IMG/VR virus record: IMGVR_UViG_3300025120_000183
Span: 1 to 38,364 of that record
Strand: one strand, 5' to 3'
DNA from: a virus
DNA: 38,364 bases
The position numbers were made by a program, and so were the translations under genes. Shown piece after piece: positions 1 through 38,364 of the stretch; the stretch's first letter is position 1; each line of letters starts with the position of its first letter. The notes beneath the pieces are model-generated. The model was not told the DNA's origin. It saw only the letters and a list, made by a program, of their open reading frames with translations, and did not search any database.

Positions 1-262
1 TGCTAAAAAATGTCATACTAGGTACAAGAACTTCGTCACCTGGCCCTATACCACATGCAAGTAAACCTAACTGTTGAGCCGCAGTACCACTACCTACACC
101 AACTGCATTTGATATTAATCTTTTGGCTAGTAACCCTTCAAGTTTTTCTACCCACGGTCCATTTATAAACTGACTATTTTCTATACAATCATTCATGTTT
201 TTATCAATGGCAGATTTTACTGTGCTGTTCAACCGTTGTAGATTTGCATAAGGTACTTTCAT
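1..262 (-). CDS. DegT/DnrJ/EryC1-type PLP aminotransferase, N-terminal part (cut by window edge)
   Basis: Only the first 87 codons are present; the gene runs off the left edge. The visible part begins MKVPYANLQR and contains GSGTAAQQLGLLACGIGPGD, the N-terminal PLP-phosphate region of fold-type I sugar aminotransferases of the DegT/DnrJ/EryC1 family. The catalytic lysine lies outside the window. The start at 262 is chosen because its ATG overlaps the TGA of the upstream radical SAM gene (ATGA), the coupling seen throughout this operon; an in-frame ATG six bases earlier is possible. It is a second aminotransferase of the same family as the gene at 1440-2531 but clearly diverged. The likely role is amination of a keto-sugar nucleotide. 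Confidence 0.85.
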   Translation of the reverse strand, partial: MKVPYANLQRLNSTVKSAIDKNMNDCIENSQFINGPWVEKLEGLLAKRLISNAVGVGSGTAAQQLGLLACGIGPGDEVLVPSMTFFS

Positions 263-1443
263 TTCCATTTTTGTTCCAGTATCTCTTGCCAGTTGTTTTT
301 CATATAGGTGTCTGCTAATACCAAACTTATTGTGTGATCAAATGCATCTAAAAAACTTACATCAAATGGTTTAGGCACAATGCCTTTGCCGCCTATATGT
401 TTCTCAACTAGTTCTGCAACGTTACTATCTTCAATGTTACCAATAATGTATCTGTCAGTGCCAGGACGTTCAATAAATCCTGTTTCATGATACACATATA
501 GATTGCCTAAACTATCTATCGCAGTTGCTATCTGCGGAAATCCATATCTATTCATTTTAGTATAAGGCACCATTGTCAATGGACCGCTTGGTTTTCCATA
601 ACGTATAGGATCTAATTGATAACCATAATCTATATGGATATGCTTTAGATGTTCGCTTGATTTGCATTTTTCTTCAACTTGTTGAAATATATCAATCAAT
701 TGTTCACGTTCTGAATCGCCAAGATACAATGCACTTTGGCTGAAGTCTTCTCTCAATGTTATGAATTGTATTTTTTTATCCTGTGTGCTATTGATATCTT
801 CTATCATATCAAATACTTTTAAAACATTAGTAGAGTGCCCTGGGAGGATAATCCAGTTTATTCCAACCTTAGTATCGCCGTTTTGTTTTAAAAAGTTTCT
901 TAGATTTTCTTTTACCATTGCAAAACTTTTTGGTATTCTTGTAATATTTGCATAGCTTTGGTCATCATGCCCGTACACACTAACACGCATAACTTCTAGG
1001 TTTAATAACCCTGGTTGTTTTTCTAAAAGTTTTTTTGTAAGTGCATAACCATTGGTGTACATCTGCATGTTGAATTCGTTATCTGTTCCGTACTGAATAA
1101 TATCACCGATATATGGATTAGTCAATGGTTCTAGACCTCCGCTTATACGGAATCTATCTTGCCAGTTATCTCTGTCTCTTGGATCCTCATCCATTACACG
1201 TTTGAACACATCAAAACTTTTTTGTGCTATATTAGAATTATATTTTGCATTGTAGTTGCGACCGCAAAAGTGACAAAAGAATTGACAGTTTAATCCAGGA
1301 TATAGTCCTACTCTATTTGGATAGATATACTTGTGTGTAATTGCATGTCCTAAATGCCCACTGTTAAGCAAAGGCACAATGGTATTATCCCAATACTTGT
1401 TTACCTGCGTATCTGCTTTTGTATGTTTATATCCTAGTCTCAT
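259..1443 (-). CDS. Radical SAM enzyme in sugar cassette
   Basis: A 394-residue protein with the radical SAM cysteine motif CxxxCxxC at C53, C57 and C60 (CQFFCHFC), followed by an ISGGLEP motif near residue 100, the usual GGEP-like SAM-binding turn. The C-terminal third has no obvious SPASM cysteine cluster. It sits between two DegT-family aminotransferases with 4-base overlaps on both sides, so all are translated together. In desosamine-type pathways a radical SAM enzyme (DesII) deaminates a 4-amino-4,6-dideoxysugar between two such aminotransferases; that function is inferred here from gene order only. Radical SAM membership is certain, the substrate is not. Confidence 0.85.
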   Translation of the reverse strand: MRLGYKHTKADTQVNKYWDNTIVPLLNSGHLGHAITHKYIYPNRVGLYPGLNCQFFCHFCGRNYNAKYNSNIAQKSFDVFKRVMDEDPRDRDNWQDRFRISGGLEPLTNPYIGDIIQYGTDNEFNMQMYTNGYALTKKLLEKQPGLLNLEVMRVSVYGHDDQSYANITRIPKSFAMVKENLRNFLKQNGDTKVGINWIILPGHSTNVLKVFDMIEDINSTQDKKIQFITLREDFSQSALYLGDSEREQLIDIFQQVEEKCKSSEHLKHIHIDYGYQLDPIRYGKPSGPLTMVPYTKMNRYGFPQIATAIDSLGNLYVYHETGFIERPGTDRYIIGNIEDSNVAELVEKHIGGKGIVPKPFDVSFLDAFDHTISLVLADTYMKNNWQEILEQKWK

Positions 1444-2531
1444 TGTATATTATGTATTACTTTGTCAATTATATATTCAACTTCCAAGTCAGTTAGTTCA
1501 GGATATATTGGCAGACTAAGCACACGTCTTGATAAACTTGTACTACTTGCTAACAATGGTTTGACACCTCTAAACTCACCTATTTCATTTATTCCATGCT
1601 GGTAATGTACTTTAGTATCAATACCTTCTTCTTTTAATTTATTCTGTAAAGTATTACGATCATCAACATCTATCACAAACTTATGAAAGCAATGCTCTTT
1701 TACATTTGAACTGTCTATCAAGCAACGTACTGATGACTTTTGCTTAATACGTTCCATCCAGTAAAGGCCAATAGTTTTTCTGCGTTCTTGCCATTCATCG
1801 ATGTACTTTGCTTTTATAGATAAGGTTGCACAGTCAATTTCACTCATTCGACTATTGGTACCTCCAGTACTGTCATATCTGCCATTGCTTCTATAATTAC
1901 GTACAAACCCTTCCAGCAGTCTACTATCTGTAACCACTGCTCCGCCATTACCATAATTTGCAAAATTTTTTGTTGGATCAAAACTTATTGCACTTGGTGC
2001 TATTCTTTTTGAATCCCAACTAAGCCAATGTTGTGCGGCATCCTCTACTACTATCCAATCGTGTTCTTCAACAAGATTTTTAAATTTTTTTGCTTGATAA
2101 TTCTTTAAACTATTTCCAAATAAACCTACAAGGCAAATGGCCATAGTATCATAATGATGTTTAGATACACTAGCAACATCTAACATACCATGGTTATCTG
2201 TGTCAGCGACAATTACTTCCCAACCAGCATTAACCCATGAATTTGCAGTTGCACGAAATGTTAAGTTAGGTATTATAACTTGAGGAGTGCGTAAATTAAG
2301 TTGTTTGTAATAATAATGTGCAATTGCTTCTAAAGCCTGTGTTCCAGATGCAACAGTTATTGCATGATCACAGTGATTACGTTTTGCTAACCACGATTCA
2401 AACTCTTGTGTGTAGTTGCCATCCATAAGTTGACCGCTACGTAATACAATATCAACAGTATCAAGGACTTCAGCCCTTAGTCGGTTGTACTGCTTTTGGA
2501 GACCAGTAAACGGAATTCTTAATCCACTCAT
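1440..2531 (-). CDS. DegT/DnrJ/EryC1-family PLP-dependent sugar aminotransferase
   Basis: A near full-length family member (363 aa). Visible landmarks are IPFTGLQKQY at the N-terminus, ASGTQAL near 61-67 (PLP phosphate), VVEDAAQH near 161-168 (aspartate to the PLP ring), and FDPTKNFANYGNGGAVV with the Schiff-base lysine at about 188. It probably converts a nucleotide-linked keto-sugar to an amino-sugar using glutamate. The ATG at 2531 is used because the N-terminal family motif follows directly; a TTG four codons upstream is possible. This start lies 62 bases inside the 3' end of the epimerase gene, an unusually long overlap. The end overlaps the radical SAM gene by four bases. Confidence 0.9.
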   Translation of the reverse strand: MSGLRIPFTGLQKQYNRLRAEVLDTVDIVLRSGQLMDGNYTQEFESWLAKRNHCDHAITVASGTQALEAIAHYYYKQLNLRTPQVIIPNLTFRATANSWVNAGWEVIVADTDNHGMLDVASVSKHHYDTMAICLVGLFGNSLKNYQAKKFKNLVEEHDWIVVEDAAQHWLSWDSKRIAPSAISFDPTKNFANYGNGGAVVTDSRLLEGFVRNYRSNGRYDSTGGTNSRMSEIDCATLSIKAKYIDEWQERRKTIGLYWMERIKQKSSVRCLIDSSNVKEHCFHKFVIDVDDRNTLQNKLKEEGIDTKVHYQHGINEIGEFRGVKPLLASSTSLSRRVLSLPIYPELTDLEVEYIIDKVIHNIQ

Positions 2532-3465
2532 AATAGTTTTCAAGTCCTTCTTCTATTTCAACTGTAGGATTAAATTTGAATGCTAACATCGCTCTGGTGC
2601 AATCCAATGTGCCTCTGCTAGGCATGTCTGCTTTTTTAGCTCTTATTTTTACTTTACCTTTGCCTACTAACTTTACAATAGCATTAGCAACATCTACTAT
2701 TTTTTCTTTTTTGCCTCTGCTGATATTGTAGGTTCCGGTGACATCTTTTGTTATACTTGCAAGGGCAATGCCGGTGGCAGTATCTTTTGCATAGGTAAAA
2801 TCGAGAGTCTCGTCCTTGCCATTTACATACAAGGTATCTCCAGCAATAGCACGTTTAAAAAATGTTCCAATTACTCTATCGCTTATATCAGTTGGTCCAT
2901 ACACAGCAGTTGGGCGTATAATAATGTATTCTTGTCCGGTAGTGCGAGAGTATTCTTTAACAAGCTCTTCGCCTGCAATTTTCCAAATACTATATTGCCC
3001 ACTTGGATTAAGTGTATCATTCTCAGATGCATTTTCAAAGTCTCCGTATACCATACTAGAACTTATGTACACAACCTTCTTTGTTTTATGTCTGGCACAA
3101 CAATCTAAAATATTTGCAGTCCCCATACACATGGTTCTACTTGCCTCTACTGGATTTGCTTTTACTGCGGCTTCTCTAGGAAAACTTGCTAAATGTATTA
3201 CAACATCGGGTACAAACTTCTCAAAAACTTCGTCAATTTCAGGTGTACATATATCTTCTTTGAATATCTGCGTTTCCTTGTGTATCTGTTTCAGTCTTTG
3301 GTTTATTAAATGTTCTAGTTCTTCTGGAACTGTTGACCCGTACGTAGTAAGGGCATCAATTACTTGCACTTCGTGTTTTAAAGATTGTAGTGCTTTTACT
3401 ACATGATGTCCAATTAGTCCTAAACCACCAGTAACTAATATTCTTTGTTTTTTTGGTTTAGCCAT
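2470..3465 (-). CDS. NAD-dependent epimerase/dehydratase (extended SDR) for nucleotide sugars
   Basis: An extended short-chain dehydrogenase of about 331 aa. A Rossmann glycine motif GGLGLIG lies at 13-19 and the catalytic triad is visible as serines in YISSSMVYG (132-140) and YSIWK (157-161). The serine pattern is that of 4-epimerases rather than the Thr-Asp-Glu site of 4,6-dehydratases, so a UDP-hexose epimerase-like reaction is more likely than dehydration. The start at 3465 overlaps the ThyX stop by eight bases; an ATG at 3471 also fits. The last 14 or so residues follow the point where most relatives end and are read from the start of the aminotransferase gene, suggesting a lost ancestral stop. 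First gene of the sugar cassette. Confidence 0.88.
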   Translation of the reverse strand: MAKPKKQRILVTGGLGLIGHHVVKALQSLKHEVQVIDALTTYGSTVPEELEHLINQRLKQIHKETQIFKEDICTPEIDEVFEKFVPDVVIHLASFPREAAVKANPVEASRTMCMGTANILDCCARHKTKKVVYISSSMVYGDFENASENDTLNPSGQYSIWKIAGEELVKEYSRTTGQEYIIIRPTAVYGPTDISDRVIGTFFKRAIAGDTLYVNGKDETLDFTYAKDTATGIALASITKDVTGTYNISRGKKEKIVDVANAIVKLVGKGKVKIRAKKADMPSRGTLDCTRAMLAFKFNPTVEIEEGLENYYEWIKNSVYWSPKAVQPTKG

Positions 3466-4132
3466 TTGCATATGCCTTTATGTTAGGAAATATTTTTGCT
3501 ACTGCATCAGCACAGGCATGTGCAATATCCATGTGTTCTTGTTGTGTGCCATTTGCACTCCGAAGCTCAATATAGTGTATCCATGAACGTATTGTTCCGT
3601 TCATGTACAGTGTGGTTTTGGTTAAGCCTTCAGGTAATACCTTACGTGCTTGTTCTTTGGCAATGCCTTTTTTAATAGCCCAGTCATATTCTTTTTTGGC
3701 TAACACTGCAATACGGCGTTGTGCCCAGTCCCATTCCTGTTGAAGTTTTCCATCATCCGTTTTGATACTGTTTTGCCTATTCTTTTCATCCTGTAGACGT
3801 GCTTCTGAATATTCAAACATGTCCCCTTGCTCTTCAGGATTGGCATATCGTTGCGAAAACTCTTGGAAACTAAAACTTCTATGTCGCACTATTTGATGTG
3901 CAATATCACGAGTGGTTTGAATTTCTAAACAAGCACTTGCCATTTCAAAAGGGCTCCAGTGTTTGTGCTTTACCAAATAGTTAAGCAACCTTTCGTGAGT
4001 GGCAGTGTTTATTTGATGATTAGGATTGGAAACTTTTGCACAGTAAGCAATTAAATCTTGAACGCCCAACAGTGGTTCTTCATATGTTGTAAACTCACTT
4101 GGCTTGCTATATGATACTAATTTTACTTTCAT
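3458..4132 (-). CDS. thyX: Flavin-dependent thymidylate synthase ThyX
   Basis: A 224-residue ThyX. The signature RHRxxSxxxxSxR is exact at residues 83-95 (RHRSFSFQEFSQR), preceded by HKHWSPFE (57-64) that binds FAD/folate. A second conserved block near residues 163-195 (ARKVLPEGLTKTTLYMNGTI) carries the dUMP-binding arginines, and the C-terminal helix follows. The enzyme methylates dUMP to dTMP with methylenetetrahydrofolate, FAD and NADPH, supplying thymidine for phage DNA synthesis; ThyX is common in marine phages. The ATG overlaps the TGA of the upstream gene (ATGA). Length and motifs are complete, so it should be active. Confidence 0.97.
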   Translation of the reverse strand: MKVKLVSYSKPSEFTTYEEPLLGVQDLIAYCAKVSNPNHQINTATHERLLNYLVKHKHWSPFEMASACLEIQTTRDIAHQIVRHRSFSFQEFSQRYANPEEQGDMFEYSEARLQDEKNRQNSIKTDDGKLQQEWDWAQRRIAVLAKKEYDWAIKKGIAKEQARKVLPEGLTKTTLYMNGTIRSWIHYIELRSANGTQQEHMDIAHACADAVAKIFPNIKAYANG

Positions 4133-4434
4133 AGTTTTTCTAGATATCCTTTTGTTAAGGGTTCGATTCTATTTGCTACTGCATTTACATCAACAACAAA
4201 GTCCAATTTGACTACTTCTTTATTGTGTATTGTACCCATGTTTTTACTTACAACTACTTCGATATCTTCAATATCTAATCCTTGTTTCCTTAAGGTACTG
4301 AGGTTAATTGTTCGTTGTTTTCCATCAGCTAATTTAAAAACAACTTTCTTTACACAATCAATAGGAATCATCTCTTGATCAATAGAGTCAATTAATTGTT
4401 TCCATTTATCAAGTTTACTAAATGCTATGTCCAT
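4129..4434 (-). CDS. Small conserved phage protein, unknown function
   Basis: A 101-residue acidic/hydrophobic mixed protein with no membrane segment and no motif I recognise. It starts MDIAFSKLDKWKQLID and is read directly after the stop of the upstream gene (the TAA at 4435-4437 abuts the ATG at 4434), and its own stop overlaps thyX (ATGA). The tight coupling supports it as a real gene. I cannot assign a function. Confidence 0.75.
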   Translation of the reverse strand: MDIAFSKLDKWKQLIDSIDQEMIPIDCVKKVVFKLADGKQRTINLSTLRKQGLDIEDIEVVVSKNMGTIHNKEVVKLDFVVDVNAVANRIEPLTKGYLEKL

Positions 4435-5181
4435 TTATGCTTTTGCTTTGGCTGGTCTTCCACGTTTCTTTTTAGCAGGTACAGCTGGCACGCCCATCAT
4501 GGCGTTTGCTTCATTTTGCATACGTTGTGCTTCGGCTATCATGCCTTGTGCTTCAGTGGCCATTTTGTCTGCCTGGGCTTTCATATTGTTTGCAATTGCA
4601 TCATCAGACAATGCACCAGTTACTGGAGCTGCCATCGTTCCCTGGGGATTTGCATTTACGACACCTTTATGAGAAGTTTCTGTCAATGCACCCGGTAAAG
4701 GAACATTAGCACCAGGGCCACCTATATCCATATTTCTTTCATTTACACGTCTACCCATAGCATCTCTTTGAACCTGTTTTCCTGACATTCCAGCTTCACT
4801 ATCTAGTTTCGCTAGCCTATCTACTGCTTCTTGCCCGGTTTTCATTTCGTTTAAAATTTTATTCATTTCGTCTAAACGTACATGGCTTTGTGGCGTTGGT
4901 GTTAATATAATTTGTTCGCATTGTATTTTTTTAAGCATACTTTCATTATGTAATCTATTAAGTATTACTGAACCATCGCTAAAATATTTACTACCTAATG
5001 CATCGCCTAAATTTTCTGCTGCCTGGCCTTCTGTGCTTTCAATCGCTTTCATTAAGTCGTCATGCATCTGTTGTTGTAGCAGATCTGGATAAATTGCTAT
5101 GCACATATGTGGCTCGTTTGGAACTTCGTTGAATACAACAACGACCTTACGTTCGCCACTTCTTCCTACATGTTTAATCAT
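4435..5181 (-). CDS. Conserved phage protein with C-terminal AT-hook-like basic tail
   Basis: A 248-residue protein. The first 90 residues look globular (VVVVFNEVPNEPHMCIAIYP), the middle is glycine/proline rich and likely disordered, a helical Ala/Met/Gln-rich segment at about 195-232 could form a coiled coil, and the end is KKKRGRPAKAKA, a GRP-centred AT-hook-like motif that could bind AT-rich DNA. DNA binding is inferred from that tail only. The start overlaps the stop of the upstream gene by eight bases. Function unknown. Confidence 0.75.
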   Translation of the reverse strand: MIKHVGRSGERKVVVVFNEVPNEPHMCIAIYPDLLQQQMHDDLMKAIESTEGQAAENLGDALGSKYFSDGSVILNRLHNESMLKKIQCEQIILTPTPQSHVRLDEMNKILNEMKTGQEAVDRLAKLDSEAGMSGKQVQRDAMGRRVNERNMDIGGPGANVPLPGALTETSHKGVVNANPQGTMAAPVTGALSDDAIANNMKAQADKMATEAQGMIAEAQRMQNEANAMMGVPAVPAKKKRGRPAKAKA

Positions 5182-5446
5182 TTTTTGTTTCTCCTTCAGC
5201 TTCGGACGTCTCTTCAGCTTCTGTTACTTTGGGTTGGTTGGCTAAGAGCCATTTGACTATTCTATCATAGGTTAAACCTACCACATGTAGCTCTTTTGCC
5301 GCAAATGCACCTTTTGAGGATGCAATTTCAATTATTGTTTTGCAAGTTTGAATATCACCAATGCGAAGTTGAATCTCTTCTTCTTTTGGTGCTTCTACAG
5401 CCGGCTCTTCTGGCTTGGGCATTTGTATTTCTTTGTTATCTGTCAT
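5174..5446 (-). CDS. Small acidic phage protein, unknown function
   Basis: A 90-residue protein with acidic, low-complexity ends (PKPEEPAVEAPKEEE and EAEETSEAEGE) around a globular core LRIGDIQTCKTIIEIASSKGAFAAKELHVVG. First gene after a 68-base gap, with a ribosome site AGGATAATT upstream of the ATG. I do not recognise a named family. It is probably co-transcribed with the downstream AT-hook-tailed protein. Confidence 0.75.
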   Translation of the reverse strand: MTDNKEIQMPKPEEPAVEAPKEEEIQLRIGDIQTCKTIIEIASSKGAFAAKELHVVGLTYDRIVKWLLANQPKVTEAEETSEAEGETKND

Positions 5447-5514
5447 ACTTTTAATTATCCTAATGTTAGTTAACTACGTAGTTTATTTACTGTTTTATTG
5501 CAGTTTAGGTAAAA
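5447..5514. other. Short intergenic leader with palindrome
   Basis: The 68-base gap holds a 12-base palindrome AACTACGTAGTT near 5472 and the 12-mer TTAGTTAACTAC (5466-5477), which recurs at 34893-34904. On the minus strand an AGTAAATA late-promoter-like box lies upstream of the start at 5446. No clear sigma70 promoter is visible. Confidence 0.4.
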
Positions 5515-5706
5515 TTAGTAGTCTGGTCTCTCCATAAAACACGCAGTTTCTGGATCGTTATACTCTAATTCGTATCTGCAGGTTATGTACCATTCACGTG
5601 AATTAGCCCAGTCTGGAGCATCAGTGCCATCATATATAGCAACTTCATCTAGTGCAGTAACATCTGCACCTGTTAATAATCCATACTCTGGTTGCTTATG
5701 ACTCAT
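5515..5706 (-). CDS. Small hypothetical protein downstream of VWA gene
   Basis: A 63-residue protein starting MSHKQPEYGLLTGADVTALD. The reading frame is open upstream to 5817, but the ATG at 5706 is preferred because the longer form would be buried in the VWA gene and this start overlaps the VWA stop by only 11 bases. It is acidic and soluble, with YITCRYELEYN and an aromatic C-terminus. No family recognised; probably translationally coupled to the VWA protein. Confidence 0.65.
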   Translation of the reverse strand: MSHKQPEYGLLTGADVTALDEVAIYDGTDAPDWANSREWYITCRYELEYNDPETACFMERPDY

Positions 5707-6952
5707 CTTCGTATAATGCCCATGTACCAAAGGGCGGATTAGGATTCTTATCGCCGTGGATAATAAACACTGTGTCACAGTAGTTGGCGTCACCCCAACT
5801 ATCCCATGGATAACCATCTGTGAACATTACTAGTCTTTTAGGGTCAATTGCTTCTTCCTTAAGATAATTAAACACACAATCAAAGTCAGTACCGCCACCA
5901 CCTTTGATTTCATATTCGTCAATTTCGTCTATGTTATCATCTGTAAACACCTGCACATTGTACACCTGTGTATCAAAACAACATAGTGTGACACGGAATT
6001 GTCCATACTCTTCCATTATGCCTTTGACTTCACTCATAAAGTCTCTGCCTTGTACTTCGCCAATCGATCCACTCATATCCAATGCACAAAAGATATCAAT
6101 ATATTCATCATTGTCCATACCAGGAAGTATAGCATCCATGTGCCAACCCTTACGGTGCATACGTTTAAATGTATAGTCCGACTTAATACATGACTGCATC
6201 TGCATACGTAGTAGATCTCTCCAGTTCATTTTAGGCTCAGTTAGTTGTGCAACAATACGTCTAACACCAACAGGCACATTACCTGGATCACTGGCCTGGG
6301 CCGCACTAAGCATAGCTTCTTTTATTTCTTCTTTGATCTTTTCACGTTCTTCTTTACTATATTTTGTAGGACCACTCTTGCCATCTTCGCCTTCGCCCTC
6401 ACCTTCTTTACCATCCAAGTGCTGGTCGATCATCTGCTTTACAAGTTGATCCATGTCGATCTTATCAGCATTTTCGTACAGGTCATCATAGACTTCTTCA
6501 CTGGCCCAATCCTCATACTTGACGTCATACAAACAAGGAACAGTGGTAATAAACTCACCAACTCTGTGTTTTTTAAGATCAGCATTAACACAATAGTCAG
6601 CGGCTATGTTATGCAACTGTGGATCTCTGTCACCACGTCTACCCATATGATCATATACACAGTGTAGCACTTCATGTCCAAAAAGAAATTCAACTTCTTT
6701 AGGACGTAGCATTTTAATAAACTTTGAATTGTAGTAAAAGTTTCTACCATCAGTTGCGGCAGTCGCACACCATTCATCAGCATTAACAAGTTTCAAACGT
6801 GTTGCTAAGTTACCAAAGAAACTAGCACGTAACAACATACCAACACGTGCAGTAATTAATATTTCACGTACTTCTCTATCTCTTGCAGGATCCATTGGAC
6901 CTAGTATGTCCTTAAACTTTTCTGCAATATCCTTGTTTACTGTATCTGCCAT
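5696..6952 (-). CDS. Metallopeptidase-like (HExxH) and VWA-domain protein, partner of MoxR-type ATPase
   Basis: A 418-residue two-domain protein. The N-terminal half carries a zincin-like HEVLH at 93-97, as in DUF2201-type putative metallopeptidases; an acidic Gly/Glu-rich linker spans about 180-210. The C-terminal half is a von Willebrand A domain with a complete metal-ion site: DMSGS at 292-296, the threonine in GGGGTDF (351-357) and FTDG near 377. VWA proteins of this kind work with MoxR/CbbQ-type AAA+ ATPases to remodel or load metal into target proteins, and such an ATPase is encoded at 9424-10518. The gene has its own strong promoter. The target is unknown. Confidence 0.88.
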   Translation of the reverse strand: MADTVNKDIAEKFKDILGPMDPARDREVREILITARVGMLLRASFFGNLATRLKLVNADEWCATAATDGRNFYYNSKFIKMLRPKEVEFLFGHEVLHCVYDHMGRRGDRDPQLHNIAADYCVNADLKKHRVGEFITTVPCLYDVKYEDWASEEVYDDLYENADKIDMDQLVKQMIDQHLDGKEGEGEGEDGKSGPTKYSKEEREKIKEEIKEAMLSAAQASDPGNVPVGVRRIVAQLTEPKMNWRDLLRMQMQSCIKSDYTFKRMHRKGWHMDAILPGMDNDEYIDIFCALDMSGSIGEVQGRDFMSEVKGIMEEYGQFRVTLCCFDTQVYNVQVFTDDNIDEIDEYEIKGGGGTDFDCVFNYLKEEAIDPKRLVMFTDGYPWDSWGDANYCDTVFIIHGDKNPNPPFGTWALYEDES

Positions 6953-6965
6953 CTAGTACTCCTAA

Positions 6966-7010
6966 TTTCTAACTGTATATACATTATAACACATATATTG
7001 ATTGTGTCAA
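6966..7010 (-). promoter_or_regulatory. Sigma70-like promoter with AGTTAGAAA box for the VWA gene
   Basis: On the minus strand: TTGACA (7010-7005), 16-bp spacer, TATAAT (6988-6983), then AGTTAGAAA (6974-6966) and an AGGAG ribosome site before the ATG at 6952. Both hexamers are perfect. The TGA stop of the upstream gene (7009-7007) lies inside the -35 hexamer. Confidence 0.85.
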
Positions 7011-7189
7011 CCTATTTTGCCATTAAGGGGCAAAATTGTTATTTGTATATTCCAGTTATCTGGATCATTCATTTCGAGACTTTCTTCACCGCCTGCATCT
7101 GCCAGTTCTTTGTTTTCGTATACACCAACTAACTGTCTATATTCTGAATGTTTATTTTGTTTTTCAACAACGTAGATACTCATTGTCAT
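7007..7189 (-). CDS. Small hypothetical protein
   Basis: A 60-residue protein (MTMSIYVVEKQNKHSEYRQL) with an alternating beta pattern and a short helix, resembling small phage proteins that open with IYVV. The start overlaps the SufE stop (ATGA), and its stop is embedded in the next promoter. No function can be assigned. Confidence 0.7.
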   Translation of the reverse strand: MTMSIYVVEKQNKHSEYRQLVGVYENKELADAGGEESLEMNDPDNWNIQITILPLNGKIG

Positions 7190-7587
7190 AGTATTGCTAT
7201 CCTTTTCTGAATATTGTCTACTAGACTGCTTAGACCGTTTCTACGTTGTGCAGTAAGCAATTGTCGTATACCTAGAGTCTCTATTTGCTCTTTGGTAATT
7301 TGTTTGGCATGTGCGAGTGTTATATCGCTAAAACAATCGCATATTATACTAGTAATACCTTTGGTTATCATTGCGTCACTATCATAGTATACTTTCACTG
7401 TATTTTCTACGAGTCCAACATCAATCCATATTTGACTCATACAACCTCTTACTAATCTATCTTCAGTTCTAAGATCTTTTGGCAATGATGTTGTGTTTTT
7501 CGCAAGATCAATAATATACATGAGTCTATCATTTTCATCCAAAAAGTCAAACTCATCTCGCCATTTTTGTATTTTTGCAAGTGTCAT
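7186..7587 (-). CDS. sufE: SufE-like sulfur acceptor protein
   Basis: A 133-residue protein matching SufE along its whole length: an N-terminal helix with FLDENDRLMYIIDLAK, the catalytic-loop motif RGCMSQIWI with cysteine at 49, a DSDAMITKGI segment, and a C-terminal LTAQRRNGL helix. SufE accepts persulfide sulfur from the cysteine desulfurase SufS and boosts it for Fe-S cluster assembly. The active-site cysteine is present, so sulfur transfer is plausible. The ATG at 7587 gives a four-base ATGA overlap with the Smr gene; a longer start six codons upstream is less likely. A phage copy suggests support of host Fe-S assembly, perhaps for the radical SAM enzymes here (inference). Confidence 0.92.
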   Translation of the reverse strand: MTLAKIQKWRDEFDFLDENDRLMYIIDLAKNTTSLPKDLRTEDRLVRGCMSQIWIDVGLVENTVKVYYDSDAMITKGITSIICDCFSDITLAHAKQITKEQIETLGIRQLLTAQRRNGLSSLVDNIQKRIAIL

Positions 7588-7808
7588 CGCAGTCTTACTT
7601 TCCAACTGCCTGCATTATATGGTTCAGTTTGCCATGATCGTGCATGTACACAGGCTTCACACCAACGAGGAAATTCTTTTTGAATTGCTCCATGCCCTGT
7701 AATTACTCTAATATGTTTTTCTTTATCTAAACTTCGTTCGTATGCAAAAGCTATAAATGTTCTCCAGGCGTCATGTATTTTGTATCCGTGTAGGTCAACA
7801 GTTTTCAT
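7584..7808 (-). CDS. Smr-domain protein (small MutS-related)
   Basis: A stand-alone Smr domain of 74 residues. It begins MKTVDLHGYKIHDAW with the DLHG motif and contains ITGHGAIQKEF, the second conserved Smr block (usually GKG; here GHG). Smr domains bind or nick nucleic acids: MutS2-associated forms act on DNA or stalled ribosomes, and stand-alone forms cleave mRNA near stalled ribosomes. The start at 7808 overlaps the upstream stop by four bases. DNA or RNA binding is known for the family; the role here is inferred. Confidence 0.85.
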   Translation of the reverse strand: MKTVDLHGYKIHDAWRTFIAFAYERSLDKEKHIRVITGHGAIQKEFPRWCEACVHARSWQTEPYNAGSWKVRLR

Positions 7809-8143
7809 TTGTCTTCTACCCATTTTAATTTAAAAAGTGTTAGCATCTTTTCATCTTTTACATACAGTCTTAGATTTTCGCTACCATTTGTCCACGTCCA
7901 GTCTGTGTTAACAAAATCAGGTGTGTCTGAGTCAGGCACATTAAACTGCTGACGTTTCTTTAACATACTTCTTATGTGCATGAAGTCACGTACTTCAGCA
8001 CTGTAGCCGTATGTGGTTATCATCCACATCATTGCTCGATGAAAATCCAATGGGCCAAACTGATTGCGAGCAAAGTCTATACAATAATCAAAGTAATTAT
8101 TGTGAGCATATCTTCCATCTAATTTCTTTACTGTATATTTCAT
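7805..8143 (-). CDS. Hypothetical protein between SGNH-like and Smr genes
   Basis: A 112-residue protein starting MKYTVKKLDGRYAHNNYFDY, rich in aromatic residues, with FHRAMMWMITTYGYS in the middle and a basic tail. The ATG at 8143 overlaps the upstream TGA (ATGA); a TTG one codon earlier is not needed. No membrane segments and no motif I can name. The gene sits in a five-gene run with uniform coupling, which supports it as real. Confidence 0.72.
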   Translation of the reverse strand: MKYTVKKLDGRYAHNNYFDYCIDFARNQFGPLDFHRAMMWMITTYGYSAEVRDFMHIRSMLKKRQQFNVPDSDTPDFVNTDWTWTNGSENLRLYVKDEKMLTLFKLKWVEDK

Positions 8144-9060
8144 CAAAATTGCCTATGTGTGCTTTTTGGCTTCCATTGTTTACCTTGTCCAGTCATTACT
8201 ATTTTATCCCAGTGTTCAGCGAACTGTACAGCTTCTTTGCTTACCCTTATACTGAGCTTTTGTAAATACTCTAAATTTTCAAGTGGTGTTAGATGCAGGT
8301 CAGCACGTTTAAGTCCTTTTACCTTATCCCTTGCATTATTAAAATTAAATTGCTTATCTATTTCTTTTAATATAAACGATTTTACTCCTTGCATTTCGTC
8401 ATTATAGAAATCATCAAATGATGGCCAATTTTCAGTGGCATTATCAGTATAATTTTTATATAATATATCATAAGCATCGTGTGTATTTCTTTGTGCAATG
8501 ACATGTTCTCGACTCGACCAATCACAATTCCAAATAGTTTCAAATACACTAGGCTTAATTTTACTAAGTGTTTGGCTATATAATTTAAATATCTCTTGTG
8601 ATACTCCTGGGTTTACTTTTTGCACTAATTTTGAAAACCAATCAGTGCTAACATCCAATGGTAATGTACTAAAAAATTGTGTTTGACAACCAATGTTGTT
8701 TAATAAATTTTCACTGCTTTGAATATAATTTACTGTATCTAGTAAATAGCCGGTGGTATCTGTAAACCGTTTTATAAAATCTTCATCATAACCACTGTTA
8801 TATACCGGCCCTGGAGTATACCATTCTTTATTGATAAATCGGTCTTCTCGTGCGGCAGACGACCACATCATCATTACAGTATCTTCCGCCGTAATACAAT
8901 TACGTTGATGACATTCATTTAAACTAAAGGCAATAAACTTATTGCCGGCACCAATCCTTGCCCAATTTTCAAAATAATCATAGTCTTGTGCTATAATATC
9001 AGACCACATCGGCCAATGATATTTTGTAAAACTGCAACCAAATGTAAATAATCTTTTCAT
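8143..9060 (-). CDS. SGNH-hydrolase-like phage protein
   Basis: A 305-residue protein opening MKRLFTFGCSFTKYHWP, a block-I-like GCSF(T) motif seen in a widespread group of phage SGNH/GDSL-like proteins; ARIGAGNKFIAFSLNE resembles block II (Gly) and block III (Asn). No convincing catalytic Asp-x-x-His is visible near the C-terminus, so hydrolysis is uncertain. The start at 9060 lies two bases after the upstream stop. Two other SGNH-like proteins occur at 36582-37911. The substrate would be an ester or glycan of the cell surface if the family fold is right. Confidence 0.7.
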   Translation of the reverse strand: MKRLFTFGCSFTKYHWPMWSDIIAQDYDYFENWARIGAGNKFIAFSLNECHQRNCITAEDTVMMMWSSAAREDRFINKEWYTPGPVYNSGYDEDFIKRFTDTTGYLLDTVNYIQSSENLLNNIGCQTQFFSTLPLDVSTDWFSKLVQKVNPGVSQEIFKLYSQTLSKIKPSVFETIWNCDWSSREHVIAQRNTHDAYDILYKNYTDNATENWPSFDDFYNDEMQGVKSFILKEIDKQFNFNNARDKVKGLKRADLHLTPLENLEYLQKLSIRVSKEAVQFAEHWDKIVMTGQGKQWKPKSTHRQF

Positions 9061-9061
9061 G

Positions 9062-9373
9062 TTAGTATTTAAGTCCAAACATCACTGCATCTGATTCTTC
9101 TTTAAAGTAAAAAATTACATGCCATTCATTTACTGGAACACCGCGCCATTCTGGATCTTCCATCATTGATTTTTGCCATCCTGCATCCAATTGCCAACAC
9201 CATCTTTCTGCAGGTCGGCCAAAGTCTCGATGTACGTGTTTTAAGAGAGCAGTCCACTCATTTGGATCATAAGGCGTGTAATGACGATGCACCTGAGTAT
9301 AATTTTTCAGGTGTTCGTTCATTATCTTATCGATGTCTTCTATTGCGCCTGTGATTTGGTTGAGGGCCTGCAT
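9062..9373 (-). CDS. Small hypothetical protein with hairpin at its start
   Basis: A 103-residue soluble protein with a Trp-rich middle (RWCWQLDAGWQ) and the ending WHVIFYFKEESDAVMFGLKY. The first ATG (9373) lies inside a small hairpin nested in a 13-bp inverted repeat, which could limit translation; a later ATG (MNEHLKNY, residue 18) would escape it. Function unknown. It follows the MoxR-type ATPase gene by 50 bases. Confidence 0.72.
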   Translation of the reverse strand: MQALNQITGAIEDIDKIMNEHLKNYTQVHRHYTPYDPNEWTALLKHVHRDFGRPAERWCWQLDAGWQKSMMEDPEWRGVPVNEWHVIFYFKEESDAVMFGLKY

Positions 9374-9419
9374 AGCCCTATGCTTTTCGATTTACAGTTA
9401 GAAAACGGCCCTCAACCAA
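9356..9419. repeat. Long 13-bp inverted repeat with nested hairpin
   Basis: TTGGTTGAGGGCC (9356-9368) and GGCCCTCAACCAA (9407-9419) are perfect reverse complements. The 38-base loop contains a second inverted repeat GCATAG/CTATGC (9370-9383) covering the ATG of the 9062-9373 gene, and a plus-oriented copy of the ACAGTTAGAAAA leader box (9394-9405) that otherwise appears only on the minus strand. There is no terminal T-run, so it is not a classic terminator. It could be an RNA processing or translation-control structure. Confidence 0.7.
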
Positions 9420-9423
9420 TGCC

Positions 9424-10518
9424 TTACCCTTGACTTGCAAGGATATATTTTCCATAACGTTGATGAAACTCATCAAAGTTTTTAAGTTTAGTAGGTTGAA
9501 ACGGAATAGCATATGTGGTAAGTGCTATCCTTGCACCCATAACAACCAATTCAGTCTCAAAATTATCCATCATAAACCTAAAGAAGTTATCACTCATCTT
9601 GTGAAACTCAGCATCTTTAACTTTGCTTAATGCTTCTTTAAGTTCATAGCACATGCTAATTGTAAGTGAATACATTGCACTAACTTCTTGCACATCTAGT
9701 TTGCTTACCTTACCAGCAAGTACATCTGTTGGGTTAGGAAGTTTACCAGCAATTTTTCTATGTGCTTGAAACTTTACTGCTAAGCCTTCACCTACAGTGC
9801 CTGCAATAAGATCAGTTGCAGTTGTTTCTGGCATGTCTTCTTCTATAAGCTCACTTACAAAGCTCCATGATCTTGGAGTAGCAAAAGCTCTACTTGAACT
9901 TTTAGCATCAAAGTCATACAAGTCCTGCTTGGCAAAACTCAAGTAACCTACCACATCTGGATGGATAGCATTGTCTACTGCCCAATCTAACCATGCTTCA
10001 TAATCTGCACGTATTTCAACATGTACAAATCTATTTGCAAGTGGAGTGGGCATACGGAATGTAACACCTTTATCTGACTCTCTATTACCTGCGGCAATAA
10101 TAACCACATTGTCTGGTAACACATACTTGCCTAATCTTCTATTAAGCACCAACTGGTAAGCTGCCGCTTGTACACTAGCAGGAGCACTGTTCATCTCATC
10201 TAAGAACACAGTTATCATTGGATAGTCTTTAGCAAACTCTGGTGATGGAAGATCAATTGGCGGAGCCCAATCCATAACACCTAGTTCTTTATTAAAGTAA
10301 GGCATACCTCTAAGGTCTGTTGGATCCATTTGACCTAAACGTAGATCAAACATAAAACCACCAGCTTCATCAGTGATCTGCTGAACAATATCACTTTTGC
10401 CTACGCCTGGAGGTCCCCATAAAAATATTGGTCTTTTCTTTTTGAATGCTACTTTAATTGCACTTTTTGCACCAGTAGTAGTAACTGTTCTATATTCTAC
10501 TTGACTTGAACTTGACAT
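9424..10518 (-). CDS. MoxR/CbbQ-type AAA+ ATPase
   Basis: A 364-residue AAA+ ATPase. Walker A is GPPGVGKSD at 35-43, Walker B ITVFLDEMN at 102-110, and sensor-1-like VVIIAAGNRESDKG follows near 137-150, with arginine-finger candidates in MPTPLANRFVHVE. The order matches the MoxR/CbbQ/NorQ branch. These ATPases act as chaperones with VWA-domain partners, and this window has one at 5696-6952, seven genes downstream on the same strand. The gene is led by its own promoter with an AGTTAGAAA box. The physiological target in phages is not known. Confidence 0.92.
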   Translation of the reverse strand: MSSSSQVEYRTVTTTGAKSAIKVAFKKKRPIFLWGPPGVGKSDIVQQITDEAGGFMFDLRLGQMDPTDLRGMPYFNKELGVMDWAPPIDLPSPEFAKDYPMITVFLDEMNSAPASVQAAAYQLVLNRRLGKYVLPDNVVIIAAGNRESDKGVTFRMPTPLANRFVHVEIRADYEAWLDWAVDNAIHPDVVGYLSFAKQDLYDFDAKSSSRAFATPRSWSFVSELIEEDMPETTATDLIAGTVGEGLAVKFQAHRKIAGKLPNPTDVLAGKVSKLDVQEVSAMYSLTISMCYELKEALSKVKDAEFHKMSDNFFRFMMDNFETELVVMGARIALTTYAIPFQPTKLKNFDEFHQRYGKYILASQG

Positions 10519-10539
10519 GGGCTATATCCTTCTGTTTGT

Positions 10540-10584
10540 TTTCTAACTGTAACTTTATAGTAACACACTTTTATAATATGTCAA
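10540..10584 (-). promoter_or_regulatory. Sigma70-like promoter with AGTTAGAAA box for the AAA+ ATPase
   Basis: Minus strand: TTGACA (10584-10579), 16-bp spacer, TACTAT (10562-10557), then AGTTAGAAA (10548-10540). The -35 lies within the 3' end of the upstream small gene. Confidence 0.75.
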
Positions 10585-10774
10585 CCGCTAATTTTTCAAC
10601 CATTCTAAGTTTTTGACTGAGATTATCGACAACTGCTCTATTAGGCTCTTGTCTTTGCATTTCATGCATAATGGAATGTGGAAGTGTTCTAAGCAAAAGA
10701 TTAACTTTTATTCTTGGCTTATCTGACTTAAGAATTAGTTTTTTTAAACTATTTGTGCTAATTGGACTTGACAT
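10571..10774 (-). CDS. Small hypothetical protein with its own promoter
   Basis: A 67-residue basic, helical protein (LRTLPHSIMHEMQRQEPN in the middle), possibly a small regulator or nucleic-acid binder, though no fold can be recognised. A strong promoter and an AGGAG ribosome site immediately precede it. It is the first minus-strand gene next to the strand switch. Confidence 0.7.
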   Translation of the reverse strand: MSSPISTNSLKKLILKSDKPRIKVNLLLRTLPHSIMHEMQRQEPNRAVVDNLSQKLRMVEKLAVDIL

Positions 10775-10788
10775 ATACTATCTCCTAT

Positions 10789-10833
10789 TTTCTAACTGTA
10801 CATACAGTATAACACAAAATTACAACCTGTCAA
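10789..10833 (-). promoter_or_regulatory. Sigma70-like promoter with AGTTAGAAA box
   Basis: Minus strand: TTGACA (10833-10828), 16-bp spacer, TATACT (10811-10806), then AGTTAGAAA (10797-10789) and AGGAG before the ATG at 10774. It marks the minus side of a divergent control region. Confidence 0.85.
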
Positions 10834-10841
10834 CCTTTTTC

Positions 10842-10849
10842 TATAAATA
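10842..10849 (+). promoter_or_regulatory. T4-type late promoter box candidate
   Basis: TATAAATA on the plus strand is a perfect match to the T4 late -10 consensus, which needs no -35 element. A transcript from here would start just before the GC-rich island at 10855 and run into the TctA operon. In AT-rich DNA an 8-mer can occur by chance, so the call leans on position. Confidence 0.45.
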
Positions 10850-10854
10850 GGTGC

Positions 10855-10950
10855 AACAAAGCCACAGTCTGTGACTTCGGATTTAACGGACGCCTGGGGA
10901 AACCCTTTACTTAACAGAACGCCCACCGTACGGCATACCGCCTAGTTTTC
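10855..10950 (+). ncRNA. GC-rich leader, candidate structured RNA upstream of transporter operon
   Basis: About half G+C by hand count, in flanks that are far more AT-rich, with no open frame of note. Possible pairings include GTCTGT (10867-10872) with ACGGAC (10886-10891), a GGGGAAACCC hairpin near 10896-10905, and the self-complementary CCGTACGG at 10926-10933. I could not match it to tRNA, tmRNA, RNase P, SRP or a riboswitch class I know. The direction is inferred from the late-promoter box before it and the plus-strand operon after it. Confidence 0.35.
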
Positions 10951-10973
10951 AAAAAATAACATGTAATATTTGC

Positions 10974-10992
10974 CAAACTGTTTGACAGTTTG
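10974..10992 (+). promoter_or_regulatory. Inverted repeat overlapping the -35, possible operator
   Basis: CAAACTG (10974-10980) and CAGTTTG (10986-10992) are perfect 7-bp arms around TTTGA. The element overlaps the TTGACA of the plus-strand promoter, so a bound protein would block it. Confidence 0.5.
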
Positions 10993-11010
10993 AACAATAT
11001 CTTATAAAAT
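10982..11010 (+). promoter_or_regulatory. Sigma70-like promoter for the TctA operon
   Basis: TTGACA (10982-10987), 17-bp spacer, TAAAAT (11005-11010). The ATG at 11016 is so close to the -10 that a transcript from here would be essentially leaderless. Confidence 0.6.
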
Positions 11011-11015
11011 AAGTC

Positions 11016-12389
11016 ATGGAAAGCATGATGGACGATACACTCTTTGTATTACTAGGAACACTGCTAGGATTTATCAGTGGAATAATTCCTGGAGTTGGCA
11101 ACACAATAATGATTCTTGGCAGTTATCCTTTGCTTAAAGATGCAAGCCTACTACAGATGCTTGTATATTATCTTGCTATTGTAAGCAGTTCACAGTTTTC
11201 AGGAAGTGTGGTAGCAACAGTATTTGGCGTGCCAGGAGAAAGTTCTAGTTTACCAGCAGTAATTGAAGGTAATAGAATGTTTCATCGTGGAGTGGGTAAT
11301 TTTGCTATTTCAAATGCAGCCTTAGGCAGTGTGCTAGGTGCATTTGTTGCAGTGGTTGCTGTGTATAGTGTGTTGCCTTTTGCTATAGAACTTATAAAAC
11401 GTTTTTATAACAACAATGTGCAGATGGTTATATTAATATTAGCAACAACAAGCATTTGTGTTTTAATGGGCAAAAGTGTTCGACAAAATATATGTGTGTT
11501 TGCTATAGGTATTTTATTAGGATTGGTTGGAACCAACTATGTGCCTAATTATGTGTTTCTGCCTCAAATTATACCTTATGAAACATTTCCGTTGCTACTA
11601 ACTGACTTGCCACTGTTTCCAATTATTATATCATGCTATGTGTTTCCTGTGCTATTACAGACATATTCTATGTTTAGTGGGTTTGATACCAAACAAAAGT
11701 ATATCGACAATAATCGGTTTGTCGAACATATTAAAGAGTTTGTCAGAAACATCTCAAGCAGTTTACGTGGCAGTGTGTTTGGGTGTTTTATAGGCTTAGT
11801 TCCGCATATTGGCTCGAGTGTTGCAAGTAATTTAAGTTATGCTATAGAAAGACGTTTTGGCTTGAAACATAAGCAGTATAATAAAAATGGTGATATAAAA
11901 ACACTAGTCGCGGCTGAAACTGCAAACAATAGCACAGGCTTAGTTGGATTACTGCCTCTAATACTGATAGGTATTCCAATAAGTGCCAGCGAAGCTATGT
12001 TGTTAGGATATATCGATATAAACAACTATGATATAAACTATGAAACAACAGTAGAATCGGGCATGTTTGAAACCATAGTAATATGGTTTATAGTTATTAA
12101 CACAGTAAGTTTTTTACTGGCATGGCCTTTAGTTAGATATGTAAACTTACTACAAAAGATTAATATCAAACACATGCTTTGGGGCACAGGAATTGCGTTA
12201 TTAGCATTAACTTTTTACTTAGGTTACAAAAACTTTGAAGCAGTTTATCACATGACTGTGTTAGTTGCTTTATTGCCACTGGGCTACTGGCTTAGAAAAG
12301 CAGAGCCAATGATACTGATGGTTGCTTTTATATTACAAGACAAACTTTTTGCAAGTATGCACATGTTTTATACAATTCATTTTGGATAA
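11016..12389 (+). CDS. tctA: TctA-family permease of a tripartite tricarboxylate transporter
   Basis: A 457-residue integral membrane protein, a little shorter than usual TctA (about 500). It has both TctA signatures: GIIPGVGN near residues 23-30, and GLVPHIGSSVASNLSYAIER near 258-277, followed by AAETANNSTGLVGLLPLILIGIP around 304-326, matching the family's AxEAANN...PLLxLGIP block. TctA is the large subunit that imports carboxylates with a periplasmic TctC and a small TctB. No TctB is visible here, only TctC. No ribosome site precedes the ATG; ATG at 11025 is an alternative. Phage carriage of such a permease is unusual. Confidence 0.9.
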   Translation: MESMMDDTLFVLLGTLLGFISGIIPGVGNTIMILGSYPLLKDASLLQMLVYYLAIVSSSQFSGSVVATVFGVPGESSSLPAVIEGNRMFHRGVGNFAISNAALGSVLGAFVAVVAVYSVLPFAIELIKRFYNNNVQMVILILATTSICVLMGKSVRQNICVFAIGILLGLVGTNYVPNYVFLPQIIPYETFPLLLTDLPLFPIIISCYVFPVLLQTYSMFSGFDTKQKYIDNNRFVEHIKEFVRNISSSLRGSVFGCFIGLVPHIGSSVASNLSYAIERRFGLKHKQYNKNGDIKTLVAAETANNSTGLVGLLPLILIGIPISASEAMLLGYIDINNYDINYETTVESGMFETIVIWFIVINTVSFLLAWPLVRYVNLLQKINIKHMLWGTGIALLALTFYLGYKNFEAVYHMTVLVALLPLGYWLRKAEPMILMVAFILQDKLFASMHMFYTIHFG

Positions 12390-12405
12390 CAAGGAGAAAA
12401 TTAAA

Positions 12406-13284
12406 ATGAACAAACTATTAATAACAATGGCTCTTACTTTATTAGCATTTTTGCCATTAAGTGCAAATGCACAAAAGCCAATATTAGATGTAACTATTCC
12501 ATCTAGTAACAAAGGTAACAGTTGGGCAGAAGGCAACATGCTCAGTGATGCACTTAAAAGAATGGGCTACGACAGTGAAGTAGTGCATACAAAAAAATGC
12601 ATAATCAATAAAGCATATATTGAAAAACCAACAGGCCGTCCAGCAGTGTTTGTTAGGTCAGCAGGAAGGTATGTAAAAGACGAGTCAAGAAACTGTAAAA
12701 TTGAAATAACAGACGACAACTTCTTAACAGTGTTTTATAAAAGACATCAAACCATGTGTGTAAGATCTGATGCATCATTTGAGAATATACAACAATTTCT
12801 CAATGGCAAAACACGTATAACAGTTGCAGTTACACACAGTTCAGTTGACGGAATATTTGATAATTTGTCTGATCAAACAGGAGTAAGATTTGTTCCTGTA
12901 AAAGTTAAAGGCAGTAAAAACATTATTAAGAGTTTAGTTGCCGGTGACACTGATCTAATGTATAGTGGTTTTACCAAACGTGAAATAGGCACTGACACTA
13001 TTAATTGTTTTACAACCAGTGCAAACAAACCAATTGGCGGAAGAGTTCCAATGTACAAATTGTTTCCAACCTGGCAATTAAATGAAACTGGAAGAATCAA
13101 ATACTTTCATGGTGTTAATATACCAGTAGACAGACTTGCTAAAATACGTGAGGATCTTGCTGATATTGTTAACGATATAAAAGTAAAGCCTTATCTTGCA
13201 AAAACTTTTATGACTCCGGGCAGAGAGATAGCAAACGGAAGGCAAGTGTTTGATCAACATGTTGCCACACTACAAGCAAAATAA
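12406..13284 (+). CDS. tctC: TctC/Bug-like periplasmic binding protein
   Basis: A 292-residue protein with a signal peptide (MNKLLITMALTLLAFLPL, cleavage after ANA near residue 22) and a strong AAGGAG ribosome site seven bases before the ATG. After the signal peptide it has the alternating fold of periplasmic binding proteins, with VRFVPVKVKGSKNIIKSLV and GDTDLMYSG resembling the Bug/TctC pattern (phe-val-pro, then G-D-x-D). Four cysteines suggest disulfides in the periplasm. It is most likely the substrate receptor for the permease upstream; the ligand is unknown. Its stop overlaps the next ATG (TAATG). Confidence 0.72.
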   Translation: MNKLLITMALTLLAFLPLSANAQKPILDVTIPSSNKGNSWAEGNMLSDALKRMGYDSEVVHTKKCIINKAYIEKPTGRPAVFVRSAGRYVKDESRNCKIEITDDNFLTVFYKRHQTMCVRSDASFENIQQFLNGKTRITVAVTHSSVDGIFDNLSDQTGVRFVPVKVKGSKNIIKSLVAGDTDLMYSGFTKREIGTDTINCFTTSANKPIGGRVPMYKLFPTWQLNETGRIKYFHGVNIPVDRLAKIREDLADIVNDIKVKPYLAKTFMTPGREIANGRQVFDQHVATLQAK

Positions 13285-14555
13285 TGTGCGGATATTTCTA
13301 TTCACATAATATCCCAATACCAATTGGGCCTTTACAAAGTATAAGGCGTAGAGGCCCAGAATTTTTTGATGTGTTCACAGTTGAAAATGAATATTATGGA
13401 CACAGTCTTTTATCCACCAGAGGTGCAGCCACTGTTCAACCTATCCACACGTCAGACGGCGTCCTAGTATACAATGGTAGCACCTATAATGGCGCAGGCA
13501 ATGATGCTCAGTGGATAGCAGATAATTTAGACAGTCGCTCTAGTGTTACTATTGAATTAATTAAAAGTTTAATTGGTGAATACAGTATTACCTATGTAAC
13601 AGATAGTTGCATTATTTTTGCAGTTGATCAATGGAGTACAAAAAATCTTTATTTTTACTATGACCAACACAGTAAACAACTAATTTGTGCAAGTGCAATC
13701 GATTTTGTATTAGAACATGCACCCCATGCGATCCGTGCTGAAGCAAATAAAATTTATATGATAGATAAAAGGTCATTCTCTTTAGATATATTTGAGACTA
13801 CCGAATGGGATTTGACACAGTCTGTTGACAATTACGATCGACTTTATGAAGCATTTGAACAAGCAGTCATAGACAGACATGAAGCAGGAATTACAACCTA
13901 TATGCTTAGTGCTGGCATTGATGTTGGCACTATTGTTTGTTGTGCAAACAAGCATTTTAATAACGTACAGGTTGTTTCTAAAGTTGGCAAAGAAGATCCA
14001 GTTGTGCTAGGACAACGTCTTGATCGGCATAGGAAAAAATGGCATGATCCAAAGGATGATTCAGCTCACGAAAAATTTTGTATAGAAATGTTTCAGCAAT
14101 ATAGATTGGATTATCTACGCAGTAGCAGTGCAAGAGCTTTAACTGCAATTTTACAGAATCATCTATTGCCAAATAAGCAAAAGATTCTGATCAGTGGTAT
14201 AGGTGGTGACGAATTATATGATGATTATCAGACTGATAAAAAGACACATGGAAGAATAGGCAAAGTCAATGGCAACTGGCCAAATGATCTAAGAACAGTA
14301 TATCCATGGCATAACTACGAAGGAACCCGCATGTCTAAGCAGTTACACAGAAGCGATACAGTATGTGGACACCATGGCATAGAAGCAAGATATCCTCTTG
14401 CTGATCAACGTGTATTTCAGCAATGGTTAGCCACAAGTGTCAAATTAAAAAATAGTGGATATAAACATTGGATGGTGCAGTATTTAAAGGAGCATAATTA
14501 TCCTTTTACAACAATAAAAACAGGTTTTACCAGCAAAAGAGGGCGTATTAGATAA
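13284..14555 (+). CDS. Asparagine-synthetase-like glutamine amidotransferase, copy 1 (altered PP-loop)
   Basis: A 423-residue protein with the AsnB two-domain layout in a short form. Cys2 right after the start (MCGYFYS) is the class II glutaminase nucleophile; RRGPE (22-26) and YNGSTYN (63-69) are further glutaminase-pocket motifs. The synthetase half has SAGIDV at 209-214 in place of the PP-loop SGGxDS, having lost the final serine, and GGDELYDDY near 308-316. Ammonia from glutamine would be used on an adenylated carboxylate, but the degenerate PP-loop makes catalysis doubtful. It is a tandem paralogue of the next gene. It could amidate a sugar acid, peptide or other carboxylate (inference). 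Confidence 0.87.
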   Translation: MCGYFYSHNIPIPIGPLQSIRRRGPEFFDVFTVENEYYGHSLLSTRGAATVQPIHTSDGVLVYNGSTYNGAGNDAQWIADNLDSRSSVTIELIKSLIGEYSITYVTDSCIIFAVDQWSTKNLYFYYDQHSKQLICASAIDFVLEHAPHAIRAEANKIYMIDKRSFSLDIFETTEWDLTQSVDNYDRLYEAFEQAVIDRHEAGITTYMLSAGIDVGTIVCCANKHFNNVQVVSKVGKEDPVVLGQRLDRHRKKWHDPKDDSAHEKFCIEMFQQYRLDYLRSSSARALTAILQNHLLPNKQKILISGIGGDELYDDYQTDKKTHGRIGKVNGNWPNDLRTVYPWHNYEGTRMSKQLHRSDTVCGHHGIEARYPLADQRVFQQWLATSVKLKNSGYKHWMVQYLKEHNYPFTTIKTGFTSKRGRIR

Positions 14556-14556
14556 C

Positions 14557-15861
14557 ATGTGTGGATATTTTTTTTCAAATAATATAAAAATTAAAGATAG
14601 TGCATTGTATAGTATTAAACGGCGCGGACCCGAATCTTACACAAATATTAATGTTAGTGGATCTAGTGTGTATGGTCATGCTCTCCTTAGCACAAGAGGA
14701 AACTCACCAACCCAACCTATTCAAAACAAACATGGCGTATTAGTATATAACGGAAGCACATATAATAGTACAGCCAACGATACACAATGGATAGCAGATA
14801 ATCTTGACGAAAAACAGGAAACCACTGTTGACTTGATAAAATCTCTTATTGGTGAATACAGTTTAACATACGTGACTAATACACATATTGTTTTTGCAGT
14901 TGATCAATGGAGCACAAAGAATCTTTATTTTTACTATGATAAACTCTCAAAACAATTTTTAATAGCAAGTACTATAGATTTTGTCTTAAAACATTGTCCA
15001 AATGCAGTTAGAGTACAAGCAAATAGGATTTATACAATTGATAAAGAAACATTTGAATTTGATTTTATAGAAACCACACAATGGAATTTTGCTCAAACGG
15101 TTAATAATTACGATGAGTTGTTTGAAACATTTGAACAAGCAGTTTGGGATCGTCATGAGCCAAAAATAACCACATATCTGCTAAGTGCTGGGATTGACTC
15201 TGGAGCAATTGTTTGTTGTGCCAGAAAACGGTTTAATGAGGATATGTATACAGTGAGTAAGATAGGAATTGATGAGCCTCACATACTTGCAAAAAGAATG
15301 GAAATGCAAAAGACCCCATTGATTGATCGACTAGACGATTATGATTATATTCCTGCCACTGAAGAAATTTATCAAGCATATCACTTCAGAAATGTGCGAG
15401 ACCATACTGCAAGAGCTCTTGTCTCAATACTACAAAATCATCTTATTCCAAACAAGCAAAAAATTTGCATTGGTGGAACCGGTGGTGATGATGTTTATGA
15501 TGACTATCAACCTCATAAAAAAGAGTACGGTAGGGTAGGAAAAGTAAATGGTGAATGGCCCAGTGATCTAAAAACCATATATCCATGGCACAATTATGAA
15601 AATACTAGATTGCACAACCAATTACACAGAGGTGATATGATCTGCGGTTATTATGGTATAGAAGAACGGCATCCATTGTTGGACCAACGAGTGTTTCAAA
15701 AGTGGCTTAATACAACCGTAAATCTAAAGAATGCAGGACATAAGCATTGGTTATTGGAATATTTAAATCAACATGATTACCCAATATCAACATGGAAAAC
15801 AGGCTTTGCTAATACAAAAAATTTATCAGGAAGTTTAGATCTGCATGAAAATGACTCTTGA
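14557..15861 (+). CDS. Asparagine-synthetase-like glutamine amidotransferase, copy 2
   Basis: A 434-residue tandem paralogue of copy 1, aligning from MCGYFFS through the C-terminus with many identical blocks (YNGSTYN, DQWSTKNLYFYYD, YPWHNYE). The class II nucleophile Cys2 is present, and the PP-loop reads SAGIDS (210-215), retaining the aspartate-serine pair that copy 1 lost, so this copy is the better candidate for active ATP-dependent amidation. The canonical AsnB is longer (about 550-630), so the synthetase domain is trimmed. It starts one base after the stop of copy 1. The substrate is unknown; asparagine synthesis is possible but not shown. Confidence 0.88.
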   Translation: MCGYFFSNNIKIKDSALYSIKRRGPESYTNINVSGSSVYGHALLSTRGNSPTQPIQNKHGVLVYNGSTYNSTANDTQWIADNLDEKQETTVDLIKSLIGEYSLTYVTNTHIVFAVDQWSTKNLYFYYDKLSKQFLIASTIDFVLKHCPNAVRVQANRIYTIDKETFEFDFIETTQWNFAQTVNNYDELFETFEQAVWDRHEPKITTYLLSAGIDSGAIVCCARKRFNEDMYTVSKIGIDEPHILAKRMEMQKTPLIDRLDDYDYIPATEEIYQAYHFRNVRDHTARALVSILQNHLIPNKQKICIGGTGGDDVYDDYQPHKKEYGRVGKVNGEWPSDLKTIYPWHNYENTRLHNQLHRGDMICGYYGIEERHPLLDQRVFQKWLNTTVNLKNAGHKHWLLEYLNQHDYPISTWKTGFANTKNLSGSLDLHENDS

Positions 15862-16945
15862 CACTCTTATAAACAAATCAACAATACGTGTCGAAGCAGA
15901 GAATCATACCTGTTACTGGACGGCTGATGGTTATAAATTTGACAATGCAAACCTAGCACTCTGGTACGAAACTGATAGACAAAGTTATGTTTCGTATGTT
16001 GATAGTCAGATTGACATAATACGCGGATACCTGCAAACGTCAATTGACATGGAATGTGATTATAATAAACAATTTTTACATTATCTTAGAACAAGTTATG
16101 AACAGCTTAACTTATATTTCAGTGGTGGGGCAGACAGTTTAACTATATTAGAAACTGCACATTTAAATAATATATCATTTGATAAAATAATTTGCCAGAC
16201 CTGTGATGATATTAATCTTGAATGTAACAGAGAAATAAAACGTTGTGCAATACCAGTGCTTGAAAAATATAAATTAAACTATAACATTGTTTCAACAACT
16301 TGGCAAGATCATTTTGAGAAGTACAGTAGTGAATACAGTTTCTTTACTAATCCTATGCCAAACGTCTTGCCTTTCCGTGCTTGTCCAGATTCTGAAGTTA
16401 GTTATAAAGCACAAGATGCTTGTTACATTGTTGGAAAGGATAAACCGCAGTTGGTAAAGCACAATAAAAAATGGTATGTGGTGTTGATGGATACACAATC
16501 AAGTGTCACAAAAAAGAATCCATTTTTGAAATCCTTTTGGCTTGATGCTTTTAATATAAAGAGCTATGTGAAAGATGCTATATTATACAAAGAATATCTG
16601 CTTGAAAACGACCTTGTAAACAAAAATAAGCTACAGTTTTTTAAGCCTGACCAAAATCCAGTTGTAAACGGAATACTAAAAAGAAGCAAAGTTCATATGG
16701 CAGAAACACAACTATTAAAAAATATTAACAATTACACAAGCAGTAAAAATCTACAAAGGATCGTAGATGCAATTAGCAACCAACGTATGGATGTACTTGT
16801 AAATTATTTTAGTGCTATGAAAAAATTTAATAGTGTTCTACCAGACTATGCTTACAAAAATGCACCTGGAAGATTTGCTTGGTTTATTGATTTAGATTCC
16901 TTAGAAGTTTTTACACAACAAGAACTCATTCCCGACGGCTTTTAA
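15845..16945 (+). CDS. PP-loop ATPase-like protein of the amidotransferase operon
   Basis: A 366-residue protein with an intact PP-loop SGGADS at 93-98 (LYFSGGADSLTILETAH), the ATP-pyrophosphatase signature of AsnB, ExsB/QueC and related enzymes. There is no N-terminal Cys2, so it lacks the glutaminase domain and may take ammonia from the amidotransferases encoded just upstream. The C-terminal 200 residues match nothing I recognise. It starts inside the end of copy 2 (17-base overlap; ATG at 15851 also possible) and ends in a four-base convergent overlap with the minus-strand gene at 16942. It likely adenylates the substrate of this operon (inference). Confidence 0.75.
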   Translation: MKMTLDTLINKSTIRVEAENHTCYWTADGYKFDNANLALWYETDRQSYVSYVDSQIDIIRGYLQTSIDMECDYNKQFLHYLRTSYEQLNLYFSGGADSLTILETAHLNNISFDKIICQTCDDINLECNREIKRCAIPVLEKYKLNYNIVSTTWQDHFEKYSSEYSFFTNPMPNVLPFRACPDSEVSYKAQDACYIVGKDKPQLVKHNKKWYVVLMDTQSSVTKKNPFLKSFWLDAFNIKSYVKDAILYKEYLLENDLVNKNKLQFFKPDQNPVVNGILKRSKVHMAETQLLKNINNYTSSKNLQRIVDAISNQRMDVLVNYFSAMKKFNSVLPDYAYKNAPGRFAWFIDLDSLEVFTQQELIPDGF

Positions 16946-17199
16946 CGTTTCTTTTCTTTACCGCCACCTGACCAAACATCACGTGCATTTACTTTTATAA
17001 AACGTTTGTTGGTTTCGTTTGTATTAGGGTTTGCTATAGTAAGCACAACTTTTTTACCTTTGAAGAAAGCGGCCAATTGATTGGTTGCTCTTTGTGTGCT
17101 TTGCATATATTCTTTCCGTAGTGCTTTACTAGCATGTTGATATGACTTGCCCACCACGCCTGCTGACGTTTCACTGGTTCTTGTTTTCTTTTTACCCAT
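16942..17199 (-). CDS. Small very basic protein, unknown
   Basis: An 85-residue lysine/arginine-rich protein (MGKKKTRTSETSAGVVGKSY ... WSGGGKEKKR) with a helical middle and a short beta segment KKVVLTIANPN. The high positive charge suggests nucleic-acid binding. The ATG at 17199 overlaps the upstream stop by eight bases; the frame is open to 17235 but that would lengthen the overlap. Confidence 0.68.
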   Translation of the reverse strand: MGKKKTRTSETSAGVVGKSYQHASKALRKEYMQSTQRATNQLAAFFKGKKVVLTIANPNTNETNKRFIKVNARDVWSGGGKEKKR

Positions 17200-17383
17200 T
17201 TGCTTCTCTCCATGCTTTTTCAAAACGTTCTTCATTACGAGGTAATCTTTCGCAGTTGCCCCAAAGTCGTTTGATATATTGGTTTTCCATGTGACGGATA
17301 TCAGACTCAGTATATTCGTCTGGTATAAGCTGTCCTTTTACTCCAAACATTAGTTCGTTTGCAAATTTAGTTCCGTTTGGCAT
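17192..17383 (-). CDS. Small hypothetical protein
   Basis: A 63-residue protein, MPNGTKFANELMFGVKGQLI, with a charged helical C-terminal half containing NCERLPRNEERFEKAW. A GGGAGGAA ribosome site precedes the ATG. It overlaps the neighbours on both sides (8 and 17 bases), typical of packed phage genes. No function assigned. Confidence 0.68.
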   Translation of the reverse strand: MPNGTKFANELMFGVKGQLIPDEYTESDIRHMENQYIKRLWGNCERLPRNEERFEKAWREANG

Positions 17384-17501
17384 TATATTCCTCCCAGTAC
17401 TTCATTCTATCGTTCCAACAGGTACGCTCTCTATCGTGACGTTTCAGTACTTCCATATAGTGTTCCTGTTTTGTTTTTTCATACCATTCAATACTAATCA
17501 C
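17367..17501 (-). CDS. Tiny GTG-started charged protein
   Basis: A 44-residue frame, MISIEWYEKTKQEHYMEVLK..., starting with GTG at 17501, eight bases after AAGGA, and overlapping the TGA of the next tiny gene (GTGA). It is strongly charged and helical, with WNDRMKYWEEYNAK at the end. The ribosome site and the overlap support translation; function unknown. Confidence 0.6.
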   Translation of the reverse strand: MISIEWYEKTKQEHYMEVLKRHDRERTCWNDRMKYWEEYNAKRN

Positions 17502-17605
17502 AGTTGATCCTTAAAAACTATTAACACGCCTAACAATTGTAGCATAACAAAGAGAAAGGCAAATAACATTTGCCCCATTAGTTCTCTAAATTCTTCTCTG
17601 CTCAT
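17498..17605 (-). CDS. Tiny single-span membrane protein
   Basis: A 35-residue frame with a charged amphipathic N-terminus (MSREEFRELMGQ) and one hydrophobic span (LFAFLFVMLQLLGVLIVF). A CTAAATA box, like marine phage late promoters, lies 9 bases before the ATG and contains the TAA stop of the omega gene. It overlaps the GTG of the next gene (GTGA). Could be a small membrane effector; not assigned. Confidence 0.55.
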   Translation of the reverse strand: MSREEFRELMGQMLFAFLFVMLQLLGVLIVFKDQL

Positions 17606-17613
17606 AATGATAT

Positions 17614-17877
17614 TTAGCTGTCGAGTATCGGATCGGCCTCAACTTCTTGTGGCATATTAGTGCGATACTTGTTAATCATCAACTCTTTGTTGTCCTCAAT
17701 TGGCATCACACCTTCTTCTATTTCTCTTAGTGCAGTCATGCCCCTTTTGTTAAAGTGTTCTGCTAGTGGAGGATTGTCTGCACTATAACTTCTAGCTCTG
17801 CCAGCGGCTGCAACTATTAATTCAAATTGACTTCCACCTATTTTCTTTATGCCTTCAGTGTTACTAATTCTTGCCAT
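17614..17877 (-). CDS. rpoZ: RNA polymerase omega-subunit homologue (RpoZ)
   Basis: An 87-residue protein that follows bacterial omega (about 91 aa in E. coli) along its first two thirds: MARISN at the start, then KKIGGSQFELIVAAAGRARS (11-30) matching the family's nucleus for beta-prime binding, then MTALREIEEG (47-56), which is nearly the family's ALREIEEG block. The tail is acidic and differs. Omega stabilises the folding and assembly of beta-prime and, with beta-prime, forms a ppGpp site. The ATG at 17877 is chosen because it gives the family start; an upstream ATG (17895) is less likely. A phage copy could steer host RNA polymerase or its ppGpp response (inference). Confidence 0.88.
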   Translation of the reverse strand: MARISNTEGIKKIGGSQFELIVAAAGRARSYSADNPPLAEHFNKRGMTALREIEEGVMPIEDNKELMINKYRTNMPQEVEADPILDS

Positions 17878-18058
17878 TGATATTGTACCTTTCAATTGTT
17901 TCTTTAGTCATTATCCCACTGCGGAAATTTTCCACAGCATCTTCAACATAATGCATACTGTGATCACTGTAGTCAATCACACCTATCATTGTGTTGTCCT
18001 CGTAAAACTCGACATAGTGTTTATCGCCGACTTTTTTATACTTTGTGTCTCTATCCAT
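17864..18058 (-). CDS. Small hypothetical protein
   Basis: A 64-residue acidic protein (MDRDTKYKKVGDKHYVEFYE) with a beta-rich start and a helical end. It overlaps the downstream omega gene by 14 bases and the upstream gene by eight. No motif recognised. Confidence 0.68.
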   Translation of the reverse strand: MDRDTKYKKVGDKHYVEFYEDNTMIGVIDYSDHSMHYVEDAVENFRSGIMTKETIERYNINGKN

Positions 18059-18275
18059 TCGACATTACCTTTATTAGTTGTAGTTCTTTGCCTGTAATTT
18101 CTCTCAATGATAAACCTTTGCCACCAGGATCCATGCTTTCATATTTGATTAGACAAGCACGTGCATTTATATCTTTCCAAATTTCCTTTTTTCCATCTGG
18201 CCAAGCAATCTCATATGTACGAGGTGTTTTATCCCAACTTTTAGGAGCACCTTCTTTCATATAAGTTATAGTCAT
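18051..18275 (-). CDS. Small hypothetical protein
   Basis: A 74-residue protein with TYEIAWPDGKKEIW and a later helical DINARACLIKYES. It is coupled to the PsiE gene by ATGA. No family recognised. Confidence 0.68.
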   Translation of the reverse strand: MTITYMKEGAPKSWDKTPRTYEIAWPDGKKEIWKDINARACLIKYESMDPGGKGLSLREITGKELQLIKVMSNG

Positions 18276-18667
18276 TCTGTTTTGCCTATGTTCAATATGT
18301 ATACTGCACCGGCTAATATGATTATTGCCCCAGCACTACTAATTAGCACCCACGGCTCACTTTCTTTACCTTGTAGTATAAGCAATCTACACATGGCAGT
18401 AATAGCAATTACAATTGGAAATGTTACAGGAATAACATGAGTACTGTAATAGGCTCCTACCATACCAATTATTTCTACATATATAAACAGTAAAAACAAG
18501 TCCGCAAGATCAATGTTTCTTGCTAAAAACATATCCCAAATATCCAAGCCTGCGGCCACCAATGTTAAACAACCAATCACTGCCAACATGCCTTTTTCAC
18601 TAACCACTGTTGTCCAGTGTAGTTGCTTGGTAAATTCGTTGTTGATAATATCTTTAATTAATTTCAT
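18272..18667 (-). CDS. psiE: PsiE-family membrane protein
   Basis: A 131-residue protein with four hydrophobic spans. The segment LFLLFIYVEIIGMVGAYYST followed by IPVTFPIVIAITAMCRLLIL (about 57-97) is the hallmark of PsiE, a phosphate-starvation-inducible inner membrane protein (the family has YxE...Y...R-IPVRFLIYIAITALTRLLI). The biochemical role of PsiE is unknown. A phage copy fits phosphate-limited oceans, but no Pho box is obvious nearby. Start and stop are both coupled to neighbours. Confidence 0.85.
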   Translation of the reverse strand: MKLIKDIINNEFTKQLHWTTVVSEKGMLAVIGCLTLVAAGLDIWDMFLARNIDLADLFLLFIYVEIIGMVGAYYSTHVIPVTFPIVIAITAMCRLLILQGKESEPWVLISSAGAIIILAGAVYILNIGKTE

Positions 18668-18864
18668 TTTATTTCCTCAACTTTTGTCCCACCTTTGCAT
18701 ACCCAACCAGGCGGTGCCCACAGTGTATGATTTAGATCATTTTCTTCTGTGCAGTCAGGACAAAAGCCAAAACCATTTTCTAGTATTTTTACTACATGTC
18801 CTTTATCACACTTGCCCACTACGCCGTGGAACTCAAGCAGATGTTTGGTTATCCCTATTGCCAT
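18664..18864 (-). CDS. Small zinc-ribbon-like protein
   Basis: A 66-residue protein with GKCDKGH (C19, H23) and FCPDC (C35, C38), a likely CxxxH...CxxC zinc-binding set, and a further cysteine at 56. The ribosome site AGGAATG lies just upstream. It overlaps the upstream gene by 32 bases, long for this genome, but no later in-frame ATG exists before the metal motif. Confidence 0.68.
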   Translation of the reverse strand: MAIGITKHLLEFHGVVGKCDKGHVVKILENGFGFCPDCTEENDLNHTLWAPPGWVCKGGTKVEEIK

Positions 18865-19117
18865 CGTTCATTCCTAATGCATTCTGTGTCCAATACTCAA
18901 CACACAACCAATATATCTCGTCTTCAGTAAACTGACTGTATAGTTTTTTTCTTTTTAATTTTTCAATTGATTTGCTATAAACGGAATATCCATGATAATT
19001 GTATTGTGGATCTTCCGCAACACTTTTAATAACTTCAACTGCTTTCAATTGTTTTGGATTGTAATCAGCGGCTTGAGTGTGATATCTTTTGGCCGTGAAT
19101 TTACTCATTTCTTGCAT
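18833..19117 (-). CDS. Hypothetical protein downstream of a structured leader
   Basis: A 94-residue protein, MQEMSKFTAKRYHTQAADYN, with a basic helix IEKLKRKKLYSQF and an aromatic C-terminal part (EIYWLCVEYWTQN). The start at 19117 is chosen because GGAG lies six bases upstream; the frame is open to 19129. The first gene after the candidate pseudoknot RNA, so it may be controlled by it. No family recognised. Confidence 0.68.
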   Translation of the reverse strand: MQEMSKFTAKRYHTQAADYNPKQLKAVEVIKSVAEDPQYNYHGYSVYSKSIEKLKRKKLYSQFTEDEIYWLCVEYWTQNALGMNDGNRDNQTSA

Positions 19118-19139
19118 GGTTTTCTCCATTACGTTTACA

Positions 19140-19310
19140 ATACAGAGTACTGTAGATGTTTAAGGGCCCTCTCATGATCTACACGGAAAGTGCTGAGTTT
19201 CACTTTCGACCAGGCCCGCCCTGTATATTAAATAGTGACTATGGGCTCCCCACTCCTTTACAGTTAGGAAGGCGATATCTTGAGTACATAGCCTACACGC
19301 CGCCTTTTCC
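19140..19310. ncRNA. Candidate structured RNA with pseudoknot
   Basis: A gene-free, GC-rich stretch. Pairings found by eye: ATACAG (19140-19145) with CTGTAT (19221-19226); TGTAGAT (19151-19157) with ATCTACA (19177-19183); GGGCC inside that loop (19164-19168) with GGCCC (19213-19217), forming a pseudoknot; and GAAAGTG (19186-19192) with CACTTTC (19201-19207). A separate AAGGCG/CGCCTT stem lies at 19269-19306. All arms are perfect. Strand is uncertain; minus would place it as leader of the gene at 18833. No known family recognised. Confidence 0.5.
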
Positions 19311-19331
19311 AAACTCTGCATTGTAATTCTT

Positions 19332-19547
19332 TTACTTGTCGCTTAATTTTCTTAATTCGTAACTTTCACCAAGCCAATAAACAAGCATACCAAAACACAC
19401 AGTAACTCCAACACCCCATATGATATGTTGTGGTGAAAACCCAAAATTGTTTGCAACATGTACTATTGCTTTTAATGTTCCAAATACAATTGCAGTTCCA
19501 ATTGCAATAAGGGCTAGTCTTGACACAATATATTTTACTTTTTCCAT
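19332..19547 (-). CDS. Small two-span membrane protein
   Basis: A 71-residue protein with two hydrophobic spans (about 9-30 and 41-60), a basic start MEKVKYIVSRL and a charged end ESYELRKLSDK. It has its own promoter with a leader box. It could be holin-sized, but it is not next to a lysis gene and I do not call it one. Confidence 0.72.
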   Translation of the reverse strand: MEKVKYIVSRLALIAIGTAIVFGTLKAIVHVANNFGFSPQHIIWGVGVTVCFGMLVYWLGESYELRKLSDK

Positions 19548-19563
19548 ATTAAAGTCCTTTCAT

Positions 19564-19610
19564 TTTCTAACTTTATACTTAATAGTAACACAACATGTTG
19601 TGTTTGTCAA
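19564..19610 (-). promoter_or_regulatory. Sigma70-like promoter with AGTTAGAAA box
   Basis: Minus strand: TTGACA (19610-19605), 17-bp spacer, TACTAT (19587-19582), AGTTAGAAA (19572-19564), serving the two-span membrane protein. A CAACATGTTG palindrome lies in the spacer. Confidence 0.75.
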
Positions 19611-19612
19611 CC

Positions 19613-20059
19613 TTATTTGTAATATTTTATTGTGCGTCTAGTACCTGTGCTATCAGTGAATGTAATAGTGCTATGCGAGTAGACATTCTTCTGTGATTCT
19701 GTATACGAAGTTCGTGTACTACATCTTGTTTGATAACTGCCACCTGCGTTCTGCTCATTTTGCAAACCTAAGATTCCGCCAATTATTGCACCAGCAGTAC
19801 CGCCATCTGGTAAGTTTTTAGTTACATTGTTTCCAATAATGCCACCAATTATTGCTCCTGATATCATACTATCAGGACCTGCAGTGTTCCTATTTGGCAC
19901 ATATACTTCTGAACATACCTGCTGGTTATGCGGCACTTGTTGCACAATACTTTTATAATGATCTTGTATGTGTGCATTTACACTATCTGCACGTGCTTGT
20001 GTATAAAACACTGCAATAAAAAGAACTGTAACAACAATTCCTATTAATATTTTATTCAT
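19613..20059 (-). CDS. Secreted or membrane protein with glycine zipper (17-kDa antigen-like)
   Basis: A 148-residue protein with an N-terminal signal or anchor (KILIGIVVTVLFIAVFYTQARA) and a paired glycine-zipper region, SGAIIGGIIGNN and GTAGAIIGGILG (about 67-97), as in the rickettsial 17-kDa surface antigen and glycine-zipper 2TM proteins. Two cysteines (49 and about 112) flank it. Such zippers insert or pack in membranes, so it likely acts at the host envelope. The start overlaps the upstream stop by eight bases. Confidence 0.75.
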   Translation of the reverse strand: MNKILIGIVVTVLFIAVFYTQARADSVNAHIQDHYKSIVQQVPHNQQVCSEVYVPNRNTAGPDSMISGAIIGGIIGNNVTKNLPDGGTAGAIIGGILGLQNEQNAGGSYQTRCSTRTSYTESQKNVYSHSTITFTDSTGTRRTIKYYK

Positions 20060-20561
20060 GTTCCCCTCCAGGATCGTTTTTATCTAATTCAATTCTTTTT
20101 CCGTTATGATACAAATATCTAGTCCGACTTGGTGTATGATAACCGTTTGTGCCTTGTTCTAATCGCAAAAAGAACTCTGGGCGGTTTTTTGCAGTTTCAA
20201 AAGTAGCCACTGTTACTACAATTGCTGCCAATAGAAGTATGTGTGCAATCGTAGTGATACCAAAAATCCACATACTACCAAAATAACTACTAAACACAAT
20301 ACACCACATCCAAGCCAAGACTTGTAGTACCATATGCCTTGTGTTGGTATGGGGAATCTTTTTAAGTGGATTGACATCTGCATTCATTACGCCATTCCAA
20401 CAATTTACTATCCATTCTCCCACTGGATAAACTCCTTTTTCAAATGTTACTTTAATGGGATAATTTGCGTCGACTATGTCTTTGAAATCAATTGCATCAT
20501 ATCTGTCGTTAAAATATTGTACAATTTTTGTTTCTCGCCAATAGCCAGTAACTCTATACAC
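20052..20561 (-). CDS. Membrane protein, unknown, GTG start
   Basis: A 169-residue protein with a soluble N-terminal part, two adjacent hydrophobic spans at roughly 87-125 (VLAWMWCIVF; IAHILLLAAIVV) and a basic soluble tail. The start is GTG at 20561, supported by GAGGATAATT upstream; the same AGGATAATT precedes the gene at 5446. Led by a strong promoter. No family recognised. Confidence 0.72.
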   Translation of the reverse strand: MYRVTGYWRETKIVQYFNDRYDAIDFKDIVDANYPIKVTFEKGVYPVGEWIVNCWNGVMNADVNPLKKIPHTNTRHMVLQVLAWMWCIVFSSYFGSMWIFGITTIAHILLLAAIVVTVATFETAKNRPEFFLRLEQGTNGYHTPSRTRYLYHNGKRIELDKNDPGGEHE

Positions 20562-20586
20562 TTAATTATCCTCAAACTCTATATAC

Positions 20587-20615
20587 AGTATATGGCTAAA
20601 TCAGTGTTTTGTCAA
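20587..20615 (-). promoter_or_regulatory. Sigma70-like promoter
   Basis: Minus strand: TTGACA (20615-20610), 17-bp spacer, TATACT (20592-20587). The usual AGTTAGAAA box is replaced by AGTTTGAGGA. Confidence 0.75.
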
Positions 20616-20626
20616 CCTTTATTTTA

Positions 20627-21061
20627 TTACATAATGCCAAGGAACCAGATATAAATTGGTGAATGAAATTTGAAGACAACTGTGCCATTGCACCCAATAT
20701 CTCCATAGAATTGATCTTGGATAGGTTTGCCTGTACCGTTGAAATCGTGATAGTATACTGTGTTTGATGTGAAGCTATCGTGTAATTCTATATCGTCGAG
20801 TATGAGGTTATTAATTTTAAGTCTGGCATCTGTGAGAATATTGTTGTTTTTATCGACTGTGGTATGGTTCTCTGTTTTATTTCTCATTGTGAACTTTAAC
20901 TCATGGTCGCCATCATCGACTTCTATATTTAAAGTAATAGGTGTTTCTTTGTCTACATGAGGTATATCAATAATTGTGTTGTCGTCTAGTGCAACACTAA
21001 AACCAAGTTCAGCTGAATAGTCAGTGCTAGTAACATTGAATGCTAGTTCTACAGTTTCCAT
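20627..21061 (-). CDS. Beta-rich phage protein, paralogue A
   Basis: A 144-residue protein, METVELAFNVTSTDYSAELG, with repeated beta strands and the conserved end DFNGTGKPIQDQFYGDIGCN and SPIYIWFL. Shares its start, an MRNKTENHT-type block and the whole C-terminus with the gene at 21420-21857. The all-beta pattern resembles carbohydrate-binding or virion-decoration domains, but this is inference. Similar proteins are common in marine T4-like phages in my recollection. Confidence 0.75.
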   Translation of the reverse strand: METVELAFNVTSTDYSAELGFSVALDDNTIIDIPHVDKETPITLNIEVDDGDHELKFTMRNKTENHTTVDKNNNILTDARLKINNLILDDIELHDSFTSNTVYYHDFNGTGKPIQDQFYGDIGCNGTVVFKFHSPIYIWFLGIM

Positions 21062-21087
21062 AAAATTACTTATTACTAAATATTTGC

Positions 21088-21417
21088 ATGTTTAAAAAAA
21101 TCAAACAATGGCGAGAAAAATGGACAGTTGATCATAGTGTCGATGTAACAGTAGATCTCATACTATTGTTAATTGATGTGATTGCTTCGCCTGTGTTAAT
21201 ATGTGTACGTCTCATACGTTATGTAATTGGCGATTACATAGTTAATAAAATTAAATCAGGAATAAAGATTGCAATACATTGGTGGGAGAAGCGTTCAAAG
21301 CCAGTGCGTAGATTGTTGCTGGTATTGTTTTTAATTATACTACCATTTGTATTAATAGTTGTGTATTTTTTTACTGAAATTGTTAATATGTATTTTGAAT
21401 ACAATTGGGATGATTGA
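21088..21417 (+). CDS. Inverted small membrane protein between the paralogue pair
   Basis: A 109-residue protein with a basic N-terminal helix (MFKKIKQWREKW), a hydrophobic region at about 21-50, a basic amphipathic stretch, and a strong span LLLVLFLIILPFVLIVVYFF near 76-95. It reads opposite to both flanking paralogues and ends two bases from the end of paralogue B. No promoter is obvious in the 26-base gap at its 5' side. Confidence 0.65.
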   Translation: MFKKIKQWREKWTVDHSVDVTVDLILLLIDVIASPVLICVRLIRYVIGDYIVNKIKSGIKIAIHWWEKRSKPVRRLLLVLFLIILPFVLIVVYFFTEIVNMYFEYNWDD

Positions 21418-21419
21418 TA

Positions 21420-21857
21420 TTACATATTAGTTACTAACCACAAATATATCGGTGACTGAAACACAAACTGGACAGTGCCATTACAACCCATATCACCCCA
21501 AAATGTATCTTCAATTGGGTCTTTTGTGCCATTGAAATCGTGTAGATATACACATGTTTTGTAAAATGTGTCCCCAAGTTCAACACTGTTGATAGTAAAA
21601 TTGTTTATATTTAAATATGCATCTTTAATTATTTCATTATTGGCATTTAGTATTGTATGCTCAAAAGTCTTATTCTTCATTATAAACTGTAATGTATGTT
21701 CAACATCAGCTGATAAATTTATTGGAAAACTTACAGGAATTAGTGTATTAACGTGATTCACTTGAAACATTGTTCTATTATTATAACAAACTTCAAGGTC
21801 CAAATTACAAAGATAATCTGAACTTGATAAATCAAATGATATGTTAACTGTTTCCAT
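21420..21857 (-). CDS. Beta-rich phage protein, paralogue B
   Basis: A 145-residue protein, METVNISFDLSSSDYLCNLD, homologous to 20627-21061 along its full length: MKNKTFEHT, LNINNFTINSVELGD, HDFNGTKDPIEDTFWGDMGCN and SPIYLWLV are all shared. All-beta, no membrane segment. An AGTAAATA late-promoter-like box lies 6 bases before the ATG. Probable virion or surface-binding protein (inference). Confidence 0.75.
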   Translation of the reverse strand: METVNISFDLSSSDYLCNLDLEVCYNNRTMFQVNHVNTLIPVSFPINLSADVEHTLQFIMKNKTFEHTILNANNEIIKDAYLNINNFTINSVELGDTFYKTCVYLHDFNGTKDPIEDTFWGDMGCNGTVQFVFQSPIYLWLVTNM

Positions 21858-21862
21858 AAAAC

Positions 21863-21870
21863 TATTTACT
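21863..21870 (-). promoter_or_regulatory. T4-type late promoter-like box
   Basis: AGTAAATA on the minus strand, close to the T4-like late consensus (TATAAATA; marine phages use CTAAATA variants), just upstream of paralogue B. Weak evidence on its own. Confidence 0.3.
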
Positions 21871-21889
21871 CTGTAAAATTGAACAGTAG

Positions 21890-22000
21890 ACTCTCTCGAC
21901 CCTACCTACGACATGTTCCGTGCCGGGACATACTTCCGTCGAGTAGATTGATTGGGACGGTAAGTTCCCTTCATCATATAGGATACCAGCCTATACTAGC
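21890..22000. ncRNA. Candidate structured RNA between paralogue B and methyltransferase
   Basis: A GC-rich, gene-free stretch. CTCGAC (21895-21900) pairs with GTCGAG (21938-21943) around ATGTTCC (21913-21919) with GGGACAT (21925-21931, one G-T pair). Downstream are GGGA/TCCC (21954-21957/21966-21969) and ATAGG/CCTAT (21978-21982/21990-21994). The minus strand contains GACGGAAGTA, faintly like glutamine riboswitches, but the rest of that consensus is missing. Family and strand unknown. Confidence 0.42.
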
Positions 22001-22015
22001 CATACCAAGGCGTGT

Positions 22016-22939
22016 TTAGTTTTGACTACATAGCAATGCTTGTGTTATAGGATGAAATCTAAAGTAAAAATTATTGCCTTTGTTTTTATCAACACAGAAC
22101 GCAATACTATACCAACTTTTTGCATTATTCAACCAAAGTTCACTTCTGTGATTTTTTAGCACCCAATCAATTTTTATGTAAGGATTTTTTAATTTACTAT
22201 GGTCCATTGTTATATTGTAGTTTACAGTCTCAATTGTTGATCTTAGGTTACTGTTAGTATAAAATGAATCAACAAGTTGAGAATCATTTGGTTTAAATTT
22301 TGATACTTTTGCTACTGGCAAGTTGATTCCATTACCAGGATAAAAATTATTTCTAAAGATTTCAACTGAGCTATGAACTGCATTTGTAAACCCTTCTGGT
22401 AATGCTACACCAGGTTCAAATTCTTTTTTGTACTCATAGTCAAATAAGGTTAGTCTTAAATCAATTTGTTCAGGATACCATGTTAAGTTTTTTGCACAGT
22501 TAAAGTTGTTTTCAATATGTTCTACAATTACTGCAAAATTTTCTGTGAAACAATCATTGGCAACTGTTTCTGTGGTAACAATGTCAATTGGCTCATGCTC
22601 CCAACATTGTGCATCAACACCTAGTATGTCAGCATTTATTATTGTAATAATATCCGACAGTCCTGCTTGTTCAATAAAATACTTGGCGGCTTTGTACTTT
22701 GCTTCATCGTATTCAAATGTATAAACTTTCTTTGCCCCTGCGTGTGCGGCCATAACACTTAGTAAGCCTGTGCCGGTACCAACATCTAAAACCACTTTAC
22801 CTTTGCATCGATCTACACGCCAGAAATCATTACGTGCTTGATCATTTATCATTAACAAATCAAAGCCCATTGAGTGACCTACCCAGTTAATGTCTTTTAA
22901 ATCCTTATAATGTTCTACTAGGTAATTATGTGTTCTCAT
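22016..22939 (-). CDS. PRMT-like SAM-dependent methyltransferase
   Basis: A 307-residue class I methyltransferase. Motif I is VVLDVGTGTGLLSVMAAHAG (49-68) followed by VYTFEYD (acidic ribose-binding residue), both close to protein arginine methyltransferases. TTETVANDCFTE (122-133) places two glutamates (124 and 133) as in the PRMT double-E loop that holds a guanidinium. The C-terminal part is beta-rich, as in the PRMT barrel. It could methylate an arginine or other guanidino group; the neighbouring amidinotransferase makes that attractive but unproven. Ribosome site AAGGAT before the ATG. Confidence 0.8.
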   Translation of the reverse strand: MRTHNYLVEHYKDLKDINWVGHSMGFDLLMINDQARNDFWRVDRCKGKVVLDVGTGTGLLSVMAAHAGAKKVYTFEYDEAKYKAAKYFIEQAGLSDIITIINADILGVDAQCWEHEPIDIVTTETVANDCFTENFAVIVEHIENNFNCAKNLTWYPEQIDLRLTLFDYEYKKEFEPGVALPEGFTNAVHSSVEIFRNNFYPGNGINLPVAKVSKFKPNDSQLVDSFYTNSNLRSTIETVNYNITMDHSKLKNPYIKIDWVLKNHRSELWLNNAKSWYSIAFCVDKNKGNNFYFRFHPITQALLCSQN

Positions 22940-22974
22940 TTTTTATCCTTTATCACTTTATTTTGTTCCTATGT

Positions 22975-23048
22975 TGGCAGAGGACCAAGGAGTCGAACCC
23001 TGGCTTAGTGGGTTGGAGCCACTCGTGCTACCATAACACTTGTCCTCT
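22975..23048 (-). tRNA. tRNA-Trp (CCA anticodon)
   Basis: A full cloverleaf: acceptor AGAGGAC/GTCCTCT, anticodon stem AGTGG/CCACT with loop CTCCAAC (anticodon CCA), T-arm CAGGG-TTCGACT-CCTTG, discriminator G, encoded CCA end. The D-arm is short (GTG/CAC). Trp agrees with a G discriminator. Confidence 0.9.
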
Positions 23049-23053
23049 ATTTT

Positions 23054-23129
<76 letters not shown>

Positions 23130-23134
23130 GTGTT

Positions 23135-23211
<77 letters not shown>

Positions 23212-23219
23212 GTTATTCT

Positions 23220-23303
23220 TTATACGTTTATTGCAACGTAAACTAATAATGCAAAAATTCCAACGTTAATTAACATATTAATATAATGCGGATTTGGTGC
23301 CAT
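23220..23303 (-). CDS. Tiny membrane protein, tandem paralogue 1 (27 aa)
   Basis: A 27-residue frame, MAPNPHYINMLINVGIFALL with tail VYVAINV, forming one hydrophobic span. AGGAG lies eight bases before the ATG, and a consensus promoter lies just upstream (23327-23354). It shares a pattern (Met, Pro, then YI, L-N, I-A, V-Y) with the 30-residue protein at 23351-23443, which supports both being real. The tRNA genes follow and are likely on the same transcript. Function unknown. Confidence 0.65.
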   Translation of the reverse strand: MAPNPHYINMLINVGIFALLVYVAINV

Positions 23304-23326
23304 TGTATTCTCCTAATAAAAATTAT

Positions 23327-23354
23327 ATTATAGCATCTTTTTAACATAAGTCAA
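23327..23354 (-). promoter_or_regulatory. Sigma70-like promoter for the tiny protein and tRNA cluster
   Basis: Minus strand: TTGACT (23354-23349), 16-bp spacer, TATAAT (23332-23327). The TGA stop of the 30-residue gene (23353-23351) lies inside the -35 hexamer. Confidence 0.8.
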
Positions 23355-23443
23355 CCAAAATATACATTATATAAAACACCTATTACTATTGCACATATCA
23401 CACAGTTTAACAAATGTAGGGCTATGTAATCACTAGGTTTCAT
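23351..23443 (-). CDS. Tiny membrane protein, tandem paralogue 2 (30 aa)
   Basis: A 30-residue frame, MKPSDYIALHLLNCVICAIV with tail IGVLYNVYFG, single hydrophobic span. The ATG at 23443 overlaps the end of the upstream 49-residue frame by 11 bases. The same frame is open to an ATG at 23524, but the shorter start is favoured because it mirrors the 27-residue neighbour and leaves the other frame free. Ribosome site weak. Confidence 0.55.
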   Translation of the reverse strand: MKPSDYIALHLLNCVICAIVIGVLYNVYFG

Positions 23444-23582
23444 CAGTTCTTTTCCGCCATTCGCCACTGCGTTTAAAAAACAATGCATTGAATAGACTAT
23501 AATGTATGCTATTGAAGTAGCCATACTTTGGTGCTTGTTGCTTATACCACCATAACCAATCTTTTAAGACATCGGAGGGCAT
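23433..23582 (-). CDS. Small basic aromatic protein (49 aa)
   Basis: A 49-residue frame, MPSDVLKDWLWWYKQQAPKY, with an aromatic middle and a basic end (FKRSGEWRKRTDET). AGGA precedes the ATG at a good distance, and the start overlaps the GNAT-like gene by 19 bases. It competes with a longer hydrophobic frame; the coupled starts favour this reading. Unknown function. Confidence 0.55.
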   Translation of the reverse strand: MPSDVLKDWLWWYKQQAPKYGYFNSIHYSLFNALFFKRSGEWRKRTDET

Positions 23583-23998
23583 AATTCGTATCCTTGTAGT
23601 TGTTGTTTATATATTTCATGTCCGCCTAAGTAAAGATATTCATAGCCTTGTGCTTTGTAATATGCACAAAGATATTCTAGACTTTTAATACCTAACTGCT
23701 TCCACGGCTTGTGATATGTCCATGCAAACTGTGCCGCCGCAACATTAGTAGTATTGTATTTAAACAGCAATGTAAATCCCGCAAGTTCTTCTGATTCAAA
23801 GTAACAGTGTAGATCACTTTGTGGATATGTATATTCCTCTATAAACAGTGGCATCACACTGTGAAAACGTTTGTGTAAACAATAAGTTCTATATACTTCC
23901 TGTAGTTTTTCAAAATTAAAATTACGTACTAGCCTAGCATCAATGAACGGAATTTGTGGCTTATAGTAAGTATGCTTTAGTATAATTCTACTATACAT
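23564..23998 (-). CDS. GNAT-like acyltransferase
   Basis: A 144-residue protein whose C-terminal half resembles GNAT-type or arginyl-transferase-like folds: LAGFTLLFKY (strand 4), an amphipathic KQLGIKSLEYLCAYYKAQGY helix, LYLGGHEIYKQQLQGYE as strand and last helix. The acyl-CoA R/QxxGxG loop is not clear. The start at 23998 overlaps the amidinotransferase stop by eight bases. It probably acts on the same substrate as its neighbours, but this is inference. Confidence 0.6.
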   Translation of the reverse strand: MYSRIILKHTYYKPQIPFIDARLVRNFNFEKLQEVYRTYCLHKRFHSVMPLFIEEYTYPQSDLHCYFESEELAGFTLLFKYNTTNVAAAQFAWTYHKPWKQLGIKSLEYLCAYYKAQGYEYLYLGGHEIYKQQLQGYELCPPMS

Positions 23999-25049
23999 TT
24001 TTTTGCAACGAGCCGTTACGTTTAAGATCATTTGTTACACAATGGATACCGGCATCCCAAAAGTATTTGTGTCTAAATGGGGAGATGTGTGCAGTGATAT
24101 TATAACGTGTTAGTGCATCAACTGCCTGTTTGTTGTATTCAGCCAGTACTACGTTGGTAGGATTAATAATTAAAATATTAACTCCAAACACTGTTTCGCT
24201 AACTTCTCCTATCCACTCGTCCATATATGTATCGACAGTTTCAGTTATAAGAGGATTTTTATCAAATCCTGGTATGTACCATTTTCCTGCGTTTAGTTTC
24301 ATACTTGCTTGAAACATTTTATGTGCGGCATAATGGCTTTCAGGCAGATGTACAACCTCCCAATTTGGAAAGTTTTGTTTGTAATCTTCGTTAGCAATGC
24401 TTATTATTAAGCCTGGTGCCACTGGACAATATACTGCATCTCCATGACCTTGTGCATCCACAATGTGATTTATTGTGTTTGGAAACAGTTTATCAACTTG
24501 TTCTTGTATTGCGGTCCAGTCGTCGTAGACTGTTTGTGTTGCAAAAAATAAATCTTCTCCAAGTCTACTTACAAAACAACCGCTTATGTAACTACAATCA
24601 GTAGGGATAACATTGCACCTTCGAAAGATGTCTTTATAAAATTCCAGTTTTCTAACATGTTTTAACTGGTCGTGAGCTTGGAATTGTGCCCAGCTTTTAG
24701 TTTTTTGTTTTTTAAAAGCATTATGAGCGTGATTTGCATTGGGCGTAACTGGTACCCATAGTTCATCATGTATTTGTATAAAATAATCTCTTGGAGTAAC
24801 CGGTGGAGGTACCCATACACCATCAACTAAACAATCGTCAAATGTATCTGGGATAGTAGGTCGTACTACTTCGACATCAAAACTTTTTAGCAGTGCTATA
24901 AGTTTTTCAAAGTCCTCTTCAGTTTCTTTAGCAACCTGTTCAAATTTCTTACGTGTGTTCGCATCTTTAATCCAAGAATAAAATTCTGGCGGATATGCTT
25001 TGCCGACAACACAAAGTTCTAGCGGATCCCAATGTTGATAAACTGTCAT
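23991..25049 (-). CDS. Amidinotransferase family protein
   Basis: A 352-residue protein of the glycine/inosamine amidinotransferase fold. Visible active-site parts are RDYF (87-90), GHGDAVYCPVAPGLI (201-215, catalytic His202 and Asp204) and GIHCVTNDL (334-342) with the nucleophile Cys337, in the family's order. Such enzymes move the amidino group of arginine to an amine through a Cys-amidino intermediate. The start overlaps the radical SAM stop by four bases. The acceptor amine is unknown; an amino-sugar or polyamine are possibilities. Confidence 0.88.
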   Translation of the reverse strand: MTVYQHWDPLELCVVGKAYPPEFYSWIKDANTRKKFEQVAKETEEDFEKLIALLKSFDVEVVRPTIPDTFDDCLVDGVWVPPPVTPRDYFIQIHDELWVPVTPNANHAHNAFKKQKTKSWAQFQAHDQLKHVRKLEFYKDIFRRCNVIPTDCSYISGCFVSRLGEDLFFATQTVYDDWTAIQEQVDKLFPNTINHIVDAQGHGDAVYCPVAPGLIISIANEDYKQNFPNWEVVHLPESHYAAHKMFQASMKLNAGKWYIPGFDKNPLITETVDTYMDEWIGEVSETVFGVNILIINPTNVVLAEYNKQAVDALTRYNITAHISPFRHKYFWDAGIHCVTNDLKRNGSLQKNV

Positions 25050-25882
25050 CTAAATTCTACTGTGTCTGTGTGGTTAACTATACTAGCAGTATCTATGGCA
25101 GTTGGACACTGTGTACACATTTTATGAGGCTTACCAAAGTTTTTACTAAATGCATAAAGTTCGCTTATATCAGCGTCAACACTAAGTCCTGTATTTAGAT
25201 ATGATTTCCAAAGCTCGCTATTTGGACTGCCATGTTCTGCCCATACATCGTTTAGTAGTGCAGCCTGCGAACATTTATATAATTTGTCTTCTAACAGCAT
25301 TGGACAGGTTGTTTGATGACAGTTGTCAAATGCTAGTACAGGATCACTATTCCATGGCTTCATAGTTTCATATGTGCCTTGGAAAGTACGTGTAAACCAT
25401 TTTGGTTTGTTGACTTGAAATCGCATACCGTTTGCTAACTTATGCCGATTTATTCCGTATTCGGTGACTGGTTCCCAATTATAACTTCTTTGTACCCTGG
25501 CAATTGCATTTTGTATTTTATCACTTGGTAGATGCACTGTAATTTTTAATATGCAATTACCTATGTCATTGAGTAATTCAACAATACGCCAATGCTTTTC
25601 TAATAATAGGCCGTTTGTAACAAAACGTATTTGTGCATCTGGTAATAAGTCTCTTACTGCTACAATCCAATCATACATTTGAGGATTCATAAGTGGTTCT
25701 CCGCCCATAGCACCCCATGCTTGTATTTCCATGCGTTCGCTCCATGGACGTAGCCATTCCATACCTTGTTTCACTGTAACATAGCCTGTACGTCTCAGGT
25801 CACTGAATGTACTACACCCTACGCATTTTAAATTGCAAGGGTACACTAGCATACTTTCCACATATGGTAAGATTGGTTTCAT
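25046..25882 (-). CDS. Radical SAM protein with extra cysteine cluster
   Basis: A 278-residue radical SAM protein with CNLKCVGC (C16, C20, C23) and MGGEPLMNP near residue 59. The C-terminus has CHQTTCP, YKCSQA and MCTQCP motifs, suggesting a twitch/SPASM-type auxiliary iron-sulfur cluster. SPASM-type enzymes modify peptides or small molecules; no precursor peptide is obvious except the tiny proteins downstream. Coupled to the amidinotransferase by ATGA. Confidence 0.85.
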   Translation of the reverse strand: MKPILPYVESMLVYPCNLKCVGCSTFSDLRRTGYVTVKQGMEWLRPWSERMEIQAWGAMGGEPLMNPQMYDWIVAVRDLLPDAQIRFVTNGLLLEKHWRIVELLNDIGNCILKITVHLPSDKIQNAIARVQRSYNWEPVTEYGINRHKLANGMRFQVNKPKWFTRTFQGTYETMKPWNSDPVLAFDNCHQTTCPMLLEDKLYKCSQAALLNDVWAEHGSPNSELWKSYLNTGLSVDADISELYAFSKNFGKPHKMCTQCPTAIDTASIVNHTDTVEFR

Positions 25883-25893
25883 TATCGTACTTA

Positions 25894-26853
25894 TTAACGC
25901 CCAAGGACCCTATCAAAACTCTGTTGATCAGTCCATATAGTACTTGCTCTAGGATTGTCTTTACGTACTCGATTACATATTTTTAAAAAAGGATTGGTTT
26001 CTAAAAGTTTTATATTATTTTTAAACCGTTTTTGATTATGTCTTATAAATCTACTTACGTACTTAAAATCTTGTAATAAGCCCAGGTTCTTTTCAATTGC
26101 AAAGTAAGCTCTGTCCCAAGGGTCATCATATGCTTCATAACTATGGTCTACTATGTCATCAAAAATATCAAAACCCATTTCACGTAATGTATCAGCTAGG
26201 CGCCAGCCTCCAACCCAAATTGGAAGTGTGCCTGCATAAATTGACATAAGTGTTTTTTCAGTGTGCATGGTTTCTCGTTCTAAAAAACTTGGCTCGGTGA
26301 TTAAACTTATACAACTTGGTTCAAAGATGTTTTTTTGTAGCAGATGTGTGTAGGTTTGTGCATTGTTTATATCACCCTGTTGTATGCCACGGTCTAGTTG
26401 TCTTTTTATACCAAATGTGTATGTAGTAGGCATTAAACTACTATATGGATTGCTCTTCCAAGGCAGTGTATATGTAAAATCTTTTAAGCAAAATTTTTCT
26501 ATTAATACTAACAATAACTGTCTACTCAATCGAGGTTTATTAATCATGAAATTAAATGTGTGCGTCTTTTCTCTTAGGTTTGGCGTAATACCTTGATTGA
26601 TATAATCTTGTGTTTCACGTGCAACATAACCTGGTAAACATATATGCGGATAAACATTTAATATATCATCATGGTGCATTTGGTCAAACACCAGCAGATG
26701 TGTTTGAGGATCAACAGAGCTATTCTCCAACAAAGTTTTTACATGCCATTGTTTTGTGTCTTCTTGAAAATGATGATCATTGATATAGATTACTTCTGAT
26801 TTATCTAGTATTTCATTGTTGTATCTGTATGTTGGTCCAAACACTTCAATCAT
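25894..26853 (-). CDS. Glycosyltransferase-like protein, family copy 1
   Basis: A 319-residue protein whose C-terminal third carries TEKTLMSIYAGTLPIWVGG, then GFDIFDDIVDHSYEAYDDPW and a basic end. The EK-x-aliphatic...P...G block resembles fucosyltransferase-like GT-B (GT10) donor sites. The pattern recurs in four other genes here. The start at 26853 overlaps the upstream stop (ATGA). Likely adds sugar to phage or host glycans; the donor is unknown. Confidence 0.65.
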   Translation of the reverse strand: MIEVFGPTYRYNNEILDKSEVIYINDHHFQEDTKQWHVKTLLENSSVDPQTHLLVFDQMHHDDILNVYPHICLPGYVARETQDYINQGITPNLREKTHTFNFMINKPRLSRQLLLVLIEKFCLKDFTYTLPWKSNPYSSLMPTTYTFGIKRQLDRGIQQGDINNAQTYTHLLQKNIFEPSCISLITEPSFLERETMHTEKTLMSIYAGTLPIWVGGWRLADTLREMGFDIFDDIVDHSYEAYDDPWDRAYFAIEKNLGLLQDFKYVSRFIRHNQKRFKNNIKLLETNPFLKICNRVRKDNPRASTIWTDQQSFDRVLGR

Positions 26854-27725
26854 AGTGACCAATCCATTCCTGGAGTAGATATGTAAAGTTTTATGCCATC
26901 AAGTGTTATTGACCAGTCACGTGCAAACTGGTACAGCAATGTTTGATTGTGTGTTGCTGCCTGCTCAAATCGCTCGTAATCCCTACGTGTGTACTGTTTA
27001 TCAATAAAAGTTTCTAATTGTTTTATTATAATATCCATTCTCTGCCAATGGTTTGTGATAGTATCATATTCATGGTTCACATAGTCTGCTAAGACATCAA
27101 AGCCGTGTGTTTTCAATAATTGTATACTCAACGGAGAACAATATAATAACCAAGGACGTGGCAATTGCAAGGCCCTGAATATTTTTTCACTGAACACAAT
27201 ATTCGTGTCTAATGTATATGTTTCTAAAACTAAACTTATATTACTATCAATTATACACTGTTCAAGTGTTCCATGCGAATTTACTGTATCGTAGATGTTA
27301 TTTTCAAAATAACTTACTAATCCGCATTCTAATATCTTTTGTCTTTTTAATATATCAAATACTCTATCTCTTTCTGGACGTATACGTCCCATAAAGCAGT
27401 TATATCCATAGGTTGCAGGGCGATCGATATACTGTGGATCAAATCTCCACTGGCTCCAAAATTCTGGTAGTATACTATGAACTACGCCGTCGATTGGTAC
27501 TGTACTGTGGTTATCAGTAACGGTTATATCAGTATAGTTTACAGTATCTACAATACGACAACTAAGTTTGGTATCACCTTTCACAAATTCGTATGGATAA
27601 CCATAGTTTTCTTCGTTCTGTGTAACTACAGAATATCCACAGGATAGGATATGTTCTGTGAGTTCTTTTACAGTTTGTTTTTCTCTTTCAGCAGAGATCC
27701 AAATTCCATCGGTATGCGTTTTCAT
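26850..27725 (-). CDS. Glycosyltransferase-like protein, family copy 2
   Basis: A 291-residue, more diverged member: SEKIFRALQLPRPWLLYCSP and GFDVLADYVNHEYDTITNHW in the C-terminal third follow the family pattern, and the N-terminal half differs. It is the first gene of its minus-strand unit and faces the plus-strand gene at 27740 across only 14 bases, so the promoters must lie inside the coding sequences. No promoter is clear. Confidence 0.62.
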   Translation of the reverse strand: MKTHTDGIWISAEREKQTVKELTEHILSCGYSVVTQNEENYGYPYEFVKGDTKLSCRIVDTVNYTDITVTDNHSTVPIDGVVHSILPEFWSQWRFDPQYIDRPATYGYNCFMGRIRPERDRVFDILKRQKILECGLVSYFENNIYDTVNSHGTLEQCIIDSNISLVLETYTLDTNIVFSEKIFRALQLPRPWLLYCSPLSIQLLKTHGFDVLADYVNHEYDTITNHWQRMDIIIKQLETFIDKQYTRRDYERFEQAATHNQTLLYQFARDWSITLDGIKLYISTPGMDWSL

Positions 27726-27739
27726 TGCTAATTAGTTAT

Positions 27740-28426
27740 ATGGAATATTGGCAGTACCCAAAAATTCAATGTACACATACAGTGTTGCCTCATGGTCCAG
27801 ATACGGATCCTATAGTGGCCAGCGAACACAATGGCGAACATGTTTTGTTTTATGATCCTGGTGTACACAAAGCCAGAATATGTTACAATAGAACAATCCA
27901 GGAGCAATGTGATTGGTTAAACAATAGTGACATATGGCAAGATACTTTTAGGATTGCAACAGTAGTAAAATTAAATATGTATGTAGAAGACATTAAACGC
28001 CAAGGAGTAGTTAAGCCAATGTTGTTATACTATGATGGCAATGAAAAGTTTGGATTACACACTGGTGAGAATCGTATGAGAGCAAGTGAAATCATGCCTG
28101 AACTCGATCAATTTGAAAGTTTTATTACAACACATAGAAAGTATGCAGACCAGTTTGATCACTTGCCATACATTGAAAATTTTGAGCAATTTACAGAAAT
28201 ATGTCGCTCACCAATTGGTTGCGAGTATCAGTTTACATTAACTGATAAGGATGCACCTTACGGCATGTATTGGTATGAGTACAATAGCGAAAGAACTAGA
28301 GCAGTTACTCCGGGATACGATTGGTGTGAGAATGTCATGCGAGAATATCTACATCAGAATAATATTACTTTTACACCAGAATGGTTTAATAAGCCAGTAG
28401 ATTGGAAACTATATGAAAGCAATTGA
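27740..28426 (+). CDS. ParB/sulfiredoxin-fold-like protein
   Basis: A 228-residue protein. The segment DIKRQGVVKPMLLYYDGN (95-112) and then GLHTGENRMRASEIMP (115-130) reads like the ParB-nuclease/sulfiredoxin core (G-x-x-x-P-hydrophobic run, then G-x-x-R-x-x-A). No DNA-binding helix-turn-helix partner is visible, so it is not a partition protein by itself. ATG at 27740 is preferred over a TTG at 27725. Ends by overlapping the oxygenase gene by 14 bases. Confidence 0.6.
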   Translation: MEYWQYPKIQCTHTVLPHGPDTDPIVASEHNGEHVLFYDPGVHKARICYNRTIQEQCDWLNNSDIWQDTFRIATVVKLNMYVEDIKRQGVVKPMLLYYDGNEKFGLHTGENRMRASEIMPELDQFESFITTHRKYADQFDHLPYIENFEQFTEICRSPIGCEYQFTLTDKDAPYGMYWYEYNSERTRAVTPGYDWCENVMREYLHQNNITFTPEWFNKPVDWKLYESN

Positions 28427-28946
28427 AGTAAATATTCCTTGGAAACACTGGATAGTAGACGACTTTGTTGACCGTGACACTTTAGCGGAAGTTAAATCAG
28501 TTGAACATATTGTTGAACAAGCAAAGCCGGGTAAACGTGTAGATAGTGTGCGTCTTTTTATCACTGACGAACATGAAAAGCAGTATCCTAATTTGCATCA
28601 TTTGTATCGTAGTTTACATAATGGAGCATATAAAACTTTTTTTGAATACTATACTGGTATAGATTATACTAATATGTTTCCAAGAGTTGAAGTAATAAGC
28701 GACATAGGCGACTTTTGGCTGGAACCTCATTATGATCGTTCGGCAAAACGTTTAAGTGCATTGCTATATACTGATCATACACAGTTGTATCCGGGAACTG
28801 GATTAGGTGATGGAACTAGAGTAGAAAGTAAAGATAACAGATGTTTCTTTTTTGTAGCAGGAGATCACAGCTTACATGATTATCCAATGGTACATTTTCC
28901 AACAGTACGACGTTGCTTACAAATCAATTATTGGACTTATGAGTAA
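28413..28946 (+). CDS. 2-oxoglutarate/Fe(II)-dependent oxygenase-like protein
   Basis: A 177-residue protein with the double-stranded beta-helix pattern: iron ligands H106 and D108 in EPHYDRSAKRL, a distal His at 152 or 155 in AGDHSLHDYP, and R166/R167 in VRRCLQINYW for 2-oxoglutarate. Length suits small phage 2OG-Fe(II) oxygenases of the prolyl-hydroxylase type. The substrate is unknown; context suggests surface or glycan modification. The end abuts the convergent minus-strand gene. Confidence 0.8.
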   Translation: MKAIEVNIPWKHWIVDDFVDRDTLAEVKSVEHIVEQAKPGKRVDSVRLFITDEHEKQYPNLHHLYRSLHNGAYKTFFEYYTGIDYTNMFPRVEVISDIGDFWLEPHYDRSAKRLSALLYTDHTQLYPGTGLGDGTRVESKDNRCFFFVAGDHSLHDYPMVHFPTVRRCLQINYWTYE

Positions 28947-29180
28947 TTAGATTGCACGTCTTTTAATTTTAAGACGTTGTATTTCTGCTGGAGTTGCACA
29001 CATAAAACTTATACCAACGTTAGTTGGTTCAAGAATCTGAATGTCATTTATAATAGCAGGAGTATGCTTTATATATTGTTTACAAGCAGATTCGGTAGTA
29101 AAACCTTCTAACATTTGCTTGACTTCTAATCTTTCAGTATTCGCAAAAGATACAACTGCTATTATAAACCATTCAATCAT
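28947..29180 (-). CDS. Small protein with N-terminal hydrophobic segment
   Basis: A 77-residue protein with a short hydrophobic start (MIEWFIIAVVSFA), then a soluble part with two cysteines. Possibly exported. Coupled to the upstream gene by TAATG, and its stop abuts the convergent oxygenase gene. Unknown function. Confidence 0.65.
   Translation of the reverse strand: MIEWFIIAVVSFANTERLEVKQMLEGFTTESACKQYIKHTPAIINDIQILEPTNVGISFMCATPAEIQRLKIKRRAI
28956..28977. terminator. Hairpin at convergent gene ends, possible bidirectional terminator
   Basis: ACGTCTT (28956-28962) and AAGACGT (28971-28977) are perfect arms with an 8-base loop, within the last codons of the minus gene and just after the plus gene. 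No long T-run follows on either strand, so terminator function is weakly supported. Confidence 0.35.
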
Positions 29181-29371
29181 TATTTCTCTAACTTATAACA
29201 CACTCTTTTGCCTTTTACACTATCAATGGTAATTGCAGGCAAGCCGTCGGTTACAACTCTACACTCTTTTAGCTCTGACCACTTATAGCCTTTTGCTTTC
29301 TGAGCTTCAACTGTATCAAAAAATTCACTGTTTCCAACTGAAAACAGTAGTGCTAATATTATTAATGCCAT
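29180..29371 (-). CDS. Small secreted-type protein
   Basis: A 63-residue protein with a short hydrophobic start (MALIILALLFSVG) and two cysteines, beta-rich after that. Led by a strong promoter and leader box. Possibly exported; unknown function. Confidence 0.65.
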   Translation of the reverse strand: MALIILALLFSVGNSEFFDTVEAQKAKGYKWSELKECRVVTDGLPAITIDSVKGKRVCYKLEK

Positions 29372-29384
29372 AGTTTTTTCCTTT

Positions 29385-29433
29385 TTTCTAACTAATAATT
29401 ACTTATTATAACAGGTAAAAAGCAGTTTGTCAA
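29385..29433 (-). promoter_or_regulatory. Sigma70-like promoter with AGTTAGAAA box
   Basis: Minus strand: TTGACA (29433-29428), 17-bp spacer, TATAAT (29410-29405), AGTTAGAAA (29393-29385). The TGA stop of the upstream glycosyltransferase-like gene (29432-29430) lies inside the -35. Confidence 0.85.
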
Positions 29434-30512
29434 CTTATTTGTTTTAATAATATATTCCCAAACTCTTGACTATGAAACCGTTGTTTATTAAGTCTTAGGC
29501 GTGTATGGAAACTATGATGGGCAGTCATTATTGCGTCAATATCTTGCATTAGCATATTCACATGCTCAACTATTTTATACACACGATCTTTAGGATTTAG
29601 AATCCTGTCCCATTGTTTCCATGGGATATAGTCAGAAAACATATCTATGCCCAAGTCCTCAAGCCATTGGCTTGCTCCCGGATTGCTTATTAATATAGGT
29701 ATTTGGTAAGCCATTATGGCTTTGCAAGTTTTTTCAGTTAACACTATACCAGTATCAGCAACGACACTTGTTTCTGTTATTAAATTTATTGCACAGTTTT
29801 CATACGCAGGTATGTTTACACTACTAGCGCCTAGTTCATACATTACAATTATATCTTTGTTTATTTCTTCCTTAAGGAATATTGGTGTTATAATTGAACT
29901 TATTGTGTTAATTTCTGAGTCTGTGAAATAGTTTTTTATAAATGGTTTTTCCATCCGCTTATTCAATGGTAAAATAAAACTGTAATCAATATCGTTAAAC
30001 CATGACTTATTATGTAGCAAATACAAAAGATAAATTCTATGCCATTCCATATTACGATTTAAACACATGAGCGGTCGAGTCTTTACTAAACTGGTATCGT
30101 AAACAGTATTTTGAAATTGATAGTATTTGTGTATATTTTTTTGACTCAGATGCCACAAATTTATGCCAACAAATTTAATATTTTTATTAGTGTTGTAATA
30201 GTATGTCCAATCATCTGTAATTATAATTGTTTTACAGATAGATGCTAGAGAGTTTAACATCTGCAATGAACTTGGACCATATCCTCCTTGTGTATCCTCA
30301 AGGTTACATGGATCACCGCATCTATCAATCACAACTAATTCTATCTTAAACTTAGAAATATATAGTTTAATTTTTTCAAGTAACATTAGCCAACTTTGAT
30401 TAGAGTTACCGTCGAGCTCAATAAAAGTTAAATGCAAAAAATCTTCTGCATAATTTTCTTCTATTAACTGGCCATTAGCATTAACATTCAGTTCATTTAA
30501 TGTATGAATCAA
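29430..30512 (-). CDS. Glycosyltransferase-like protein, family copy 3 (TTG start)
   Basis: A 360-residue member with TEKTCKAIMAYQIPILISNPG and a GIDMFSDYIPWKQWD block, then a basic C-terminus. The start is TTG at 30512, overlapping the upstream TGA as TTGA; no earlier ATG is in frame and the next is far inside, so reinitiation from the upstream gene is likely. Function as for the other copies: probable sugar transfer, donor and acceptor unknown. Confidence 0.62.
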   Translation of the reverse strand: MIHTLNELNVNANGQLIEENYAEDFLHLTFIELDGNSNQSWLMLLEKIKLYISKFKIELVVIDRCGDPCNLEDTQGGYGPSSLQMLNSLASICKTIIITDDWTYYYNTNKNIKFVGINLWHLSQKNIHKYYQFQNTVYDTSLVKTRPLMCLNRNMEWHRIYLLYLLHNKSWFNDIDYSFILPLNKRMEKPFIKNYFTDSEINTISSIITPIFLKEEINKDIIVMYELGASSVNIPAYENCAINLITETSVVADTGIVLTEKTCKAIMAYQIPILISNPGASQWLEDLGIDMFSDYIPWKQWDRILNPKDRVYKIVEHVNMLMQDIDAIMTAHHSFHTRLRLNKQRFHSQEFGNILLKQIS

Positions 30513-31636
30513 CTTTCAATCCATTTTGCTAAAAGTTTACGTCCGTTGATTACTGTAGAATCTGATTTATTCATGTGCCATCGAACATTATCATCAAAAC
30601 GTTTATGATGTTTTAACCATAATTCTTTGGTATAATCTGGGTTTTGTAATAGTAACTTGTTGTCCTGTATTGCTTTTTGTATACGAAGTACCGGGTCTGA
30701 TTCAAGATCATATGAATGATTAACCACATCGTCAAATACGTCAAATTTATTATTCCTGAGCCATGCAACTGTACCTTTACCAGCAATCCAAATTGGAAAG
30801 TTACTTGCAAGTTGACTATTAAGCATTTTTTCGCATATCCAAGGTAAATTATAATCAAATACAGTGACAGTAATAAATTCTACAAAACTTTTTCTATACC
30901 ATGGCAGTAGGTTTTGAGTATAATTTATCGCATTAGTAAAAACCTTTTCACCAGGACGGAAGTCATTGTATGGTGGGTAAGCATCAGATCCGGTTACTGC
31001 GATTCCATCACCGGTTTTTGCTCTTTCCCATCCATTTAACATGCAATTTTTAAACCCTTCATGTGATTCAAAATTCCAAGGTACAACGTCCATTATATTT
31101 GTTATTCTGCGTGTATCTAAAAACCACTTTAGCAATGGTGCAGTGATTTCACATACACTATCTAATCCAATGCCTAACATATAACTTAAAGCACCTAGTC
31201 TATGCGTTCTAGGTAATCGATTAAGACTTATACCTATCTTTTCACTATCAAACTCTTTAAGTTTACAACATGCAATATTTCTATAAGCACCCATTGAGTC
31301 TAGAGCATCATAACTGTACAAACTGAAACTATAATATATGAATTGTACATTGCTTGGCCAATCAGCTATTCCAGTCCATCCAGGTATATCAGTGAGGATG
31401 CAAAATTGTTTTTTAGAGTGTGCATTAAATATATCAATTAAAACATCTAAACCTGTTAAAGGGGGTTCGTCAGCATAATAGATTATTACTTTGTTGTTAG
31501 TAATCTGCTCGGCAATAGTATGTATTTCAGTATGATCAATACTGAACAAATCAATATCTGTATGGTTAAAATTTTTAAATTCCTCATCAACAAATATTTT
31601 TGTTTGGCCATTTCCAATTTTACCTAAGTAAATCAA
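30509..31636 (-). CDS. Glycosyltransferase-like protein, family copy 4 (TTG start)
   Basis: A 375-residue member: CEKMLNSQLASNFPIWIAGK, then FDVFDDVVNHSYDLESDPVL and a charged C-terminus give the family pattern most clearly. The start is TTG at 31636, one base after the upstream stop, with no ribosome site; no in-frame ATG lies near the 5' end. This is the second of two consecutive TTG starts in the unit. Confidence 0.63.
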   Translation of the reverse strand: MIYLGKIGNGQTKIFVDEEFKNFNHTDIDLFSIDHTEIHTIAEQITNNKVIIYYADEPPLTGLDVLIDIFNAHSKKQFCILTDIPGWTGIADWPSNVQFIYYSFSLYSYDALDSMGAYRNIACCKLKEFDSEKIGISLNRLPRTHRLGALSYMLGIGLDSVCEITAPLLKWFLDTRRITNIMDVVPWNFESHEGFKNCMLNGWERAKTGDGIAVTGSDAYPPYNDFRPGEKVFTNAINYTQNLLPWYRKSFVEFITVTVFDYNLPWICEKMLNSQLASNFPIWIAGKGTVAWLRNNKFDVFDDVVNHSYDLESDPVLRIQKAIQDNKLLLQNPDYTKELWLKHHKRFDDNVRWHMNKSDSTVINGRKLLAKWIES

Positions 31637-31637
31637 T

Positions 31638-31874
31638 TTACAACATGAACCAAGCAGGTGTTCCTGGTTTTATACCTTGTGCTTTTGCTATTTCTAGTTT
31701 ACGTTGATGTTCAGTTGCTTGTTCTACTACACTAATTTGTTTGGGTTTATTCAAATTACTTGCATTACCTGTAATCATAAATTCATGCACTGGATCGTTA
31801 GGATCCAAGTAGCAACTATCATCATCTGTGCCTACATTAAAATTTGCACTGGTAAACTTTAATTCTCGTGTCAT
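31638..31874 (-). CDS. Small hypothetical protein
   Basis: A 78-residue acidic protein (SANFNVGTDDDSCYLDPNDP) with a helical C-terminal half and the ending AQGIKPGTPAWFML. An ATAAATA box lies upstream of the ATG. No function assigned. Confidence 0.68.
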   Translation of the reverse strand: MTRELKFTSANFNVGTDDDSCYLDPNDPVHEFMITGNASNLNKPKQISVVEQATEHQRKLEIAKAQGIKPGTPAWFML

Positions 31875-31885
31875 ACTAATATTTA

Positions 31886-32569
31886 TTACCAGTGTTCAGG
31901 CCAGGCGTAATGTCTGTTAAGTGTGTTGTAGATCTGTTGTGTTTTATACTGAATTTCACTGCCGTGATTCAACATTCTAAGTTTGTATAACCAATCAACC
32001 AATCCTGTAATTTCAGTTTTTGATCCGCTGTGTCCGACTCTTCCTACCTTGATAGGTCTGCCTCTTTTACTTGGAAAACCATAGTCCCATAACATTTCTA
32101 TTTGTTCATGTCTGTTTTTAATTCTTTTAAACTTACCATCTACATAATGAAAAAATCCTTGTTCACTTGGTAGCACTGCATAATTTTCGTAATTCAAATT
32201 TAGTTCTAAACATTCATTGCCTTGATCACTTACTTCACTTCTCCAAGTACTTCTACTATAATGATTTTCGCTAGTGTCAAATGTTTTTAACTGTTCATTG
32301 GTCATTATTTGGTCTGGTACAACATCGTTGTTGCCAAGGAATTGTATGGTACTTGGCGTAAGGAGTACCGTTGGTATAAAAAGTGCTTCTGCACGCCATA
32401 GTATTTCTTTTTTATTTGCTATACTATGTTCCATAGCTGTTTTTTGTGCAGTAAATTGTTGTAGTTGTAATCCTGCACGTTCTTGTGCAAAATCTCTATA
32501 GTGTCTTCCGTTCTTGAGTCTGCTTGTTACTTTTGTATAAAGTGAGACATCTTTTGTTTGTAAGTACAT
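31886..32569 (-). CDS. Hypothetical protein
   Basis: A 227-residue soluble protein starting MYLQTKDVSLYTKVTSRLKN, with long helices in the first 60 residues and a basic region KRIKNRHEQIEMLWD and KRGRPIKVGRVG. Not recognised. It has a strong promoter whose -35 lies within the start of the divergent gene. Confidence 0.7.
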   Translation of the reverse strand: MYLQTKDVSLYTKVTSRLKNGRHYRDFAQERAGLQLQQFTAQKTAMEHSIANKKEILWRAEALFIPTVLLTPSTIQFLGNNDVVPDQIMTNEQLKTFDTSENHYSRSTWRSEVSDQGNECLELNLNYENYAVLPSEQGFFHYVDGKFKRIKNRHEQIEMLWDYGFPSKRGRPIKVGRVGHSGSKTEITGLVDWLYKLRMLNHGSEIQYKTQQIYNTLNRHYAWPEHW

Positions 32570-32602
32570 AAATCAGCGCCTTATTGTTTTAAATATAACT
32601 AT

Positions 32603-32630
32603 AGTATAACATAAAAACGGAAAATGTCAA
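32603..32630 (-). promoter_or_regulatory. Sigma70-like promoter overlapping the divergent start codon
   Basis: Minus strand: TTGACA (32630-32625), 16-bp spacer, TATACT (32608-32603). The -35 covers bases 2-7 of the plus-strand coding sequence that begins at 32624. Confidence 0.78.
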
Positions 32631-33598
32631 TGGGCGGCTTTAATAAAAAAATAACTGGTATACTCAATGATTTTGGATTTTTATATGAATTTGTACCCAG
32701 TGCATTTAATCGACCAATAGTAGACGGTTGTTGGACGCTTGAGCTACCGCAAATAAGCAAAGAACAATGGCGTAATCCCAATTTTAGATTGGTAATACAT
32801 GCACAAGATTTTTGTAATTATGCTAATAATGAACTATGTTTAGAATTGTATGCAATAGAAAACTACTATGATCAAGAATATCATAGGCAAATTATTTTCT
32901 TGCATTGGGATCATGCTTTATGTAACACATACATAGGACAAATAAAATGCATTGAATTTCCATCGCATAGTTGGGAATTAGTCGAAGGACTTAAAGCCCA
33001 GCATAGTAAATGGAAATCTGTATATGCCAAAGGAAAGAAAAAATACAATTTTATATGCCTAAATGGCTATCCACGTGCTCACAGAAATAGAATGTATAAA
33101 ATACTAAAAGATCATAAATCTGGACTTGCTACTCACCGTACCCACAATGATTATAAAAAAGCACCGTATGCAAAATATAATTTCAATAATGTAGAAAACT
33201 TTATCAAACTTAAATCATTATACAAATCGGCAAAAGCAAGTATTGTTACAGAAAGTATATATAGCGATGCTCCAGGAATAATAACAGAAAAAACACTATT
33301 AGCAATAGCCGCCAAGCATCCTTTTATGTGTATAGGACATCAGAACATTCATGCAGAAATAGCAGAAAGAGGATTTGAAAACTATGATGAAATATTTGAT
33401 TTAGATTATGATACTATAGAAAGCGAATTCCGACTTGAAGCGGCTGTACAGATGAATCTTGAAAATTTGATACACAAAGACTTTAGCGTCGATATATCAG
33501 AAGAAAAAATAGAACGCAATTTTGATTTCCTAATGAACGATTATATGCAATCGATTGAAGACAGAGCTATTGAACAAATTAAACAATTTACTTTATAA
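32624..33598 (+). CDS. Glycosyltransferase-like protein, family copy 5 (opposite strand)
   Basis: A 324-residue member with ITEKTLLAIAAKHPFMCIGH and GFENYDEIFDLDYDTIESEF near residues 220-270, and FICLNGYPRAHRNRMYKIL as a phage-family N-terminal block. ATG at 32624 is two bases after GGA; ATG at 32630 is better spaced and may be used. It overlaps the convergent gene at 33588 by 11 bases. Role as for the other copies. Confidence 0.63.
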   Translation: MSMGGFNKKITGILNDFGFLYEFVPSAFNRPIVDGCWTLELPQISKEQWRNPNFRLVIHAQDFCNYANNELCLELYAIENYYDQEYHRQIIFLHWDHALCNTYIGQIKCIEFPSHSWELVEGLKAQHSKWKSVYAKGKKKYNFICLNGYPRAHRNRMYKILKDHKSGLATHRTHNDYKKAPYAKYNFNNVENFIKLKSLYKSAKASIVTESIYSDAPGIITEKTLLAIAAKHPFMCIGHQNIHAEIAERGFENYDEIFDLDYDTIESEFRLEAAVQMNLENLIHKDFSVDISEEKIERNFDFLMNDYMQSIEDRAIEQIKQFTL

Positions 33599-34187
33599 AG
33601 GCACCAACTCTGCCGTGTATGTCAGGATAGTGTCTGTAGGTATAGCCTGCAGGCGGTACTGTTGACTCACCTTCCCATACCGGAATAAAATGACTTATAT
33701 TGTTAGCAAAGTCTTCGTTATTTCTCAAATGTACTTCTATAAGTTTACCACCAATATATTCACAATTCACCCATTCATACTTTCTGCTAATAGCTTCAAG
33801 CAATAAAGGTAATGCTACTTGGATATCTAAACGTAACCATTCTTTCCAATGTGTGAGGGTGTCTGCTGGTTTTCTGCCTTCTACACATAGGTCTTGTATA
33901 CCCCAGTGATAGTCTACACTTAAATGTCTACCGTCAAACCATTCACACCAAAAGTATCCAACAGGCAAATGTGTTGTGCCTTTGTCTAACCATACTTTAG
34001 TTGCACCTAATCCTAATCCTATCATGTTCACACAAGGACGTACTATATATACGCCAGGGATAGTAACATCTAGTCCAACGGGACCACAATTGTATCCTAA
34101 TTTTTTTGAAAGTATTAGTTTGTCCATTACCCAAATATCATCTGGGTCAACAGTTTTCCACACTATATCTTCTGGGTGATCATCCAA
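33588..34187 (-). CDS. Conserved phage protein, possible ATP-grasp-like fold, TTG start
   Basis: A 199-residue protein with a strongly patterned middle: IYIVRPCVNMIGLGLGATKV, FWCEWFDGRHLSVDYHW and VNCEYIGGKLIEVHLRNN. The GxGxG-like loop and E-x-H-x-R-N end recall ATP-grasp ligases, but I cannot confirm it. The start is TTG at 34187, overlapping the upstream stop; the next in-frame ATG is at residue 21. Similar sequences are frequent in marine phages as far as I recall. Confidence 0.68.
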   Translation of the reverse strand: MDDHPEDIVWKTVDPDDIWVMDKLILSKKLGYNCGPVGLDVTIPGVYIVRPCVNMIGLGLGATKVWLDKGTTHLPVGYFWCEWFDGRHLSVDYHWGIQDLCVEGRKPADTLTHWKEWLRLDIQVALPLLLEAISRKYEWVNCEYIGGKLIEVHLRNNEDFANNISHFIPVWEGESTVPPAGYTYRHYPDIHGRVGAFIK

Positions 34188-34551
34188 AATTATTATTCAA
34201 CCATTGTTCGATATCACCAGTAAGATTGGCCATCATTGCTTCTTGCGATCCAAAGAAACTTAAACGTTTTTGTCCGTAATAGTATGGAAACTCTAGTTTG
34301 CGGTCTAAGCCTAGTAGCACACGTTTGTTTTTACGTGCAAAGTTCTCTGGCAAAACAAAATCCCAGTATTCAAATTTAAGATCCTTTATTACCTTAAATC
34401 CTGTACTAGTAAGACGCATGCCGCCATTTTCACGTGTGTTATACCACCATGAATGGAACGCAGTCTTAAAGTCTAAGTTTGCACGTTCAGTTGAACCATC
34501 AAAATGTAGTGCTATAAATGTTCTAGTGAGTTGTTCTTTTCTATCTCTCAT
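34180..34551 (-). CDS. Hypothetical protein
   Basis: A 123-residue soluble protein (MRDRKEQLTRTFIALHFDGS) with WWYNTRENGGMRLTSTGF in the middle. The frame is open to 34590, but ATG at 34551 is chosen because it leaves an 11-base overlap with the upstream gene. No function recognised. Confidence 0.68.
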   Translation of the reverse strand: MRDRKEQLTRTFIALHFDGSTERANLDFKTAFHSWWYNTRENGGMRLTSTGFKVIKDLKFEYWDFVLPENFARKNKRVLLGLDRKLEFPYYYGQKRLSFFGSQEAMMANLTGDIEQWLNNNFG

Positions 34552-34837
34552 CTGGGTACACTTGTTTACCCTGAGACAGTTTAACAACACTAAATTTACC
34601 TGTTTTGAACTGTGTGTTAAGTTTTTTTGCTAGACTTATAGCATGTCCTGGATTAGAGAAACTTACTTTTTTATATTTTGGCCCAGGATACTGAACTAGC
34701 ATATTAGATGTTTTTAGGTTGATGGGGGAACTTTCAAAGTACACAGCCCATATACCTGTACTAGCAAGTACCTGCTCAGTCTTATAAGTTGCTTTGTCTG
34801 TAACTTCAACTAGTATAGTTGGTTTTGGTCTACTCAT
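34541..34837 (-). CDS. Small hypothetical protein
   Basis: A 98-residue basic protein (MSRPKPTILVEVTDKATYKT) with a helix ISLAKKLNTQF. A GGAGATAATG ribosome region precedes the ATG, and a CATAAATA late-type box lies 17 bases upstream. No family recognised. Confidence 0.7.
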   Translation of the reverse strand: MSRPKPTILVEVTDKATYKTEQVLASTGIWAVYFESSPINLKTSNMLVQYPGPKYKKVSFSNPGHAISLAKKLNTQFKTGKFSVVKLSQGKQVYPDER

Positions 34838-34854
34838 TGCATTATCTCCACAGT

Positions 34855-34862
34855 TATTTATG
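34855..34862 (-). promoter_or_regulatory. T4-type late promoter-like box
   Basis: CATAAATA on the minus strand, one base from the T4 late consensus, 17 bases before the ATG at 34837, a normal distance for late genes. The 12-mer TTAGTTAACTAC (34893-34904), shared with 5466-5477, is nearby. Confidence 0.38.
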
Positions 34863-34900
34863 ATAAACTGCGTAGATAAATCGGTTAACTGCTTAGTTAA

Positions 34901-35104
34901 CTACCAATTTCCTCCATCAACTTCGATTGTTTGAGGAATTTCCTCTACAGGATTGGATTGTAATAGCCTTATATCCAGTAGTAACTTTGTTACATCACCA
35001 TGCAAGTTTTTGGCATCCTGCATGTTCCAAACAAAATCTTGTGCACCAGTTGCTTCGCACTGTGCAACACGATCAATAAATTTTCTAATGTAAAGTCCAC
35101 TCAT
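34901..35104 (-). CDS. Small hypothetical protein
   Basis: A 67-residue acidic helical protein (LYIRKFIDRVAQCEATGAQD) coupled to the upstream gene by ATGA. Likely a small phage protein of unknown role. Confidence 0.7.
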   Translation of the reverse strand: MSGLYIRKFIDRVAQCEATGAQDFVWNMQDAKNLHGDVTKLLLDIRLLQSNPVEEIPQTIEVDGGNW

Positions 35105-35547
35105 TTGTAGTAAAATCCATCTGCTTCTTTCACTGGTCCAAAATAACCATAACGTTCAAGTAAGATTAGTTTTGGACAAAACACTATTTTTGTCTTCCGG
35201 CCTATAGTTAACATGTAATACCCAGCCGCATACCAACTCTTTGATTTCTTTTCCTTAGTGTATATAGGAAGTCGTGTATGTATATTGTATACACCATTGA
35301 ATGGTTTAGCATCAGTAGGAAAGCCGTTTACTTGATTTTCAGGATACTTAATACGTTCTTCACCATCTTCAAAGTTTATATTAGTTACGGCACGTAAACT
35401 TTTAATTGTTTTAAAACGTGCATTGCCTTGTTTTGTGGTAACAAAGTATCCGTTGTTGTCTTTTTCAACAGATCCAATCTTCTTTTCATCTTGTTTAATT
35501 ACCCAAAACTTACCGTTAACTATTGGCCTTGCGATTGTTTCGCTCAT
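35101..35547 (-). CDS. Conserved phage protein, beta-rich, unknown
   Basis: A 148-residue protein with alternating beta strands (GKFWVIKQDEKKIGSVEKDN) and a C-terminal LTIGRKTKIVFCPKLILLER. It is coupled by ATGA both to the exonuclease upstream and to the small gene downstream, which suggests a role in DNA metabolism, but nothing in the sequence identifies it. Confidence 0.72.
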   Translation of the reverse strand: MSETIARPIVNGKFWVIKQDEKKIGSVEKDNNGYFVTTKQGNARFKTIKSLRAVTNINFEDGEERIKYPENQVNGFPTDAKPFNGVYNIHTRLPIYTKEKKSKSWYAAGYYMLTIGRKTKIVFCPKLILLERYGYFGPVKEADGFYYK

Positions 35548-36545
35548 ACTTTAAGTACTCCTTGATATGTTTGATTCAGCCAGCGACCGTATTGCTCTGC
35601 ATGTTCGCTAAGTCTGTTTAGATCGTATTTACCACAAAATTTGAGGAACTTGCTTCCAACTTGTCCTATATCTTTGTTGCTTACTTGTTTAATAATCTCT
35701 AAGTCTAGTCTGTCTTTTATCTCTTCAGGTTGTTGTGTAAGATCAATCAACTGTTTGTTTCTGTTGTAGTCGTCTAATACTCTATGTTCTTTATCCTCAT
35801 GATCTGTCCAACGTTGTAGCATCATGTTGTTCCAAGCATAGCCTTTGTTGTGTCTATCTGCATATGCTTCTTGCAAGCCTACTTTGTTCTTTGTGCCTTT
35901 CTTACGTACACCAGGAAATGCACTAAACACGTTATCACTACTGTCGCCTCGCATACATTTCTCAAACAACAAGTATTCAGGATCACCTAGCAGTTTAGGC
36001 TCTTTTGTTTTCTTATCCATTACTTGCTTGCCTTTAGCATCATATATGCCTTCTAATGTAATCAAGTTATCAGTAATACCATTGAACTGTGTAACGTTTT
36101 TTGTAATCAACTGATAAAAGTCACTGTCTGAACTTATAATAACATGTTCGTCTGTAGGATGTAGTGCAATAAAACGTGCAATAAGATCATCTGCTTCTGC
36201 ATTAGCATCACGTAATACACTACAGTTTGTTTTGTCACGTAAGTATGCATTGAAGTCATCAAATGTTTCCCAGAACAACTTATCTTCTTCTTGTTCTTTT
36301 TCTGTTTGTGCGGCTCTTGCTTCAGTACGATTAGCCTTGTATGGCTTGTAGTAATCCTTACGCCAACTACGACCTTCTAAACAAAACACCACATGATCTG
36401 CTTCAAACTTTTTTGCTACTTTGTTAATAGCTGCCATACTTATATGTAGTGCATAGCCAACTTTCTCCCATGGATCACTTGCACGGAATGCAACGTGTCT
36501 AGCACGGAAAAACATGTTAGCAGTGTCGATCAATAGATACTTCAT
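35544..36545 (-). CDS. 5'-3' exonuclease / flap endonuclease (PIN-like)
   Basis: A 333-residue structure-specific nuclease of the Pol I 5'-exonuclease/T4 RNase H/T5 D15 group. In order: LLIDTANMFFRARH (4-17, first acidic residue), VVFCLEGRSWRKDYYKPYK (50-74), EADDLIARF and IISSDSDFYQL (the acidic metal cluster), then MRGDSSDNVFSAFPGVRKKG, the helix-3-turn-helix DNA grip. It removes RNA primers and flaps during phage replication. Its own consensus promoter lies 30 bases upstream. Confidence 0.93.
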   Translation of the reverse strand: MKYLLIDTANMFFRARHVAFRASDPWEKVGYALHISMAAINKVAKKFEADHVVFCLEGRSWRKDYYKPYKANRTEARAAQTEKEQEEDKLFWETFDDFNAYLRDKTNCSVLRDANAEADDLIARFIALHPTDEHVIISSDSDFYQLITKNVTQFNGITDNLITLEGIYDAKGKQVMDKKTKEPKLLGDPEYLLFEKCMRGDSSDNVFSAFPGVRKKGTKNKVGLQEAYADRHNKGYAWNNMMLQRWTDHEDKEHRVLDDYNRNKQLIDLTQQPEEIKDRLDLEIIKQVSNKDIGQVGSKFLKFCGKYDLNRLSEHAEQYGRWLNQTYQGVLKV

Positions 36546-36572
36546 AGTACACCTTTTGTTAATAATACACTT

Positions 36573-36601
36573 ATTATAACACTAGATTAACTTGTTGTCA
36601 A
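36573..36601 (-). promoter_or_regulatory. Sigma70-like promoter for the exonuclease gene
   Basis: Minus strand: TTGACA (36601-36596), 17-bp spacer, TATAAT (36578-36573). No AGTTAGAAA box; the leader reads ATTAACAAAAGG instead. Confidence 0.82.
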
Positions 36602-37280
36602 CGATATATTTTGTTAAAAATTGTGCCCATACTCGATGTCCATCAGCACCATAGTGCCAACTAGCAGGACTTACAGTTTCGCATTTGGCACCAACTATGG
36701 TATTGTAAGTTGTATCGCCGTAAGGATCGATGTAGCTTGTTCCCCACTCTTTATGTTTTTTTATCTTGCTAAAGTTATTATTACCATTAAAGAATAAATG
36801 TTTTATGCCTTGTTTTTTTAACTCAGTATGAAATTTCCATATAGATTTATGAGCACCGTCTGTTTTCTTTTGCCAGTCTATGTTAGCAATGTATTCTTTG
36901 TATTTTTGCTGATGACTATTTGGCACCACATCAATACCACTAGCATTTACTTGATAATAGATGTCATCAATTAGCCATTCTTCTCTTTCCCAAGTACTCC
37001 ACTGTATCACTAAAAAAGTTCGATACAGTTCGTGTGCAAACTTTTTCATCCACTGTTTAGTTGTTCTAATAATACGATCATTAGAACTAGCACTTTCTGC
37101 ATTACATACCAGACCTGTACTAAGTCTGTTACTAAGAAGTTTGCTAAAACTTTGTTCTAGGTTATCTGGATGCGGAGCACGGCCCATCATCCAGTATAGT
37201 TTATCGTCGTCTGCGAATGCATGATTGTTTACACACTCTGCGGCTGCAGTGTGAGAATCTCCGTTAGTGTATAAGATCAT
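36582..37280 (-). CDS. SGNH-hydrolase-like phage protein, copy A
   Basis: A 232-residue protein starting MILYTNGDSHTAAAECVNNH, where GDSH is the block I serine motif of SGNH/GDSL hydrolases. A late WHYGADGHRVWAQFL segment could supply the catalytic His with D-G-H in the DxxH position. Homologous to the next gene. It may de-esterify a glycan or lipid at the host surface; the substrate is unknown. Confidence 0.72.
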   Translation of the reverse strand: MILYTNGDSHTAAAECVNNHAFADDDKLYWMMGRAPHPDNLEQSFSKLLSNRLSTGLVCNAESASSNDRIIRTTKQWMKKFAHELYRTFLVIQWSTWEREEWLIDDIYYQVNASGIDVVPNSHQQKYKEYIANIDWQKKTDGAHKSIWKFHTELKKQGIKHLFFNGNNNFSKIKKHKEWGTSYIDPYGDTTYNTIVGAKCETVSPASWHYGADGHRVWAQFLTKYIVDNKLI

Positions 37281-37911
37281 TTGTTTCTATGTGTTTAATT
37301 ATAACGTGTGCCCATTCAGTATGTGCTTCTTGTGCAAAATGATACCATTTATCATGTTCATAGTTTTTGTTTTTCATATACCAAACATAACTTTGTGCAC
37401 CATCGTATGGTGCTATATAACATTTGGTCCAGTTACATTGTTGTTCATATGATACTCCCTGAAAATCATACATGCAGTTGAAAAAGACATGCGGAATATT
37501 TTGTTGTTGTAACCAGATATGAAAATCATGTATATCTTTGTGGACCTTAATGCTTTTTTGTACAAGCATATCGTAGTCTTGTTCTAGTTCCCACTGTTTG
37601 TAACGTTCTTGTAATTCTAAAGGCAAGTGTTTGTACCAACCTACCATAACATTATAATGAGTGTTAAGATACTCCCATTCTTCACGTTCCCACGTACCCC
37701 AACCAATTAGTACAAACGTGTCTTCTTTGATATTGTTATCAAAGTACTCTTTTGTAGTTCTTATTATGCGGGTAGCACTACTGGCACCTACACTATCGTT
37801 GTGTATTTTGTAATTAAAATGTTCTGCTACAGTGTCAACAAAAGACTTGCCTTCAGCACCGTCTTTCATCGCTCCAATACTATGACTATCGCCGTTTGCA
37901 TACAGAAGCAT
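37264..37911 (-). CDS. SGNH-hydrolase-like phage protein, copy B
   Basis: A 215-residue paralogue of copy A: MLLYANGDSHSIGAMKDGAE has the same GDSH block, and STWEREEW/GTWEREEW is shared. The tail WYHFAQEAHTEWAHVIIKHI has the His of the catalytic pair in a different spacing. The two genes overlap by 17 bases. Tandem duplication is likely. Confidence 0.72.
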   Translation of the reverse strand: MLLYANGDSHSIGAMKDGAEGKSFVDTVAEHFNYKIHNDSVGASSATRIIRTTKEYFDNNIKEDTFVLIGWGTWEREEWEYLNTHYNVMVGWYKHLPLELQERYKQWELEQDYDMLVQKSIKVHKDIHDFHIWLQQQNIPHVFFNCMYDFQGVSYEQQCNWTKCYIAPYDGAQSYVWYMKNKNYEHDKWYHFAQEAHTEWAHVIIKHIETNDLIH

Positions 37912-38297
37912 TATTTTACCTCTGTGTAACCGTCTCCAAGGTCACGGTTTTTTACGTACCGGTTATCTGGGTCAGCTTGTTCTTGTTCAAATGTTTCAAG
38001 AACAACATTACGACAAACATTTTGAAACCATCTATCAACAATATCATGTTCTGGTTCCCCAGCTTTTAATTGATAGCCTGCCCTTACAAGATTGCTAATA
38101 AACTTTTCATTCCAATCAAGTTCAAATGCGCCGTTGTTAATATCTTTTGGATCTATATCCATGCTTAGAATACTAACATAGGGTTCACCAGCCGCAGTTG
38201 CAATTTCTTTGTCTGTTTTCTTTTGTTTTGCTTTTGTTTTAGTCTTTTCAACAGGCTTTTCTTTTATACCCATTGCACGTTTGATTTTATCTAACAT
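37911..38297 (-). CDS. Hypothetical protein with basic N-terminus
   Basis: A 128-residue protein with a lysine-rich linker (KEKPVEKTKTKAKQKKTDKE) before a conserved-looking domain with YVSILSMDIDPKDINNGAFE and WNEKFISNLVRAGYQ. Its ATG overlaps the upstream stop (TAATG). Probably a virion or assembly-associated phage protein; no motif decides it. Confidence 0.72.
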   Translation of the reverse strand: MLDKIKRAMGIKEKPVEKTKTKAKQKKTDKEIATAAGEPYVSILSMDIDPKDINNGAFELDWNEKFISNLVRAGYQLKAGEPEHDIVDRWFQNVCRNVVLETFEQEQADPDNRYVKNRDLGDGYTEVK

Positions 38298-38364
38298 TAT
38301 TCACTTTCAAAATATTTTTCAATCATCGATAGTCTATCGTCTGCTTCTGCTAACTTATTAAGTT
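38297..38364 (-). CDS. C-terminal end of a gene cut by the window edge
   Basis: The last 22 codons of a minus-strand gene running in from the right edge, ending LNKLAEADDRLSMIEKYFES then E and stop. The TAA overlaps the next ATG as TAATG. A charged helical tail, too short to assign. Confidence 0.6.
   Translation of the reverse strand, partial: LNKLAEADDRLSMIEKYFESE

Follow-up and report, generated by a model that had tools for sequence, protein, structure and literature searches.

The window, by which we mean the whole 38,364-nucleotide stretch analysed here, is a 38-kb virus fragment in which the gap between two small genes, p71 and p98, carries a predicted structured RNA. p71 (19332–19547), a small probable membrane protein gene of 71 aa, lies directly upstream of the RNA, and p98 (18833–19129), which has the Shine-Dalgarno sequence GGAG at 19127–19124 and a likely start at 19117, lies directly downstream. 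The small genes around the RNA are on the minus strand, to which the coordinates below also refer unless the plus strand is named. In relatives, p65 (17864–18058 in the window) stands directly downstream of the RNA, whereas in the window four extra genes, p98, p66, PsiE and p74, come between the two. Beyond p65 is a homologue of the RNA polymerase omega subunit (Rpb6/RpoZ; 17614–17895; Pfam PF01192, 26.9 bits against a cut-off of 26). Terminator-like sites downstream of the RNA are found at 18523–18504 (weak) and, as a hairpin after the omega gene, at 17576–17556, the latter a consensus match only.

A conserved promoter-like sequence, TTGACA-N17-TACTAT (19582–19610), is located within the 66-nt gap before p71; it occurs in the same place and nearly identical in L017, and in similar form in L011 and L040. 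This conserved site suggests transcription from the minus strand. The spacer between its −35 and −10 elements contains a perfect 16-bp palindrome, ACACAACATGTTGTGT (19588–19603), the outer ACAC...GTGT of which is kept in L017, L011 and L040, and which for this reason looks like an operator.

For two proteins of housekeeping type, the nearest relatives among isolates come from jumbo phages such as PA5oct, and one contig bearing the RNA is 328 kb long, which makes a marine jumbo phage the likely carrier. The window also encodes a three-tRNA cluster, Trp-Thr-Arg (22975–23211), and two apparent paralogues of 144–145 aa (20627–21061 and 21420–21857) on either side of a plus-strand gene, as well as TctA, the large subunit of a tripartite tricarboxylate transporter, here in a phage contig (11016–12389, plus strand). 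The PsiE-family (phosphate-starvation) gene, at 18272–18667, shows up to 98% identity to viral contig L002. Metabolic clusters at 13284–16945 (plus strand) and 23991–26862 hold asparagine-synthase-like genes and a radical-SAM gene, and one translation from these clusters, read by eye, suggests an amidinotransferase.

Strand, borders and fold of the RNA element

The first-pass annotation had placed in the gap an 87-base, H-type-like pseudoknotted RNA made of four perfect helices of 5–7 bp, too many to be expected by chance. All four are present and disjoint, with 25 bp in total: a perfect 6-bp closing stem (ATACAG 19140–19145/CTGTAT 19221–19226, plus-strand letters here and in the next three), a perfect 7-bp hairpin (TGTAGAT 19151–19157/ATCTACA 19177–19183), a 5-bp pseudoknot between a loop and a downstream strand (GGGCC 19164–19168/GGCCC 19213–19217) and a 7-bp inner hairpin (GAAAGTG 19186–19192/CACTTTC 19201–19207). 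A chance origin is indeed unlikely, as 25 bp was reached by none of 1000 dinucleotide shuffles and by none of the 638 other 87-mers of the window. Plain minimum-free-energy folding of the 87-base piece as plus-strand RNA was unremarkable (z −0.44) because the predicted fold is pseudoknotted and lies on the opposite strand.

Conservation in two further lineages, folding energy and covariation together outline a structured element of about 192 nt, 19326–19135, which starts 5 nt past the p71 stop codon and ends 7 nt short of the p98 Shine-Dalgarno sequence; across relatives it begins 3–6 nt after the p71 stop and ends 2–7 nt before the next Shine-Dalgarno sequence. Folded as minus-strand RNA, the p71–p98 gap forms a 14-bp closing stem with a z-score of −2.92, against −1.70 for the plus strand. 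The same preference is seen in L017 (−3.08 against −0.61) and L011 (−2.48 against −1.38), and hence in three of three lineages. The closing stem, P1, varies only to G-U pairs, changes that would read A-C on the plus strand and thus point to the minus strand as the functional one, as we predict it to be. That a conserved structured RNA exists here appears, on this comparative evidence, highly probable. The annotation correctly placed a pseudoknotted structured RNA immediately ahead of a small gene that has a good ribosome site, namely p98 on the minus strand with its GGAG; the strand and length had to be revised, the element being on the minus strand and about 190 nt long rather than 87, with the 87-base piece as its 3′ half.

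The consensus fold was evaluated on alignment A5, which comprises five sequences (the window, L017, L016, L011 and L040) from three independent lineages. In the fold P1-P3-P4-P5-P6-P7, 97.7% of cells are paired (shuffled mean 91.3) and compensatory change occurs in 11 of 44 pairs, or 19 cells (5.8 pairs when shuffled), values reached by none of 500 shuffles; slid versions of the fold gave 30–51% of cells paired and 0–2 compensatory pairs. Helices P4 and P7 were picked by eye on A5 itself, which favours these statistics, and the subset of the fold without them is 100% paired. The covariation statistics are strong for P3 and P6 and fair for P4, P5 and P7, a grading that reflects the presence of only three independent lineages.

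P1 pairs 19313–19326 with 19135–19148 in A5, with 100% of cells paired; three of its pairs vary and none shows compensatory change. Inside it, P2 (19265–19312) is a variable stem-loop arm whose sequence and length are lineage-specific in the folds of the window and its relatives, and P3 joins ACUGUA (19259–19264) to UACAGU (19149–19154), with compensatory change in 3 of 6 pairs. The P4 hairpin (19218–19245), with core GCCN.../...NGGY, has compensatory change in 3 of 7 pairs and 88.6% of cells paired. P5, the pseudoknot, pairs GGRCCU (19212–19217) with GGGYCC (19164–19169), the latter within the P7 loop; GGGCC/GGCCC becomes GGACC/GGUCC in relatives. The P6 inner hairpin (19186–19207) is paired in 100% of cells, with compensatory change in 3 of 7 pairs, and P7 (CRUG/CRYG, 19155–19176), the hairpin whose loop carries the 3′ strand of P5, is paired in 95% with one compensatory pair, its outermost pair in the window being C-C. 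An alternative helix, GUUUA/UAAAC (19158–19184), crosses P7 in four of the five sequences, is broken by a G-A in the window, and shows no covariation. The predicted shape is thus a three-way junction with further hairpins and a pseudoknot. L015 is a natural variant in which, at about 190–230, 31 nt are deleted, including the P6 hairpin and GUUUAGAU; its P7 could extend to 5–6 bp.

Covariation in relatives, the check that the annotation had itself proposed, was found for the pseudoknot (P5) and the inner hairpin (P6), and these two helices of the four-helix fold are kept. The closing stem is not: its 6 of 6 pairs in the window fall to 5 of 6 in L016/L017 and 3 of 6 in L011/L040, and P1 and P3 take its place. 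Nor is the 7-bp hairpin, which is specific to the window (4–5 of 7 pairs in relatives), although a shorter, shifted hairpin, P7, presents the same loop. The first reading of this DNA is therefore partly supported.

Protein-coding sequence, whether a short intact region or the remains of a gene, could mimic RNA structure, and one frame runs for about 50 codons without a stop in the window and likewise in L011/L040; in L015 the 31-nt deletion joins this same frame, which stays open through the whole element. In L016/L017, however, a stop closes it among its first six codons, none of the frames stays open in every sequence, and the base differences track base pairs, so that a coding origin is scarcely credible and can be regarded as largely refuted.

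Distribution among relatives and in databases

Relatives were sought with the 169-aa gene upstream (p169) as query, yielding 63 IMG/VR loci. The RNA is present in eight of them (L011, L012, L013, L014, L040, L015, L016 and L017), the first four having identical element sequences, and its bearers form three lineages: the window, L016/L017 and L011/L040/L015. A covariance model built from the five aligned sequences and run over 68 sources and over 35 whole records matched only known family members, one copy per record. The gene order p71–RNA–(p65)–omega is common to relatives and occupies the same syntenic place; the RNA, p71 and this type of omega share records and are absent from the other p169-bearing records searched. 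Between the close relatives L011 and L040 the RNA is 98.9% identical, as compared with 92.5% for p71, 89.7% for p65 and 83.5% for omega, whereas between distant lineages, at 62–72%, it is not more conserved than the neighbouring genes.

These observations also bear on the idea of a DNA-level element, either a mobile inverted repeat or a packaging or replication site, which the 14-bp inverted repeat at the ends might suggest. The element keeps one syntenic place in all relatives, with a single copy per record, no scattered copies, and no copies seen at unrelated sites with target duplications; changes of the G-U type are kept in its stems and compensatory changes occur in its internal arms. We consider such an element very improbable.

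Other searches around the locus brought no new members. The record of G001 has the omega gene and ends before the place of the RNA, and the more divergent omega-like ORFs of G033 and G023 (L114, L115) are without it. A p65 relative is present in L105, in which the RNA was not found, and PsiE relatives likewise carry PsiE without the RNA, except for L002, whose contig stops short of the place. Among viral contigs, neither p98 nor the methyltransferase as query gave relatives and a 24-nt exact pattern gave no match, while the pattern GAGAGGGNCCTTAAAC gave 18 matches, the fold being carried solely by those already in the family. In genome contigs there were no matches to the RNA pattern and no relatives by p65 alignment. 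The family thus appears narrow in distribution, being confined, as far as these sequences go, to a small group of marine phages.

For the RNA of the window, L017 and L011, Rfam 15 gave no family match at its gathering threshold and only unrelated weak matches at E ≤ 10. blastn with three versions of the RNA against 50,697 phage records returned nothing related. Nine isolates (PA5oct, GAP32, RaK2, CBB, XaC1, Phosso, Atu_ph07, Melnitz and C48C1) had neither a match to the RNA model nor such an omega, under stricter filters that weak relatives could escape. A tmRNA or tRNA-like identity was rejected, as neither ARAGORN nor Rfam gave a match at the RNA and the window's tRNAs are found only in the cluster noted above. 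The element would accordingly be a structured family that is new to Rfam 15 and uncatalogued, hosted by little-known marine phages with proteins nearest to those of jumbo phages. It also shows that a fold noticed by eye in the bare sequence can point the way to a conserved RNA, whose strand and borders comparison then corrects.

Possible modes of action

We propose, with a probability of about one half, that the RNA is an intercistronic cis-acting element of an early-type operon that sets the expression of the genes following it. From the conservation, strand, fold, position and co-occurrence described above we infer a single polycistronic early-type transcript, starting from 19610–19582 and containing p71, the RNA and p98-p66-PsiE-p74-p65-omega. 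The nascent RNA would fold into the P1-closed pseudoknotted body. Its partner may be the transcribing polymerase, the ribosome finishing p71, or a protein of phage or host origin, and contact with it would alter either read-through into the downstream part that contains omega or the translation of that part. Such action could be likened to that of EAR/put-type antitermination RNAs or of a translation-coupling element, with no claim of membership in either. Several points weigh against the cis reading. The gene that follows varies (p98 in the window but p65 in the relatives), so the RNA need not be tied closely in cis to one particular gene; the Shine-Dalgarno sequence is left free by the RNA body in predicted folds, as set out below; and the independent lineages number only three.

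A close rival, which we hold to be a serious though not the favoured possibility, is a trans-acting small RNA released from the longer transcript by processing, such as RNase III-like cleavage at P1/P3, and acting on host RNA polymerase, the ribosome or defence, much like other stable phage RNAs. The 14-bp P1 and 6-bp P3 make the RNA a self-closed unit, it is present once per record and linked to an omega-subunit gene, among close relatives it outdoes the flanking genes in conservation, and it stays while the downstream gene changes. On the other hand, no promoter-like site at the RNA itself and no terminator of its own is common to the lineages, and its spacing to the p71 stop codon and the Shine-Dalgarno sequence is too tight for the gap to accommodate a promoter. 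The few-nucleotide, fixed spacing on both sides argues further against trans action, yet the snug fit and the long P1 would suit an RNA cut out for such action equally well, a point that weighs against the cis reading. There is a rather small chance that a more ambitious proposal is correct, namely a new class of phage RNA working with the omega of the same operon to bind and reprogram host RNA polymerase, either by cis antitermination or in trans as a 6S-like RNA of different fold.

The tests suggested by the first-pass annotation implied a ribozyme, self-cleaving or otherwise, or else a riboswitch that senses a metabolite. The compact nested pseudoknot would suit such a function, as would the crossing helix GUUUA/UAAAC, which could exchange with P7. 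We find it unlikely nonetheless: Rfam gave no meaningful match at E up to 10, the downstream genes suggest no metabolite, P6 is missing in L015, and there is no positive evidence specific to metabolite sensing or self-cleavage. To our knowledge, the RNA matches no motif of the known small ribozymes. A Shine-Dalgarno-sequestering riboswitch was rejected, as there is no terminator within the element and the Shine-Dalgarno sequence is left unpaired by the RNA body in the predicted folds, each of one fold state; because no anti-Shine-Dalgarno sequence was found by eye either, simple sequestration is unsupported. The place of this RNA together with an omega homologue under a conserved promoter-like site offers a concrete handle on the control of the host transcription machinery by such phages.

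Comparison with known systems

Some large ornate RNAs are carried by phages. Large ornate RNAs include GOLLD, ROOL and OLE (PMC12286853). The present RNA is likewise conserved, structured and of unknown function, but is far smaller than GOLLD and other large ornate RNAs, has no Rfam match, and lies inside a coding operon. In phage Melnitz, a glutamine riboswitch is found at a two-piece tmRNA (PMC9004378). This is an example of the riboswitches, intercistronic or in 5′ leaders, that occur in streamlined marine bacteria and in phages, and that likewise place a structured RNA within an operon of a marine phage; unlike them, the RNA described here has no Rfam riboswitch match and is not a tmRNA by ARAGORN, and Melnitz has no match to it.

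6S RNA binds RNA polymerase and is a single long bulged hairpin of about 185–190 nt. Identity with it was rejected, given the lack of an Rfam 6S match and a predicted fold that combines a three-way junction with a pseudoknot and additional hairpins, but the two are similar in length and in having a long closing stem, and the phage RNA adjoins an omega-subunit gene. The processive antitermination RNAs include EAR, the pseudoknotted RNA of Bacillus eps operons, and the put RNAs of phage HK022. No relation to these in sequence or fold was found, the phage RNA is much longer than put, and antitermination is suggested here by analogy only, with few terminator-like sites downstream. What it shares with them is a structured RNA located within an operon or at its beginning, for which the exact next gene is immaterial and which leaves the ribosome site unmasked.
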